Of a stretch of DNA of 64,000 nucleotides, positions 1-64,000 are shown in pieces; the first letter of the stretch is position 1; each line of letters opens with the position of its first letter. Both the position numbers and the translations under genes were made by a program. Source of the DNA: Brevundimonas albigilva (GTDB lineage Bacteria; Pseudomonadota; Alphaproteobacteria; Caulobacterales; Caulobacteraceae); contig NZ_CP097298.1 in NCBI RefSeq assembly GCF_023503965.1, forward strand, positions 3,016,501 through 3,080,500, written 5' to 3'. Under the pieces are notes generated by a model. The model made no database searches. It was not told where the DNA came from and saw nothing but the letters and a program-made list of their open reading frames with translations.

Positions 1-1268
1 GCGCCTATCCCAAGGCGCGCGGCGACCAGTGCGACAACTGCGGCCGGCTGCTGGATCCCACCGACCTGATCGACCCGTATTCGGCGGTGTCCGGCTCGAA
101 GAACCTGGAGGTGCGCGACACCCGCCACCTCTATCTGCTGCAGACCAAGATCGAACCGGAAATCCGCGCCTGGGTGGACGGCAAGACCGGCTGGCAGCAA
201 CTGGCCAAGTCCATCGCCTACAAGCACCTGGACGAGGGGCTGATCGACCGCGGCATCACCCGCGACCTGGCCTGGGGCGTGCCGGTGACCAAGGACGGCT
301 TCCCCCGTCCGGGCATGGAGGACAAGGTCTTCTACGTCTGGTTTGACGCCCCCATCGAATATATCGCCGCGACCGAGGAATGGGCCGAGGCGACGGGCCG
401 CACCTGGCGCGACTGGTGGCGGCTGGACGAGGGGGCGGAAGACGTCCGCTACGTCCAGTTCATGGGCAAGGACAACGTCGCCTTCCACACGGTTTCCTTT
501 CCGGCGACCATCATCGGCTCGGGCGAACCGTGGAAGACGGTGGACCAGCTGAAGGCCTTCAACTGGCTGAACTGGTATGGCAGCAAGTTCTCGACCAGCC
601 AGAAGCGCGGCGTCTTCATGGACCAGGCGCTGGAGCTGCTGCCGGCCGACTACTGGCGCTGGCGCCTGACGGCTTACGGCCCGGAACACGCGGATTCGGC
701 CTTCACCTGGGAGGACTTCCAGGCTTCGACCAACAAGGACCTGGCCGACGTGCTGGGCAACTTCGTCAACCGCATCGTGAAGTTCGCCGAGTCCAAGTTC
801 GACGGCGTCGTGCCCGAGGGCGGCGAGCCGGGACCGGTCGAAGCCAAGCTGGAGGCCGACCTCCGCGCCGCGGTCGCCGAGGCGACCGAGCAGTTCGAGG
901 CGATGGAGTTCCGCAAGGCCGCCCAGGCCGTGCGCGCCGCCTGGGTGCTGGGCAACGAATATCTGCAGGAAGCCGCGCCGTGGACGGCGTTGAAGACCGA
1001 CCGCGACCGCGCCGCCGTCGGCGTCCGCACCGGCCTGAACCTGGTCGCCCTGTTCGCGCGCCTGGCCGCGCCGATCCTGCCGTTCACCGCGCCGAGGATC
1101 GCGGCCTCGGTCGGATCGACCGATCTGTCGTGGCCGGGTGCAGCCGAGGACCTGCTGAACACCCTGCCGGTCGGCGGCGTGGTCCAGGCCCAGGGCGTGC
1201 TGTTCGCCAAGATCGAGGATGCGCAGGTCGCGGAATGGTCCAACCGCTTCGGCGGCGCGGAAGGCTGA
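1..1268 (+). CDS. metG: Methionyl-tRNA synthetase (5'-truncated by window edge)
   Basis: Class I aminoacyl-tRNA synthetase charging tRNA-Met in the cytoplasm. The frame is open from base 3, so the N-terminal Rossmann half (HIGH motif) lies outside the window. What is seen: the second half of the zinc knuckle (CDNCG, bases 30-44), the FYVWFDAP and FMGKDN blocks, the KMSKS loop as KFSTSQKRG near base 585, then the helical anticodon-binding domain. It ends without the C-terminal EMAP/tRNA-binding domain, which is normal for the short form. It converges on the rhodanese gene with a 4-base gap and no visible terminator. Identification is secure. Confidence 0.96.
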
Positions 1269-1272
1269 CGGC

Positions 1273-1806
1273 CTAGCGTCTGTTCCAGGGCGCCTGGCCC
1301 AACAGCATCGCCAGGCCGCACCAGCCGGTCGCGCCCGCGGCCGCCAGCGCCGCGCCCAGCAGGCCGGCAAGGACGAAGCCGGCGGGATGGATGGCGAAGC
1401 CGGCCAGAACGCCTAGCGTCACCAGCGTCCCGACGACGATCTGCACCTGGCGGAAGATCGAGACCGGCGGGCCGCCGGGCGCCGCCTCGACGATCGGCAG
1501 GCCGTCGCGGCGCCAAGCCTCGATCCCTCCATCCAGGTTGAACACGGGCTGACCGCCGGGCGCGACGGCGCCTATGGCGGCGCAGGCCTGGCCGCCGCGC
1601 GCGCCCTTCTGGCACTGAAACACGATCGCGCGGTCCGCCGGCAGGTCCATGTCGCGCAGGATCGCCGCCGTCCGGGCCAGGGGCGCCGACAAGGCGTAGG
1701 GAATGTGGCTGGCGGCGAACTCGTTCGGCTCGCGCACGTCGATCAGCACCGCCTGGCCAGAGACCAGCAAGGCCATCGCCTGACGGGGGGAGACGGTGTC
1801 GACCAT
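1273..1806 (-). CDS. Rhodanese-like protein with C-terminal DUF2892 membrane domain (YgaP-like)
   Basis: 177 aa. Residues 1-110 form a single rhodanese domain with the DVRE motif (residues 23-26) and the catalytic cysteine C65 in FQCQKG. Residues 120-177 contain two hydrophobic segments typical of DUF2892. Proteins of this architecture (E. coli YgaP) are membrane-anchored sulfurtransferases handling persulfide sulfur. It starts 4 bases after the ArsR-type regulator on the same strand, so the two are almost certainly one transcript. That context, with a second rhodanese nearby, points to sulfide or persulfide detoxification; the exact substrate cannot be read from sequence. Confidence 0.9.
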   Translation of the reverse strand: MVDTVSPRQAMALLVSGQAVLIDVREPNEFAASHIPYALSAPLARTAAILRDMDLPADRAIVFQCQKGARGGQACAAIGAVAPGGQPVFNLDGGIEAWRRDGLPIVEAAPGGPPVSIFRQVQIVVGTLVTLGVLAGFAIHPAGFVLAGLLGAALAAAGATGWCGLAMLLGQAPWNRR

Positions 1807-1810
1807 GTGG

Positions 1811-2137
1811 TCAGTCCTTTGCGCAGAAATGGGCGTAGAGAACGGTCATGATCTCGACCGCCGCCGGATGGGCGATGAAATAGGTGAGGGTGCGATGGTC
1901 GCGACGGAAGTCGACCACGCCCTCGTCCTTCAGCTTCGACAGGTGCTGGGACATCGACGTGGGGGCCACGCCGGTCTCCTCGATCAGGGTCGAGACGTTC
2001 CGTTCGCCTTGAGCCAGGGCGCACAGGATCAGCAGGCGGTGGGGATTGGCCAGGCTTTTAAGGAAGGCCGCCGCCTCGTCCGCGCGGGGCGGCAGGGCGT
2101 CGGTCAGCTCCATGACGAGGGCGTCTTTACATTTCAT
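1811..2137 (-). CDS. ArsR/SmtB-family repressor of the BigR/SqrR type
   Basis: 108 aa winged-helix regulator; the recognition helix region is GVAPTSMSQHLSKLKDEG. It has C39 and C105, separated by 66 residues, the same spacing as the redox pair in BigR and SqrR, which form a disulfide or tetrasulfide on exposure to sulfide or persulfide and leave DNA. A further Cys at position 3 is probably incidental. It lacks the metal-binding ELCVCDL motif of ArsR/SmtB metal sensors. The ATG at 2137 overlaps an AT-rich palindrome, so autorepression is likely; an internal ATG at 2113 is an alternative start. It is the first gene of a two-gene operon with the YgaP-like rhodanese. Confidence 0.88.
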   Translation of the reverse strand: MKCKDALVMELTDALPPRADEAAAFLKSLANPHRLLILCALAQGERNVSTLIEETGVAPTSMSQHLSKLKDEGVVDFRRDHRTLTYFIAHPAAVEIMTVLYAHFCAKD

Positions 2138-2153
2138 GATTTGATCATATCAT
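2136..2153. promoter_or_regulatory. Imperfect palindrome, probable operator of the ArsR-type repressor
   Basis: The 18-bp sequence ATGATTTGATCATATCAT matches its reverse complement at 16 of 18 positions, with TGATCA at its centre. It lies in a short AT-rich divergent intergenic region (2131-2170) within very GC-rich DNA, between the repressor and the AhpD-like gene. AT-rich palindromes at this place are typical of BigR boxes. Binding would control both directions; this is inference from position and symmetry. Confidence 0.55.
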
Positions 2154-2181
2154 AAAAATATAAATTGAAAAGGAGGCTCCC

Positions 2182-2529
2182 GTGGCCAGGGACTATGCGG
2201 CGCTGACACGCGACATCTCGACCTACATCGGTGAACTTCGCCGCGCCCAGCCGGAGCCCATGCAGGCGTTCTCGGCCCTGGCGAAGGGCGCGACGGCGGA
2301 CGGCGCGGTCGACAAGAAGACGAAGGAGATGATCGCCCTGGCGATCGGCGTCGCGCAGCGATGCGACGGCTGCATCGGCTTTCACGCCAGGGCGCTGACG
2401 GACTTGGGCGCGACGCGCGACGAGATCGCCGAGGTCATGGCCATGTGCGTCTATATGGGCGGCGGGCCGGCCCTCATGTACGCGGCCGACGCCCTGCGCG
2501 CCTTCGATCAGTTCGCCGAGGCGGCCTAG
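2182..2529 (+). CDS. Carboxymuconolactone decarboxylase / AhpD-like family protein
   Basis: 115 aa, all-helical AhpD fold. The redox motif C61-x-x-C64 followed by H68 (CDGCIGFH) is that of AhpD-like alkylhydroperoxidases rather than true decarboxylases. Start is GTG at 2182, chosen because AGGAGG at 2171-2176 sits 5 bases upstream. It is transcribed divergently from the ArsR-type repressor across the palindrome at 2136-2153, and its stop overlaps the tail of the convergent second rhodanese by 4 bases. A role in thiol-based peroxide or persulfide reduction fits the neighbours; the electron donor is unknown. Confidence 0.88.
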   Translation: MARDYAALTRDISTYIGELRRAQPEPMQAFSALAKGATADGAVDKKTKEMIALAIGVAQRCDGCIGFHARALTDLGATRDEIAEVMAMCVYMGGGPALMYAADALRAFDQFAEAA

Positions 2530-2861
2530 GATTCGGCGAAGATCACGGGCAGGCCGGCGGCGTGCCAGGCCTGGATGCCGCCGGTCAGGTTGAAGACCGG
2601 CTGGCCGTCGGCGGCGGTCGGGCCCACGAAGGCGCAGACCTGGTGGCTGCGTCCGCCCTTCAGGCACTGAACCACGATCTTCTTGTCGGCCGGCAGGTCC
2701 AGCGCGTCCCAGGCGGCCGGCATCTGGCTGAGCGGGGCCAGGATCGCGCCTTCGATGCGCGCGGCGGCGTATTCGTCCGGCTCGCGCACGTCGATCAGAA
2801 CGGCCTCGCCCGCCTGGAGCCAGGCGGCGGCCTCCTCGACCGAGACCGTCGCCACGCTCAT
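2526..2861 (-). CDS. Single-domain rhodanese (sulfurtransferase)
   Basis: 111 aa with a DVRE motif (residues 24-27) and catalytic C66 in VVQCLKGG. It closely resembles the rhodanese half of the protein at 1273-1806 (both contain GQPVFNL.GGI.AW), so the two are probably paralogues, but this one lacks the membrane tail. The ATG at 2861 overlaps the TerC gene stop by 4 bases (ATGA), showing translational coupling. The frame is open further upstream, but that is shadow inside terC. Confidence 0.9.
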   Translation of the reverse strand: MSVATVSVEEAAAWLQAGEAVLIDVREPDEYAAARIEGAILAPLSQMPAAWDALDLPADKKIVVQCLKGGRSHQVCAFVGPTAADGQPVFNLTGGIQAWHAAGLPVIFAES

Positions 2862-3664
2862 CGGGCGGCGTCCGGTTCGGCCGGGGCGGGGGCGTGACCG
2901 TCCCCGGCGCCTTGTCGGCCCAGGTGGTGGGCGGCCTCTTCGGGGCCGATCTCCAGGAAGGCGGGGGCGGAGGCGTTGAACTGCTCGGTGTTTCCGGTGC
3001 GGACCACCACCTGGCGCGCGCCGTCCCAGATCATGTGCAGGGCCACATACAGGACCACCACCAGGCCGACGTAGCCGATCCAGCGGAAGCGGTGCAGCAG
3101 CTTGGCGATGTAGGTGGCGGCCACCCCCATCAGGGCGATCGACAGGATCAGGCCAAAGACCATGATCCACGGATGCTCGTGCGCGGCGCCGGCGACGGCC
3201 AGCACATTGTCCAGCGACATGGTGATGTCGGCGATCATGATCTGGACCAGCGCCGCGCCGAACGACTTGCGCTTGACGCCGAGCTCCTCGGGCGAGGGGC
3301 CCGTGCCGTGCTCGATGCTCAGGGCCAGCTGCAGCTCGGCCTCCGCCTCGGCCTGATCGTGCGTCGCCTGCTCGCGCAGTTCGCGCCACATCTTCCAGCA
3401 CACCCAGAGCAGCAGCAGGCCGCCGGCCAGCAACAGACCCACCAGCGCCAGAAGCTGGACCGTGATCAGGGCGAAGCCGATCCGCATGACCACGGCGGCG
3501 GCCAGGCCGACCAGGATCGCCTTCTTGCGCTGGTCCTGGGGCAGGGCGGCGGCGGCCAGGCCCACGGCCACGGCGTTGTCGCCGGCCAGCACCAGGTCCA
3601 TCAGCAGGACCTGGCCCAGGGCGGTGAGTTGACTGACGAGTTCGGGGGAGGAGAGGACGTCCAT
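2858..3664 (-). CDS. TerC-family integral membrane protein
   Basis: 268 aa with about seven hydrophobic segments. Two conserved Asp-Asn motifs, GDNAVAV (D29) and SLDNVLAVAG (D152), mark the TerC/YjbE/Alx family, several members of which export manganese or protect metalloproteins during secretion. A charged cytoplasmic loop spans residues 92-130. The C-terminal 30 residues are Ala/Pro/His-rich and variable. It forms an overlapping pair with the downstream rhodanese. Whether it serves metal export or sulfur stress here is not decidable from sequence. Confidence 0.9.
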   Translation of the reverse strand: MDVLSSPELVSQLTALGQVLLMDLVLAGDNAVAVGLAAAALPQDQRKKAILVGLAAAVVMRIGFALITVQLLALVGLLLAGGLLLLWVCWKMWRELREQATHDQAEAEAELQLALSIEHGTGPSPEELGVKRKSFGAALVQIMIADITMSLDNVLAVAGAAHEHPWIMVFGLILSIALMGVAATYIAKLLHRFRWIGYVGLVVVLYVALHMIWDGARQVVVRTGNTEQFNASAPAFLEIGPEEAAHHLGRQGAGDGHAPAPAEPDAAR

Positions 3665-3695
3665 GCCCGCTCTCTAGCGCCGGTGCGGCAATCTG

Positions 3696-4580
3696 TCAGC
3701 CGCGTTGCGCGCGCGCCGCCTCATAAAGCGCCACGGCGGCGGCGTTGGAGACGTTCAGGCTCTCGAAGCCGCCGGGCATGGGAATCTTGGCCAGCACGTC
3801 GCAGTGTTCGGCCACCAGGCGGCGGATGCCGTCGCCTTCCGAGCCCATGACCAGGACGGTCGGCTGGGCGTCCAGGGCCTCTTCCAGGGTCTGCTCGCCC
3901 GCGCCGTCCAGACCGACGGCGCGCCAGCCCAGGTCCGCCAGCCGTTCCAGCGCGCGGCTGAGATTGGTCACGCGGGCGTGCGGCAGGCGTTCGGTGGCGC
4001 CGACCGCGGCCTTGGCCAGGGCGCCGGCCAGGGCGGGGGCGTGACGGTCCTGCACCACGATCCCGCGCGCGCCGAAGGCCAGGGCCGAGCGGAAGATGGC
4101 TCCCACGTTCTGGGGGTCGGTCAGCTGGTCCAGCATGACGATCACGCCCTGCGCGGGTTCGGCAAGGTCCTCCAGCGCCACGCCTTCCAGCGGCTGGACC
4201 TTGAAGGCCAGGCCCTGGTGCACCGCCCCGGGCGGCAGCATGCGGGTCAGGGCCTGGGGATCGATCGTCTCGATGCGATGGCCGTGGGCCAGATCGCCGG
4301 CCTCGATCTCGGCCGCGCGCTCGGGCGTGGCCAGCAGCCGGCCGGTCCCGCGCCGGGCGGGATTCGCCAGAGCGGCCAGGACGGGGTGCCGGCCCCAGAG
4401 GAAATTGTCGGCGTCGGCCCGGCCTCGCTCGGCGCCGCGCGCAGGACGCGGCGCCTCTTCGCGGGCCGCAAACCCTTTGCCGGCGGGCTTTTCTGCCCGG
4501 TCTCGAGGCGCGCCGGGGCGGCCGGCGAAGGCCTGTTTTTTACCGCTTTTACGGTCGTTGCGTTCTGATTTCGACGACAC
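3696..4580 (-). CDS. rlmB: SPOUT-family 23S rRNA (guanosine-2'-O-)methyltransferase RlmB
   Basis: 294 aa. After a basic low-complexity N-terminus (about 55 residues), DNFLWGRHPVLAAL begins the substrate-binding domain. The SPOUT domain shows all knot motifs: LDQLTDPQNVGAIFRSA, VMGSEGDGIRRLV and IPMPGGFESLNVSNAAAVALYE. The family methylates the ribose of G2251 of 23S rRNA. I chose the GTG at 4580 because GGAGG lies 10 bases upstream and the open frame beyond it runs antisense through tRNA-Tyr. It is divergent from the tRNA genes; the 150 bases between hold no gene. Confidence 0.92.
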   Translation of the reverse strand: MSSKSERNDRKSGKKQAFAGRPGAPRDRAEKPAGKGFAAREEAPRPARGAERGRADADNFLWGRHPVLAALANPARRGTGRLLATPERAAEIEAGDLAHGHRIETIDPQALTRMLPPGAVHQGLAFKVQPLEGVALEDLAEPAQGVIVMLDQLTDPQNVGAIFRSALAFGARGIVVQDRHAPALAGALAKAAVGATERLPHARVTNLSRALERLADLGWRAVGLDGAGEQTLEEALDAQPTVLVMGSEGDGIRRLVAEHCDVLAKIPMPGGFESLNVSNAAAVALYEAARAQRG

Positions 4581-4730
4581 TATAAGACGCCCTCCGATTT
4601 GGAGCCCCAGGGGCTTTCGGGTCTGGGCGCCCCCTCTATCGCAGAGGAGGCGGCAAGCCGAAGGCTTTTGTTTCGTCCCGCTTCCCTTGATGGGCGGAAC
4701 GAGGGGTCCGGCGGTTCGACAGAGCGCGTT

Positions 4731-4813
4731 GGGGGAATGTCCCGAGCGGCAAAGGGGGGGACTGTAAATCCCCTGCGTAAGCTTCGTAGGTTCGAGTCCT
4801 ACTTCCCCCACCA
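4731..4813 (+). tRNA. tRNA-Tyr (GTA)
   Basis: Acceptor GGGGGAA (4731-4737) pairs with TTCCCCC (4803-4809). The anticodon loop CTGTAAA gives GTA at 4764-4766. A long variable arm, as expected for a class II tRNA, precedes the T arm GTAGGTTCGAGTCCTAC. CCA is encoded (4811-4813). With tRNA-Gly and tuf downstream it recalls the tyrU-glyT-tufB arrangement of other proteobacteria. Confidence 0.97.
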
Positions 4814-4893
4814 CGCGCCTTTCGAACACGACGGATCAGGACGACGGAGAGGAACCGGCTGCGGCGTTCCCCAAGAACTTCCGCAGTCTCCGC

Positions 4894-4967
4894 GCGGGTA
4901 TAGCACAATGGTAGTGCAGCAGCCTTCCAAGCTGAGGATGTCGGTTCGATCCCGTCTACCCGCTCCA
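4894..4967 (+). tRNA. tRNA-Gly (TCC)
   Basis: Acceptor GCGGGTA (4894-4900) pairs with TACCCGC (4957-4963), followed by discriminator T and encoded CCA (4965-4967). The anticodon loop CTTCCAA gives TCC at 4926-4928; the T loop is GGTTCGATCC. The anticodon stem has one G-A mismatch at its base. It is separated from tuf by 61 bases and is probably processed from a common tRNA-tuf transcript. Confidence 0.96.
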
Positions 4968-5028
4968 GGTTTTTTGATCAGCATCGCGCCCCTCCGCTGA
5001 CGGACCAGGGCCTCGAGGAGTTTTGGCC

Positions 5029-6197
<1,169 letters not shown>

Positions 6198-6216
<19 letters not shown>

Positions 6217-6291
6217 TCGACGATCCCAGGCCACGCATCCTTGCGATGCTGCGGGAGCCATGCTCCCGCAGGGGCCAAGATCGTCGAGTAA
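6198..6291 (+). repeat. Duplicated 3' end of tuf flanking a hairpin
   Basis: The last 19 bases of tuf (6198-6216, ending in the stop TAA) recur exactly at 6273-6291. Between them is a perfect 10-bp inverted repeat (6249-6258 / 6262-6271, loop CAT). A second stem follows at 6297-6306 / 6327-6336. This may be a scar of recombination between tuf copies or of insertion of a hairpin element into the gene end. Confidence 0.75.
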
Positions 6292-6364
6292 CGCCCCTCT
6301 CGGCCTGACGCGCTTCGCGCTGCTTGAGGCCGAGAGAGACAGACGAGACAATCGCATAAGAGCG

Positions 6365-6391
6365 GCCCCCGGAGCGATCCGGGGGCTGTTT
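6365..6391 (+). terminator. Intrinsic terminator after tuf
   Basis: Perfect 9-bp stem GCCCCCGGA / TCCGGGGGC with loop GCGA, followed by TGTTTCTG. The T run is imperfect. It lies about 150 bases after the tuf stop. Confidence 0.6.
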
Positions 6392-6460
6392 CTGCGTCCG
6401 GGGAAGGAAACCGAGGGGCGGCTCAGGTATTGTGACGGTTCCTCCCGATCCTGGTCGCCC

Positions 6461-8056
6461 ATGCGTTTGATTCTTCTGCTGGCCTGTCTCCTCGCGCTGG
6501 GCGCCTGCGCGGTGCATCCAGGCGCCGTGGACCACGTGCGCTTCGCCGCCGATGCGCGGACCGTGACCGCCACGACGCATGATGGCGACCTGAGGGGCGT
6601 CGAAGGCGACGGGGTGCGGGCGTTCCTGGGCGTGCCCTTCGCGCGGCCGCCGGTGGGGACCCTGCGCTGGCGGGCGCCGCAGCCGGTCGAGCCCTGGCGC
6701 GGCGAGCGCGACGCCACGCGGATCGGCCCGGACTGCACCCAGGCCATCGGCAAGCGCGCCATCCTGGGCGGCGGCGGCGGTGTGGCGGTCGGCTCCGAGG
6801 ACTGTCTCTATCTGAACATCTACGCCCCTGCCGGCGGCTCGCAGGGCCGGCCGGTCATGCTCTACATTCCCGGCGGCGCCTTCACCGTGGGCGGCGGGGC
6901 CAACTACGATCCCAGCCGGCTGGCGCGCGAACAGGACCGGGTGGTGGTCACGGTCAACTATCGCCTGGGCGCGATCGGCTGGCTGGCGCATCCCGGCTTT
7001 CAGGCCGACGGCGAAGGCTTCGGCGGAAACTTCGGCCTGATGGATCAGTTGGCCGCCCTACGCTGGACACGCGACAACATCGCCGCCTTCGGGGGAGACC
7101 CGGCCAATGTCACCCTGTTCGCCGAGAGCGCCGGGGCGTGGTCGGCCTGCTATCTGATGACGGCGCCCCAGGCGAGGGGACTGTTCCAGCGCGTCATCCT
7201 GCAGAGCGGCGGCTGCCTGGAACCGTCGTCGCTGGTCAGCGCCGAGGCGGCGGCGCAAGGCGGTCCCGCCTTCGCCGAGCGGCTGGGGTGCAAGGGCGAG
7301 GCCGCCGTGGCCTGCCTGAGGGCCTTGCCGGCCTGGCGGCTGTCGCGGGCGGCTTCGCTGAGGGCCGGAATCAACGGGCCGGGGTCGTGGGGGCCGGTCC
7401 ACAGCGACGCCGTCGTGCCTGAAAACCCGGCCGTCGCCTTCGCGGAGGGACGGTTCGCGCGCGTGCCCGCCATCATCGGGACGAACCTGGACGAGGGGCG
7501 GCTGTTCGCCAACGAGGTCAAGGACATGGACCGCTACCGAAAGGAGACGGTCTGGATGTACGGCGACATCGGCCCGCGCGTGCTGGAGCGGTATCCCGTC
7601 GGGGAGGAAGGGCCGGCCTACGCCATCGCCGCCAACTTCACGGCCCAGCGGTTCGCCTGTCCGTCGCAGGCCCTGCGTCGGCTGATCGCGCGCCATGCTC
7701 CGGTATGGGGCTATGAGTTCGCGGACCGGAACGCGCCGTTCCGCCTGCCCGAATGGCTGGTGGGACTGGATCTGGGCGCCTATCACGCCAGCGAACTGGC
7801 CTATGTGTTCGGGACCAGCTGGATCTTCGCCGACGTCGGCCGCTTCACGCCGGAACAGGCGGCCTTGTCCGAACGGATGCGCCGCCTGTGGGCCGAGTTC
7901 GGCCAATCCGACTTCGGCCCCGGTTGGCCCCGCGTGGAGGGCGCGGGACCGATCCGGGTTTTCGCCCCCGATGGCGACCATCTGGACGACACCTTCTTCC
8001 AACGGCACCAGTGCGCGTTCTGGGACGGCACGCCCTTCGGCGCCGCGGCGCCCTAG
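6461..8056 (+). CDS. Type B carboxylesterase, predicted lipoprotein
   Basis: 531 aa alpha/beta-hydrolase. The N-terminus [16 protein letters not shown] is a lipoprotein signal with lipobox LGAC (C16), so the enzyme should be anchored in the envelope. Catalytic elements: nucleophile S223 in FAESAGAWS, the oxyanion-hole block IPGGAF, an acidic residue in [10 protein letters not shown] and His in [10 protein letters not shown]. The EDCLYLNIY signature is present. Substrates of this family are varied carboxylic esters; no specific one can be named. A longer open frame upstream is not supported. Its stop overlaps the convergent L,D-transpeptidase gene by 4 bases. Confidence 0.92.
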
Positions 8057-9111
8057 AGGAAGCGCACCGTCACGCCGGGCTTGACCTTGTCGGCCAATTC
8101 CCAGGCGTCCCAGTTGGTCAGGCGGACGCAGCCATGCGAGGCGGTCTTGCCGATCGTCTCGGGATCGGGCGCGCCGTGGATGCCGTAGCTGGGCTTGTTC
8201 AGGTCGATCCAGACCACGCCGACGGGATTGTTGGGCCCCGGCTTGACCACCACCTTGTGGTCCAGATCGCCGTAGCTGAGCTTGGACGGGTCATAGACGT
8301 AGTCCGGATTGCGGGCGACGCCGTTGACCTTGACCGTGCCGGTCGGGGTCGGATTGTCCCCGCTGCCGATCGTGGCCGGGTAGTAGGCCAGCAGCCGCCC
8401 GTCCGCGGCGAACGCCCTGACTGAGCCTTCGGCCTTGTCGACGTCGATGTGGTCGACATCGGCCGGAAGCGGGGTGTTGTCCACCGCCGGCACCAGCAGC
8501 TTTTGCCCGACGCGCGTGAAGTCCGCGCCGGGGTTCATCGCGCGCAGGAGCGCCTCGGTCACATGGAACCGCTCGGCCAGGGCCTCGACCACATTGGCGT
8601 AGCCCATGTGCGGGGCCTCGCCCTGCTGGGCCAGGTCGGTCGGCACGGTTCCCAGATAGGGCCCGGCGACGTCCTGTTGCGTGATCGCGTAGGTGGTGGT
8701 CACGGCGCCCGTGCCGCCCGCGCGAAGGCGGGCCATGACCTCGGCGTCCAGTTCGCCGTCCACCGGCAGGTCGTTGGCCTTCTCGAACGCGGCGACCGCC
8801 TGTCTCATGTTGGAACCGGCCAGGCCGTCGATGGCCCCCGGTGAAAAACGCGCGCGCTCCAGAAGGACCTGAGCGCGGATCAGGGCCGGGTTCGGCTGGG
8901 CCGGCGCATCGGCTGGGTCGGCCGGCGGCTGACCCCGGACGGCGGGCGGGGAATAGGCGGTGTTTTCGATGGCGTCGCGCGACAAGGGCCCGGTCTCGCC
9001 GGGCATCGCCTGTTCGGCGGGCGGCGGAGACGACGGGCTGCAGGCGGACAGCCCCGCGGCGGACAGGGAAACGACCGCGCCCGCGGCGAGGAGGGGAAGG
9101 CGGGAGATCAT
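8053..9111 (-). CDS. L,D-transpeptidase with peptidoglycan-binding and LysM-like regions
   Basis: 352 aa. A signal peptide with a lipobox-like LSAC near residue 24 opens the protein, so it may be a lipoprotein. A proline-rich linker is followed by a PG_binding_1-like helical region ([21 protein letters not shown]), a LysM-like segment ([20 protein letters not shown]) and the YkuD catalytic domain. The active site is H..GAP then SHGCVRL, with C328. The family forms 3-3 crosslinks in peptidoglycan or attaches proteins to it. Seen directly: domain order and catalytic Cys; the choice between crosslinking and attachment is open. Confidence 0.92.
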
Positions 9112-9151
9112 GGCGACTCTTGAACTGTGGACAGCGGAATTGGCGGACGGA

Positions 9152-9316
9152 TCAGTTTTCGCGACCGGTGGCGGGGTCGGTGCGGGTCTCGCCGGAGTTG
9201 CTGGAGCCCTCCGATCCGCGGGGCTCGGTCGCCGGCCGGGGCGGCTCGCCCTCGCGCGCGGGCGCGCGCTGGTTCTCGTTTTCCACCTTGCGGTCGTCGG
9301 GGCGGGAGTCGGTCAT
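9152..9316 (-). CDS. Small hydrophilic protein, possibly disordered
   Basis: 54 aa, rich in Glu, Arg, Pro and Ser, with no hydrophobic segment or recognisable domain. It reads in the same direction as the L,D-transpeptidase gene and ends 40 bases before it. No clear Shine-Dalgarno precedes the ATG at 9316. It could be spurious; the support is only an intact frame in an otherwise gene-free stretch. Confidence 0.35.
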
Positions 9317-9489
9317 GGTCGTGTCTCGCAAAGCGGAGCAGCGGCGTCCGCCCCCGTGCAACGCTCCGGATCGGCGCAGGCTCCCGTCAACACGCGTTCA
9401 CCATGTCAATGAACCGTGCCGAAACAAGCCGTCGGCAGGATGCGACAACGGAACGGCTCTTGCTGGCGCGGGCTGCAGAAGGAAAGAGC

Positions 9490-10650
9490 ATGGCCGAAAC
9501 GCTGCAGGTCGAGATCGTGAAGGCGGAGGCGCTGGACGCCGCCGACACCGCCCTGTGGCGCGCCTGGTCGACAAGCAATCCGGCGCTGAGAAGCCCCTAT
9601 TTTCGCTGGGACTATGCGGAGATCGCCTCGCGGGTCTGTCCCGGCGCGGCGGTGGCGGTGTTCCGTCGCGGGAGGGAGACGGCGGGGTTCTTCCCGCATC
9701 AGCGGCGCGGCGGCTCGGTGCAGCCCCTGGGCGCGCCCATGAACGACTATCACGGCGTGATCGCGCCGATCGGCGAGGAGATCGGCCTGGAGGACGTGGC
9801 GCGCCTGCTGAAGGCGCGCAGGCTGAACGTTCCGGGATGGATCGGCGCGGCGCAGACGGGGGAGGCGCGCACCACGGTCCAGGCGGCGCTTCCGGAAGAG
9901 GGTTTCGACGCCTGGTACGCCGAAAGGCGGACGACCTTCGGCAAGTTCTTCAAGGACAAGGAGCGGGCGCGGCGCAGCCTGGAGGCCGAACTGGGGCCGA
10001 TCACCGTGGCGCACGGTTTGCGCGATCCGGCGCTTCTGGATCATCTGATCGACCTGAAGGCGGCGCAGTATCGGCGCTCGGGCCTGCACGACATCTTCGC
10101 CTGCGGCTGGACGCGCGATCTGCTGCACGCGCTGATGGCCGAGGCGCGGCCCGACTTCGGCGCCTCCCTGGCGACCATGCACGGCGGCGACAAGCTGACC
10201 GCGATCGAGTTCTCGCTGCACGCGGGTCGGCACTACCATTTCTGGTTCCCCGCCTACGAGCCCAGCCTGGCGCGCTGCTCGCCGGGCATACTGTTGAGCA
10301 TGGACACGATGCGTCTGGCCGGAGCGGAAGGGTTCCGAACCTTCGACTTCGGTTTCGAGGGCGAGCACTACAAGAAGTATTTCGTCAACCAGACCCAGAC
10401 GGTGCGCGAGGCCGTGGTGATGCGGCCGGGACTGGGGCGGGTCGCGACCGACGCCCTGGTCGGGGCCCTGGACCGGACCGGGGTTCGCGGCGAAGCCATC
10501 AGGGCGTCGTTGCGGCGGCGATGGGCGACGATCGAGGCGTGCGAGGCCACGCCGGCCGGGCGTCTGCGCGGGGCCGCCGTCGCCGCCCGTTCCGCCGCCG
10601 TCAAGATCGCGGCGCGCCGCAAGGCGCCCGCCCGCGTCGCTCACGCCTGA
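9490..10650 (+). CDS. GNAT-type (BioF2-like / CelD-HfsK type) acetyltransferase
   Basis: 386 aa. It has the double-GNAT fold seen in FemAB, CelD and the holdfast-related HfsK: an N-terminal half with AVFRRGRETAGFFPHQRRG and a C-terminal half with the GRHYHFWFPAYEP, PGILLSMDTMR and FDFGFEGEHYKKYF blocks. Family members acylate polysaccharide or peptidoglycan precursors. The ATG at 9490 is preferred because AAGGAAAG precedes it, although the frame is open further upstream. The downstream cupin gene begins 9 bases after the stop, so the two form an operon. A specific holdfast role is only a possibility. Confidence 0.85.
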   Translation: MAETLQVEIVKAEALDAADTALWRAWSTSNPALRSPYFRWDYAEIASRVCPGAAVAVFRRGRETAGFFPHQRRGGSVQPLGAPMNDYHGVIAPIGEEIGLEDVARLLKARRLNVPGWIGAAQTGEARTTVQAALPEEGFDAWYAERRTTFGKFFKDKERARRSLEAELGPITVAHGLRDPALLDHLIDLKAAQYRRSGLHDIFACGWTRDLLHALMAEARPDFGASLATMHGGDKLTAIEFSLHAGRHYHFWFPAYEPSLARCSPGILLSMDTMRLAGAEGFRTFDFGFEGEHYKKYFVNQTQTVREAVVMRPGLGRVATDALVGALDRTGVRGEAIRASLRRRWATIEACEATPAGRLRGAAVAARSAAVKIAARRKAPARVAHA

Positions 10651-10659
10651 GGAACGATC

Positions 10660-11570
10660 ATGACCGACCGTCGCACCCGCTATCCCGGCCCGATCACGCA
10701 AGCCGCGACGCATCCCCACACCCTGGTCGAGCAGGGCTTTGCGGAGGACGCGGCGCTGGCGGCGACCCTTGACCGCTATCCGCCCGAACTGTTCGACATC
10801 AACTTGTACGACTACGACGAGGCGGGGCAGGTGTCGCTGCGGACGGGCGCGCGCGGCCGGCTGTCGGGCGCCGAGCTTCTGGAGGCTATCAAGCAGGGGC
10901 GGCTGTGGGTCAACCTGCGCCAAGTCGAGACAGGATGGCCCGAACTGTGGAAGGCGGCGATGAAGGAGTTCGCCGCCATCCAGGCCGCCTATCCCGGGAT
11001 GCGGGCGGTCAAGACGGCGGGTCAGCTGATCCTGTCGTCGCCCAAGGCGCGGGTGCCTTATCACTTTGACGCGGCGGGGGTGGTTCTGTTCCATCTGCGG
11101 GGGCGAAAGCGGCTGTTCGTCTATCCGGGCGACGAGGCGCATCTGCCCGAGCGCAACATGGAGCAGGTGGTCGCGCGCCAGACGACCGAGGAGCTTCCCT
11201 ACGATCTGGCGCGTTCGAGCGCGACGCCCAGGTGATGGATCTGGAGCCGGGACGGGCGCTGACCTGGCCGCTCTATGCGCCGCACCGCGTCGAGAACCTG
11301 GACCGCTTCTGCGTCAGTCTGTCGATGGATTTCCAGACCTGGCCGTCGCGGTTCCGAAACGGGGCGCTGTTCACCAATGCGGTCATCCGCAGCCGGGGCG
11401 GCGCCCCGCGTTTCACCGACGGCATGGCCACGCCGGAACTGGCCGCGCGGTGGGCGGCCTCTCTGGCCCTGAAGCGGGCGGGGGCGCTGAAAAGCCGGAT
11501 CGCGCACTTCGAGCGCGACTTCGAGCCGGAGGTCGGCGCGGCGGACGGCGCAGGGGCGCTGGGCCGATAG
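10660..11570 (+). CDS. Cupin/JmjC-like protein (one frameshift)
   Basis: Reconstructed length about 303 aa. The core VPYHFDAAGVVLFHLRGRKRLFVYPG holds an HxD pair typical of Fe(II)/2-oxoglutarate cupins and JmjC-like enzymes, and APHRVENLD could supply the second His. The frame breaks near 11214: GCGCGTTCGAG appears where GCG CGG TTC GAG restores LARFERDAQVMDLEPG, one G lost. Both halves match one continuous family protein. It is co-transcribed with the GNAT gene upstream. The substrate is unknown, and a regulatory rather than enzymatic role is possible. Confidence 0.8.
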
Positions 11571-11577
11571 ACGCGCG

Positions 11578-11605
11578 TTAATTCGAGTTCATGACCTCGA
11601 GTTAA
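11578..11605. promoter_or_regulatory. Inverted repeat upstream of the GIN-domain gene
   Basis: TTAATTCGAG (11578-11587) and CTCGAGTTAA (11596-11605) are reverse complements at 9 of 10 positions around an 8-base spacer. It is one of few AT-rich spots here, 60 bases before the start at 11665. It may be an operator; no protein can be assigned. Confidence 0.35.
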
Positions 11606-11664
11606 AATGACAGGGCCGGCGGGGTGACGCACCTTTTCCTCACATCAGGGAAGGGAAAGCCGTC

Positions 11665-12552
11665 ATGAAATCCGCACTGTTCGCCGCCGCCGCGTCCGCC
11701 GTCGTCGCCGCCTGCGCGGCCGCGCCGGCGACCGCCGCCGAGGTCGAAATCCGCAACGCGGTCGCCCGCGTCGTCGTCATCGTCGAGGATCGCGAAGACG
11801 TCGGGGTCGAAGTCACCCAAGGCGCCTCTCGCCTGCCTCGCATCGAGGTCCAGCGCCGCGGACGCGACGTCAGGATCGACGGCGGATTGCGGCGGGGCGG
11901 CGTGTTCGGCTCGAACGACGGCGTGCGCCGCTGCGACAACGGCCCGTCCAGCGCGCGCCAGCCGGGCGAGGGCGCGGTGGTCGAGGTGCGCGATCTGGGC
12001 CGCATCCGGCTGGAAGACGCGCCGCTGATCGTCCTGCGGACCCCGCGCGACGTCGACGTCAGCGCCGGCGGCGCCGTCTACGGCGCGGTCGGACGCGGCG
12101 CGCGCTCGGTCGAACTGGGCAGCGGCGGGTGCGGCGACTGGACCGTGGCCAACACCGACGGCGCGGTGGCGCTGAGCGTCGGGGGATCCGGTTCGATCCG
12201 GGCGGGAACCTCTCGGTCGCTGGACGCCAAGGTCGGCGGCTCGGGCTCGATCTTGGCCGGGGCGACGGGCGACCTGGACGCCGCCGTGGGCGGGTCCGGC
12301 AGCGTGCTGGTGGCGCGAGCCGACGGCGCCGGCGACATCTCCATCGGCGGCTCGGGCGACGTGACCGTCCGCGAGGGCCGGATGAGCGATCTTTCAGTGG
12401 CCATCGGCGGCTCGGGCGACGTGCGCTTCGGCGGGACCACGCGCGACCTGAGCGTGGCCATCGCCGGATCGGGCGACGTCAGCGTCGGCGCCGCCACCGG
12501 ACAGGTGTCCCGAACGGTGGTGGGGTCGGGAACCGTGAACATCGGGCGCTAG
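11665..12552 (+). CDS. Secreted GIN-domain (DUF2807-like) protein
   Basis: 295 aa. A signal peptide (residues 1-25, ending ATAA) precedes a secreted protein dominated by a parallel beta-helix-like repeat: VGGSGSI, VGGSGSV, IGGSGDV, IGGSGDV, IAGSGDV, VVGSGTV from about residue 170 to the end. This is the pattern of the 'putative auto-transporter adhesin, head GIN domain' family. The function is unknown; a surface or periplasmic scaffold role is plausible. The repeats are degenerate at the DNA level. A strong terminator follows. Confidence 0.85.
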   Translation: MKSALFAAAASAVVAACAAAPATAAEVEIRNAVARVVVIVEDREDVGVEVTQGASRLPRIEVQRRGRDVRIDGGLRRGGVFGSNDGVRRCDNGPSSARQPGEGAVVEVRDLGRIRLEDAPLIVLRTPRDVDVSAGGAVYGAVGRGARSVELGSGGCGDWTVANTDGAVALSVGGSGSIRAGTSRSLDAKVGGSGSILAGATGDLDAAVGGSGSVLVARADGAGDISIGGSGDVTVREGRMSDLSVAIGGSGDVRFGGTTRDLSVAIAGSGDVSVGAATGQVSRTVVGSGTVNIGR

Positions 12553-12578
12553 AACCCGAGTCTCTCCGCCGCGAGAGG

Positions 12579-12614
12579 AAAGGCCCCCGGTCGTGGAACC
12601 CCGGGGGCCTTTTT
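12579..12614 (+). terminator. Intrinsic terminator after the GIN-domain gene
   Basis: 12-bp stem AAAGGCCCCCGG / CCGGGGGCCTTT with a 10-base loop and a T run. The A run on its 5' side means it could also work in the opposite direction. Confidence 0.85.
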
Positions 12615-12640
12615 CATGCGCGGCGCGAAGCGGGCAAAGG

Positions 12641-12668
12641 AAAACCCCGGCGGATCGCTCCGCCGGGG
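12641..12668 (-). terminator. Intrinsic terminator of the outer-membrane protein gene
   Basis: Read on the minus strand: perfect 10-bp stem CCCCGGCGGA / TCCGCCGGGG with tetraloop GCGA, then TTTT. It lies 34 bases after the stop of the gene at 12702-13454. Confidence 0.85.
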
Positions 12669-12701
12669 CCGTGACATTTCAGGTCTTGGCGAAGCCGAGG
12701 C

Positions 12702-13454
12702 TTACAGGCCGCCCAGGACGCTCGCGATCGACGAGACGTTCAGGCCGGCGCCGGCGCGATCGCGCGCCTGCAGGCCGCCGCCGAAGCTGTAGCGCAGACC
12801 CAGCGACCAGGTGTCGACGTCGATCGAGTCGATGTCGGCGCGGGTGTAGCCGGCGGCGACCGAGAAGGGCGTGCCGGTGAACTCGTATTCGCCGCCCACG
12901 CCGTAGGTCCAGGCGTCGACGTCGCCGAGCTGGGCGTCCACGTTGTTGTAGCTGACGCCGGCGTTCAGGCGCAGGTTCGGCATCACGTAGAAGGCGGCGT
13001 CGCCGCCGACGGTCCAGATGTCGGCGTCCAGGTCGTCGGCCGAGGTGTAGGCGACCACGCCCGTCAGGGTCGAACCGGCCAGATACTTCTGGGCTTCGGC
13101 GCCGACCGTATAGACGGTGTCGCCCGAGCCGATGCCGTTGCCGGCCACGAAGCCGCCGACGCGAACGTCGCCGGCGACCAGGGTGGTCAGGTGGGCGGCG
13201 GCGGCGCCGGTGGTGTCGTCCTCGCCATAGGCCTTGGCGTAGTCGATGGCGCCGTTGAAGGTCACGGTCCAGTTGTTGGCCGGGATGGCGACCGTGCCGT
13301 CCACGGTCCAGACGTCGGCGTCGAAGTCGTCGCCCGCGATTTCGACCGACGGGTTCGAATAGGTCAGGCCGACCGAACCGACGGCGTCCTGAGCCAGGGC
13401 CGGAGCGGCGAACAGGGCGGCCGCGGCGGCCGAGGCGAGAAAGAGCGTCTTCAT
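12702..13454 (-). CDS. Outer-membrane beta-barrel (porin-like) protein
   Basis: 250 aa. A clear signal peptide ends at ALA|Q (residues 1-21). The mature part alternates short amphipathic strands with Asp/Gly-rich turns; repeated elements such as DFDADVWTVDGTV, DLDADIWTVGGDA and DVDAWTYGVGGEY suggest strand-hairpin duplication. The last strand LGLRYSFGG before a short tail is barrel-like. Start ATG at 13454 follows AAGGA. This type is common in Caulobacterales; transport specificity cannot be inferred. Confidence 0.8.
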   Translation of the reverse strand: MKTLFLASAAAAALFAAPALAQDAVGSVGLTYSNPSVEIAGDDFDADVWTVDGTVAIPANNWTVTFNGAIDYAKAYGEDDTTGAAAAHLTTLVAGDVRVGGFVAGNGIGSGDTVYTVGAEAQKYLAGSTLTGVVAYTSADDLDADIWTVGGDAAFYVMPNLRLNAGVSYNNVDAQLGDVDAWTYGVGGEYEFTGTPFSVAAGYTRADIDSIDVDTWSLGLRYSFGGGLQARDRAGAGLNVSSIASVLGGL

Positions 13455-13716
13455 TGTTTTTTCCTTGGAAGTCTGACCCGAGTGGGAGCTCGGGGAGGCG
13501 GCTGCTATCAGGCCGCGGCCGAAGCTGTGCCTTGAATCGGCGCCGGCTACATTGTTCGTGCACGGATGTTGTCGATCCGCCACGCATTGTGGCCAAGAGG
13601 TGTTCCCGTTTCGGGGTTATTCGGGCGAAACGGTTAAAGGCCGGCAATCCGGCGCATTGTCCTTGCTTGGCGGCCGAGCTTGACCGCGGCCGGCGATCAT
13701 GTGTGATGGCCGCGTC
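13455..13716. other. Non-coding stretch, no gene seen
   Basis: Between the divergent outer-membrane protein gene and the B12 riboswitch. It should hold the promoter of the minus-strand gene and that of the riboswitch transcript; I see no convincing -35/-10 pair or gene in it. Confidence 0.5.
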
Positions 13717-13904
13717 GAGGTTCTGCGCGCGGCTTTCGGACTGCGTGGAGCTAAGAGGGAAGCCGGTGCGACGCCTTTGTGCATCAACGCCGGCGCTGCC
13801 CCCGCAACTGTGAGCGGCGAGCCGAAGGTCCATCTCGTGTCACTGGGGTTCGCCCCGGGAAGGCCGGACCGGAAGCCGTGACCCGCGAGCCAGGAGACCT
13901 GCCC
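13717..13904 (+). promoter_or_regulatory. Cobalamin (adenosylcobalamin) riboswitch
   Basis: All conserved blocks of the cobalamin aptamer occur in order: AGAGGGAAGCCGGTG near 13754, GCTGCCCCCGCAACTGT (B12 box) at 13794-13810, CACTGG near 13840, GGGAAGGC at 13857-13864, and CGCGAGCCAGGAGACCTGCC ending about 13904. A short P1 can form between AGGT at 13718 and ACCT at 13897. It normally lowers expression of B12 uptake or biosynthesis genes when B12 is abundant. A 7-bp hairpin (13997-14003 / 14016-14022) next to the first downstream ATG may be the expression platform. Confidence 0.95.
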
Positions 13905-14027
13905 CGACAGATAACGTCCTCCGGCGGGGTGTCCGGTCAGGCCGCCTGTGCGCCGCCGGATCGATCGTCCGCGCCGGCGTTCGTGCGTCCCTGCCTGAAG
14001 CCTCGCCATCAGCACAGGCTTCGAAGA

Positions 14028-14075
14028 ATGACCGCCTTTCAAACATCCGAACCCGCCCGGGCCGCGACGACGTGA
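14028..14075 (+). CDS. Possible 15-codon leader ORF downstream of the riboswitch
   Basis: ATG at 14028 opens MTAFQTSEPARAATT and stops at 14073-14075, where the TGA overlaps the GTG start of the thioesterase (GTGA). It sits directly behind the possible expression-platform hairpin. It could be a leader peptide that couples translation, a remnant of a deleted riboswitch-controlled gene, or chance. Confidence 0.3.
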   Translation: MTAFQTSEPARAATT

Positions 14076-14814
14076 GCGTGACCCTGATCGACATGGTGTT
14101 CCCGGGAGACGCCAACCATCACGGCACCCTGTTCGGAGGCGTCGGACTGGCGCACCTGGACAAGGTCGCCTTCCTGGCCGCGGCGCGCCACGCCCGCCGA
14201 CCGACGGTGACGGCGGGCTGCGAGCGGATCGACTTCGCCGCGCCCGCCCGGATCGGCGAGATGGCGGAGGCCACCGGCCGGGTGGCGCGCGTGGGCCGCA
14301 CGTCGATGGGCGTGGAGGTCGAACTGTGGGCCGAGGCGCCGGTCAGCGGCGAGCGCCGGCTGTGCACGCGCGGCGTCTTCAACATGGTGGCGCCGCGAGA
14401 GGCGGGGCAGGGCGACCTGCCGCCCCTCGCGGGGCATGACGCGGCCGAGGACGGGGGTGGCTCAGGACCGCCGAAATGGTCTTTCCCGCCTGGACCAATC
14501 ACTACGGCACGCTTTACGGAGGGGACGCCCTGAAGCTGATGGGCAAGGCGGCCTTCATCTGCGCCACGCGTCGCGCGCGCCGCGTCATCGTCATGGCCGC
14601 GACTAATCGGATCGACTTCACCTGTCCCATCAGAGAAGGCGACATGGTGGAGATGGCCTCGCGCCCGACGCGGGTCGGACGCACCTCGGTCACGGTCGAG
14701 GTGGAGCTGTGGGGCGAGGACCTGCGGACCGGCGAACGACGCCGCGCGGCCGCCGCAGAGTTCGTCATGGTGGCGGTGGACGAAGGCGGGCGACCGACGC
14801 CGATCGCGGCCTGA
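14072..14814 (+). CDS. Double-hotdog acyl-CoA thioesterase (one frameshift)
   Basis: Two hotdog domains in tandem, each opening with the same block: MVFPGDANHHGTLFGG (first) and MVFPAWTNHYGTLYGG (second), followed by RIDF and VEVELW strands. The domains lie in different frames; one missing G in the run at 14453-14457 restores a continuous protein of about 247 aa. Such proteins hydrolyse acyl-CoA to free acid and CoA. The GTG at 14072 overlaps the stop of the 15-codon ORF. It is the first real gene after the B12 riboswitch, an unusual target. Confidence 0.82.
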
Positions 14815-14844
14815 GAATTCCCGATGGGGCCTCGCTTTCGGCGC

Positions 14845-14873
14845 TTGACGAAATCGGAATCGGTAGGCATAAG
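14845..14873 (+). promoter_or_regulatory. Promoter of the S10 ribosomal operon
   Basis: TTGACG (14845-14850) and CATAAG (14868-14873) with a 17-base spacer, in the gap before rpsJ. The same elements recur before rpsM (TTGACG, TATAAG) and the phasin gene (TTGACC, CATAAG), which supports a housekeeping sigma-factor promoter. Confidence 0.65.
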
Positions 14874-14897
14874 CCGCCACTCTTGTTGGACCGGCTG

Positions 14898-15087
14898 TGC
14901 ACTTCGGTGCAGACGCGGTTCGCAGGAACGACCTAAGTACCTGTTCTTTGCAGCTTCTTGGGACTTCACGGCCTTCGCGGGCGACTGCGTGGGCCGATCG
15001 TTTTTGCGGATTGCGTACCCTGAGGGCCTCGTGCCCGAAGGCCTTCGGTCTTTGAAATGGTTCACAGGGACGCGGTCCTCCGACCGC
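14898..15087 (+). other. Structured 5' leader of the S10 operon
   Basis: The roughly 230-base leader contains a TGCAC-TTCG-GTGCA hairpin (14898-14911) and a GCGGTC-CTCC-GACCGC hairpin (15072-15087) just before the rpsJ Shine-Dalgarno GGAAG. No open frame fills it. It may mediate ribosomal-protein feedback, but no known L4-type leader structure is evident. Confidence 0.4.
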
Positions 15088-15106
15088 ATTGGAAGTAAGC
15101 ACCGAT

Positions 15107-15412
<306 letters not shown>

Positions 15413-15433
15413 AGAAGAAAGAGGCGGGATCCG

Positions 15434-16195
15434 ATGCGCACGGGCGTGATCGCCAAGAAGCTGGGCATGACCCGCGTGTTCGCCGATGACGGCGCGCACG
15501 TTCCGGTCACTGTGCTGCAGCTCGACGGCTGCCAAGTCGTCGGCCAACGTACCCAGGAGCGTGACGGATACGTCGCTCTCCAGCTGGGCGCTGGCGTAAA
15601 GAAGGCCAAGAACACGGCCAAGGCCCAACGCGAAGTCTTCGCGAAGGCCGAGGTCGAACCCAAGGCCTATGTCACCGAGTTCCGCGTCGACGCGGACGCT
15701 CTGCTGGACGTGGGCTCCGAACTGTCGGCCGACCACTTCCTGGTCGGCCAGAAGGTCGACATCCAGGGCGAGACCATCGGTAAGGGTTTCTCCGGCGCCA
15801 TGAAGCGCTGGAACTTCGGGGGCTTGCGCGCCACCCACGGCGTGTCGGTGTCGCACCGCTCGCACGGTTCGACGGGTAACCGTCAGGACCCGGGCCGCAC
15901 CTTCCCCGGCAAGAAGATGGCCGGCCACTACGGCACGGAAATCGTCACCACCCAGAACCTGACCATCGTCCGCGTGGACGCCGAGCGGGGCCTGATCCTG
16001 GTCAAGGGCGCCGTCCCGGGCCACGACGGCACCTACGTCAAGGTTCGCGACGCCATCAAGAAGGCCCGTCCGGCCGACGCCCCGTTCCCGGGCGCCGTCA
16101 AGTCGGCTGGCAAGTCCAATGGGGCCGCTCAACCCGCCGAGACGCCCGCTGAAGAAGCGCCGGCCGTCGAAGCGACCGAAGGCGGTGAAGCGTAA
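15434..16195 (+). CDS. rplC: 50S ribosomal protein L3
   Basis: 253 aa, beginning [16 protein letters not shown], with the long loop reaching toward the peptidyl-transferase centre ([28 protein letters not shown]). It initiates 50S assembly on 23S rRNA. The last 35 residues form an Ala/Glu/Pro-rich tail longer than in E. coli L3. The stop TAA shares its last base with the rplD start. Confidence 0.97.
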
Positions 16196-16833
16196 TGAAA
16201 CTCTCTGTCATCAAGCTCGACGGCAAGGCCGCCGGCGACGTGGAACTGTCGGACGCCGTCTTCGGCATCGCCGACATCCGCGCCGACCTGCTGGCCCGCA
16301 CCGTCAACTGGCAGCTGGCCAAGCGCCGCGCCGGCACGCACAAGGTCCAGACCCGCAACGAGAACTCTCGTACGGGCAAGAAGATGTACAAGCAGAAGGG
16401 CACCGGCGGCGCTCGTCACGGTTCGCGCCGTGCGCCGCAGTTCGTCGGCGGTTCGCGCGCCTTCGGCCCGGTCGTCCGCGACCACGGCTACGACCTGCCC
16501 AAGAAGGTCCGCGCCCTGGCCCTGCGTCACGCCCTGTCCTCGAAGGTCAAGGCCGGCGAGCTGGTCGTGGTCGACGCCCTGTCAGTCAAGGAAGCCAAGA
16601 CGGCCGCCCTGCGCGAGACGTTCGGCAAGCTGGGCTGGACCAAGGCCCTGATCATCGCGGGTCCGGAAGTCGACGCCAACTTCGGCCTTGCCGCCCGCAA
16701 CATCCCGCACATCGACGTGCTGCCGAACGCCGGCCTGAACGTCTATGACATCCTGCGGGCCGACAAGCTGGTGCTGACCAAGGCCGCCGTCGAGGCGATC
16801 GAAGCCCGCTTCAGCGATAAGGAAGCCGCGTAA
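16195..16833 (+). CDS. rplD: 50S ribosomal protein L4
   Basis: 212 aa. The extended loop that lines the peptide exit tunnel is visible around [30 protein letters not shown] in pieces near residues 45-80. In enterobacteria L4 also represses its own operon; whether that holds here is unknown. It overlaps both neighbours by one base (TAATG). Confidence 0.97.
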
Positions 16834-17135
16834 TGGCCGCTCAACCTACCGCCAAGCACTACGACACGATCCTGGCTCCGGTGATCACCGAGAAGGCCAC
16901 GATCCTGTCCGAGCAGAACAAGGTCGTCTTCCGCGTCGCCGACACGGCGTCCAAGGACGAGATCGCCGCGGCGGTCGAAAGCCTGTTCAAGGTCAACGTC
17001 GTCAAGGTCAACACCCTGGTTCAAAAGGGCAAGACCAAGCGCTTCCGGGGCATCCTCGGTCGTCGCGTCGACATCAAGAAAGCGATCGTGACGCTGGCCG
17101 AAGGCCAGTCGATCGACGTCACCACGGGGCTCTGA
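16833..17135 (+). CDS. rplW: 50S ribosomal protein L23
   Basis: 100 aa, with [12 protein letters not shown] near the start and the loop region KGKTKRFRG. It sits at the tunnel exit and forms the docking site for trigger factor and SRP. Start overlaps the rplD stop by one base. Confidence 0.97.
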
Positions 17136-17139
17136 TCAG

Positions 17140-17976
17140 ATGGCCTTGAAAACCTACAATCCGACGTCGCCGGGCCGCCGCGCCCTCGTGCTGGTCGACC
17201 GGTCCGAGCTCCACAAGGGCCGTCCGGAAAAGTCGCTGACCGAAGGCCTGACCAAGTCGGGCGGTCGCGGGCAGGGCGGTCGCGTGGCCGTTCGCTTCCG
17301 CGGCGGCGGCGCCAAGACCCTGTACCGCAAGATCGACTTCAAGCGTCGCAAGTTCGACGCGGTCGGCACGGTCGAGCGTCTGGAATACGACCCGAACCGC
17401 ACGGCCTTCATCGCGCTGGTGACCTACGAGGACGGCGAGAAGACCTACATCATCGCGCCGCAACGCCTTAAGGCGGGCGACACGATCGTGGCGGGCGAAA
17501 AGGTCGACGTGAAGCCGGGCAACGCCATGCCGCTGCGCTCGATGCCGGTGGGTACGATCATCCACAACATCGAGATGAAGCCGGGCAAGGGCGCCCAACT
17601 GGCCCGCTCGGCCGGCGCCTACGCCCAGCTGGTCGGCCGCGATCAGGGCTACGCCCAGATCCGTCTCGGCTCGGGCGAGCTGCGCATGGTCCTGGACGGC
17701 TGCATCGCCACGGTGGGCGCGGTCTCGAACCCCGACCACATGAACCAGAACCTGGGCAAGGCCGGCCGCAAGCGTCACATGGGCTTCCGCCCGCACGTCC
17801 GCGGCGTGGCCATGAACCCGATCGACCACCCGCACGGTGGTGGTGAAGGCCGGACCTCTGGCGGTCGCACCCCGGTCACCCCGTGGGGCAAGGACACCAA
17901 GGGCACTCGTACCCGCAAGAACAAGGCGACGGACAAGTTCATCATCCGTAGCCGTCACGTGAAGAAGGCTCGCTAA
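17140..17976 (+). CDS. rplB: 50S ribosomal protein L2
   Basis: 278 aa, starting [17 protein letters not shown]. The conserved C-terminal stretch [21 protein letters not shown] contains the His required for peptidyl-transferase activity. It bridges the subunits at domain IV of 23S rRNA. Length and sequence are fully typical. Confidence 0.98.
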
Positions 17977-17978
17977 GA

Positions 17979-18257
17979 ATGGCCCGCTCCTCCTGGAAAG
18001 GCCCGTTTGTCGACGGGTATCTGCTCAAGAAGGCCGACGCCGTTCAATCGTCGGGCCGCAAGGACGTGATCAAGACCTGGTCGCGCCGCTCCACCATCCT
18101 GCCGCAGTTCGTCGGTCTGACGTTCGGCGTGCACAATGGCCAGAAGCACGTTCCCGTGTCGGTCTCGGAAGAGATGGTCGGCATGAAGTTCGGCGAGTTC
18201 GCCCCGACCCGGAACTTCCCGGGCCACGCGGCGGACAAGAAGGCCAAGAGGAAGTAA
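17979..18257 (+). CDS. rpsS: 30S ribosomal protein S19
   Basis: 92 aa, starting [16 protein letters not shown] and containing [14 protein letters not shown] and [10 protein letters not shown]. It is a 30S head protein contacting S13 and the A-site finger. It is 2 bases after rplB. Confidence 0.98.
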
Positions 18258-18260
18258 CCG

Positions 18261-18641
18261 ATGGCCCAGACCAAGAACTCCCGTCGCGTCGGTGCGACCG
18301 AGGCCCGCGCCAAGCTGGTCAACGTCCGCATCAGCCCGCAGAAGCTGAACCTGGTGGCCGCCTCGATCCGCGGCATGCCGGTCCAGAAGGCGCTGAACGA
18401 GCTGGAATTCAGCCGCAAGCGCATCGCCACCGACGTCCGCAAGGTCCTGTACTCGGCCGTCTCGAACGCCGAGAACAACCACAACCTCGACATCGACAAC
18501 CTGGTCGTCGCCGAGGCCTTCGTGGGCAAGAACCTGGTGATGAAGCGTTTCGCGAGCCGTGCTCGCGGTCGTTCGTCGCGCATCCTGAAACCGTTCAGCG
18601 AGATCACCATCGTGGTCCGCGAAGCCGGCGAGGCCGCCTGA
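18261..18641 (+). CDS. rplV: 50S ribosomal protein L22
   Basis: 126 aa. The C-terminal beta-hairpin that reaches into the exit tunnel is recognisable ([23 protein letters not shown]), the site of macrolide-resistance changes in other bacteria. It overlaps rpsC by one base. Confidence 0.97.
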
Positions 18642-19396
18642 TGGGTCAGAAAATCAATCCGATCGGTCTGCGCCTCGGCGTGAACCGCACGTGGGACAGC
18701 CGCTGGTTCGCCGGCGGCGCCGACTACGCCCGCCTGCTGCACCAGGACCTGAAGCTGCGCGAGTGGCTGAAGGAACGCCTGGCCGCCGCCGGCGTGTCGC
18801 GCATCATCATCGAGCGCCCGCACAAGAAGTGCCGCATCACCATCTACGCCGCCCGTCCGGGCGTCGTGATCGGCAAGAAGGGCGCCGACATCGAGAAGCT
18901 CCGCAAGGACATCTCGGCCCAGACCGAAGGCGAGGTTCACCTGAACATCGTCGAAGTCCGCAAGCCGGAAACCGACGCGCAGCTGATCGCCGAGAACATC
19001 GCCCAGCAGCTGGAGCGCCGCGTGGCCTTCCGCCGTGCGATGAAGCGCGCGATCCAGTCGGCCATGCGTCTGGGCGCCAAGGGCATCCGGATGAACGTCT
19101 CGGGTCGTCTGGGCGGCGCCGAAATCGCTCGTATGGAGTGGTATCGCGAAGGCCGCGTGCCGCTGCACACCCTGCGCGCCGACATCGACTACGGCTTCTA
19201 CGAAGCCAAGACGACCTACGGCATCATCGGCATCAAGGTCTGGGTCTTCAAGGGCGAGGTCCTGGAGCACGATCCGATGGCCCAGGACAAGCGCTGGGCC
19301 CAGGAAGCCTCGGGCCCGTCCTCGAACGAAGGCCGCGAACGCGGCGGCCCCCGTGGCGACCGCGGTCCGCGTCGCGACCGGGGACGTGAGAACTAA
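18641..19396 (+). CDS. rpsC: 30S ribosomal protein S3
   Basis: 251 aa with an N-terminal region [13 protein letters not shown], a KH domain around [17 protein letters not shown], and a C-terminal domain with [17 protein letters not shown]-like block (here [17 protein letters not shown]). It contributes to the mRNA entry helicase site. The last 30 residues are Arg/Gly/Asp-rich. Confidence 0.97.
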
Positions 19397-19399
19397 GTC

Positions 19400-19836
19400 A
19401 TGTTGCAACCGAAGAAGACCAAGTACCGCAAGGCCTTCAAGGGCCGGATTCACGGCTCGGCCAAGGGCGGCTTCTCGCTGAACTTCGGCTCCTACGGCCT
19501 GAAGACCATGGAGCCCGAGCGCATCACGGCGCGTCAGATCGAGGCGGCCCGCCGCGCGATCACCCGCCAGATGAAGCGTCAGGGCCGGGTGTGGATCCGC
19601 GTGTTCCCCGACCTGCCTGTCACGGGCAAGCCGGCCGAAGTGCGGATGGGCAAGGGCAAGGGCGCCGTGGACCACTGGGCCGCGCGCGTCGCTCCGGGCC
19701 GCATCATGTTCGAATCGACGGCGTGCCGGACGACGTGGCGCGTGAAGCGCTGCGCCTCGGCGCCGCCAAGCTGCCGGTCCGCACCAAGGTGGTGACCCGC
19801 CTGGACGCCGGCATCGTCACGGAGCAAGCCGCGTAA
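19400..19836 (+). CDS. rplP: 50S ribosomal protein L16 (one frameshift)
   Basis: Starts [19 protein letters not shown] and includes [10 protein letters not shown] and VAPGRIMFE. The frame breaks at about 19710: TTCGAATCGACGGC where TTC GAA ATC GAC GGC is expected, one A lost from AAA. Adding it gives [19 protein letters not shown] to the stop and a 145 aa protein. L16 is an essential single-copy protein near the A site, so a real inactivating mutation is very unlikely and this is good evidence for sequencing error. It overlaps rpmC by one base. Confidence 0.92.
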
Positions 19837-20033
19837 TGACCAAGATCGCCGATCTCCGGTCGCAAACCGCCGACCAGCTGTCCGACGAGCTGCTGAAGCT
19901 CAAGAAGGAACAGTTCAACCTGCGCTTCCAGGCCGCCACCGGCCAGATGGAAAAGACCCACCGGGTCTCGGAAGTGCGCAAGGACATCGCCCGCATCTCG
20001 ACGCTTTTGCGCGAGAAGCGTGCGGCCTCGTAA
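19836..20033 (+). CDS. rpmC: 50S ribosomal protein L29
   Basis: 65 aa helical hairpin protein ([20 protein letters not shown]). It lies beside L23 at the exit tunnel. Start overlaps the rplP stop. Confidence 0.96.
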
Positions 20034-20043
20034 GGAAACGAAG

Positions 20044-20286
20044 ATGCCCAAGCGAATTCTCGAAGGCGTGGTCGTGTCCGACAAGGGCGAGAAGACCGTC
20101 GTCGTGAAGGTGGAGCGCACCCTGCTGCACCCCGTTCTGAAGAAGACCGTGCGTCTTTCGAAGAAGTACCACGCGCACGACGAAGCCAACGCGCTCAAGG
20201 TCGGCGACGTCGCTCGCATCGTCGAGTGCGCCCCCAAGTCCAAGCTGAAGCGTTGGGAAGTCCTTTCCCCCGCCTCGGCCTCGTAA
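20044..20286 (+). CDS. rpsQ: 30S ribosomal protein S17
   Basis: 80 aa OB-fold protein, starting [21 protein letters not shown]. It binds 16S rRNA early in 30S assembly. The ATG at 20044 follows TAAGGAAACGAAG; an in-frame upstream ATG at 20020 overlaps rpmC and is not family-like. Confidence 0.97.
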
Positions 20287-20304
20287 TCAGAAGGATCTGA
20301 TCTT

Positions 20305-20673
20305 ATGATCCAGATGCAAACTAACCTGGAAGTGGCCGATAATTCGGGCGCCCGCCGGGTCATGTGCATCAAGGTGTTGGGCGGTTCCAAGCGCCGCTAC
20401 GCCTCGATCGGCGACACCATCGTCGCCTCCGTCAAGGAAGCCATCCCGCGCGGCCGCGTGAAGAAGGGCGACGTCGTTCGCGCCATCGTCGTGCGCACCG
20501 CCAAGGACATCCAGCGCAAGGACGGCTCGGTCATCCGCTTCGACAAGTCGGCCGCGGTCATCGTCAACAAGCAGAACGAGCCGGTCGGCACGCGGATCTT
20601 CGGCCCGGTTCCCCGCGAACTGCGCGCCAAGAACCACATGAAGATCATCTCGCTGGCCCCGGAGGTCCTGTAA
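20305..20673 (+). CDS. rplN: 50S ribosomal protein L14
   Basis: 122 aa, starting [27 protein letters not shown], with [18 protein letters not shown]. It forms inter-subunit bridges and is the target of RsfS silencing factors. Typical in length and sequence. Confidence 0.98.
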
Positions 20674-20675
20674 CC

Positions 20676-20984
20676 ATGGCCGCCAAGATCAAGAAGGGCG
20701 ACCGCGTCGTCGTCCTGACCGGCAAGGACAAGGGCCGCACGGGCAACGTGCTGAAGGTCCTGCCCGCCGAAAACCGCGTCGTCGTCGAAGGCGTCAACAT
20801 GGTTCAGCGCCACACGCGCCCGAGCCAGGCTGACCCGCAAGGCGGCATCAAGAACAAGGAAGCGTCGCTTCACCTGTCGAACGTCGCCATCGCCGACGCC
20901 AACGGCAAGGCGAGCCGCGTCGGCTTCAAGATCGATGGGGACAAGAAGGTCCGCATCGCCAAGACGACGGGAGACGTCATCTGA
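20676..20984 (+). CDS. rplX: 50S ribosomal protein L24
   Basis: 102 aa with the KOW motif [20 protein letters not shown] at residues 4-23. It initiates 50S assembly. ATG at 20676, 2 bases after rplN; its stop overlaps the rplE ATG by one base. Confidence 0.97.
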
Positions 20985-21541
20985 TGGCTACCGAGACCTA
21001 CACCCCTCGCCTCAAGGGCGAGTACCAGGCGCGCATCCGCCAGGTGATGAAGGAAAAGTTCGGCTACACGAACGAGATGCAGGTGCCCAAGCTGGACAAG
21101 ATCGTCCTGAACATGGGCATCGGCGAAGCCGTGGCCGACTCCAAGAAGGCGAACGCCGCCCTCAAGGACCTGACCGCCATCGCCGGCCAGAAGGCCGTCG
21201 CCACCAAGGCCCGTAACTCCATCGCCGGCTTCAAGCTGCGCGAAGGCATGGTCATCGGCGGCAAGGTCACGCTGCGCGGCGACCAGATGTACGAATTCCT
21301 GGACCGGTTCATCACGATCGCCCTGCCGCGCGTGAAGGACTTCCGGGGCCTGAAGGGCACTTCGTTCGACGGTCGCGGCAACTACGCCACCGGTCTGAAG
21401 GAGCACATCGTGTTCCCGGAGATCAACTACGACCAGATCGACCAGATGTGGGGCATGGACATTGTCGTCTGCACCACGGCCAAGACCGACGAGGAAGCCA
21501 AGGCTCTCCTGGTCGAGTTCAAGTTCCCGTTCGTGAACTGA
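20984..21541 (+). CDS. rplE: 50S ribosomal protein L5
   Basis: 185 aa, with [16 protein letters not shown] and [10 protein letters not shown]-like block ([11 protein letters not shown]). It binds 5S rRNA and contacts the P-site tRNA. Start overlaps rplX. Confidence 0.97.
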
Positions 21542-21560
21542 GCGGGAAGGGAAGAGATCA

Positions 21561-21866
21561 ATGGCTAAGAAAAGCGCCGTAAACCGCAACGAAGCCGTCA
21601 AGGCCCTGGTTGCGAAGTATGCCGCAAAGCGCGCCGCCCTGAAGGCGACCGCGAACGACGAGAGCCTGCCGCTGGAGGAGCGCTTCGACGCGCGCCTGAA
21701 GCTGGCGGCCCTGCCGCGCAACTCCGCGCCGACCCGCATTCGCAACCGTTGCGAAGTGACCGGTCGCCCGCGCGCCTACTACCGCAAGCTCAAGATGAGC
21801 CGCGTGGCGCTGCGTGAACTGGGCAACATGGGGCAGATCCCCGGCCTGACGAAGTCGAGCTGGTAA
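21561..21866 (+). CDS. rpsN: 30S ribosomal protein S14
   Basis: 101 aa, long zinc-free form: no CxxC knuckle, ending [31 protein letters not shown] in pieces. It helps assemble the 30S head. The S14 type argues against zinc-sparing paralogue replacement at this locus. Confidence 0.97.
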
Positions 21867-21881
21867 GGGGAGCGAACAGAC

Positions 21882-22280
21882 ATGATGATCAACGATCCCC
21901 TGAGCGACATGATCGCTCGCATCAAGAACGCGGCGACCCGCAAGCGTTCCAAGGTGCTGACTCCGGCCTCGCGTCTGCGCCAGCGCGTCCTCGACGTGCT
22001 GCAGGACGAAGGCTACATCCGCGGCTACAACCTGGTTCAGAACCCGGGTGAGTTCCCGCAGTTCGAGATCGAGCTGAAGTACTTCGACGGCCAGCCCGTC
22101 ATCGCCGAGATCAGCCGCGTGTCCAAGCCGGGCCGCCGCGTCTATTCGGCGATCGGCGACCTGAAGCCGGTCAAGAACGGCCTCGGCATCTCGATCCTTT
22201 CGACTTCGAAGGGCGTCATGTCCGACGCCTCCGCCCGCGACGCCAACGTCGGCGGCGAAGTCCTCTGCAGGGTCTACTGA
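21882..22280 (+). CDS. rpsH: 30S ribosomal protein S8
   Basis: 132 aa ([17 protein letters not shown]), C-terminal block [18 protein letters not shown]. It binds the central domain of 16S rRNA; in E. coli it represses the spc operon. AGGGGAG 9 bases upstream supports the first ATG. Confidence 0.97.
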
Positions 22281-22281
22281 T

Positions 22282-22815
22282 ATGTCCCGTATCGGCAAGA
22301 AAACCATCACCGTGCCGAAGGGCGTGACTGTCACGCTCGACGGCCAGAACGTCTCCGTGAAGGGTCCCAAGGGCGAACGCGCCTGGACCGTCGCGGAAGA
22401 AGTCGAGATCAAGCAGGAAGGCGACGAACTGTCGCTGACCCCGCGGTCGGACACCCAGCGCGCCCGCGCGATGTGGGGCCTGTCGCGGACCCTGGTCGAC
22501 AACATGGTCACCGGCGTCACCTCGGGCTTCGAGAAGTCGCTGGAACTGGTCGGCGTGGGTTACCGCGCTGCGATGAAGGGCAACGCCCTGTCGCTGCAGC
22601 TGGGCTTCTCGCACGAAGTCGACATCGACCCGCCGGCCGGCGTCAGCTTCGCCGTGCCTAAGCAGACCGAGATCAAGATCTCGGGCTCGGACAAGCAGGC
22701 CGTCGGCCAGGTCGCCGCGGTCATCCGCAAGCTGCGTCCGCCGGAGCCCTACAAGGGCAAGGGCGTGCGCTACGCCGGCGAGACCGTGCGTCGCAAGGAA
22801 GGCAAGAAGAAGTAA
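22282..22815 (+). CDS. rplF: 50S ribosomal protein L6
   Basis: 177 aa, [17 protein letters not shown], ending with [20 protein letters not shown]. It sits near the factor-binding site. One base separates it from rpsH. Confidence 0.98.
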
Positions 22816-22818
22816 GTC

Positions 22819-23175
22819 ATGGCTCTCTCTCTTCGACAACAAGCCAAGCGCCGCGCCGAGCGCACCCGTCGCCGCCTGAAGGCCGTCGCCAACGGCCGTC
22901 TGCGCCTGTCGGTGTATCGTTCGGACAAGAACATCTCGGCCCAGATCATCGACGACGCCCAGGGCGTGACCGTCGCTTCGGCCTCGTCGCTGGAAGGCGG
23001 CAAGGGCAAGAAGGGTTCGGACATCGCCGCGGCCTCGGCCATCGGCAAACTGATCGCCGAACGCGCCATCGAGAAGGGCGTCAAGGACGTCGTCTTCGAC
23101 CGGGGCGAGTACATCTATCACGGACGGGTGAAGGCGCTGGCGGAAGCCGCGCGTGAAGCCGGCCTGAACTTCTAA
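22819..23175 (+). CDS. rplR: 50S ribosomal protein L18
   Basis: 118 aa with an Arg-rich N-terminus and the C-terminal block [26 protein letters not shown]. It carries 5S rRNA into the 50S subunit with L5. Confidence 0.98.
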
Positions 23176-23187
23176 GGGACGCGACAG

Positions 23188-23790
23188 ATGGCGCAACAAC
23201 CCCAACGCGGCGGCGGCGATCGCAATCGTCGCGACAACCGCAACGCCCCGCCCGTCGAAGGTCCGGATTCGGACATCGTCGAAAAGCTGGTGCACATCAA
23301 CCGCGTCGCCGCCACCGTGAAGGGCGGCCGCCGGTTCTCGTTCGCGGCCCTGATGGTCGTCGGCGACGGCAAGGGCCGCGTCGGCTTCGGTCACGGCAAG
23401 GCGCGCGAAGTGCCGGAAGCCATCCGCAAGGCGACCGAAGAAGCCAAGAAGACCATGATCCGCGTTCCGCTGCGCGAGAACCGCACCCTGCACCACGACG
23501 GCAACGGCCGTTGGGGCGCCGGCAAGATCATGATGCGCGCCGCCCCTCCCGGGACCGGCGTCATCGCGGGCGGTCCGATGCGCGCCGTGCTCGAAACCCT
23601 GGGCGTCCAGGACGTCGTGGGCAAGTCGACCGGTTCGTCGAACCCCTACAACATGATCCGCGCGACGTTCGAAGCGCTGAAGGTCCAGTCCTCGCCCCGT
23701 CAGGTCGCGTCCAAGCGCGGCAAGAAGGTCGCGGATCTGATGGGCCGCCGCAACGACGGCGCCTCGGCGCCGGAAGCCGTGGAGTCCTAA
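23188..23790 (+). CDS. rpsE: 30S ribosomal protein S5
   Basis: 200 aa with dsRBD-like N-domain ([22 protein letters not shown] in part) and the [15 protein letters not shown] block. It contributes to mRNA unwinding and decoding fidelity. It has a Gln/Arg/Asn-rich N-terminal extension of about 25 residues. Confidence 0.97.
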
Positions 23791-23793
23791 GTC

Positions 23794-23994
23794 ATGGCCA
23801 CGAACAAGACTGAAGCCAAGACGGTCACCGTCAAGCAGATCGGTTCGCCGATCCGCCGCAAGGGCGACCAGCGCGCCACCCTGGTGGGCCTGGGCCTGAA
23901 CCGCATGGGCCGCGAGTCTACGCTGGAAGACACGCCGTCGGTTCGCGGGATGATCGCCAAGGTCGCCCACCTGACCGAGATCGTCGAAAAGTAA
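23794..23994 (+). CDS. rpmD: 50S ribosomal protein L30
   Basis: 66 aa, [24 protein letters not shown]. Short-form bacterial L30. It is followed by an unusual 158-base gap containing terminator-like hairpins before rplO. Confidence 0.95.
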
Positions 23995-24067
23995 GACGTT
24001 TCGCCCCCTCCCGGTTTGGGGGAGGGCGTTTCGCTTTTTCGCCGATACGTTTGCTTGTAAAATTCCG

Positions 24068-24099
24068 AGGGGCCGCCTAGAAGCGGCCCTTCATTTTTT
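24068..24099 (+). terminator. Terminator-like hairpin between rpmD and rplO
   Basis: Stem AGGGGCCGC / GCGGCCCTT (perfect 7-bp GGGCCGC core) with loop CTAGAA, then CATTTTTT. A weaker C/G hairpin with T run lies at about 24009-24045. Placed inside the spc operon, it would reduce transcription into rplO-secY-adk unless antiterminated. Confidence 0.55.
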
Positions 24100-24152
24100 C
24101 AACGCCGAGTCTGGCCCCCGGCCAGGCGCTAGAACCCGAAAGGATCAGGCAC

Positions 24153-24746
24153 ATGAAGCTGAACGAAATCCGTGACAACGAGGGCGCGCACAAGAAGCGC
24201 ATGCGCGTGGGCCGCGGCCCCGGTTCGGGCAAGGGCAAGACCTCCGGCCGCGGCGTGAAGGGCCAGAAGTCCCGCACCGGCGTCAGCCTGCTGGGCTTCG
24301 AAGGCGGCCAGATGCCGCTGTACATGCGCATGCCCAAGCGCGGCTTCAACAACCCCAACGCCCTGAAGCTGGCCGAGGTGAACCTGTGGCGCCTGCAGGA
24401 AGCGGTCGACGCCGGCAAGCTGGACGCCAAGGCTGAAGTCAACGGCGCGGCCCTGGTCGCCGCCGGCGTGATCCGTCGGGCCAAGGACGGCGTGCGCGTG
24501 CTGGGCACGGGCGAACTGAAGGCCAAGCTGAACCTGGTCGTCTGGTCGGCCTCGTCGGGCGCCAAGAAGGCTGTCGAAGCCGCCGGCGGTTCGCTGACCG
24601 AGCAACGCATCGAGGCCGAAGCCAAGGCCGCCGCGCGCGTCGAGAAGCGCAACGCCGCCAAGGGCAAGGCTCCGGCCCCCAAGGCGCCGAAGGGCGACGC
24701 CAACAAGGTCTCGGCCCGCGCCAAGCGCACCGCCGCCAAGGCCTGA
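24153..24746 (+). CDS. rplO: 50S ribosomal protein L15
   Basis: 197 aa: [34 protein letters not shown] in the N-terminal part, [18 protein letters not shown], then a conserved C-domain. It is about 40-50 residues longer than E. coli L15 because of an Ala/Lys-rich C-terminal tail. It is a late-assembly protein of the 50S core. The following 126-base gap before secY contains a GGAAGCGGC / GCCGCTTTCC hairpin. Confidence 0.97.
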
Positions 24747-24872
24747 TCACCGCGTCGTCGCGGTCGTTCGACCGTGGTCTGAGCACATCGTGACGACGAA
24801 AGAACGGAAGCGGCCTCGCAAGAGCGCCGCTTTCCGCCTATCTGACGACTCTGTCAGTCGTGGGGACGCATA

Positions 24873-26252
24873 ATGGCTTCGGCCGCTGAACAACTCGCCG
24901 CAAACATGAACATGGGCTCGTTCGCCAAGGCGACCGAGCTGCACAAGCGCCTGCTGTTCACGCTGGGCGCGCTGCTGGTCTATCGGATCGGGACCTATGT
25001 GCCGATCCCGGGGATCAACTCCCAGGCCTTCCTGCAGTTCTTCCAGAACCCGGATCAGTCGCGCGGCATCCTGGACATGTTCAACATGTTCTCGGGCGGC
25101 GCGGTCGAGCGCATGGCCATCTTCGCGCTGAACGTGATGCCCTACATCTCGGCGTCCATCATCGTGCAGCTGATGGGCACGGTGTATCCGCCGTGGGAAA
25201 AGCTGAAGAAGGAAGGCGGCGAAAGCGGCCGCAAGCAGCTGAACCAGTACACCCGCTATCTGACGGTGTTCCTGGCGCTGGCGCAATCGTTCGGCATCGC
25301 CGTGGGCCTGAACAGCACGGCCGGTCTGGTCGACAATCCGGGCATCTTCTTCATCGCCTCGACGGTCGTGACCCTGACCGGCGGGACCATGTTCCTGATG
25401 TGGCTGGGCGAGCAGGTGACGGCGCGCGGCGTCGGCAACGGCATCTCGCTGATCATCTTCGCCGGCATCGTGGCGGTGCTGCCGTCCACGGTGGCGCGCC
25501 TGCTGGGCCTGGCCCAACAGGGGCAGATGTCGGCCTTCGCCCTGCTGTTCATCGCCGTGCTGGCGGTGGCCACGGTCGTCTTCATCGTCTTCATGGAACG
25601 CGCCCAGCGCCGGCTGCTGATCCAGTATCCGAAGCGCCAGGAAGGCAACCGCATGGCGGGGGGCGAACGCTCGTTCCTGCCGCTGAAGGTCAACACCGCC
25701 GGCGTCATTCCGCCGATCTTCGCCTCGTCGCTGCTGATGCTGCCGACGACGGTGGCGACCATGACGGCCAACGCCGACCTGCCGCCCTGGATGAGCTGGC
25801 TGCCGCTGGTGACGGCGCAGCTGACGCACGGCCAGCCGCTGTTTATGGCGCTGTACGCCGCGCTGATCATCTTCTTCTGCTTCTTCTACACCTCGATCAC
25901 CTTCAATCCGGAGGACACGGCCGAGAACCTGCGCAAGTACGGCGGCTTCCTGCCGGGCATCCGTCCGGGCAAGCGCACGGCCGAGTATCTGGACTATGTC
26001 CTGACCCGCCTGACGGTGATCGGCGCCGCCTACATCACCGCCGTCTGCCTGCTGCCGGAGTTCCTGGTCGCCCAGATGGGCAACAGCCTCTACTTCGGCG
26101 GAACGTCTATCTTGATCGTGGTGTCGGTGACGATGGACACTGTCGCCCAGATCCAGTCGCAGCTGCTGGCCCACCAGTACGAGGGGCTGATCAAGAAGGC
26201 GAAGCTGCGGGGTCGCGGCGGTCGCGGGGCGCCCGCGCCGGTCCGTCGCTGA
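24873..26252 (+). CDS. secY: Preprotein translocase subunit SecY
   Basis: 459 aa, ten predicted membrane helices. Recognisable: TM1 with GTYVPIPGI, TM2 plug region LDMFNMFSGGA, the IVQLMGTVYPPWEKLKKEG loop, and the cytoplasmic C5 loop RPGKRTAEYLDYVLTRLT that binds SecA and ribosomes. It forms the SecYEG channel. The position after rplO and before adk is standard. Confidence 0.98.
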   Translation: MASAAEQLAANMNMGSFAKATELHKRLLFTLGALLVYRIGTYVPIPGINSQAFLQFFQNPDQSRGILDMFNMFSGGAVERMAIFALNVMPYISASIIVQLMGTVYPPWEKLKKEGGESGRKQLNQYTRYLTVFLALAQSFGIAVGLNSTAGLVDNPGIFFIASTVVTLTGGTMFLMWLGEQVTARGVGNGISLIIFAGIVAVLPSTVARLLGLAQQGQMSAFALLFIAVLAVATVVFIVFMERAQRRLLIQYPKRQEGNRMAGGERSFLPLKVNTAGVIPPIFASSLLMLPTTVATMTANADLPPWMSWLPLVTAQLTHGQPLFMALYAALIIFFCFFYTSITFNPEDTAENLRKYGGFLPGIRPGKRTAEYLDYVLTRLTVIGAAYITAVCLLPEFLVAQMGNSLYFGGTSILIVVSVTMDTVAQIQSQLLAHQYEGLIKKAKLRGRGGRGAPAPVRR

Positions 26253-26286
26253 GCATAGACTTCAAGGCCTCGGGGAGGGCTGACGC

Positions 26287-26859
26287 GTGAACTTGATTCT
26301 GTTCGGACCGCCGGCGGCGGGCAAGGGCACCCAGGCCAAGCGGCTGGTGGAGGAGAAGGGCATGGTCCAGCTCTCCACCGGCGACATGCTGCGGGCGGCC
26401 ATCGCCTCGGGCTCGGAACTGGGGCTGAAGGTCAAGGACGTGCTGGCCCGTGGCGACCTGGTCACCGACGAGATCGTCATCGCCCTGATCGAGGATCGCC
26501 TGCCCGAGGCCGAGGCCGCCGGCGGCGCCATCTTCGACGGCTTTCCCCGCACAGTGGCCCAGGCCGAGGCGCTGGACGCCATGCTGGAAAAGCGCGGAGC
26601 CCGGATCGACGCCGTGGTCCGGCTGAAGGTCGACGACGCCGCCCTGACCGAACGGATCGCCAAGCGGTTCGCCGACCAGGGCCGCCCGGACGACAATCCC
26701 GAGACCTTCAAGGACCGGCTGGCCGTCTATAACAAGCAGACGGCCCCGCTGCTGCCCTATTACGAGGCGCAGGGGAAGCTGACCGAGGTGGACGGCATGG
26801 GCGACATCGCCTCCGTCGCCAGGGCGATCGATGGGGCGATCGACGGGGCCCTGGCCTGA
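26287..26859 (+). CDS. adk: Adenylate kinase
   Basis: 190 aa, catalysing AMP + ATP = 2 ADP. P-loop GPPAAGKGTQ at residues 7-16, AMP-binding FDGFPRT, LID Arg residues in RFADQGRPDDNPETFKDRL. It has the short LID without a zinc knuckle. Start is GTG at 26287 (GAGGG upstream). In the secY operon as in many bacteria. Confidence 0.97.
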   Translation: MNLILFGPPAAGKGTQAKRLVEEKGMVQLSTGDMLRAAIASGSELGLKVKDVLARGDLVTDEIVIALIEDRLPEAEAAGGAIFDGFPRTVAQAEALDAMLEKRGARIDAVVRLKVDDAALTERIAKRFADQGRPDDNPETFKDRLAVYNKQTAPLLPYYEAQGKLTEVDGMGDIASVARAIDGAIDGALA

Positions 26860-26887
26860 AAGCCGGTTTCGGGCGTTTGATCGCCTG

Positions 26888-27620
26888 ATGACGAAAGAGC
26901 CCCTCAGGATGACCGCAAGGCGCGCCCGCAGACGCTGGCGCGCCTTCGCCATATTCGCCGGCGTGGCCGCAGCCGAGATCGGGCTGTTTCTGCTGTTGGG
27001 GCAGGTGCGCGGGATGCGCCCGCCGGCCGTGCAGGAGCCGCCCGCCTTCGAGGTCGTGCTGTACGATCCCCCGCCGCCGATCTCGTCGGAGCCCCCGTCG
27101 CCGGAGGCGGGGGAGGGGCCCCGGCCGCGCCGTCGCGCGTGCATGCCCCGTCGCCGCCGCCCCGCCAGCCGCCGCCCTCGCCGATCCCGTCGCCGCCCGT
27201 TCCCGCGCCGCAGCCTGACCCCATCGTCGTGGGCGCGGCGCCGTCGCCGTCGCCCTCCGCCGGTTTCGGCCAGGGCGGAGAGGGAACGGGGGCGGGCGCG
27301 GTATCGGGCGCCGGCGACGGGCCGGGGCGGGGATCGACCGGGCCGCGCCTGATCACGGGGCCCACGATTGGCCAGATCGCGCCTGCCATCCGCGGAATGC
27401 GCGTAGCCGATACGGCCGCGCGGAACTGTCCTGCGTCATCCGCGCCGATCGGCGGCTGGAAGCGTGTCGGGTGGTCAGCGAGGATCCTCCCGGCCTGGGC
27501 TTCGGCGCGGCGGGACAATGCGCCGTGGTCAACTTCCGCTTTCAGCCCCCGACCGAGGACGGCCGATCCCTGGACGGGCAGAGGGTGACGGTGGGGATCG
27601 ACTTCGGGCGGCCGCGCTGA
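26888..27620 (+). CDS. TonB-like protein (two frameshifts)
   Basis: Begins with a basic cytoplasmic stretch and a single membrane helix (FAIFAGVAAAEIGLFLLLG), then a Pro/Ser-rich periplasmic linker, and ends with a TonB_C-like domain in a third frame (ELSCVIRADRRLEACRVV, PPGLGFG, GQRVTVGIDFGRP). Two one-base losses account for the breaks: G4 for G5 at 27115-27118 and GG for GGG near 27422. Reconstructed length is about 244 aa. It may energise an outer-membrane transporter or act in envelope organisation. It lies between adk and a metalloprotease, inside the usual ribosomal block. Confidence 0.75.
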
Positions 27621-27679
27621 CGTTGACACCGGACCGCTCCAGCCGCTTCAGTCCAGGGGGTGTCGAGGGGGCTTTCACG

Positions 27680-30160
27680 ATGATCCGCGGACTGATGACG
27701 GCGACGGCGCTGGCCCTTGTGCTGGCGACCGGCGCGACGGGGCCGGCCCCGGCGGCGACGGCGCCGGCCCCTGCGGCGTCGGAACAGCGGACGGACGGCC
27801 TGTTTCCCCTGATCGTCGATGCGGACGAGGGCGCGGTGAAGATCGAACTGCCTGCGCCGGGCGCGGACGGCGTCATGGCCCGGGTGATCCACTTCACCAC
27901 CCTGAGGACAGGGGTCGGATCGGCGGTGACGGGCCTGGACCGGGCCCAGATCGGGCCGACGCACATCCTTGTGTTCCGCAGGATGGGCGACCGGGTGGTC
28001 ATCGAATACGAGAACCCGACCTATCGCGCCGAGGCCGGGTCTGGCGACGAGCAGGCCGCCGCGCGCGACGCCTTCCTGCGCTCGGTCGTCTGGTCCGGCC
28101 CGATCGACCGCCGCACCGAGGACGGCGGCGCCGTGGTCGACATCGGCAAGTTCCTGACCTGGGACTCCACCGGCATCGCCGCCGCGCTGAAGCAGGCGGG
28201 GCAGGGCGCCTTCAAGCCCGTCGCTGACCTGAGCCTGGTCGACGCCTCGGCCGCGCGTGTGTTCCCGGAGAACCTGGAACTGGAGGCGCTGCTGACCTTC
28301 TCGTCCGACGATGCGGGGCGCGAGGTGTCGCGGATCGCGCCCGACGGCCGGCTGGTCAGCTTCGCCGTGCACCACAGCTTCGTCAAACTGCCGGACGCCG
28401 GATACGAGGTCCGGCCTTTCGATCCCCGCACGGGGGCGATGAACCAGGTGGTGCACGACTTCTCGGCCCCTCTGGACGCGCCCATCGCCCGGCGACTGGC
28501 CGCGCGCTTCCGCCTGGAGAAGACCGATCCCGCCGCCGCGCGGTCGACGGTCAGGCAGCCCATCGTCTTCTATGTCGACCGCGCGGCGCCCGAGCCGATC
28601 CGTTCGGCCCTGGTGGAGGGCGCCTCCTGGTGGGGCGAGGCGTTCGACCGCGCAGGCTTCATCGACGCCTATCGCGTCGAGGTCCTGCCGGAAGGCGTCG
28701 ATCCGATGGACGCCCGCTACAACGTCATCAACTGGGTCAACCGGGCGACGCGCAGCTGGTCCTACGGCCAGAGCGTGATCGATCCCCGCACGGGCGAGAT
28801 CGTCAAGGGATCGGTCTTGCTGGGCTCGCTGCGCGTGCGCCAGGACATGATGATCCTGGAAGGCCTGGCCGGAGCGGCCCAGACCGGAAGCGGCGCCCAG
28901 GACGACGCCCAGCGCATCGCCCTGGCCCGCATTCGCCAGCTGGCGGCGCACGAGGTCGGCCACGCCATCGGCCTGATGCACAACTTCGCCGCCTCCACCC
29001 AGGACCGGGCCTCGGTGATGGACTATCCGACGCCGCGCATCGCCATCGGGCCGGACCAGACGCTGGACTTCTCGGACGCCTACGCGGTGGGCATGGGGGC
29101 GTGGGACGATTTCGCGATCGACTGGCTGTACGCGCCGGCCGACGCCGCGACCCTGGACCGCAAGGCCAGGGAAGGGGCCGCACGCCTGCGGTTCGTGTCC
29201 GACGCCGACGCGCGAAACGCCTGGGACGGCCAGCCGTGGGGCAGCCTGTGGGACGAGGGGGCGGATCCGGTGCAGGCGCTGGGCCACGCGATGCAGGTGC
29301 GGCGCATCGCCCTGTCGCGCTTCGGCCTGAACGTCCTGCCGGCCGGGTCGGCGGTGAACGACCTGCGCCGCCGCCTGGTCCCCATCTACCTGTTCCACCG
29401 TTATCAGGTGGATGCGGCCGCCAAGCTGATCGGCGGTGTCGACTATGGCTTTCCCATCGTGGGCGACGGCCGCGAGAGCGCCGCGCCGGTGTCGGCCGAG
29501 CGCCAGTCCCAGGCGCTGGAGGCGCTGCTGACGACGCTGGATCCCGCGGCCCTGACCCTGCCGGTTCCGCTGCTGGATCTGCTGGCCGCCCAGCAGTCCG
29601 GCGATACGGACGTCCAGCACCAGATCGAGGTCTTCCCCGCCGACACGGGCCGCGGGTTCGACGCGGGGGCCGCCGCCGACGTGGCCGCCGAGGTCACCCT
29701 GTCGGCCCTGTTCGCGCGCGAGCGGGTCAATCGCCTGATCGAGGCGACCGCGCGCGATCCCGGCGCCTTGGGACTGCCGCAGGTTCTGGCGCGGACGTCG
29801 GCCGTCGTCTTCGCCCCGGCCGAGGGGCGGCCGTCCGAGGCGGCGCGGCGTGTGCAGGCGCGCTATGTGCTGACGCTGGCGGAGCTGAGGCGCGGCGGCG
29901 GCCTGTCCACCACCGCCGCCGCCCTGATCGACCAGGACCTGGCGACGACGGGCCAGAGGCTGCGCGGCTCGCGCGCCGCCGATCCGGTGCAGCGGGCGCA
30001 CGATCGCTGGCTGGGCGCGCTGCTGGCGGATCGCGAGCGGCTGGAGCAGATGTTGAAGGATCGCCGCCACCCCGTCGCCGTGCCGCCGGGAAGCCCCATC
30101 GGCGATCAGGATTGCTGGCTGTGCGCCGCAAGCGCGGTCACGACCGTTGACGCCCGGTGA
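27680..30160 (+). CDS. Secreted zinc-dependent metalloprotease (DUF5117/DUF4953-type)
   Basis: 826 aa. Signal peptide of about 27 residues (LALVLATGATGPAPA). The zinc site HEVGHAIGLMHNF has H424, E425 and H428, with a further ligand downstream as in metzincins. N-terminal beta-rich regions and a long C-terminal region match large zinc-dependent proteases of unknown substrate found in Caulobacter and Sphingomonas. ATG at 27680 follows GAGGGGG; the longer upstream frame is not used. The C-terminal codons contain the -35 of the rpsM promoter. Confidence 0.88.
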   Translation: MIRGLMTATALALVLATGATGPAPAATAPAPAASEQRTDGLFPLIVDADEGAVKIELPAPGADGVMARVIHFTTLRTGVGSAVTGLDRAQIGPTHILVFRRMGDRVVIEYENPTYRAEAGSGDEQAAARDAFLRSVVWSGPIDRRTEDGGAVVDIGKFLTWDSTGIAAALKQAGQGAFKPVADLSLVDASAARVFPENLELEALLTFSSDDAGREVSRIAPDGRLVSFAVHHSFVKLPDAGYEVRPFDPRTGAMNQVVHDFSAPLDAPIARRLAARFRLEKTDPAAARSTVRQPIVFYVDRAAPEPIRSALVEGASWWGEAFDRAGFIDAYRVEVLPEGVDPMDARYNVINWVNRATRSWSYGQSVIDPRTGEIVKGSVLLGSLRVRQDMMILEGLAGAAQTGSGAQDDAQRIALARIRQLAAHEVGHAIGLMHNFAASTQDRASVMDYPTPRIAIGPDQTLDFSDAYAVGMGAWDDFAIDWLYAPADAATLDRKAREGAARLRFVSDADARNAWDGQPWGSLWDEGADPVQALGHAMQVRRIALSRFGLNVLPAGSAVNDLRRRLVPIYLFHRYQVDAAAKLIGGVDYGFPIVGDGRESAAPVSAERQSQALEALLTTLDPAALTLPVPLLDLLAAQQSGDTDVQHQIEVFPADTGRGFDAGAAADVAAEVTLSALFARERVNRLIEATARDPGALGLPQVLARTSAVVFAPAEGRPSEAARRVQARYVLTLAELRRGGGLSTTAAALIDQDLATTGQRLRGSRAADPVQRAHDRWLGALLADRERLEQMLKDRRHPVAVPPGSPIGDQDCWLCAASAVTTVDAR

Positions 30161-30174
30161 ATCATCTGTATAAG
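30147..30174 (+). promoter_or_regulatory. Promoter of the alpha ribosomal operon (rpsM)
   Basis: TTGACG (30147-30152) and TATAAG (30169-30174), spacer 16 bases. The -35 overlaps the last codons of the metalloprotease gene. This would let rpsM-rpsK-rpoA-rplQ be transcribed independently of the inserted genes. Confidence 0.65.
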
Positions 30175-30224
30175 GGCGCCTTCCCGCGAAGGGCGCCACG
30201 CTCCTGGTCTGTTGACCGGAGCGT
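30174..30224 (+). other. Two hairpins in the rpsM leader
   Basis: Hairpin 1: GGCGCCTTC / GAAGGGCGCC (30175-30197, one bulged G). Hairpin 2: ACGCTCC-GGTC / GACC-GGAGCGT (30198-30224, loop TGTT, one bulged T) followed by TTT. The second could act as attenuator or as terminator of upstream readthrough. Confidence 0.5.
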
Positions 30225-30260
30225 TTGTTGCGTCTGACTAACGCGTATCTGGAGAATTTC

Positions 30261-30629
30261 GTGGCCCGTATCGCTGGCGTCAATATCCCGACCAACAAGC
30301 GCGTTGAAATCGCGCTTCAGTACATCCACGGCATCGGCCCCGCCGCCGCCAAGGACATCACCGAAAAGGTCGGCATCGAGCCGGCGCGTCGCGTGAACCA
30401 GCTGACGGACGCCGAAGTCCTGCAGATCCGCGAGACCATCGACAAGGATCACACCGTCGAGGGCGACCTGCGCCGCGAGACGTCGATGAACATCAAGCGT
30501 CTGATGGACCTGGCCTGCTATCGCGGCCTGCGTCACCGCAAGGGCCTGCCGGTCCGCGGTCAGCGCACGCACACCAACGCCCGCACCCGCAAGGGTCCGG
30601 CCAAGCCGATCGCCGGCAAGAAGAAGTAA
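30261..30629 (+). CDS. rpsM: 30S ribosomal protein S13
   Basis: 122 aa. The GTG at 30261 begins (M)[27 protein letters not shown] lies just upstream. Twelve extra in-frame codons before it are not family-like. The Lys-rich tail contacts P-site tRNA. First gene of the alpha operon. Confidence 0.97.
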
Positions 30630-30644
30630 GAAAGGGCTGATCCG

Positions 30645-31034
30645 ATGGCTAAGGAACCGGGTCGCGTAAAGCGCCGCGAACGCAAGAACATCACCTCGGG
30701 CGTCGCCCACGTGAACGCCAGCTTCAACAACACCATGGTGACCATCACCGACGCGCAAGGGAATGCGATTTCCTGGTCGTCGGCCGGCCACATGGGCTTC
30801 AAGGGTTCGCGCAAGTCGACCCCGTATGCGGCCCAGATGGCGGCGGAAGACGCCGGCAAGAAGGCCCAGGAGCACGGCCTGAAGACGCTGGAAGTCAACG
30901 TTTCGGGTCCGGGTTCCGGCCGTGAATCGGCCCTGCGCGCCCTGCAGGCCGTCGGCCTGACGATCACCACCATCCGTGACGTCACCCCGATGCCGCACAA
31001 CGGCTGCCGTCCGCCCAAGCGCCGCCGCGTCTAA
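30645..31034 (+). CDS. rpsK: 30S ribosomal protein S11
   Basis: 129 aa with [17 protein letters not shown] and the C-terminal block [19 protein letters not shown]. Platform protein near the mRNA exit. Typical. Confidence 0.98.
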
Positions 31035-31129
31035 GACGCGACGCCGACGGAAAGCACCCCCATCTCCGTCGGTTCCACCATGGCCTCGTCGACAAGGCCG
31101 GAACCGACGAAACCCGTTCGAGGGACCAA

Positions 31130-32149
31130 ATGATCGAAAGAAACTGGCAAGAGCTGATCCGTCCCGAGAAGCCGCAGATCGAGACCGGTTCCGACGCCCA
31201 GCGCAAGGCGCGTCTGGTGGCTGAGCCTCTGGAGCGCGGTTTCGGCGTGACGCTCGGCAACGCCCTGCGCCGCGTGCTGCTGTCCTCGCTGCAAGGCGCG
31301 GCGGTGACGGCCATCCAGATCGACGGCGTCGTTCACGAATTCTCGTCGCTGGAAGGCGTCCGTGAGGACGTCGTGGACATCGTTCTGAACATCAAGCAAC
31401 TGGCCCTTCGCATGCATGCCGAAGGTCCCAAGCGCATGACCCTGCGCGCCACGGGCCCCGGCCCGGTGACCGCCGGCCAGATCGACGTTCCGGCCGACAT
31501 CGAGGTTCTGAACCCCGACCATGTCATCTGCACGCTGGACGACGGCGCGTCCGTCCGCATGGAACTGACCGTCCAGAACGGCAAGGGCTATGTCGCGGCC
31601 GAGTTCAACCGTCCGGAAGACGCGCCGATCGGCCTGATCGCCGTCGACGCCCTGTATTCGCCGGTGAAGCGCGTCGCCTATCGCGTCGAGCCGACCCGCC
31701 AGGGCCAGTCGCTGGACTATGACAAGCTGCTGCTGGAAGTTGAGACCAACGGCGCCGTGTCGCCTGTGGACGCCGTGGCCTACGCCGCGCGCATCCTGCA
31801 GGACCAGCTGCAGATCTTCATCACCTTCGAGGAACCGACCAAGGCGGTCGAGGCTTCGGAAGGCAAGCCGGACCTGCCGTTCAACCCGGCCCTGCTGAAG
31901 AAGGTCGACGAGCTGGAACTGTCGGTCCGCTCGGCCAACTGCCTGAAGAACGACAACATCGTCTACATCGGCGACCTGATCCAGAAGACCGAGGGCGAAA
32001 TGCTTCGCACCCCGAACTTCGGCCGCAAGTCGCTGAACGAGATCAAGGAAGTGCTGGCGACCATGGGCCTCAGCCTCGGCATGGACGTGCCGAACTGGCC
32101 GCCGGAAAACATCGAAGACCTGGCCAAGAAGTTCGACGACCAGATCTGA
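31130..32149 (+). CDS. rpoA: RNA polymerase alpha subunit
   Basis: 339 aa. N-terminal dimerisation domain ([24 protein letters not shown] in part), linker near residues 235-255, and C-terminal domain with [16 protein letters not shown] and [13 protein letters not shown] that contacts UP elements and activators. Full length for alphaproteobacteria. Confidence 0.98.
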
Positions 32150-32257
32150 GTTCAACCCTCCGCCCGTCTCCCGCTGGGAGAGAGTCGGGGCGGTTAGAAG
32201 GATACGGGCCTAGGTCTCCTCAAGGGAGATACCGGGACCGGAGTAGGAGAGACCACG

Positions 32258-32674
32258 ATGCGCCACGGCGCCGCCTATCGTAAGCTCGGTCGCACGACCA
32301 GCCACCGCACCGCGATGTTCGCCAACATGGCCGCTTCGCTGATCAAGCACGAGCAGATCACCACGACCCTGCCCAAGGCGAAGGAACTGCGTCCCTTCGT
32401 CGAGAAGCTGGTCACGCTCGGCAAGAAGGGCGACCTTCACGCCCGTCGTCAGGCCATCAGCCAGGTCCGCGACGTGACCCAGGTCGGCAAGCTGTTCGAG
32501 ACCCTGGCTCCGCGCTATTCCGAGCGCAACGGCGGCTACATCCGCATCATGAAGGCCGGCTTCCGTCACGGCGACAACGCCCCGATGGCCGTGATCGAGT
32601 TCGTCGATCGTGACGTCGAGGCCAAGGGCAAGGACTCCGGTCCGGTCCTGTCGTTCGACGACGGCGAGGAATAA
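32258..32674 (+). CDS. rplQ: 50S ribosomal protein L17
   Basis: 138 aa, [24 protein letters not shown], plus a short acidic C-terminal tail (SFDDGEE). It lies near the tunnel exit. It is last in the alpha operon; the 108-base gap before it contains a C/G-rich hairpin. A strong terminator follows. Confidence 0.98.
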
Positions 32675-32702
32675 GGGTCGACCCGTTCGAACCCAGACGC
32701 CG

Positions 32703-32740
32703 AAAGGGCGGTCGGAGCGATCCGGCCGCCCTTTTTCTTT
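32703..32740 (+). terminator. Intrinsic terminator of the ribosomal operon
   Basis: 13-bp stem AAAGGGCGGTCGG / CCGGCCGCCCTTT (one G-U), loop AGCGAT, then TTTTT-C-TTT. Confidence 0.9.
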
Positions 32741-32755
32741 GGCGCGGGCTGGGCC

Positions 32756-33238
32756 ATGAAGCACGCCATGAACGCCGAGAGCCCCGTCCATATCGTCGAT
32801 TACCATCCCCGGCACGCCGCAGCCTGGGCGCAACTGAACCAAGCCTGGCTGGCGGAAGGCGGCTTTGCGATCGAGGCGAAGGACCGGCGATCGATCGACG
32901 ATCCGGAAGGCGTCTTCCTGGTCCCCGGCGGCCGCATCTTCATCGCCGAACGGGACGGCGCGGCGGTCGGCTGTTGCGCCCTGATCCGGCTGGAGGACGG
33001 TTTCGAGGTGTCGAAGATGACCGTCACGCCGGCCGCGCGGGGACGGGGACTGGCGCGGCGGCTGCTTGACGCCTGCGAGGCGGCGGCGCGGCAGACGCAG
33101 GCGAAGCGGCTATATCTGGAAACCAACAGCGGCCTGGCGCCTGCGATCGCCCTGTACGAAAGCGTCGGTTTCATCCACCTGCCGGCGCGGCCCACGCCCT
33201 ATGCGCGGGCCGACGTCTTCATGGAAAAGCGGCTCTAG
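32756..33238 (+). CDS. GNAT-family N-acetyltransferase
   Basis: 160 aa, single GNAT domain. Acetyl-CoA binding motif A is visible as EVSKMTVTPAARGRGLARRLLDAC, followed by LYLETNSGLAPAIALYESVGF. The pattern with LETN is shared with small-molecule or amino-acid acetyltransferases; the substrate is unknown. It begins just beyond the ribosomal terminator and converges on the ABC permease gene (2-base gap). Confidence 0.9.
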   Translation: MKHAMNAESPVHIVDYHPRHAAAWAQLNQAWLAEGGFAIEAKDRRSIDDPEGVFLVPGGRIFIAERDGAAVGCCALIRLEDGFEVSKMTVTPAARGRGLARRLLDACEAAARQTQAKRLYLETNSGLAPAIALYESVGFIHLPARPTPYARADVFMEKRL

Positions 33239-33240
33239 GC

Positions 33241-34090
33241 CTATTCCTTGGACAGGTCCTGGCGCTGGAACCAGACGATGGCGCCGACCAGGGGGGCCAG
33301 GGTCCAGGACACCAGACCCAACACGCCCTTGGCGAGCGCCTGGGGCGGCAGGTCCCCGGCGGCCGCACCGCCCAGGATGACGGCCTTCAGCAGATCGGCG
33401 GCCATGCCGGGCGTCAAGAGCGGCGTCAGCCAGCCATCGGGCGAAACGCCCATGGACGCCAGCAGCTTGGGCAGGAAGAACTGGCCGACCCCGACGACCA
33501 GCGGCACGAACAGGGCCGCCAACAGCGAGCGGGTCGTCACCGCCGCCAGAAGGCCCAGCATGACGAACTGGACGATGCGGCCCCAGCCCAACAGGGTCAG
33601 CCACGCCAGGTCGGCCGTCTGGGCGCCCGTCAGGCTGAACGTCAGGGCGCGTTCGAACACCACCGCCTTGACCAAGTTGGAGGCGATGTCGCCGATCAGC
33701 ACCGCGATCGTCGCGGCGATGGTCAGACCGACCACCACCACGACCTTGCCCAGCAACAGGTTGGGCCGGCGGTTGCGGGCCGTGGTCAGACGCCACGTCT
33801 CCCAGCGATAGTCGCCGGCGAAGACCGTGGCCGCGCCGATCAGCACGAACATCAGCACCGCCGGATTGGCGAACTCGGCCGCGCTGGCGACAAGGCCCGC
33901 GCCCAGGTCCAGCGGAGCGCTGTTCAGCCCCAGCTCGGGCGGCAGCTTGCCGGCAAGCTTGGCCTCGTTGACCTTGGCGAAGATGAAGGTCGCGGCCGAA
34001 ATCAGCAGGCCGACGACCGGCACGAACAGCAGGCTCCAGAACAGGGCCGTGCGGTTCTTGGACAGGCGATAGGATTCGGCGCGGATCGCA

Positions 34091-34101
<11 letters not shown>
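33241..34101 (-). CDS. ABC transporter permease (ABC-2 type)
   Basis: 286 aa with about six membrane helices: TM1 LFWSLLFVPVVGLLISAATFIF, others around residues 70-95, 115-140, 165-200 and 255-275. A cytoplasmic N-terminus precedes TM1. It overlaps the upstream ATPase gene by 11 bases, so the pair is translationally coupled. Such pairs export lipids, drugs or peptides; cargo not determinable. Confidence 0.88.
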
Positions 34102-35017
<916 letters not shown>

Positions 35018-35140
35018 GCCGTCGAGCTTGGCCCGCGAACGCCGATCTCACAAGGCTTTGCGACGCTGTCCCCGATTAAGTTTGGGCAATGATCGGCGCG
35101 CGCCGAACGCGTCCTTCAGGCCGGTCGGCGGCGAGCGCGC

Positions 35141-36520
35141 TCAGTTCGGACGTATGACCATGCAGGTCACCCGACGTTCGGCCAGGGCGTCGCAGGCGGC
35201 CTTGGCGCCGACTTCCGTCAATCCGACGAAGCGCGACCGATACCATTCGCCCGCCGCCTGGACGTTGCGCTCGGCGCCGGCGAACTGGGACCGGAAGCGG
35301 CGGTGCACCTCGGTCAGCCAGTCGTTGGCGATCTTCTCCTCGCGGAAGGCGCCGACCTGGACCGCCCAACCGCCCGAGGACGCCCGCGCCGGCTCGCGCG
35401 AGGGCGGCGGCGCCGAAAGACGGCTTCCGGCCGTGGCGTTCAGCGCCGCGGTCAGGGTTTGCGGCCGGGAAGCCGCGACGCGCTCGGACGGGGAGGGGGC
35501 GACCCGCGTCGGCAGGGCCGCCGGCGCCGGCGCGGCGGTGTAGGAAACCTGGGTCGCCTCTCCGCCGATGTCGGCGTCCTCGGCCACAGAGGCGTAGGCG
35601 ACCGGGGCGTTCGGAGACAGGTCGCCGCCGACGCCGAAGCCGCGCTGCTCGAAGAACAACTGCGCCACCTGAATGGCCTCGCCCTGGGCGCGGCGGCGCT
35701 CGACCTCGAAGCCGGTGTCCATCAGTTCCGCGACATGGGCGTTGCGGCTGGCGGTGGAGCGTCCCCCCAGCACGATGGTGATCAGCCGCTTGCCGTCCCG
35801 CACGGCCGAGGCGGCCAGGTTGTAGCCCGAGGCGTTGGTGTAGCCGGTCTTCATGCCGTCGTAGCCGTTTCCGGTCGCCAGCAGGCCGTTGGTGTTGCGA
35901 TAGTCGCGGCCGTTGTAGGCCCAGTCGTGCAGGCCGAAATAGCTGTAGTACTGGGGAAAGTCGCGCATGATGGCCCGCGCCAGGATGGCCTGGTCCCGCG
36001 CCGAGGTCAGTTGGCGGGCGTCCGGCAGACCGTTGGCGGTGACATAGCGCGTCTGGGTCATGCCCAACTGCTCGGCCTTCAGCGTCATCATGTTGGTGAA
36101 GCGGGCCTCGGAGCCGCCGATGTGTTCGCCGATGGCGACGGCCATGTCGTTGGCCGACCGGACGGCCGTGGCGCGCATGGCGTTGTCCAGGGTGATGGTC
36201 TGGCCGGCGGCCAGCCCCAGCTTGGACGGCGGTTGCGACGCCGCGCGCGGCGAGATGGTCAGCACGTCGGTCAGGTGGACCCGGCCCTCGTTCAACGCCT
36301 CGAACGTCAGATAGAGGGTCATCATCTTCGTCAGCGACGCGGGATAGCGGCGGCTGTCGGCGTGGCGGGCGAAAAGCACTTCGCCGGTCTCGGCGTCGAC
36401 GACGATGGCCGCGTAGCGGGTGTTCTCTTGCGCCAGGGTGGGCTGGGCCGCGCCCAGCCAGAGCACCGTCAAGGCCAGGACGGCGAGGAGGCTGCGACGG
36501 AGAACTTCAATCATAAGCAT
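35141..36520 (-). CDS. D-alanyl-D-alanine carboxypeptidase with C-terminal SPOR domain
   Basis: 459 aa, low-molecular-weight penicillin-binding protein. Signal peptide (residues 1-30). Active-site motifs: SLTK (S62, K65), SAN (S122-N124), KTG (K224-G226). After a Pro/Ala-rich linker the last 75 residues (GGWAVQVGAFREEKIANDWL...) form a SPOR domain, which binds septal peptidoglycan lacking stem peptides. It trims pentapeptides and is probably recruited to the division site. Start ATG at 36520; a second ATG at 36514 is possible. Confidence 0.95.
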   Translation of the reverse strand: MLMIEVLRRSLLAVLALTVLWLGAAQPTLAQENTRYAAIVVDAETGEVLFARHADSRRYPASLTKMMTLYLTFEALNEGRVHLTDVLTISPRAASQPPSKLGLAAGQTITLDNAMRATAVRSANDMAVAIGEHIGGSEARFTNMMTLKAEQLGMTQTRYVTANGLPDARQLTSARDQAILARAIMRDFPQYYSYFGLHDWAYNGRDYRNTNGLLATGNGYDGMKTGYTNASGYNLAASAVRDGKRLITIVLGGRSTASRNAHVAELMDTGFEVERRRAQGEAIQVAQLFFEQRGFGVGGDLSPNAPVAYASVAEDADIGGEATQVSYTAAPAPAALPTRVAPSPSERVAASRPQTLTAALNATAGSRLSAPPPSREPARASSGGWAVQVGAFREEKIANDWLTEVHRRFRSQFAGAERNVQAAGEWYRSRFVGLTEVGAKAACDALAERRVTCMVIRPN

Positions 36521-36657
36521 ACGCCCTCGGTAAGCAGGGTTTGCGGCAGGCCCCCAGCCGACGCGTCGAGGAGGCTAGCATAGCCCGCCGGGGTTTCATG
36601 GTGGTTAACCGACCGTCAACGGGAATTTGAAGCCTCGACAAGGTTATCAGCGATCAT

Positions 36658-36674
36658 ATTGTGCGGCGCACAAT
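36658..36674. promoter_or_regulatory. Perfect palindrome upstream of the phasin promoter
   Basis: ATTGTGC-GGC-GCACAAT, 7-bp arms, ending 6 bases before the -35. The TGC-N3-GCA core resembles sites described for PhaR, the PHB-responsive repressor of phasin genes. Identity of the regulator is inference. Confidence 0.5.
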
Positions 36675-36680
36675 TTTTCA

Positions 36681-36709
36681 TTGACCGCACTTCGCACTTG
36701 CAGCATAAG
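36681..36709 (+). promoter_or_regulatory. Promoter of the phasin gene
   Basis: TTGACC (36681-36686) and CATAAG (36704-36709) with a 17-base spacer, 60 bases before the start codon. Confidence 0.6.
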
Positions 36710-36768
36710 GCCGCCATCAGACTTCCGACGCCCGCGCCCCGACGGGCCTTACAGACGGAGACGAGACA

Positions 36769-37260
36769 ATGGCTGACACCGCTGAGACCGTGAAGAAGAC
36801 CGCCGACCAGGCGACCGCCGCCGCGACCTCGGCCGCCGCCAAGGCCAAGGCTCAGGCCGAGACCTTTCAGGCCGCCGGCGCCAACGCGTTTCGCGAAGGC
36901 ATCGACAAGTCGGTTGCGTCGATGGGCGAACTGAACGCGCACGGCAAGAAGAACCTGGACGCCCTGGTCGAGTCGGCCGCCGTGGCCCAGAAGGGCGCCG
37001 AGGCCCTGTCGCAACAGGCGATGGGCTTCGCCAAGGCTTCGTGGGAAGACGGCGTCGCCGCCAGCAAGGACCTGTCTGGCGCCCGTTCGGTGCAGGAGTT
37101 CTTCGAACTGCAAACCACCTGGGCCAAGAAGGCGATGGAACGCTACGTCGCCGAACTGTCCAAGACGAACGAGATCGTCACCACGACCGTCAAGGATAGC
37201 TTCAAGCCGATCAACGAGCGCGTGACCGCCTCGGTCGAGACCTTCCAGGCCGCGCGCTGA
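36769..37260 (+). CDS. Phasin family protein
   Basis: 163 aa, Ala/Lys-rich, almost entirely helical with amphipathic segments (residues 1-40 and 60-160); contains SVQEFFELQTTWAKKAMERYVAEL, typical of the phasin_2 domain. Phasins coat polyhydroxyalkanoate granules. No PHA synthase is in this window. Single-gene unit with its own promoter, operator-like palindrome and terminator. Confidence 0.9.
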   Translation: MADTAETVKKTADQATAAATSAAAKAKAQAETFQAAGANAFREGIDKSVASMGELNAHGKKNLDALVESAAVAQKGAEALSQQAMGFAKASWEDGVAASKDLSGARSVQEFFELQTTWAKKAMERYVAELSKTNEIVTTTVKDSFKPINERVTASVETFQAAR

Positions 37261-37285
37261 GCCTGATCCTCGATCGGATGACCAA

Positions 37286-37313
37286 GGCCCCGGCGGAATC
37301 GCCGGGGCCTTTT
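37286..37313 (+). terminator. Intrinsic terminator of the phasin gene
   Basis: Perfect 10-bp stem GGCCCCGGCG / CGCCGGGGCC, loop GAAT, then TTTT. The IS1595 element inserted inside its T tract; the target duplication starts at 37311. Confidence 0.9.
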
Positions 37314-37318
37314 CATTT
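37311..37318. repeat. Target-site duplication, left copy
   Basis: TTTCATTT, identical to 40061-40068 immediately beyond the right inverted repeat. Eight bases is the length known for IS1595-family insertion. Confidence 0.92.
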
Positions 37319-37341
37319 GGCGTATGCGTATTTGACAAACC
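37319..37341 (+). repeat. Left terminal inverted repeat of the IS1595-family element
   Basis: 23 bp beginning GGCGTATGCGTATTTGAC; matches the reverse complement of 40038-40060 at 22 of 23 positions. Confidence 0.93.
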
Positions 37342-37350
37342 TGTGGACCG

Positions 37351-37545
37351 CTAGTCGCGGTGGAGGCAGTGGTCGCAGAGGCTAACTTCGCCAATGTGGC
37401 CCTCATGTAGCGGGAACGACCGGCCACAATGGATGCACTCTGCTGTTGGGCCGACGCAACTCCTCGGCCTAACGTCTTTCGCCAGGTCCGCCGCCTTCCG
37501 TCGATCGGCCTCGGCCTCGCGCTCTTTGTCGCTAAACCCGCTCAC
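37351..37545 (-). CDS. Passenger gene: small zinc-ribbon-like protein
   Basis: 64 aa with two CxxC pairs (CIHCGRSF and CDHC) 21 residues apart in the second half, suggesting one structural zinc site; N-terminal half is charged. GTG start at 37545 overlaps the upstream stop (GTGA). It ends 10 bases from the left inverted repeat. Function unknown; possibly nucleic-acid or protein binding. Confidence 0.65.
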   Translation of the reverse strand: MSGFSDKEREAEADRRKAADLAKDVRPRSCVGPTAECIHCGRSFPLHEGHIGEVSLCDHCLHRD

Positions 37546-37691
37546 GGCTTTTTTTCGGCTTCCGGCTTCGGCGCGGTCGCTACCCGCCGCACCTTCTCTT
37601 CAAAGGCGGCTTCGTCCTCGTCGCACTCTAGCTCGCGCGCAAGTTCGCGGAACTTGTCCGCCTGGGTCTTGGGGTCAGCGTCGGGTCGCAC
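37542..37691 (-). CDS. Passenger gene: small conserved acidic protein
   Basis: 49 aa, helical and charged, with KFRELARELECDEDEAAFEEKVRRVA. Similar short proteins with this core are common as hypothetical genes in alphaproteobacteria and their phages. The GTG at 37691 follows GGTGG and overlaps the end of the DUF1828-type gene by 17 bases; a longer version from 37748 overlaps further and looks less natural. Function unknown. Confidence 0.6.
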   Translation of the reverse strand: MRPDADPKTQADKFRELARELECDEDEAAFEEKVRRVATAPKPEAEKKP

Positions 37692-38460
37692 GTTTCGCCA
37701 CCTTGTCCAAGACTTCGACCAGGACCCTCGCACCATCCCAAGTGCCAAGCTCTAGGTCGCTGTTCATTGCTCTCGATTGGGTTCGTATGCTCACACGCTT
37801 CGTGTTCGTCTCTTGATAGATCAGGAACGGAATCACGTTTTCCTCCCCCTTCAGCTCCAGCTCCTTCGAAAGGAGGACCGCCTCAAGAGCGCGGTGTTCG
37901 GTTATCCCGGCAAAGATGGCTACGCGTCGCCCGCTCTTATGCTTGACCAAAACGTCGACAACGTAATCTTTCAGGCCCTCAGCCGCTGGCTCGTCGACGC
38001 CGATGTCGGCCTCCGCCCCGAACCTGTCCGCCAGCGCCGCTACGAGATCATCGCGGAACGTACTGGCGACCCTGTCGCGCGTCGTGAAGACCATGTCCTG
38101 CAGGCGGTGCATAAAGGCGAGGAAGCGTGCCGCTCCTTCACCGGCCTGCTGCCCCGACAACCAAGCCGTCTGGAAACGCATCGCCACTTGGTCGAACTCG
38201 ACCCCGTGCTCTTCCATCAAGCCGCTGAGGATTCCGAGGCGGGTGTCGGTAGAGAAGTCTACCCCCGCTCCCTCAAGCTCCGCATAGGAGGCGGCGTCGT
38301 CCTCGATACGGACGCGACCGCCGTCAAGGCGCGCGTAGAACGTGAGGGCGTCGCCGGTAAACCATGTAAATGGGGAACGGATTGCGTACCCCATTTTCAA
38401 CCTGCGAACTTCAAATCCCCCACAGAGGGCTTCGCAAATGTCGTCCTGAATATTCAACAC
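37675..38460 (-). CDS. Passenger gene: DUF1828/DUF1829-type protein
   Basis: 261 aa. Residues 1-95 match the DUF1828 pattern: a D-T/D-x-F-Y strand, GGRVRIEDDAASYAELEGAG, then a helix with ILSGLMEEHGVEFD. Residues 120-250 match the linked DUF1829 region (FRDDLVAALADRF, DYVVDVLVKHKSGRRVAIFAG). No catalytic motif is certain. Start is GTG at 38460, overlapping the stop of the upstream gene, with GGGAGG in front. DUF1828 proteins tend to occur on mobile DNA; a defence, immunity or toxin-antitoxin role is possible but unproven. Confidence 0.7.
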   Translation of the reverse strand: MLNIQDDICEALCGGFEVRRLKMGYAIRSPFTWFTGDALTFYARLDGGRVRIEDDAASYAELEGAGVDFSTDTRLGILSGLMEEHGVEFDQVAMRFQTAWLSGQQAGEGAARFLAFMHRLQDMVFTTRDRVASTFRDDLVAALADRFGAEADIGVDEPAAEGLKDYVVDVLVKHKSGRRVAIFAGITEHRALEAVLLSKELELKGEENVIPFLIYQETNTKRVSIRTQSRAMNSDLELGTWDGARVLVEVLDKVAKRATRR

Positions 38461-38930
38461 AAGCCTCCCTGTTCTTCGAAGCGATAACGCTTGGCTGCGA
38501 TGGAAAGAGCGTTGGCCTTTGTGACCGGAAAATCCTCACTCCAACGTTTACCGCCGGACTTGGGCCACCCCACCATGCGGTTTTTATCGCGAAGCACGTT
38601 AGGAAAAGTTTCCCACACATTACCCTTTATCAGGTGGCAGTGCCAGAGCTTGTGCGATGTGTGTAGTTCATGGTGACACAGAACCAAGCAGCCCTTCTGA
38701 TGGTCCAACGCGAGTACTGCCGAGAACCGTTCTGTCTCTTCGCTGAGAAGGATCAGGACGCGGTAGTGCTCACCCAGCGCGTCAAACTCCACCAGCCGCC
38801 AATCCCAAGATGGGCCGTATTTAAGGGCGCGCCCCAGCGGCAATGCAGCATTGGGCACCTTCCCAGACTTCCACGGCCCAATCTGCACATTGGATTTTGG
38901 CGCGCGGATAATGTCCACCAAAGTCAGCAT
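38454..38930 (-). CDS. Passenger gene: hypothetical protein, 158 aa
   Basis: I do not recognise this protein. It is soluble, with many Trp and His residues and a CHHELHTSHKLWHCHL stretch that could bind a metal. Start ATG at 38930 follows GGGAGG at 7 bases; an upstream ATG at 38951 lacks this. It overlaps the DUF1828-type gene by 7 bases, so the two are likely to act together. The lower GC content marks it as foreign to this genome. Confidence 0.6.
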   Translation of the reverse strand: MLTLVDIIRAPKSNVQIGPWKSGKVPNAALPLGRALKYGPSWDWRLVEFDALGEHYRVLILLSEETERFSAVLALDHQKGCLVLCHHELHTSHKLWHCHLIKGNVWETFPNVLRDKNRMVGWPKSGGKRWSEDFPVTKANALSIAAKRYRFEEQGGLC

Positions 38931-39024
38931 TGTGCCCCTCCCATGCGACAACGTTAGGTCGGGCGGACGAGCTACCGCAAGTCGATCTTACTTTGACCTC
39001 CACCTCGCCCTTCGCTTCTTGCCA

Positions 39025-39996
39025 CTAGGCGGCGGTCGCGGCCCGGATGTCAGTCCGTCGGTAGGTCAGGCGCTTGCCGACGCCACCCAGCACGGCGCGC
39101 AGCGCGCGCTCCTGATCCTCGCAGCCAGTGGCCGAGCGATTGGAATAACGGAAGTCGAACTCCGCCAGATAGCGGTGCAGGTGCTTCTTCGAGCAGTGCT
39201 GATAGACGCCCTTCATGCCGCGCTTGAAGATCGAGAAGTAGCCTTCGATGGTGTTGGTGTGGATGGTGCGGTCGTCGGTCGAGACGTATTCGTCCTGACC
39301 GTGGCGGACCATGCCGTGCTCCGCGAACTGACGACCGACCGCCAGATAGTGACCGGCTTCGTCGGTCATCAGGCGGGCTTCGCGGTGCAGGTTGTCCAGC
39401 ACGATGGGGGCGATGGTGGCGGGGCGGATGTTGTCCACCACGACCGAACGGACTTGGCCAGTGGAGCGGTCCACCAGCGAGAGCACCTTCATCTTGTGGT
39501 GGAAGGCGCGCTTGACCGGCTTGCCGGGTTCGCGGCCGATGTAGGTTTCATCGACCTCAACAGCGCCGCCACCCTGACCGAAGGGAGCCAGATCACCAGA
39601 GCGCATGGCCTCGCGGATGCGGTGGGCCAGGAACCACGCGGTGTTGTACTGGACTTCGAGGGTGCGTTGCAGCTGTAGGGCGCTGATGCCCTTCTTCGAG
39701 GCGCACATCAGGTAGATCGCCTGTAGCCACTTGTGCATTTCGAGGTGGCTTTCCTCGAAGATCGTGCCCTTGCGAACGGTGAACTGGCCACGGCAGGCGC
39801 CGCACTTTTTGAGGCCGTGGCGAACCACGCCTTCCGGGTTCTTCTTCGAGGGCTTCGAGCGCACGTTCTTTAGGGCATAGGCCCGACCCACGACGCCGCA
39901 ATGCGGGCACGTCGGCTCCGAACCCCAGATGATACCTTCGACGTAAGCGAAGGCAGCGGCTTCATCGTGGAAATAGGGCTTGGACAGAACGGACAC
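39025..39996 (-). CDS. IS1595-family (ISXO2-like) transposase
   Basis: 323 aa from the GTG at 39996, preferred because AAGGAG lies 8-9 bases upstream; a TTG at 40047 inside the right repeat would lengthen it. N-terminal zinc ribbon: CPHC (after EPT) and CGAC. Catalytic domain: EVDETYIG (first Asp), LMTDEAGHY (second Asp), and TNTIEGYFSIFKRG (third block of the ISXO2/IS1595 DDE-type fold). Frame is intact, so the element may be active. Confidence 0.93.
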   Translation of the reverse strand: MSVLSKPYFHDEAAAFAYVEGIIWGSEPTCPHCGVVGRAYALKNVRSKPSKKNPEGVVRHGLKKCGACRGQFTVRKGTIFEESHLEMHKWLQAIYLMCASKKGISALQLQRTLEVQYNTAWFLAHRIREAMRSGDLAPFGQGGGAVEVDETYIGREPGKPVKRAFHHKMKVLSLVDRSTGQVRSVVVDNIRPATIAPIVLDNLHREARLMTDEAGHYLAVGRQFAEHGMVRHGQDEYVSTDDRTIHTNTIEGYFSIFKRGMKGVYQHCSKKHLHRYLAEFDFRYSNRSATGCEDQERALRAVLGGVGKRLTYRRTDIRAATAA

Positions 39997-40037
39997 GGCG
40001 GGTTTCTCCTTACCAGACCAACCTACCATTTCGTATG

Positions 40038-40060
40038 GGTTTGTCAAATACGGATACGCC
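40038..40060 (-). repeat. Right terminal inverted repeat of the IS1595-family element
   Basis: 23 bp, reverse complement of the left end with one mismatch (22 of 23). Confidence 0.93.
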
Positions 40061-40068
40061 TTTCATTT
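40061..40068. repeat. Target-site duplication, right copy
   Basis: TTTCATTT, identical to 37311-37318. Its reverse complement carries the TGA stop codon of the SnoaL-like gene, so the insertion left that stop in place. Confidence 0.92.
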
Positions 40069-40585
40069 GGCTTCTGGCTCGGCGACCTGTGGGGATAGCG
40101 CCTCATGGTGGATGCTGAAGGCGCGCGCCAACCGCCAGCGCCCGTCGCCTTCCAGCCGCCACAGCACCGAGAACCGCGCCTGGCCGACCAGGCGTTCGGG
40201 GCCGTCGCCCTGGCGTTCATAGACGATGGCGGCCTTCCTCGACCGCGCCGACGCCGGGGATGGCGTAAACGCGCATCGTGCCGGGTACGAGTTCGCGCCG
40301 CGAATGATAGGCTTGCGGACCCGTCGCGGCTTCGCAAGCCTGGCGATAATCCTGGACGAAGGCGGTCCGCGTCGCCGTCAGGCCGCCCCGGTCGTGGTAG
40401 AATTCGAGATCCTCCGTCACCAGGTCCGACAGGGCCTGCGGATCGCAGCGGTCGAACATCACTGCGAAAAGGTCAGCGTCGCGCGCGGCGACGATCGTCG
40501 TCAGTTCGGCCGGATCGGGCAAGGCGGCGGGGCCGGTCGCGGATTGGCCCAGTGTCAGGACCGCGAGGGCGGATGTCAGCAGCAT
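40063..40585 (-). CDS. SnoaL/DUF4440-like secreted protein (one frameshift)
   Basis: Signal peptide (MLLTSALAVLTLGQSATG) then an NTF2-like fold: VMFDRCDPQALSDLVTEDLEFYHDRGGLTATRTAFVQ in parts, and C-terminal VLWRLEGDGRWRLARAFSIHHE. The frame breaks near 40232-40240: the upstream frame ends at EEGRHRL, the downstream one continues AIVYERQGDGPERLVGQ. Two missing bases (or one extra) explain it; reconstructed length about 174 aa. The stop lies within the IS target duplication. Role unknown; members bind small molecules or hydrolyse them. Confidence 0.75.
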
Positions 40586-40761
40586 GGCGGGGCGTCCTTG
40601 TCGAACGGAATGTCGCACCGTGGTGCGGCCTGGCGACGCGGAAGTCGCGTGAAACTTTGTTCACCCGGCCTGCTCACGAAAGCCGTGACTGGACGCCGCT
40701 TCAAATCAGGCCATCATTCCCTATCTGAGAGCCAAGACGACTCCCCGATTACGGAATACGA

Positions 40762-41091
40762 ATGCCCATTCAAAGGCCCGGTGAAACGGGCGGCGGCCAA
40801 GGCGCCGCCACCGTCACCGAAACCAAGCCGAAGCTTCAGAAGCCCTCGCTGTACCGGGTGCTGATCCTGAACGACGACTACACGCCGATGGAATTCGTCG
40901 TCTATGTGCTGGAGCGGTTCTTCCAGAAGAGCCGCGAGGAAGCCACCCGCATCATGCTGCATGTGCACCAGCATGGCGTCGGGGTGTGCGGCGTCTTCAC
41001 CTACGAAGTCGCCGAGACCAAGGTCGCCCAGGTCATCGAGACCGCGCGCCGCCACCAGCATCCGCTGCAATGCACGATGGAAAAGGACTGA
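40762..41091 (+). CDS. clpS: ATP-dependent Clp protease adaptor ClpS
   Basis: 109 aa. Conserved core [25 protein letters not shown] (in parts), with the hydrophobic pocket for N-degrons, and [21 protein letters not shown]. Delivers N-end-rule substrates to ClpAP. It is 13 bases upstream of clpA in an operon, as in Caulobacter. Confidence 0.96.
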
Positions 41092-41104
41092 GAGGAGCCT
41101 CCCT

Positions 41105-43406
<2,302 letters not shown>

Positions 43407-43430
43407 TCGGCGCCCGCCGATCCGAGATCG

Positions 43431-43460
43431 GGCCCGGGCGGCGACGCCCGGGCCTTTTTT
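43431..43460 (+). terminator. Intrinsic terminator after clpA
   Basis: Perfect 10-bp stem GGCCCGGGCG / CGCCCGGGCC, loop GCGA, then TTTTTT. Confidence 0.95.
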
Positions 43461-43496
43461 CATGCGCGGCGCGCGACGCCGGGCCATAGTGCGCCG

Positions 43497-45174
43497 ATGC
43501 GGTCACAGGCGGGGCAGGACGAAACGGCGGGGCGCGTGGGCGAGGCCGAAGCGCGCTTGGCGGCCGGCGACCTTCACGCCGGGTTCGAACTGCTGAAGGC
43601 GGCTCTGGCCGTGGACCAAAATCATCCGGGCGCGCTGGCCGCGATGGGGCTGTTCCTGGCCGCGCATGGCGACCCCGGCCAGGCGACCGAGGTTCTCAGC
43701 CGCGCCCTGGGGGGCGCCGAGACGCCGCAAGCGCGGGCGCGCGTGGCGCCGGCCCTGGCGCAGCTGCTGGCGGGCCTGACCCCCAGCCGCTGGCATCCGG
43801 TGCTGGACGCGGACCTGACGGCTCTGCTGGGCGAGTCCTCGGTCGATCCGCAGGTCCTGGCGCGCACGACCGCGCGTGTCCTGTTGCTGAAGACACCGAG
43901 GTTCGAAGAGACAGCCGAAGCCCTGGAGGCGCTGGGCGGCGACGCCCTGTGGATCGCCTTCCTGTCGCGGTGCCTGAACGTGGATGCGGCGATGGAGGCG
44001 CGCCTCGACGCCCTGCGCCACGCGCTGACGGCGACGCAGGGGCGGGGCGGCGAGGGCTGGCGCACGCTGGCGCAGGCCCTGGCCCTGAATGGCTATCTGG
44101 CGGAGCATCTGGACGACGAGCCAGAGGGGGTGGAAGATTCGGCGCCGGTTTCGCCCCTGTTCAGGTCGCCGCGCGCCGACGATGTGATGATGACCTGGCA
44201 AGGCCCCCTGACGGACCTGTTGGTGCGAAAGACCATTCAGGAGCCGGCGCGGGAAATGGGACTGGCGCAAGCCGTCGAGCGGCTGACGCCGGACACGGGC
44301 GACGACGTGTCCCAAGCCGTGCGGGCGCAATACGAGGGCAATCCCTATCCGCGCTGGGCCGCGCCGCCCCAACCGCCGCGCCGCGTCCTGTCGCAGGAAA
44401 TCGAGGCGCTGCCCCGGCTGGACCAAGCGGCCTTCGCAAGGCGGGCGCGGACGGTTCTGGCGGCCGGCTGCGGCACGGGGTTCGAGCCGATCGACCTGGC
44501 CCGGACCGATCCCAGCCTGGCGATCACGGCCCTGGATCTGAGCCGCGCCAGCCTGGCCTATGGCGCGCGCGTGGCGGAGCAACTGGGCCTCGACCGTGTG
44601 CGGTTCGTGCAGGGCGACATCCTGGCGCTGGAGCCGGACATGGGGCCGTTCGATGTGGTCGTCAGCACCGGCGTCCTGCATCACATGGCGCGGCCGCAGG
44701 ACGGTCTGGCGCGGCTGGCGGTGTGTGTTGCGCTCTGGCGGCGTGGTCCGGCTGGCGCTCTACAGCGAACGGGCGCGCGCTCCGATCCGGCGCGCCCATG
44801 CGCTGATCCGCGAGCGCGGCTGGACGGCGAGCGCGGCCGACATCCGCGCCTTTCGCGCCCATGTCCTGGCGCTGCCGAACGATGACCCGCTGGCGGCCCT
44901 CAGGACCAGCGAGGACTTCTATAGCCTGAGCGGCTGTCGCGATCTGGTCTTCCACGTGCAGGAGCACCGCTACACCCCGCCCCAGTTGGTCGAACTGTTG
45001 GCCCAGGCGGGGCTTCGACTGGTCGGCTTCGAGCCGCCGTTCCAGGCGCAGGCCGCGTTCCGGCAGGCCTTCTGGGCGGCCGATCCGCTGGACATGGAGC
45101 TGTGGGACCGGCTGGAGGCCGCCCAGCCGACCCTGTTCGCCGGCATGTATCAGCTGTGGGGTCAGAAGGCGTGA
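43497..45174 (+). CDS. TPR-like and SAM-dependent methyltransferase fusion (one frameshift)
   Basis: Reconstructed about 559 aa. N-terminal 200 residues resemble TPR repeats (ARLAAGDLHAGFELLKAALAVDQNHPGALAAMG in parts); the middle holds a class I methyltransferase: motif I VLAAGCGTGFEPIDLA, motif II ITALDLS, VSTGVLHHM. The frame breaks at about 44722-44732 in a GT repeat (GCGGTGTGTGTTGCGC): minus two or plus one base. C-terminal half YSERARAPIRRAHALIRERG continues in the new frame to 45174. Substrate unknown. Confidence 0.82.
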
Positions 45175-45186
45175 GACCCCTGGACC

Positions 45187-46332
45187 TCATGCCTTCTTGA
45201 ACGGCGACTGGTCCTCGGTCAGGGCGGCGATCTCGGCCTCCACGGCCGGGCCTTCGCGCCTCAGATATTGCGCCACCGGGCCGCGCAGGGCGGTGTCGGC
45301 GATGAAGTGGGACGAATAGACGGGCGAGGGCAGATAGCCGCGGGCGATCTTGTGCTCGCCCTGGGCGCCGGCCTCGACGCGCGACAGGCCGCGCGAAATG
45401 GCGAATTCGATGGCTTGGTAGTAGCAAAGTTCGAAGTGGAGGAAGGGCACGTCCTCCAGCGTTCCCCACTGACGGCCGTAGAGGGCGTCGCGACCGATGA
45501 AGTTCAACGCCCCGGCGATGGGGGCGTCGTCGCGATAGGCCATGACCAGGGCGATGCGGTCCGCCAGGGTCTGGCCCACCATCGAGAAGAAGGCGCGCGT
45601 CAGATAGGGCCGCCCCCATTTGCGGTCGCCCGTGTCCATGTAGAAGGCGAAGAAGGCGTCCCAGGCGTCCTCGGTAAGGTCGGCGCCGGTCAGGATGCGG
45701 ATGTCGAGCCCGGCCTGGGCGTCGCGCCGCTCGCGCCGGATGGTCTTGCGCCGGTTGGACGACAGGGCGCCCAGAAAGTCGTCGAAGGTCCGATAGCCGT
45801 CGTTGCGCCAGATGAACTGCATGTCCTGGCGCGCCAGCAGGCCCGCCTCGGTCATCGCCCGCCAGTCCGGCTCGGTCGGGAAGTTGACGTGCAGCGACGA
45901 CACGCCCAGCCGCTCGGTCAGGGTCAGGGCGCCCTGGATCAGGGCCTGGCGCACGTTCGCAAGGTCGGCGTCCGGGTGGGCCAGGAAGCGCGGCCCGGTC
46001 GCGGGGGTGAAGGGCACCGCCCCCAGCAGTTTGGGATAGTAGCGGCCGCCGGCGCGTTCATAGGCGTCGGCCCAGCTGTGGTCGAAGACGTATTCGCCCT
46101 GGCTGTGGCCCTTCAGATAGAGGGGCATGACGCCCAGGACGGCGTCGTCCTCGCCCCTTAGCGCCAGGTGACGCGGTCCCCAGCCCTGGGACGGGACCGC
46201 GCTGCCCGACCCTTCGCAGGCGTGAAGGAAGGCGTAGGAAACGAAGGGATCGCCGGTCGGGTCCGCGCAGGCGTCCCACGCGGCCTGGCCGATGTCGGCG
46301 ATCCCGTCGTGAACCGTGATCTGGAAGGTCAA
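45187..46332 (-). CDS. FemAB/COG3146-type GNAT protein
   Basis: 381 aa with tandem GNAT-like halves, containing the family blocks DPFVSYAFLHACEGSGS, HVNFPTEPDW, LSSNRRKTIRRERR and FYMDTGDRKWGRPYLTRAFF. The family is annotated as peptidoglycan biosynthesis/recognition or N-acyltransferase. The start is TTG at 46332, which overlaps the RidA gene stop (TTGA), so translation is coupled; no ATG near the N-terminus fits. Function not proven. Confidence 0.85.
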   Translation of the reverse strand: MTFQITVHDGIADIGQAAWDACADPTGDPFVSYAFLHACEGSGSAVPSQGWGPRHLALRGEDDAVLGVMPLYLKGHSQGEYVFDHSWADAYERAGGRYYPKLLGAVPFTPATGPRFLAHPDADLANVRQALIQGALTLTERLGVSSLHVNFPTEPDWRAMTEAGLLARQDMQFIWRNDGYRTFDDFLGALSSNRRKTIRRERRDAQAGLDIRILTGADLTEDAWDAFFAFYMDTGDRKWGRPYLTRAFFSMVGQTLADRIALVMAYRDDAPIAGALNFIGRDALYGRQWGTLEDVPFLHFELCYYQAIEFAISRGLSRVEAGAQGEHKIARGYLPSPVYSSHFIADTALRGPVAQYLRREGPAVEAEIAALTEDQSPFKKA

Positions 46333-46787
46333 CGGATCTCCACGATTGCGTCGACCTCGACGGCGAAGCCCAGCGGCAGGCGATAGACGCCGACGGCCGA
46401 GCGGGCGTGCCGGCCGGCGTCGCCGAACACCTCGACCATCAGGTCCGAACAGCCGTTGATGACGGCCGGGATGGCGTCGAAGTCCGGCCCGGCCTGGACG
46501 AAGCCGCCCAGCTTGACCACGCGGACCACGCGTGACAGGTCGCCGTCGCAGGCGGTCTTGATCTGGGCCAGCAGGTTGATCCCGCACAGGCGCGCGGCGG
46601 CGTTGGCCTGTTCCGGCGTCACGTCGGCGCCGACCGTGCCCTTCACCCCGCCCGAGGCGTCGTTCGACAGCTGGCCCGAGATGTGGACCAGGCTCCCCGT
46701 CTGGACGAAGGGCACATAGTTGGCCACCGCCTTGGCGGGTTCCGGCAGGGTGATGCCAAGTTCGGCGATGCGGGCGTCGATGGTCAT
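46329..46787 (-). CDS. RidA-family protein (reactive imine deaminase type)
   Basis: 152 aa, YjgF/YER057c/UK114 fold: N-terminal YVPFVQTGSLVHISGQLS and C-terminal YRLPLGFAVEVDAIVEI. The family hydrolyses 2-aminoacrylate and related imines. In the usual active-site position the key Arg is not obvious (GDAGRHARSAVGV carries the equivalent R), so activity is likely but not certain. AGAGGAG precedes the ATG at 46787. First gene of the operon with the FemAB-like gene. Confidence 0.88.
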   Translation of the reverse strand: MTIDARIAELGITLPEPAKAVANYVPFVQTGSLVHISGQLSNDASGGVKGTVGADVTPEQANAAARLCGINLLAQIKTACDGDLSRVVRVVKLGGFVQAGPDFDAIPAVINGCSDLMVEVFGDAGRHARSAVGVYRLPLGFAVEVDAIVEIR

Positions 46788-46870
46788 GGAATGCTCCTCT
46801 GATCTGGGCGGCGGTCTAGCCTGCGGCAAGCCCCGCGTCACCCGTCGCCGGCGCTTTAAGCGTTCGCCAA

Positions 46871-46891
46871 CCGCATCATGCGATGATGCGG
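46871..46891. promoter_or_regulatory. Perfect inverted repeat just before the start at 46894
   Basis: CCGCATCAT-GCG-ATGATGCGG: 9-bp arms with a 3-base centre, ending 2 bases before the start codon. As DNA it could be an operator; as RNA a hairpin blocking initiation. No T run follows, so it is not a terminator. Confidence 0.5.
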
Positions 46892-46893
46892 TC

Positions 46894-47796
46894 ATGGATA
46901 TGCAACCGTCTTCTCATCAGCCGGTGTTCGAGGGCGTCCTGGCCCGGTTGTCGCCCCAGGACCGCGCCCGCGTCGACGCCATGGCCGCACCCGCCGCAGC
47001 CAAGGCCGCGGAGGCCGCGTCCCACTGGGATTTCGAGATGCCGGCCAAGGCGGTGGACGCCGCCCTGGGTGCGGAAACCTCCGACGACGTGCGGCGCGGC
47101 CTGGTCGCCGCCTGGATGCTGCAGTTGCCCGGCCGCGTGACGGCGCTGGAGCTGCCGCCGGCGGTGACGGACCTCTACCCCTACTGGATCGAGCAGGTCG
47201 CGGGTTTCCTGGACAAGGCCGAAGGCGTCTACGACTTCGACCACTGGGCCAAGGACGTGCGCTTCTCGCTGGCGCTCAGCGTGCCAGGCGCCAAGAGCCA
47301 GGTGATCGACCTGTCTTCGCCGCTGGGGCCCAAGCAGATGCTGCAACACGCGCTGGACGGACGCGGGTTCGGGCCGCTGCTGCGCTATCTGGCGGCCGGG
47401 GCCAGGAAGGAACCCTGGCTGGAGGTGCACACCGAAAGCCGCTGGCTGCGCGGGTTCAACGAAGAGGGCTGGAACGAGGCCTGGGCCACGGCGGCCGAAC
47501 TGTGCCGCGCGCGACCCGAACTGGCGGGCATGATCGGCTCCAGCTGGTTCTATGATCCGCCCCTGATCGAGATCAGCCCCCGCCTGGCCCACCTGCGCCT
47601 GAATCCGCTGAAGGGCGGGGCCTTCATGGTTCACCAGGGGCCGGGCGAAATCCACACCCTGCGCGCCGGCGCGGCCTCGGCCAGCCGCAAGGCGCTGATC
47701 GACAGCGGCGACTACACGGCCCGCTCGTGGCTGATGGTCTGGCCGCGCAAGGAACTGATCGCCTGGGCGGATCGGCGCAAGTCCGACGTCGCCTAG
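46894..47796 (+). CDS. Conserved hypothetical protein, 300 aa
   Basis: I do not recognise a named family. Predicted soluble, rich in Trp (for example YDFDHWAKDVRF, SSWFYDPPLIEISPRLAHLRLNPL). The start ATG at 46894 is preceded by no clear Shine-Dalgarno but by a perfect inverted repeat. Divergent from the RidA gene and convergent with the deacetylase gene. Codon usage is like that of its neighbours, suggesting a resident gene. Confidence 0.75.
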   Translation: MDMQPSSHQPVFEGVLARLSPQDRARVDAMAAPAAAKAAEAASHWDFEMPAKAVDAALGAETSDDVRRGLVAAWMLQLPGRVTALELPPAVTDLYPYWIEQVAGFLDKAEGVYDFDHWAKDVRFSLALSVPGAKSQVIDLSSPLGPKQMLQHALDGRGFGPLLRYLAAGARKEPWLEVHTESRWLRGFNEEGWNEAWATAAELCRARPELAGMIGSSWFYDPPLIEISPRLAHLRLNPLKGGAFMVHQGPGEIHTLRAGAASASRKALIDSGDYTARSWLMVWPRKELIAWADRRKSDVA

Positions 47797-48532
47797 CGCG
47801 CCGCCCGCGCCCACGCCGCCCCGACCGGCAGGATGTCCAGCCCGGCGGCCTTGGCCAAGCCTATCAGCCGGTCGATGTCCTCCGGGCGGCAGCCGTAGGG
47901 GGTGGGACTGTCGCTGACGTCGTGGCCATAGGCGATCAGCCAGCCGTGGGCGTCGGCGGTGTCCTGAACCAGTTTCTCCAGGTCGTAACCGGGCAGGCGG
48001 CGGCTTTCGAGGCCGATGGCCTGGAGCAGATTGCGATCGGCGCGGCCGGCGTTGATCCCGTCGCGCACGCCGCGCCCGCAAAGGAAGCGGCGGTCGATCA
48101 CCGGCTTGGCGCGCAGCGCGCAGTCCCCGAACGGATAGGCGAAGGTGCGCATCTCATGGCCGTCCAGCCGTTCGGCGACCCAGGCGGCGTTGCGGCCCAG
48201 GTCAGCCTCCAGTTCGGCGGGCGACAGGCCCAGGGTCGAGACGTGCCCATAGGTGTGGCAGCCGACCTCGTGACCGGCGGCGTGGAGGGTCTGGAGGTCC
48301 TCCACCTCGAACTGCGGCAGGTCCAGGTTGCGGCCCCCGACAGGCCGCCGCAGACATAGTAGGTGGCCTTGATCCCATGCTGGGCCAGGATCGGACCCGC
48401 CTCGGTCCAGGCGGAGCGGGGAATGTCGTCGAACGACAGGCTTAGCACGCCGCGCGGCGGGCGGATCGTCACGGGGCGGACGTCCAGGTAGCGGCCGGCG
48501 CGGCGGCGCATCTTGTCGATGAAGGCGCTCAT
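47793..48532 (-). CDS. Polysaccharide deacetylase family protein (one frameshift)
   Basis: NodB-homology domain. LSLSFDDIPRSAW supplies the catalytic Asp-Asp; GHEVGCHTYGH supplies the zinc His pair; RTFAYPFGD follows. The frame breaks at 48334-48338, G5 where G6 on the coding strand restores LSGGRNLDLPQFEVEDLQTLH. Reconstructed about 246 aa. No signal peptide is seen, unusual for a peptidoglycan deacetylase. Likely de-N-acetylates a polysaccharide or undecaprenyl-linked sugar. Its stop overlaps the hypothetical gene's by 4 bases. Confidence 0.85.
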
Positions 48533-48569
48533 GCCGGCCTTGTGCCACGTGCGGCCTTAAGGGCGGGTT

Positions 48570-49865
48570 TCAGACGCGGACCGGCTGGGCCACCGCGCCG
48601 CGCACGCCGAAGACCCGGCGATAGCGGTCGATCTCGCCCGGCTCGCCGACCGCCTTTTCCGGATTGTCCGACAGCTTGACGGCGGGACGGCCGCCCGCCT
48701 CGACCACCTTGCAGACCAGCGAGATCGGCTCCAGTTCCGGCGCCGGGGCGGGCGAGCAGTCGCGGAAGTCGTTGGTCAGATTGGTGCCCCAGCCGAAGCT
48801 GAGCCGGGCGCGGCCGTGGAAGCGCGCATGGACCGCCTCGATGGATTCGACATCCATGCCGTCCGAGAAGATCAGCAGCTTCTTGGCCGGATCGCGCCCG
48901 CGGCCCTTCCACCAGGCGATGAGCCGTTCGCCCGCCTCGATCGGCGGCGCGGAATCCGGGCGGAAGCCGGTCCAGTCGGCGACCCAGTCCGGCGCCTGGT
49001 CCAGGAAGGCCTCGGTGCCGAAGGCGTCGGGCAGGACGATCAGCAGATTTCCCGCGTAGTGGCGTCGCCATTCGTCCAGCACGGCGTAGGGCGTGGCCGC
49101 CAGGGCGTCGTCGTCGGGCGCCAGGGCCGCCATGACCATAGGCAGCTCATGGCCGTTGGTGCCGATGGCCTCCAGGTCGTTCTCCATCGCATGAAGCACG
49201 TTCGAGGTGCCGATGAAGGACCGCCCCAGCCCCTCCTGCAGCGCCTGGATGCACCAGCGCTGCCACAGGAAGCCGTGACGGCGCCGGGTGCCGAAGTCCG
49301 ACAGGGCCAGGTCGGGCAGGGCGCGCAGCCGCTCCAGCTTGGACCACAGCCGGGTCTTGGCCCGCGAATAGAGGATGTCCAGTTCGAACCGGCCCAGCCG
49401 CCGCAGGCCCGCGCGGCATCGCAGCTCGTTCAGGATGGCGAGCGCTGGGATTTCCCACAACGTCACCTCGGTCCAGGGGCCTGAGAAGGTCAGCACATAC
49501 TGGCCGTCCTCGATGCGCAGGTCGTAATCGGGAAGGCGATAATCGGCCAGCCAGGCCATGAAGTCCGGCGAGAAGATCTGCCTGACGCCATAGAAGCTGT
49601 TGCCGGCCAGCCAGACCAGTTCCTTGTTGGAGAAGCGCAGGGTGCGGGCGTGGTCCAGCTGTTCGCGCAGCGCGCCGACGTCGATGTCATCGGCCAACCG
49701 AACCGAGCGCGTACGGTTGATGACCTGGAAGGTGACCGGCACATCCCGATGTTCGCGCCAGATCAGCTGCAGCATCAGCAGCTTGTAGAAGTCGGTGTCC
49801 AGAAGACTGCGGACGATCGGGTCCAGGCGAAAGCCGTGGTCATAGGCGCGTTTGGCGAGATCCAT
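48570..49865 (-). CDS. pncB: Nicotinate phosphoribosyltransferase
   Basis: 431 aa. Converts nicotinate and PRPP to nicotinate mononucleotide in the Preiss-Handler route of NAD synthesis. Recognised by the N-terminal [35 protein letters not shown], the [11 protein letters not shown]-like loop and [15 protein letters not shown]. It starts 12 bases after recG on the same strand. Confidence 0.95.
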
Positions 49866-49877
49866 CGGGCGACCCTA

Positions 49878-51965
49878 TCAGTCCGAACCGGCCTTGTGGG
49901 CCTTCCAGTCGAACAGTTCCTCCAGCACCCGGATCGCCTGGCCGCGCGGGGACGCCAGGTCGGGATCGCGGTTCATCACCAAGCGGGCGTCGTCGGCCGC
50001 CGCCAGCATCAGGGCGCGTTGGCGGATCGGATCGGCGAAGCGATAGGCGGGAAAGCCGCTCTGTTTCAGGCCCAGCGGGTCGCCGCCGCCGCGCAGCCGG
50101 AAATCCTCCTCGGCGATGACGAAGCCGTCCTCGGTGCGGCGCAGGGTCTCCAGCCGCTCCTTGGCCGTTTCGCCGAGCGCGCCGTCCTGGCCGCCGTACA
50201 GCAGGATGCAGGCGCTGGCCTTGGCGCCGCGCCCGACCCGGCCGCGCAGCTGGTGCAACTGGGCCAGGCCGAAGCGGTCGGCGTGCTCGATCACCATGAT
50301 GGAGGCGTTGGGCACGTCGACGCCGACCTCGACCACGGTGGTGGCGACCAGCACGGGCAGGCGGCCGTCGGCGAAGTCGGCCATGACGGCCTCGCGCTCG
50401 GCGCCGGGCATCTGGCCGTGCGCCAGGCCGACCTCCACGCCCAGCAGGCGGCGCAGGTCGTCGGCGCGATCGACGGCGGCGGCCAGGTCGACGGCCTCGG
50501 ATTCCGCGACCAGCGGGCAGATCCAATAGGCCTGGGCGCCGCTTTCGACCGCCGCCTTGAGGCGCGCCGCCACTTCGCCGATGCGGGTCAGGGGCAGCAC
50601 GGCTGTGGTCACCGGCGTGCGGCCGGGCGGCTTTTCGGTCAGGCGGCTGACCTCCAGCTCGCCATACTGGGTCAGCTCCAGCGTGCGCGGGATGGGGGTG
50701 GCCGACATGGTCAGCAGATGCACGGCGCCCAGGCGCGGATCGCCCTTGGCCTGAAGGCGCTGGCGTTCGCCGACGCCGAAGCGGTGCTGTTCGTCGATCA
50801 CCGCCAGGGCCAGCCGGTCGAAGCGGACGGCGTCCTGGAACAGGGCGTGGGTGCCGATGGCGACCGGGGCCGCACCGGAAGCGAGGGCGGCCAGTTTCTC
50901 GCGCCGCTGGCCGTTCGTGTCGCGGCCGGTCAGCAGGACGGATGGCACGCCGGCGGCTTCCAGCAGCGGGCCCAGCTTCTCGAAATGCTGCCGGGCCAGG
51001 ATTTCGGTCGGCGCCATCAGGGCCGACTGGAAGCCGCTGGCGGCCGCATCGGCCAGGGCCAGGGCCGCCACCGCCGTCTTGCCCGATCCGACGTCGCCCT
51101 GGAGCAGGCGGCCCATCTGCTTGCCGGACGCCAGGTCGCGACGGATTTCGGCGACCGCCTGGGCCTGGGCGTTCGTCAGTGCGAAGGGCAGGGCGGCCAA
51201 TAGGTGGTCGGAGGCGGCGCCCGGCGCGATGACGGGGGCGGGCTTGATCTCTCGCGCCCGACGACGGCGGGCCAGGGCCAGCTGGTGGGCCAGGAACTCG
51301 TCATAGGCCAGGCGCTGGCGTACGGGGGCGTCGGGCGCCAGCTCGGCCTCGGTCGATGGCGAATGCAGGGCCTCCAGCGCCGCGCGCCAGCCGGGCCATT
51401 TCTGCTTGGCCAGCCAGGCGGGGTCCTGCCATTCCGCAAGGTCGGGCGCGGCGGGCAGGGCGGCCTGGACCAGCTTTCGCACCTGACGGGCCGTCAGCCC
51501 CTGCGTCGCGGGATAGACCGGCTCCGACATCGCCAGGTCGTCGGCCTTGTCCACCGCCACGATGTCGGGGTGGACGATCTGGACCTCGCCGTTGAAACGC
51601 TCGACCTTGCCGGACACCAGCCGCGTCTTCCCGCGCGGCAGCAGGCGGTCGATATGCTGGGGCGATCCGCCGAACCAGACCAGGTGGACGAAGCCGGTCT
51701 CGTCGGCGGCCCGGACTTTCAGAGGCGCGCCAGGGCGGCCCGGCGGAAACAGCCGGTCGATCGTCACCTGAAACACCCCGACCTCGCCCTCGGTCGCCGT
51801 GGCCGCCTGCATAGCTCGGCGGACGATCAGGCCCGCGGGCGCCAGGAAGACCAGGTCGCGCACCAGCGGCCCCGCCACCTTCTGCACCAGCGGCAGGACG
51901 CGCGGGCCGACGCCCTTCAGCGTGGCCACCTCGGCGAACAGCGGAAAGAGAATCGGCGGCCGCAT
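49878..51965 (-). CDS. recG: ATP-dependent DNA helicase RecG
   Basis: 695 aa. Wedge (OB) domain near residues 60-150, then helicase motifs: I GDVGSGKTAVA, II DEQHRFGV, III MSATPIPRT, V VATTVVEVGVDVPNA, VI QLRGRVGRG. It remodels stalled forks and Holliday junctions. The ATG at 51965 is the family-like start; the frame is open upstream into sdhE antisense. Divergent from sdhE-mfd. Confidence 0.96.
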   Translation of the reverse strand: MRPPILFPLFAEVATLKGVGPRVLPLVQKVAGPLVRDLVFLAPAGLIVRRAMQAATATEGEVGVFQVTIDRLFPPGRPGAPLKVRAADETGFVHLVWFGGSPQHIDRLLPRGKTRLVSGKVERFNGEVQIVHPDIVAVDKADDLAMSEPVYPATQGLTARQVRKLVQAALPAAPDLAEWQDPAWLAKQKWPGWRAALEALHSPSTEAELAPDAPVRQRLAYDEFLAHQLALARRRRAREIKPAPVIAPGAASDHLLAALPFALTNAQAQAVAEIRRDLASGKQMGRLLQGDVGSGKTAVAALALADAAASGFQSALMAPTEILARQHFEKLGPLLEAAGVPSVLLTGRDTNGQRREKLAALASGAAPVAIGTHALFQDAVRFDRLALAVIDEQHRFGVGERQRLQAKGDPRLGAVHLLTMSATPIPRTLELTQYGELEVSRLTEKPPGRTPVTTAVLPLTRIGEVAARLKAAVESGAQAYWICPLVAESEAVDLAAAVDRADDLRRLLGVEVGLAHGQMPGAEREAVMADFADGRLPVLVATTVVEVGVDVPNASIMVIEHADRFGLAQLHQLRGRVGRGAKASACILLYGGQDGALGETAKERLETLRRTEDGFVIAEEDFRLRGGGDPLGLKQSGFPAYRFADPIRQRALMLAAADDARLVMNRDPDLASPRGQAIRVLEELFDWKAHKAGSD

Positions 51966-52065
51966 GGGAGCGAGAACATAGCGGGACCGCGACGGGTGGC
52001 GAAGTCGCCTCAGGAACGCTATCTCCCGCGACCTGTTTGAAAGTCTGGACCGGGCAAGGATTCTT

Positions 52066-52395
52066 GTGACCGAAATCGACGCGCGCCCCGAAGGCGAAAT
52101 CCCCTCCGACGAACGCAAGGCCCGGCTGGGCCGCATCCAGTTCCGCGCCTGGCGGCGGGGCTTTCGCGAGGCCGACATGGTGCTGGGGCCGTTCGCGGAC
52201 GCCGTGGCGCCGACCATGAGTGACGAGGAACTGACGGCGTTCGAGGCGCTGCTGGACCAGGAAGACCAGTATCTCTACGGCTGGATCATCGAACGCGACC
52301 CCACGCCGGCCGAGTTCGACGGGCCGGTGATGGACAAGGTCCGCGCTTATATGCGCGCGCACGTGGCGGCGCAGGTCGGGCGGGGGATCGGCTGA
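52066..52395 (+). CDS. sdhE: FAD assembly factor SdhE
   Basis: 109 aa. Contains the RGxxE-type motif as RRGFREADMVLG, needed for covalent attachment of FAD to succinate dehydrogenase. GTG start at 52066 after CAAGGA. Directly abuts mfd (TGA then ATG), an arrangement common in alphaproteobacteria. Confidence 0.93.
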   Translation: MTEIDARPEGEIPSDERKARLGRIQFRAWRRGFREADMVLGPFADAVAPTMSDEELTAFEALLDQEDQYLYGWIIERDPTPAEFDGPVMDKVRAYMRAHVAAQVGRGIG

Positions 52396-55300
52396 ATGGA
52401 CGCCAAGGTCGAACACCGCGCCGACGCCGAACTGGGGGGCGCGCCCGAGGGACTGGACGCCCTGATCGTCGCCGAACGGCTGAAGGCGGCCGGCAAGGCC
52501 GGCGTCGGCCTTTTCGTGGCGCGGGATTATCAACGCGCCTCGGCCTTCATTCAGGCGTTCGGTTTTTTCTCGCAGGACGTTGAAGTCCTTGAATATCCGA
52601 ACTGGGACTGTCTTCCCTACGACCGTCTGAGCCCCACGGCGGCGATCGGGGCGCAGCGCATGGCGACCCTGACGCGGCTGGCGGGCCGCAAGGCCGGCGA
52701 CAAGCCCCTGCTGGTCGTCACGACCATCGCCGCGGCCATGCAGCGCACGCCGCCGAGATCGGTGACGACGGCTGCGGGCTTCGACGCTCGGGTCGGCCAG
52801 GATCTCGATATCGCGGCGCTGGAAGGTTACTTCGCCGCCAACGGCTATGTGCGGGCGTCGACCGTGTCCGAACGCGGCGAGTTCGCCGTGCGCGGCGGGG
52901 TGATCGACGTCTTCCCGCCGGGGTTCGAGGCGCCGGTGCGGCTGGACATGTTCGGCTCGGAACTGGAATCGATCCGCGCCTTCGATCCCGAGACCCAGCG
53001 ATCGACCGGCCAGATGAAGGCGGTGTCCCTGGCGCCGGTGTCCGAGGTGCTGCTGGACAAGGACGCCATCTCGCGCTTCCGCACCGGCTATCTGAACCTG
53101 TTCGGCGCGCCGGGTGACGATCCGCTGTACGCCACCATCAGCGAGGGCGCGCGACGCCAGGGGATGGAGCAGTGGCTGCCGCTGTTCTACGACCAGCTGG
53201 ACACGCTGTTCGACTATCTGCCCGATGCGGCCCAGCTGTATTTCGACAATCAGGTGGAGGCCGCGCGGGCCGAACGCTGGGACCTGATCGCCGACGCCCA
53301 CGAGGCGCGCGCCGAGGCGGCCAAGACCAAGGGCAATGCGATCGCCAACCGCGCCCTGCCGCCGCAGAAGCTCTATCTGGACCAGGGCGACTGGAACCAG
53401 ACGCTGGCCGGGCGCGACGTGCGCCGTTTCTCGCCGTTCGCAAGCGGCCGAGACGATGCGGGCGGGCGGCTGGGGCGAAGCTTCGCCGCCGAGCGGTCGC
53501 AGGACAGCGTCAATCTGTTCGGGGCGGTGGCCAAGCACGCCGAGGCGCTGAAGGCGGAAGGTCGCCGCGTGTTGTTCGCCAGCTGGACCGAGGGCTCGTC
53601 AGAGCGCCTGGCCGCCATGCTGAACGACCACGGACTGGAGCATGTCGTCGCCGTCCGCGAATGGAAGGACGTCCAGAACGCCCCCAAGGACGTGTACCTG
53701 CGCGGCGTCCTGTCGGTCGAGCACGGCTTCGTCACCGACGACCTGGCGGTGATCTCCGAGACCGACATCCTGGGCGACCGGCTGGCGCGCCCGCGCCGGA
53801 AACGTCGCGCGGCGAACTTCCTGGCGGAGGCCTCGGCCCTGACGACCGGCGACCTGGTCGTCCACGTCGATCACGGCATCGGGCGATACGAGGGATTGAA
53901 GACCCTGGACATCCAGTCGGCGCCGCACGACTGTCTGGAACTGTTCTATGCGGGTGAGAGCAAGCTCTATCTTCCCGTTGAAAACATTGATCTGTTGACC
54001 CGATACGGGTCGGATTCCGACGGCGTTCAGCTGGACCGGCTGGGCGGCGCGGGCTGGCAGGCGCGCAAGGCCAAGGCCAAGGAGCGGCTGCGCGCCATGG
54101 CCGAGGGCCTGATCGCCCTGGCCGCCAAGCGGGCCCTGCGCGAAACCGACGCCGTCACCCCGCCGCCGGGTCTGTTCGCCGAGTTCTGCGCCCGCTTTCC
54201 CTATGAGGAGACCGACGACCAGCTGAACGCCATCGGCGACGTGCTGGAGGACCTGGGCAAGGGCGTGCCCATGGATCGGCTGATCTGCGGCGACGTCGGC
54301 TTCGGCAAGACCGAGGTGGCGCTGCGGGCCGCCTTCGTCGTGGCCCTGTCGGGCCAGCAGGTGGCCATCGTCGCGCCCACGACCCTGCTGGCGCGTCAGC
54401 ACTTCAAGACCTTCAAGGAACGTTTCGCCGGCTGGCCGGTCAATGTGCGCCAGCTGTCGCGCATGGTTCCGGCCAAGGAAGCCTCAGAGACGCGCGCCGG
54501 TCTGAAGGACGGCTCCATAGAGATCGTGGTCGGCACACACGCCGTCCTGTCCGAACAGGTCGGGTTCAAGAACCTGGGCCTGGTGATCGTGGACGAGGAG
54601 CAGCACTTCGGCGTCAAGCACAAGGAGAAGCTGAAGACGCTGCGGGCCGACGTCCATCTGCTGACCCTGACCGCCACGCCGATCCCGCGCACCCTGCAGA
54701 TGGCCCTGACCGGCATTCGCGAGATGTCGATCATCGCCACCCCGCCGGTCGATCGTCTGGCGGTCCGCACCTATGTGACGCCGTGGGATCCGGTTCTGGT
54801 GCGCGAGGCCCTGCTGCGCGAAAAGTATCGCGGGGGACAGGCCTATTATGTCGCGCCGCGCCTGAAAGACCTGCCGGACATCGAGCGGTTCCTGCGCGAA
54901 CAGGTCCCCGAGGTGAAGTTCGTCGTCGGCCACGGCCAGATGAGCGCGACCCAGCTGGAGGAGGTGATGAGCGCCTTCTACGACGGGGAATACGACGTGC
55001 TGGTCTCCACCACCATCGTCGAGAGCGGTCTGGACATTCCGACGGCCAACACCCTGGTCGTGCACCGCGCCGACATGTTCGGCCTGGCCCAGCTTTATCA
55101 GATCCGGGGCCGGGTCGGCCGCTCCAAGGCGCGGGCCTTCGCCTATCTGACCACCGATCCGGTCAAGCCGATGACCCCGTCCGCCGAGCGGCGGCTGCAG
55201 GTCCTGCAGTCGCTGGACAACCTGGGCGCCGGCTTCCAGCTGGCCAGCCACGACCTGGACCAGCGCGGCGGCGGCAATCTGCTGGGCGACGAACAGTCGG

Positions 55301-55851
55301 GCCACATCCGCGAGGTGGGCGTCGAACTGTACCAGCAGATGCTGGAGGACGCCGTCGCCGAGCTGAAGGAGAAGGGTGAGGGCGGCGCGGTCGACCGCGG
55401 CTGGTCGCCGGCGATCAATGTCGGTGCTTCCGTCCTGATTCCGGAAGATTACGTGCCGGACCTGAACGTTCGTCTCAGCCTCTATCGGCGCCTGTCGGAC
55501 GCCGAGCAGAGCGAGGACCGCGAAGCCCTGGCCGCGGAACTGATCGACCGCTTCGGCCCCCTGCCGGACGAGGCGCGGCAGCTGTTGAAAATCGTCGGCA
55601 TCAAGGCCAACTGCCGCCGGGCCAATATCGAGAAGATCGACATCGGGCCCAAGGGCGCGGTCCTGACGCTGCGCGACAACACCTTCCCCAATCCTGCGGG
55701 GCTGATCGGCCTGATCCAGAAGAACCACGCCTTCTGGAAGATCCGGCCGGATCAGAAGATCGTGGTGTCGGGCGAATGGCCCTCGGCCGAGGATCGACTG
55801 AAGGTCGCCGAACGGATCACCGCAGACCTGGCGCGCGTGGCGGCCGCCTGA
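52396..55851 (+). CDS. mfd: Transcription-repair coupling factor Mfd
   Basis: 1151 aa. UvrB-homology N-terminus (EYPNWDCLPYDRLSP), the RNA polymerase interaction domain (DLVVHVDHGIGRYEGLK), then RecG-like translocase: GDVGFGKTEVA, DEEQHFGVKHKEKLK, LTATPIPRTLQMA, STTIVESGLDIP, QIRGRVGRSK, and the C-terminal TRCF domain. It displaces stalled RNA polymerase and recruits UvrA. Frame intact along 3.4 kb. Confidence 0.98.
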   Translation: MDAKVEHRADAELGGAPEGLDALIVAERLKAAGKAGVGLFVARDYQRASAFIQAFGFFSQDVEVLEYPNWDCLPYDRLSPTAAIGAQRMATLTRLAGRKAGDKPLLVVTTIAAAMQRTPPRSVTTAAGFDARVGQDLDIAALEGYFAANGYVRASTVSERGEFAVRGGVIDVFPPGFEAPVRLDMFGSELESIRAFDPETQRSTGQMKAVSLAPVSEVLLDKDAISRFRTGYLNLFGAPGDDPLYATISEGARRQGMEQWLPLFYDQLDTLFDYLPDAAQLYFDNQVEAARAERWDLIADAHEARAEAAKTKGNAIANRALPPQKLYLDQGDWNQTLAGRDVRRFSPFASGRDDAGGRLGRSFAAERSQDSVNLFGAVAKHAEALKAEGRRVLFASWTEGSSERLAAMLNDHGLEHVVAVREWKDVQNAPKDVYLRGVLSVEHGFVTDDLAVISETDILGDRLARPRRKRRAANFLAEASALTTGDLVVHVDHGIGRYEGLKTLDIQSAPHDCLELFYAGESKLYLPVENIDLLTRYGSDSDGVQLDRLGGAGWQARKAKAKERLRAMAEGLIALAAKRALRETDAVTPPPGLFAEFCARFPYEETDDQLNAIGDVLEDLGKGVPMDRLICGDVGFGKTEVALRAAFVVALSGQQVAIVAPTTLLARQHFKTFKERFAGWPVNVRQLSRMVPAKEASETRAGLKDGSIEIVVGTHAVLSEQVGFKNLGLVIVDEEQHFGVKHKEKLKTLRADVHLLTLTATPIPRTLQMALTGIREMSIIATPPVDRLAVRTYVTPWDPVLVREALLREKYRGGQAYYVAPRLKDLPDIERFLREQVPEVKFVVGHGQMSATQLEEVMSAFYDGEYDVLVSTTIVESGLDIPTANTLVVHRADMFGLAQLYQIRGRVGRSKARAFAYLTTDPVKPMTPSAERRLQVLQSLDNLGAGFQLASHDLDQRGGGNLLGDEQSGHIREVGVELYQQMLEDAVAELKEKGEGGAVDRGWSPAINVGASVLIPEDYVPDLNVRLSLYRRLSDAEQSEDREALAAELIDRFGPLPDEARQLLKIVGIKANCRRANIEKIDIGPKGAVLTLRDNTFPNPAGLIGLIQKNHAFWKIRPDQKIVVSGEWPSAEDRLKVAERITADLARVAAA

Positions 55852-55854
55852 TCG

Positions 55855-57170
55855 TCAGAGTTGACCGACCTTGGCGAACAGGTCGGTCGACGCGCGCTCC
55901 AGCAGAAGGCCCGGCGTCTCGTCGGGCCTGAGCTCGGCCGCGCCGACGTCGAACTCGGCCACGAAGGGCGACCGGTCGGGACCGGCGTCGAAGGCGGTGC
56001 AGCCGATGACCGCCGCGATCCGCTCGGCCGCCAGACGGGCCGCCTCGCCCCGCGTCGCCGGCAGGGCCAAGGCGAAGACCTCCTTGGCCAGGCGCGCCGC
56101 CGTATCCTCGACCCGGACCAGACGCGAGATCATGGCGCCGATCTGGGGCATGGCGCGGTCCAGCCAGCCGCCCTGACGCGCCAGGGTGACGGCGTCGCCT
56201 TCGCGCACCCGCAGCACGCACACCGACAGGGGCCGGCGGCGCGCGCGCGAAGCCTCGGCGACGCGACCCAGATGGGCGGCGAACAGTTCAGCGGTGAACA
56301 GGCCGGTCGAAGGGTCCATGATTTCCAGGCTGCGGACCGAATCCAGCGCCTTGCGGATGGTCAGCTGGCGACGGTGCGACTGGGCCAGGGCCAGAACCCG
56401 CTCGGCGGTCTCGATCTCGGGCGTGTCGGAGGAGGCGACGTCGGCGAAGCCGCGATGGAACAGCTCGCCCAGATTTATCTCGTTCTTGCCTCGCAGATAG
56501 AGCATCAGCGGGATGTGATAGAGGCGCGTGTTGCGCTTCATGCCCGAGGCGATGGACAGGGCGGGCGCATGGTCGTCGGCGCCCCACAGGACGGCGGCGT
56601 CGAAGCTGCTCTCGTGCAGGAAATCGAAGGCGGTGTAGGGCGTGGGGGCCGCCACCACTTCAGCCCCCCGGCGGCGAGCGCGTTCGACAGCGCCAGAAAG
56701 CGCCGATCCGCGGCGCCGGCCGCGAGGATGATGCGAAGCGGCGGGTCGTCCGACGCGCGCGTGTCCAGGCCGACGCCGCGCGCGGCCAAGGTGGAGGCGC
56801 GAAGCCGGAACTCCTCCTCGGCGATGGCCGCGCGAATCAACTGTTCCAGCCGCAACGAGGCCTGGACGGGGTGCGGCGCCTTGGACATGGCCAGGTCGGC
56901 GCCAGGCGCGGCCTCCGGGCGCGCGCCCACCACCATCACCGGCAGACGGCGCGGTTCGGCGGCGTGGCGAAGGCGCGCCAGAACCTCGGGCGTGAAGTTG
57001 TCGGCGTCGACGATGGCGGCTTCCAGCGGGAAGTCCCCAAGCGTGGCCTGGGCCGCTTCCACCGTGCGGGCCGTGACGGTTCTCCAGCCCAAGGCGTCCA
57101 GCCCCGCCGTCAGACGATCGACCCGTTCGTCGTTCGACGCCAGAACCAGTACGCGCGTATCGAATTCCAA
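55855..57170 (-). CDS. PopA-like protein: receiver domains with degenerate GGDEF (one frameshift)
   Basis: Reconstructed about 438 aa. REC1 (TRVLVLASNDERVDRLTAGLDALG..., acceptor in AAIVDADNF), REC2 (ILAAGAADRRFLALSNALAAGG..., AAVLWGADD), then a GGDEF fold where the active motif is AKEVF instead of GGDEF, so catalysis should be lost, while RVED five residues before it keeps the RxxD c-di-GMP inhibitory-site pattern. That combination matches PopA of Caulobacter. Frame breaks at 56664-56669 (G6 for G7). TTG at 57170 has AAGGGGA upstream. Confidence 0.8.
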
Positions 57171-57363
57171 ACCGGTCTTTCCCCTTGCGGCTTCGCCGCA
57201 TCCTTGGCCCCGCGAGGCGCGGCAAGCATAGCGACGGGCGGGCATGTCAGGCAACGCTGCAGGTTGATGGGCCGAGGGAAATCCGGGGCGGGACGGGAAG
57301 GGTTCCCATGTCGGGCAAATCGGTTAGTTTCCCCCGCTTGTCGAGGCGGTCGAGAGAATCCGG

Positions 57364-58308
57364 TTGAGCGCGCATCTTAGCCGCACGGTGCTGAAGGCGC
57401 CGGACTTTTGGGGCCGACTGGCGGTACGGGCGTTCGCCCGCAGTTGGGGCCGCGACGTCATGCTCTACACCGGCGGGGTGTCCTTCTTCGCCCTGCTGGC
57501 CGTATTTCCCGCCATCGCCATCCTGATCGGCTTCTACAAGCTGGGACTGTCCATCGGTCAGGTCAGCGAGCAGGCGGCGGCGCTGGCCGACCTTCTTCCC
57601 GCTGCGGCGCAGGGGATATTCGAAGACGAGATCAGCCGGCTGGCCAACGCCTCGGCCCGCACCGTTTCGGCCCAGAGCGCCTTCGCCCTGCTGGTCGGCG
57701 CCTATGCCGCCCACAGGGGATTCAAGGCCTTGCTGGCCGGTCTGAACCTGATTCACGATGAAACGGAGCCGCACGGCTTCTTTCGATTCAACCTCCTGGC
57801 CTTCTTCGTGGCCATCTTCGCCTTCGCCCTGTTCACCATCGTGTCCGGCGCGGTGGTGACGGTGCGGATCCTGGCGCACGCGGCCTCCCCGGCGGGCGCG
57901 CAGAGCGGCGGCGGGCTGGGTCCGCTGGACACCCTGCTGCCGGCGCTGGGCCTGGCCTTGGGCCTGACGCTGCTCTATCGCTACGCCATGAGCCATCGGT
58001 CGCCGGTGGCGTGGCTGCCCTCGCTGGTCGGGGGACTGGTGGCGACGCTGATGTCGGTGGTGGCGTCCTGGCTTTGCGCCATCTACGTCGAACAGATCGC
58101 GCCGCTGGGGGCCACCTACGGCTCGGTCGGCGCGGTGGTGGTGCTGCTGATCTGGTTGTCGTGGAACGTCAACGCCATCTTCTACGGCGGCGCCTTCGCC
58201 ACCGAGATGGAGATCGCCGCCCGGCGGGAAGCGCGGCTGGAGCAGACCGCCGCGGGCGTGGTCAGCCTGTCGGAGCGTCGGGCCTCGCGGGACCGGTCTC
58301 GACTGTGA
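57364..58308 (+). CDS. YihY/BrkB family membrane protein
   Basis: 314 aa, six predicted membrane helices (residues 35-60, 95-120, 135-165, 185-205, 215-235, 245-270). Family signature GGVSFFALLAVFPAIAILIGFYKLG in parts and GATYGSVGAVVVLLIWLSWNVNAIFYGGAFATE. Formerly annotated as ribonuclease BN by mistake; function unknown. Starts with TTG at 57364 (GAGAGA upstream). The 3' end overlaps the TusA-like gene by 47 bases, convergent. Confidence 0.88.
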   Translation: MSAHLSRTVLKAPDFWGRLAVRAFARSWGRDVMLYTGGVSFFALLAVFPAIAILIGFYKLGLSIGQVSEQAAALADLLPAAAQGIFEDEISRLANASARTVSAQSAFALLVGAYAAHRGFKALLAGLNLIHDETEPHGFFRFNLLAFFVAIFAFALFTIVSGAVVTVRILAHAASPAGAQSGGGLGPLDTLLPALGLALGLTLLYRYAMSHRSPVAWLPSLVGGLVATLMSVVASWLCAIYVEQIAPLGATYGSVGAVVVLLIWLSWNVNAIFYGGAFATEMEIAARREARLEQTAAGVVSLSERRASRDRSRL

Positions 58309-58519
58309 TCCGCAGCACCCCGTCCGTCTCCTCGATCGAGACCAGCCGTCCGCCGACCTGACCCATCAGATAGGGCGCGTCGATCCTGGCCATGGCGTCG
58401 GTGGCCAGCAGCACCAGCCGCGTTCCCTCCGCCAAGCCCTGCATGGCCTTCTGAAGTTTCAGGCTGGGCGTCGGGCAGCGGTGACCCCGCGCGTCGACAA
58501 CGACCGGGGGTCGGCTCAC
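58262..58519 (-). CDS. TusA-family sulfurtransferase-like protein
   Basis: 85 aa with the CPxP motif (RCPTPSLKLQKAM), in which the Cys carries persulfide sulfur. Possible roles: tRNA thiolation relay or moving sulfur for cofactors. GTG start at 58519 overlaps the pncC stop (GTGA). Convergent with the YihY gene. It is not next to other tus genes, so the specific pathway is unclear. Confidence 0.85.
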   Translation of the reverse strand: MSRPPVVVDARGHRCPTPSLKLQKAMQGLAEGTRLVLLATDAMARIDAPYLMGQVGGRLVSIEETDGVLRITVETGPARPDAPTG

Positions 58520-59004
58520 GCCAACTGGTCCGCCAACAGGGTCAACGCCACGCGCACGGCGGCCTGCCGCACCTGGTCGCGGCCGATGTCGCCGAACCGT
58601 TCCTCGCGATGGACCAGTCCCCGGGGCCCGACGGCCGCGAAATGGACCAGCCCGACCGGCTTCTCGGGCGAGCCGCCGCCTGGGCCGGCCACGCCGGTGA
58701 TCGAGACGGCGACGGCGGCCTGGGCCTGGTGGGCGGCGCCCCGCGCCATGGCCTCGGCCGTGGGCCGCGACACCGCGCCGTGGGCGGCCAAGGTCGCCTC
58801 GGGCACGCCCAGCATCTGCACCTTCGCGGCGTTGCTGTAGGTGACGAAGCCCCGATCCAGGGCGGCCGAGGATCCGGCGATCTCGGTCAGGGCCGCCGCG
58901 ACCAGGCCGCCGGTGCAGCTTTCCGCCGTGGCCACCATCAGGCCGCGCGCGGCGGCGCTTGCGACGATCTGTTGCGCCTGGGCGCGTATGTCTTCGGGGA
59001 ACAT
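58516..59004 (-). CDS. pncC: CinA C-terminal domain protein (nicotinamide-nucleotide amidase)
   Basis: 162 aa, lacking the N-terminal MoeA-like domain of full CinA. Motifs: TAESCTGGLVAAALTEIAGSS, FVTYSNAAKVQMLGV, VSITGVAGPGGGSPEKPVG. Deamidates NMN to NaMN, recycling NAD breakdown products; together with pncB it points to active NAD salvage. Shares a GTGA overlap with the TusA-like gene. Confidence 0.93.
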   Translation of the reverse strand: MFPEDIRAQAQQIVASAAARGLMVATAESCTGGLVAAALTEIAGSSAALDRGFVTYSNAAKVQMLGVPEATLAAHGAVSRPTAEAMARGAAHQAQAAVAVSITGVAGPGGGSPEKPVGLVHFAAVGPRGLVHREERFGDIGRDQVRQAAVRVALTLLADQLA

Positions 59005-59045
59005 GATCTTTTCATAGGCCGCGAGTCCGGCTCTAACCAGAGGCG

Positions 59046-61343
59046 ATGACCCTCGCCGTCGACCCCGCTTCGCCTCGTCCCGACGTCAAGCGCGACAAGG
59101 CGACGCCATGGATGTTCGCCGTGGCGATCTTCACCTCGGCCTGCCTGGTGTTCACGGTTCAGCCGATGGTCGCCAAGCTGGTGCTGCCGACGCTGGGCGG
59201 GTCGCCGTCGGTGTGGAACGCCTCGATGGTGTTCTTCCAGACCGCGCTGCTGGTCGGCTACGGCTATGCGCATCTGCTGCAACGCGTCACGGCGCTGCGG
59301 ACGCAGGTCGCGATCCACCTTGTCCTGCTGGCGGCGGCCGCGCTGTTCCTGCCGTTGCGGATCAGCGGCGCGCTGGGCGATCCCGATCCTTCGGCGCCAA
59401 CCCTGTGGCTGCTTGGAACCCTGGTCGTTTCGGTCGGGGCGCCCTTCGCCGTGCTGTCCGCGACGGCGCCGCTGCTCCAGGCATGGTTCGCGCGCGTTCG
59501 CGCCGGCCATGCGGACGGTCAGAACCCCTACGTCCTCTACGCCGCGTCCAACCTGGGCAGTTTTCTGGCCCTCTTGGCCTATCCCATCCTGATCGAGCCG
59601 CTGGCCAGCCTGTCGGGCCAGAGATGGGGGTGGAGCGGCGGCTATGGTCTGTTCGTGCTGCTGGTGGCGGGTCTGGCGCTCCTCGTTTGGCGACGTCGAT
59701 CAACGGCGGGCGGGGCGGTCGACCCTGCAGCCTCGCCGCCAGCGCTCCGATGACCTGGCGTGAACGCGGCATGCTGATCCTGCTGGCCGCCGGGCCGTCC
59801 AGCCTGATGCTGGGGGTGACCGCGCATCTGTCGACCGACGTGGCCTCGGCGCCCTTCCTGTGGGTGGCGCCGCTGGCGCTGTATCTGCTGACCTTCGTGA
59901 TCGCCTTTGAAGCCAGGCCGGCGATCGGCCTGCCCCTCACCCTGGCGATCCAGGGCTGCGCATCGGCCGCCTGCGCGGCGCTGATCGCCTTCCGGACCGG
60001 AGAATGGGCGGTGATCTTCGCCATCCATCTGGCCACCTTCTTCTTCACCGCGCTGATGTGCCATCAACTGCTGGCGGCGCGACGGCCGGCCCCGGACCGG
60101 CTGACCGAATTCTACCTGTTGCTGTCGCTGGGCGGCGTCGTAGGCGGGGTGTTCAACGCCCTGGTCGCGCCGGCGATTTTCAACATGGTCTGGGAATATC
60201 CGCTGGTCCTGATCCTGGTGGGCCTGTTCCGGCCCTGGGGGCGCGGTCCCCTGAAAAGGTGGGAAGTGGCCTGCATGCTGGCCGGCGTGGCGATCGCCCT
60301 GACCCCGCCCGGCGTTCTGGAGGCGATGCGTTACAGCCCGGAGTTCCGCGCGCAGGTGCCTGAACAGCACATGGTGCGAATGGCCCAGGCGGCGCTGGGC
60401 GTGGCCGCCCTGTTCGCCTTCCTGATCCGCGACCGGGCGGTGCTGTTCACGGTGGTGATCGCGACCATGGTCTGGTCCGGCTATCATATCTCTCGCGGCT
60501 ATGACTGGGACCTGTCGGAGCGCAGCTTCTTCGGCGTCATGCGGGTGGCGACCACGCCCGATCCGGCGCTGGGCGGTCCGGTCCATGTGCTGATGCACGG
60601 CACCACGCTTCATGGCGCCCAGGCCCAGGCGGCGCGTCATCGGTGCAGGCCGACCCTCTATTACGCGACCTCGACGCCGCTGGGGCAGGCCGCGCTGCAG
60701 GCCCAGAGCCTAAATCCCCAGGGCGCCGTGATCGGCGTGGTGGGGCAGGGGGCGGGCGCCATGGCGGCTTACAAGCGGGCCCAGGATCGGCTGACGTTCT
60801 TCGAGATCGATCCGATGGTGGATCGGATGTCACGCGATCCGCGCTGGTTCAGCTTCATCAACGGTTGCGCCGACGGACCGGTTCGAACGGTGCTGGGCGA
60901 CGCGCGCCTGACGATGACGCGCGAGGCGGCCGGTTCGTACGACCTGCTCGTCATCGACGCCTTCACCTCGGACGCGGTGCCGACCCATCTGCTGACGGTC
61001 GAAGCGATCCGGGGTTACCTGCGGCTGTTGAAGCCGAACGGGGTCGTGGTCCTGCACCTGTCGAACCGGAACCTGGAGATCACCCTGCCGGCCGAGGCGG
61101 CCGCCCAGGCGCTCGACGTCCCGAACCTGCATCAGATATACATCGAGCGCGACGATACGCCGGTGATGGCCGAGGCGTCGACCGAGGCGATGATCATCTC
61201 CCCGACCGAGGCGGGCATCGCGCCCTATCGACGACGACGGTCGTTGGCGTCAATTGCAGCCGACCGACGTGCGCCCCTGGACAGACGACTACGTCAACCT
61301 GTTCGGCGCGTTGATGCGCCAGTGGCGCTATTCCGTGCGGTGA
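59046..61343 (+). CDS. Membrane-spermidine synthase fusion (two frameshifts)
   Basis: Reconstructed about 766 aa. The N-terminal part has about ten membrane helices (SACLVFTVQPMVAKLVLPTLGGSPSVWNASMVFFQTALLVGYGYAH in parts), the C-terminal part a class I methyltransferase-like spermidine synthase domain: GAVIGVVGQGAGAMAAY, FFEIDPMVDRMSRD, GDARLTM, YDLLVIDAFTSDAVPTHLLT. Breaks: one base lost between about 59690 and 59750, and minus two or plus one near 61228 (expected end DDDGRWRQLQPTDVRPWTDD). True polyamine activity is unproven in such fusions. Confidence 0.85.
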
Positions 61344-61378
61344 GGGAGCCCGCGCCTTAGACGAGCGTTAAGGTGCGG

Positions 61379-61582
61379 ATGACCGAAGACAAGCCGCCTG
61401 TCCTGAAGAACCCTCGTCGCCTGCTGAAGCTGCTGGGCGTGCTGCTGGGTGTGTTCGTGCTGCTCTACGTCGGCGTCGCCGCCACCGCCTTCCTGCGCAG
61501 CCAGGGCAGCGACGACCAGCGACCGATGACGGGAGACACCCAAGCCCCTGTTGAGGCCGCCCATCCGGCGACGTCAGGCTGA
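61379..61582 (+). CDS. Small single-helix membrane protein
   Basis: 67 aa. Basic N-terminus, one hydrophobic segment ([20 protein letters not shown]), then a polar periplasmic tail. Start ATG at 61379 has AAGG 5 bases upstream; GTG at 61373 is an alternative. Overlaps the ispDF stop tail to tail by 9 bases. Family not recognised. Confidence 0.6.
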
Positions 61583-62716
61583 GGCGGGCAGGTCGACGGT
61601 GGCGACGGCCTGCGCGGCAAGGCCTTCGCCGCGCCCGGTGAAACCCAGCCCCTCGGACGTCGTGGCCTTCACGCTGACGGCGTCGAGCGGCAACGCCAGC
61701 AGGTCGGCGATGCGCTGGCGCATGGCGTCGCGGTGCGGCTTCACCTTGGGGCGTTCGCAGATCAGGGTGACGTCCACATTGACGATGCGCCCGCCGCGCG
61801 CCTTCACCCGTTCGGCGGCGTGGACCAGGAAACGGTCCGAGGACGCGCCTTTCCATTTCGGATCGCTGGGCGGAAAGTGATCGCCGATGTCGCCGTCGGC
61901 GATGGCGCCCAGCAGGGCGTCGGTCAGGGCGTGCAGGCCGGCGTCGGCGTCCGAATGACCGATCAGGGTCTGGTCGTGCGGCACCTCGATCCCGCACAGC
62001 CAGACGGAGCCTCCCGGCCCCCAGCGATGCACGTCGTAGCCCGAGCCGACACGGGTCTGGCGGGGGAGCAGGGCCTCGGCCATGGCGAAATCCTCCGGAT
62101 AGGTCAGCTTCATCAGGCGCGGGTCGCCGGCGACCAGGGCCACCCGGCCGCCGTGTTGCTGCACGACCACGGCCTCGTCTGCGGGCGGGTGATCGTCGGT
62201 CCAGACGGCGTAGGCCTGTTCGACGACGCCGCGCCGGAACGCCTGAGGGGTCTGCGCGCGCCACAGGCCGTCGCGGTCCACGACGCCGTCCATGAACCCT
62301 TGCCGCCCGCGACGCAGGCTGTCGGCCACCGGCAAGGCGGGCAGGGCGCCGTCATGGGTTTCCAGCGCGTCAAGCAGCCGTTGCACGACCGCCCTGGGCA
62401 ACAGCGGCCGCGCCGCGTCATGGATCAAGACCGGCTGGTCCGGAGGACAGGTCAGGGCGGCCAGACCCGCCTGGACCGAAGCGGCCCGGGTCGATCCGCC
62501 GATGGCCGCGCGCCAGCCGTCAAGGCCCGCCAGCGTTTCCGTCGCCCGCAGCTCGGCGCCGGGCGCTACGACGATCACGATCTCTTGCGCGCCAGTCGCC
62601 AGCAGAGCTTCGACCGAGCGCCGAAGGACAGGCTGGCCGCCCAGGTCGCGCCACTGCTTATCGCCGCCCGCGCGCGCGCCTGACCCGGCCGCGACGATGA
62701 TGCCTGAAAACGTCAT
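61574..62716 (-). CDS. ispDF: Bifunctional IspD/IspF (MEP pathway)
   Basis: 380 aa. IspD half (1-225): [33 protein letters not shown]; makes CDP-ME from MEP and CTP. IspF half (226-380): [11 protein letters not shown] with zinc ligands D and [29 protein letters not shown]-like block ([11 protein letters not shown]), [14 protein letters not shown]; forms MEcPP. The fusion lacks IspE (expected elsewhere). ATG at 62716 matches the family start; the frame extends upstream only as antisense to dusB. Confidence 0.97.
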
Positions 62717-62836
62717 GTCGCCTTCTAGAGCGCGCGTCGAAGACGTGTCATCCGCTTTTCCGCCCGCGACATCGAAACCATCAAAGCGCCGCGGTCGTGC
62801 TTGACGAACGCCGCCGTAATGCGGCGAAAGGCCCGG

Positions 62837-63891
62837 ATGACGAACCGTTTGCAGATCGGGGACGTGTGCGTGCCCGGGCGGGTGCTGATGGCGCCGATGA
62901 CCGGCGTGACCGACCTGCCGTTCCGGCTGTTGGCCTCCAGGCTGGGCGCGGCCTATGTCGCGACCGAGATGGTGGCGGCGCGCGAACTGGCGCGGGCGCG
63001 GCCGGACGTCGTGCGCCGCGCGGCCGTGGGCGAGGGGCTGCCCCTGACGGTGATCCAGCTCGTCGGCCGCGATCCGGCCGCGATGGCCGAGGGCGCGCGC
63101 ATGGCCGAGGCGGCCGGCGCCGACATCGTCGACCTGAACTTCGGCTGCCCGGCCAAGGAGGTGACGGGCGCGGCGGCGGGGTCGGCCCTGATGCGCACGC
63201 CCGATCTGGCGCGCCGGATCATGGAGGCGGCGGTCGGGGCGACGACCCGCCCGGTCACGGTCAAGATGCGGCTGGGCTGGGATGACGACAGCCGCAACGC
63301 CGCCGAACTGGCGCGCAGCGCCGAAGCCATCGGGGTCAAGGCGGTCACAGTGCACGGCCGCACGCGCAAGCAGTTCTATACGGGCCAGGCCGACTGGGGC
63401 GCCGTGGCCGAGGTCAAGGCGGCGGTGGCCGTGCCGGTGATCGTCAACGGCGACATCGTCACGGCGGACCAAGCGCGAGAGGCGTTGGATCGGTCTGGGG
63501 CCGACGGCCTGATGCTGGGACGCGGCGTCTATGGCCGGCCCTGGCTGGCGGCGCATCTGGAACGGGCGCTGATCGACGGCGTGGCGATGGAGGAGCCGGG
63601 TCCGCAGGCGCGCCTGGCGATCGTGCTGGAACACCTGCGCGCCTCGGTCGCCTTCTACGGCCTGCCGCTGGGACTGCGCATGTTCCGAAAGCACCTGGGC
63701 TGGTATGTCGAACAGGCCCCTGGCCGGCCGATCCGCAACACCGCCGTGAAGCCAAGGCAAGAATTTGCCGGATCGAGACGCCGGAGGCCGTCGAGGCGGC
63801 TATGGCGGAGCTTTGGCGATCAAATTTGGCGCGGGTCGACAACTCCGTTGTTGAAACCGGGTCACGATTTGTGGACAGTGCCGTTGCATGA
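62837..63891 (+). CDS. dusB: tRNA-dihydrouridine synthase DusB / NifR3 (one frameshift)
   Basis: FMN-dependent TIM barrel that reduces uridines in tRNA. Motifs: [34 protein letters not shown] with catalytic Cys, [33 protein letters not shown]. Frame breaks at 63718-63721 (C4 for C5), expected [29 protein letters not shown], ending at 63891. Reconstructed about 351 aa. ATG at 62837 has AAAGG 6 bases upstream; earlier in-frame starts lack one. First gene of the nifR3-ntrB-ntrC type operon. Confidence 0.93.
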
Positions 63892-64000
63892 CGGATACGC
63901 CTCCAGTTTCGGCCGCCTTGCCCGATCCCGCGTCGGGCGATGAGCCGTTCTGGGGCCGACTTGACGGCGACCGGGCGCGGTCGATCTTCGGCGTGGCCTA
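63888..64000 (+). CDS. ntrB: Probable nitrogen-regulation sensor kinase NtrB (5' end only)
   Basis: ATG at 63888 overlaps the dusB stop by 4 bases (ATGA) and opens at least 37 codons ([17 protein letters not shown]...) to the window end. In alphaproteobacteria nifR3/dusB is followed by ntrB, ntrC, ntrY and ntrX, which is the basis for the name. The visible part includes no diagnostic domain. Confidence 0.6.
   Translation, partial: MTDTPPVSAALPDPASGDEPFWGRLDGDRARSIFGVA

Follow-up and report, generated by a model that had tools for sequence, protein, structure and literature searches.

The element and its insertion site

Positions 37319–40060 of the window, the whole 64,000-nucleotide stretch of the Brevundimonas albigilva genome analysed here, hold an insertion element with a transposase gene and four further open reading frames, A, B, C and D, all on the minus strand. 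The element is bounded by 23-nt terminal inverted repeats at 37319–37341 (left, plus strand) and 40038–40060 (right, minus strand), whose arms agree at 22/23 positions (96% complementary). Exact 8-bp copies of the target-site duplication TTTCATTT lie immediately outside them at 37311–37318 and 40061–40068. When the whole window was scanned, one pair of ends, that of this element, combined an exact 8-bp duplication with inverted repeats of at least 18/24 at a spacing of 1–4.5 kb; the same scan returned 0, 0 and 0 pairs on three base-shuffled windows. The element occurs as a single copy in the genome, and its GC content is 60.4% compared with 68.3% for the window.

The transposase (39025–40047, minus strand) is 340 aa long when read from a TTG codon that lies within the inverted repeat; an alternative ATG is found six codons further in. 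It matches the IS1595 catalytic domain DDE_Tnp_IS1595 (PF12762; 113.7 bits, cut-off 27), an N-terminal zinc ribbon (PF12760; 38.3 bits, cut-off 25.4) and the IS1595 transposase model NF033547 (193.5 bits, cut-off 75). Terminal inverted repeats and an 8-bp target duplication, which are expected of IS1595, are also present. The original prediction of a complete IS1595-family element with an undisrupted transposase is borne out, and the evidence supports an intact element with genes that are dispensable for transposition.

The insertion lies behind the gene at 36769–37260, which the original prediction took to encode a phasin. A search for empty sites in related strains, proposed at the same time, found the site too short to hold the element in 28 of 29 congeneric loci compared. 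These apparently element-free sites fit a past insertion.

IS1595 members that carry passengers have been termed “transporter IS” (tIS; Siguier et al. 2009, via PMC11891212), of which ISNha5, with a transcription regulator, is an example cited there. The present element resembles them in transposase family, inverted repeats, 8-bp duplication and passengers between the repeats. It qualifies as a passenger carrier because A and B exist elsewhere without a transposase, and a tIS is its best reading, with mobility judged from sequence.

Protein C and the cargo of related elements

C is an acidic protein of 49 aa (37542–37691, minus strand), or of 68 aa if translation starts at an upstream TTG at 37748. 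Its homologues occur with this transposase lineage: of 25 related elements whose ends were mapped, 23 contain one, regardless of cargo, and the other two (L065, E 0.014; L078, E 0.28) are excluded from the orientation table. C was present in 7/7 held-out related elements and in 0/9 distant IS1595 controls; five of 23 loci (L012, L063, L064, L074 and L077) had no convincing ends, and L074 gave no match to C. Two subtypes of C can be distinguished, one encoded on the same strand as the transposase in 12/12 elements and the other on the opposite strand in 11/11, and both subtype and strand follow the transposase tree (from which L084 is absent).

C could instead belong to the cargo, perhaps as a regulator or antitoxin that many toxin modules have in common. 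It occurs in 10 places (nine loci) without a transposase on the contig, with a transposase remnant in only one of the nine, and the genes adjoining C in three of these loci (L152, L153 and L155) look DUF3800-like by eye. Ends resembling the inverted repeats are nevertheless found at 8/9 of the orphan loci, with 11 matches in 67 kb; neither 101 kb of control loci nor the remainder of the window gave any. Together with the range of cargos that C accompanies and its fixed subtype and strand relative to the transposase, this makes a cargo role rather unlikely. We infer from these distributions that C probably belongs to the vehicle and not to the cargo set in which it had earlier been placed; it may serve transposition or its control.

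Cargo varies between close transposase relatives, and the target duplication is exact in 13/20 relatives. One sister element (L059) carries PD-Lambda-5 and another (L094) a related pair. Toxin- or defence-type cargo of related elements also includes PemK, a DUF433 protein with a DUF5615 PIN protein, PIN, VapC and DUF3800 proteins, given here as examples and not as an enrichment, and much other cargo has no assigned function. A control element (L090) contains genes annotated as universal-stress and sulphate-transporter types.

ORF D (37351–37545, minus strand; 64 aa) had been described as zinc-ribbon-like. A CxxC-x16-CxxC motif is visible, but the corresponding model scored 12.8 bits against a cut-off of 30.8. 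Among the other elements and loci compared, D had no homologue, and it would be an accessory ORF.

The A-B pair

A (38454–38930) and B (37675–38460) are the first and second genes of the cargo module, both on the minus strand. Successive overlaps from A through B and C to D measure 7, 17 and 4 bases, in agreement with the head-to-tail layout from which it had been proposed that all four products act together. The order A, B, C on one strand also recurs in the G138 element, with C again 3′ of A and B. A single operon of four jointly acting products is nonetheless very improbable: A and B occur without C in six loci (L009, L013, L014, L024, L079 and L086; no match to C below E 0.1), C accompanies unrelated cargo in other elements, and D is found here only. 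Linkage elsewhere thus holds for A and B, with and without a transposase, and not for the set of four, and the refuting condition set with the original prediction, an unlinked occurrence of the genes in other places, applies in part.

A-B is instead a recurrent, overlapping two-gene module, found at eight other loci (nine with the present one). The settings are stand-alone (on chromosomes in L009 and L014), a second intact IS1595 element, a position beside a broken IS1595 transposase gene, a viral contig and a Rhizobium phage. The second intact element has a different layout, inverted repeats of 22/24 and the duplication CATATTTC. These loci came from profile searches and phage records; single-protein scans recovered A in none of the species genomes, neither A nor B in the viral contigs, and no match in plasmid records. 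Two candidates were dropped. A match of A in G346 contains internal stops, and its 16-kb surroundings yielded no A or B by profile; the cargo of L081, considered as a diverged A-B pair, gave a sub-threshold DUF1829 match of 0.018 and no profile match.

A is a protein of 158 aa with conserved ExH...HxH residues, at E88, H90, H97 and H99. Profile searches matched it to no family and to no kinase, and PADLOC families, including PDC-M24A, gave no match up to E 10. By sequence, two solved structures were matched at E 0.14 and 0.18. The predicted structure is weak (pLDDT 68.2; 51.8–63.7 in the other four models). The best hit of a fold search (5jql_I; Z 5.8, rmsd 3.6, 82 residues aligned) is not a clear fold match, and Foldseek found no match at E ≤ 0.001 in the PDB or BFVD, although the absence of a match does not show a new fold. 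A relationship of A to the protein that accompanies more distant DUF1828 genes (L025–L027) found no support, with an hhalign probability of 0.2%.

B (261 aa) was initially assigned to a DUF1828/DUF1829 type, and only the first half of that assignment stands: it matches DUF1828 (PF08861) at 39.1 bits against a cut-off of 22, with no match to DUF1829 (PF08862) at E ≤ 1. A weak match to the PADLOC family PDC-M24B (7.2e-14), a model listed without a curated cut-off, is confined to residues 25–144. No solved structure was found for B by sequence. The model of residues 130–261 aligns with PD-(D/E)XK structures (8bao_A, Z 10.1, rmsd 3.6, 123 residues aligned; 9ibq_A, Z 9.8, rmsd 3.0, 124 aligned), but Rab GTPases also reach Z 8 on the same residues and the best Foldseek E is 6.5e-3. 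By eye, residues 181–183 of B read A-I-F, apparently in place of the usual (D/E)xK.

Possible function and known systems

We consider it reasonably probable, from gene content and distribution, that the element is a “transporter IS” chassis of transposase and C carrying a toxin-antitoxin or anti-phage pair, A-B. In such an arrangement A would be the likely effector, with ExH...HxH as a candidate metal or catalytic site, and B would be the partner that keeps A in check and senses a trigger. The transposase would spread the pair, and the element would be kept in its host because A-B would give phage protection or addiction.

A-B could also be a regulatory pair of phages or mobile elements, acting for example on lysogeny or element copy number. 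In the Rhizobium phage an S24-family repressor is encoded directly upstream of it, in the same orientation, and phrog_5059 is without an assigned function. A position directly behind a phage repressor is also a usual site of immunity genes expressed during lysogeny, in favour of the defence reading. The stand-alone chromosomal copies of the pair, the match of B to a candidate defence family and the defence and toxin cargo of sister elements speak against a regulatory pair, which we regard as doubtful.

Several known systems resemble the proposed defence or toxin-antitoxin pair in part. PDC-M24, a PADLOC phage defence candidate of DUF6978 and DUF1828/DUF1829 proteins for which we found no mention in the open-licence literature, likewise consists of a pair of neighbouring genes with DUF1828 in the second; it differs from A-B in that A does not match PDC-M24A and B does not match DUF1829. 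In L028 a DUF6978 protein, equivalent to PDC-M24A, is fused to DUF1828-DUF1829. HipAD (DS-6) is a validated two-gene system in which a HipA kinase is paired with a DUF3037+DUF1829 protein (PMC13092281); in another study (PMC12548924), deleting the DUF3037 protein that accompanies a HipA kinase was toxic. The partner protein of HipAD comes from the same DUF1828/DUF1829 neighbourhood of families, but A has no kinase match, and B is a DUF1828 protein, neither DUF1829 nor DUF3037. PD-Lambda-5, reported as a validated anti-phage system in PMC9519451, is comparable as defence cargo of close sister elements; it is methyltransferase-based and unrelated to A-B in the searches made.

Passengers in IS1595 elements are already known, and in the portion of PMC11891212 at hand tIS are described without A-B, without PD-Lambda-5 or toxin cargo and without a constant C; we found no description of the A-B pair or of C as a constant companion in the open-licence literature. 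Tn3-family transposons, which carry toxin-antitoxin passengers, likewise combine a chassis with addiction cargo, but their chassis is far larger, includes a resolvase and has an unrelated transposase. Defence modules are thought to travel mainly by phages, plasmids, integrative elements and larger transposons. Here a chassis that is barely more than a transposase appears to move defence modules singly, one of them (PD-Lambda-5) validated, and a minimal chassis with single modules would offer a simple route of spread outside defence islands.

A more far-reaching and distinctly speculative possibility is that this alphaproteobacterial IS1595 lineage is a minimal cargo platform, in which a fixed chassis (transposase and dedicated C, in two co-evolving subtypes of fixed orientation) swaps anti-phage modules and toxin modules in the manner of cassettes. 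On this view A-B would represent a novel system against phages, and C would be a factor of a novel type in transposition or cargo acquisition. IS1595 ends together with C provide a search handle for two-gene systems like A-B. In one related element (L080), the transposase and C are accompanied by an ORF of 88 aa whose match to a Cas2-like model scores below the cut-off.

The element and its insertion site

The element anatomy put forward in the original prediction was borne out: inverted-repeat arms (37319–37341 and 40038–40060, alike at 22/23 positions), a flanking target-site duplication (TTTCATTT), an IS1595 transposase (39025–40047) and four small, consecutive open reading frames (ORFs) on the minus strand were all re-found in the sequence. 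The ORFs encode a 158-aa protein (A), a 261-aa DUF1828 protein (B), a 49-aa acidic protein (C) and a 64-aa zinc-ribbon-like product (D). GC content is lower in the element (60.4%) than in the window (68.3%). The genome holds a single copy of the element; no second arrangement of this kind occurs in the window, and three shuffled windows contain none.

The end of the upstream gene, presumably a phasin as first proposed, was used as a query and has matches in 61/61 genus genomes, some at the terminator-like end only. The downstream gene (clpS-like by eye, at 40762) lies at most ~1.4 kb from the upstream gene in 28 of the 29 relatives' loci fetched, which leaves no room for a 2.7-kb element; the other locus, L123, has no downstream-gene match. 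In L110 and L114 the terminator runs directly into the neighbouring gene. These short sites and junctions indicate that the site was formerly empty and that insertion was a late event. The gene adjoining the insertion (40044–40618, minus strand) is broken across two frames, and a ClpA-like ORF (named by eye; 41239–43299, plus strand, 686 aa) has an odd arginine/serine-rich C-terminal tail. Along with the 89% completeness of this one-contig genome, these features may point to an assembly with indel errors.

The A–B gene pair

A–B is an independent two-gene module. A has no match among the Pfam, NCBIfam, PADLOC and PHROG models; B belongs to DUF1828 and also matches phrog_5059 (2e-24). Searches with A or a three-row A profile were positive in 4/385 class, 3/398 phylum and 2/249 order genomes, with the genome of the window included each time; a hit in G346 was rejected. 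In the other A-positive genomes (G051, G138, G425, G528 and G836), B lies immediately downstream on the same strand in each. A B profile was positive in 7/372 class genomes: A is upstream wherever the score is at least 285 bits (genome of the window, G051, G138 and G015, the last with A split by a frameshift) and is absent from four places at 45–77 bits (G364, G065 and two in G261). Three of these low-scoring DUF1828 places (L025, L026 and L027) have a different small partner upstream, and the fourth (L028) is a DUF6978-DUF1828-DUF1829 fusion. This third kind of partner has ~155 aa and His-rich motifs, and matches phrog_27326 in L026. An IMG/VR contig (L079) carries A–B. When 50,697 phage records were searched with each protein separately, A and B both hit a single, shared record, Rhizobium phage RHph_N28_2 (L086, 3495–4789). 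Here an S24-family repressor gene comes directly before A in the same orientation, and the A and B genes share four bases. A–B loci total nine, including that of the window. The pair was not found described as a module in open-licence literature on IS1595, DUF1828/DUF1829 and phage defence candidates.

Three of the nine loci are IS1595-linked, two of them as intact elements. G138 holds A–B inside its own IS1595 element (2522 bp, inverted repeats 22/24, duplication CATATTTC), with the transposase facing the pair, and the transposase of the window element runs parallel to it. The G425 transposase is in two pieces with its start missing, and a single end-like sequence was seen. Of the six remaining loci (L009, L013, L014, L024, L079 and L086), L009, L013 and L014 were searched for such a transposase, and none lay near A–B. 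A and B of the window are closest to a stand-alone Azospirillum pair (52 and 55% identity); they share 24 and 23% identity with the G138 pair, and the window and G138 transposases are 48% identical.

A would act as an effector with a putative histidine/glutamate site, and B as its partner. Residues invariant among six A proteins include E88, H90, H97 and H99, which the phage A also keeps. In a model of B (pLDDT 82.5), the N-terminal half resembles type III secretion chaperones (1ry9_A, Z 8.7, rmsd 3.4, 111 aligned), with a further match to 8q8o_B (Z 9.1, rmsd 3.6, 120 aligned), and the C-terminal half resembles PD-(D/E)XK nucleases (8bao_A, Z 10.1, rmsd 3.6, 123 aligned; 9ibq_A, Z 9.8, rmsd 3.0, 124 aligned), with the usual catalytic motif seemingly missing by eye; these Z values are middling, with Rab GTPases at ~8 on the same stretch and a best Foldseek E of 6.5e-3. 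A chaperone-like B next to a small effector would be compatible with B holding A in check. Proteins carrying DUF1829 or DUF3037 are known as HipA-kinase partners in defence (PMC13092281, PMC12548924).

Sister elements and cargo exchange

IS1595 passenger genes are already established (PMC11891212), and specialists would expect them; the surprise would lie in validated defence cargo, between-lineage exchange and a fixed companion, C. Neither defence/toxin cargo as a theme of this lineage nor C as its constant companion was found described in open-licence literature. Transposase relatives (E≤1e-40) occur in 27/149 family genomes, that of the window counted, and 20 of 32 other matches were fetched with their surroundings. 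Thirteen of these 20 loci have an exact duplication and inverted repeats of at least 18/24, giving elements of 2133–3577 bp with 1.2–2.6 kb outside the transposase match; L067 and L075 have near-perfect repeats with a shifted or imperfect duplication, and L078 has repeats only. Seven plasmid elements (L080–L085 and L094) span 1869–3816 bp, four with an exact duplication (L083, L084, L085 and L094).

The element of a congener (L059, 2203–5779) carries PD-Lambda-5 A and B (1e-177, 5e-117), an experimentally validated anti-phage system (PMC9519451), and that of a Mesorhizobium plasmid (L094, 3410–7225) carries a related pair (D12 methyltransferase, 2.8e-17; partner 31% identical to the L059 partner over 271 residues). 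Other cargo with model or record support includes DUF3800, also PDC-M04A (L060), a PemK/MazF toxin (L070), DUF433 with a DUF5615 PIN (L071) and, as annotated, PIN-domain (L083) and VapC (L085) genes; an AbiEi-like match in L068 is weak (E 0.001), and Cas2-like matches in L072 and L080 are weak or under cut-off. The list records individual cases rather than enrichment over a background rate, and the remainder is without assigned function.

Nine distant IS1595 controls (30–37% identity) comprise three plain ~1.2-kb elements (L087, annotated ISRm32; L092; L093), three with cargo-sized ends (L090, L095 and L096) and three whose ends are not convincing. The ends of L090 (2789–6698) enclose universal-stress and SulP transporter genes and those of L096 (2795–6001) an annotated HipA-family toxin gene and an HTH gene; toxin-type cargo therefore also occurs outside this lineage, and IS1595 cargo is not all defence-like. 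A 173-aa ORF in L095 (3979–4500) is VapD-like by eye, with a Cas2 match just below the Pfam cut-off (21.4 vs 23.8 bits).

On a tree of 37 transposases, built without L084 and with some poorly supported deep splits (0.52, 0.56), A–B is found on each of the two main branches (L001; L010 and L012), as is the PD-Lambda-5-type pair (L059; L094). The closest sampled neighbour of the window element is L060 (support 0.96), which carries DUF3800. Cargo has thus been swapped among elements.

The companion protein C

Homologues of C were first spotted in elements with unrelated cargo and form two subtypes, with profiles from 18 sequences. In a held-out test, C lay between the ends of 7/7 plasmid elements, as subtype I in L081 (1e-12), L082 (2.1e-12), L080 (1.5e-11), L085 (4.5e-11) and L083 (1.9e-4) and as subtype II in L084 (1.9e-7) and L094 (1.9e-5); no match below E 0.1 occurred in the nine distant controls or in A–B loci without IS1595. 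C is present in 23/25 elements with mapped ends, with weak matches only in L065 and L078. Subtype sets its strand relative to the transposase (same in 12/12, opposite in 11/11) and follows the two main tree branches, except for L083, which branches below both. In some elements (e.g., L067 and L070) a longer antisense ORF overlaps that of C, so the family as a whole is stronger evidence than any individual case.

Subtype I occurs at 20 places in 17 of the 149 family genomes, ten of them on contigs that also have a transposase match at E≤1e-40. The other ten places form nine loci, one with a transposase remnant (L152). Inverted-repeat-like ends are present at eight of these nine orphan-C loci (11 hits in 67 kb), with none in 101 kb of control loci or in the window outside the element, which argues that C stems from IS1595 elements, although copies can persist without the rest of the element. 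We infer that C is part of the vehicle, together with the transposase, where it may serve transposition or its control. In L152, L153 and L155, orphan C has neighbouring genes that by eye resemble DUF3800, the cargo type also carried by the L060 element.
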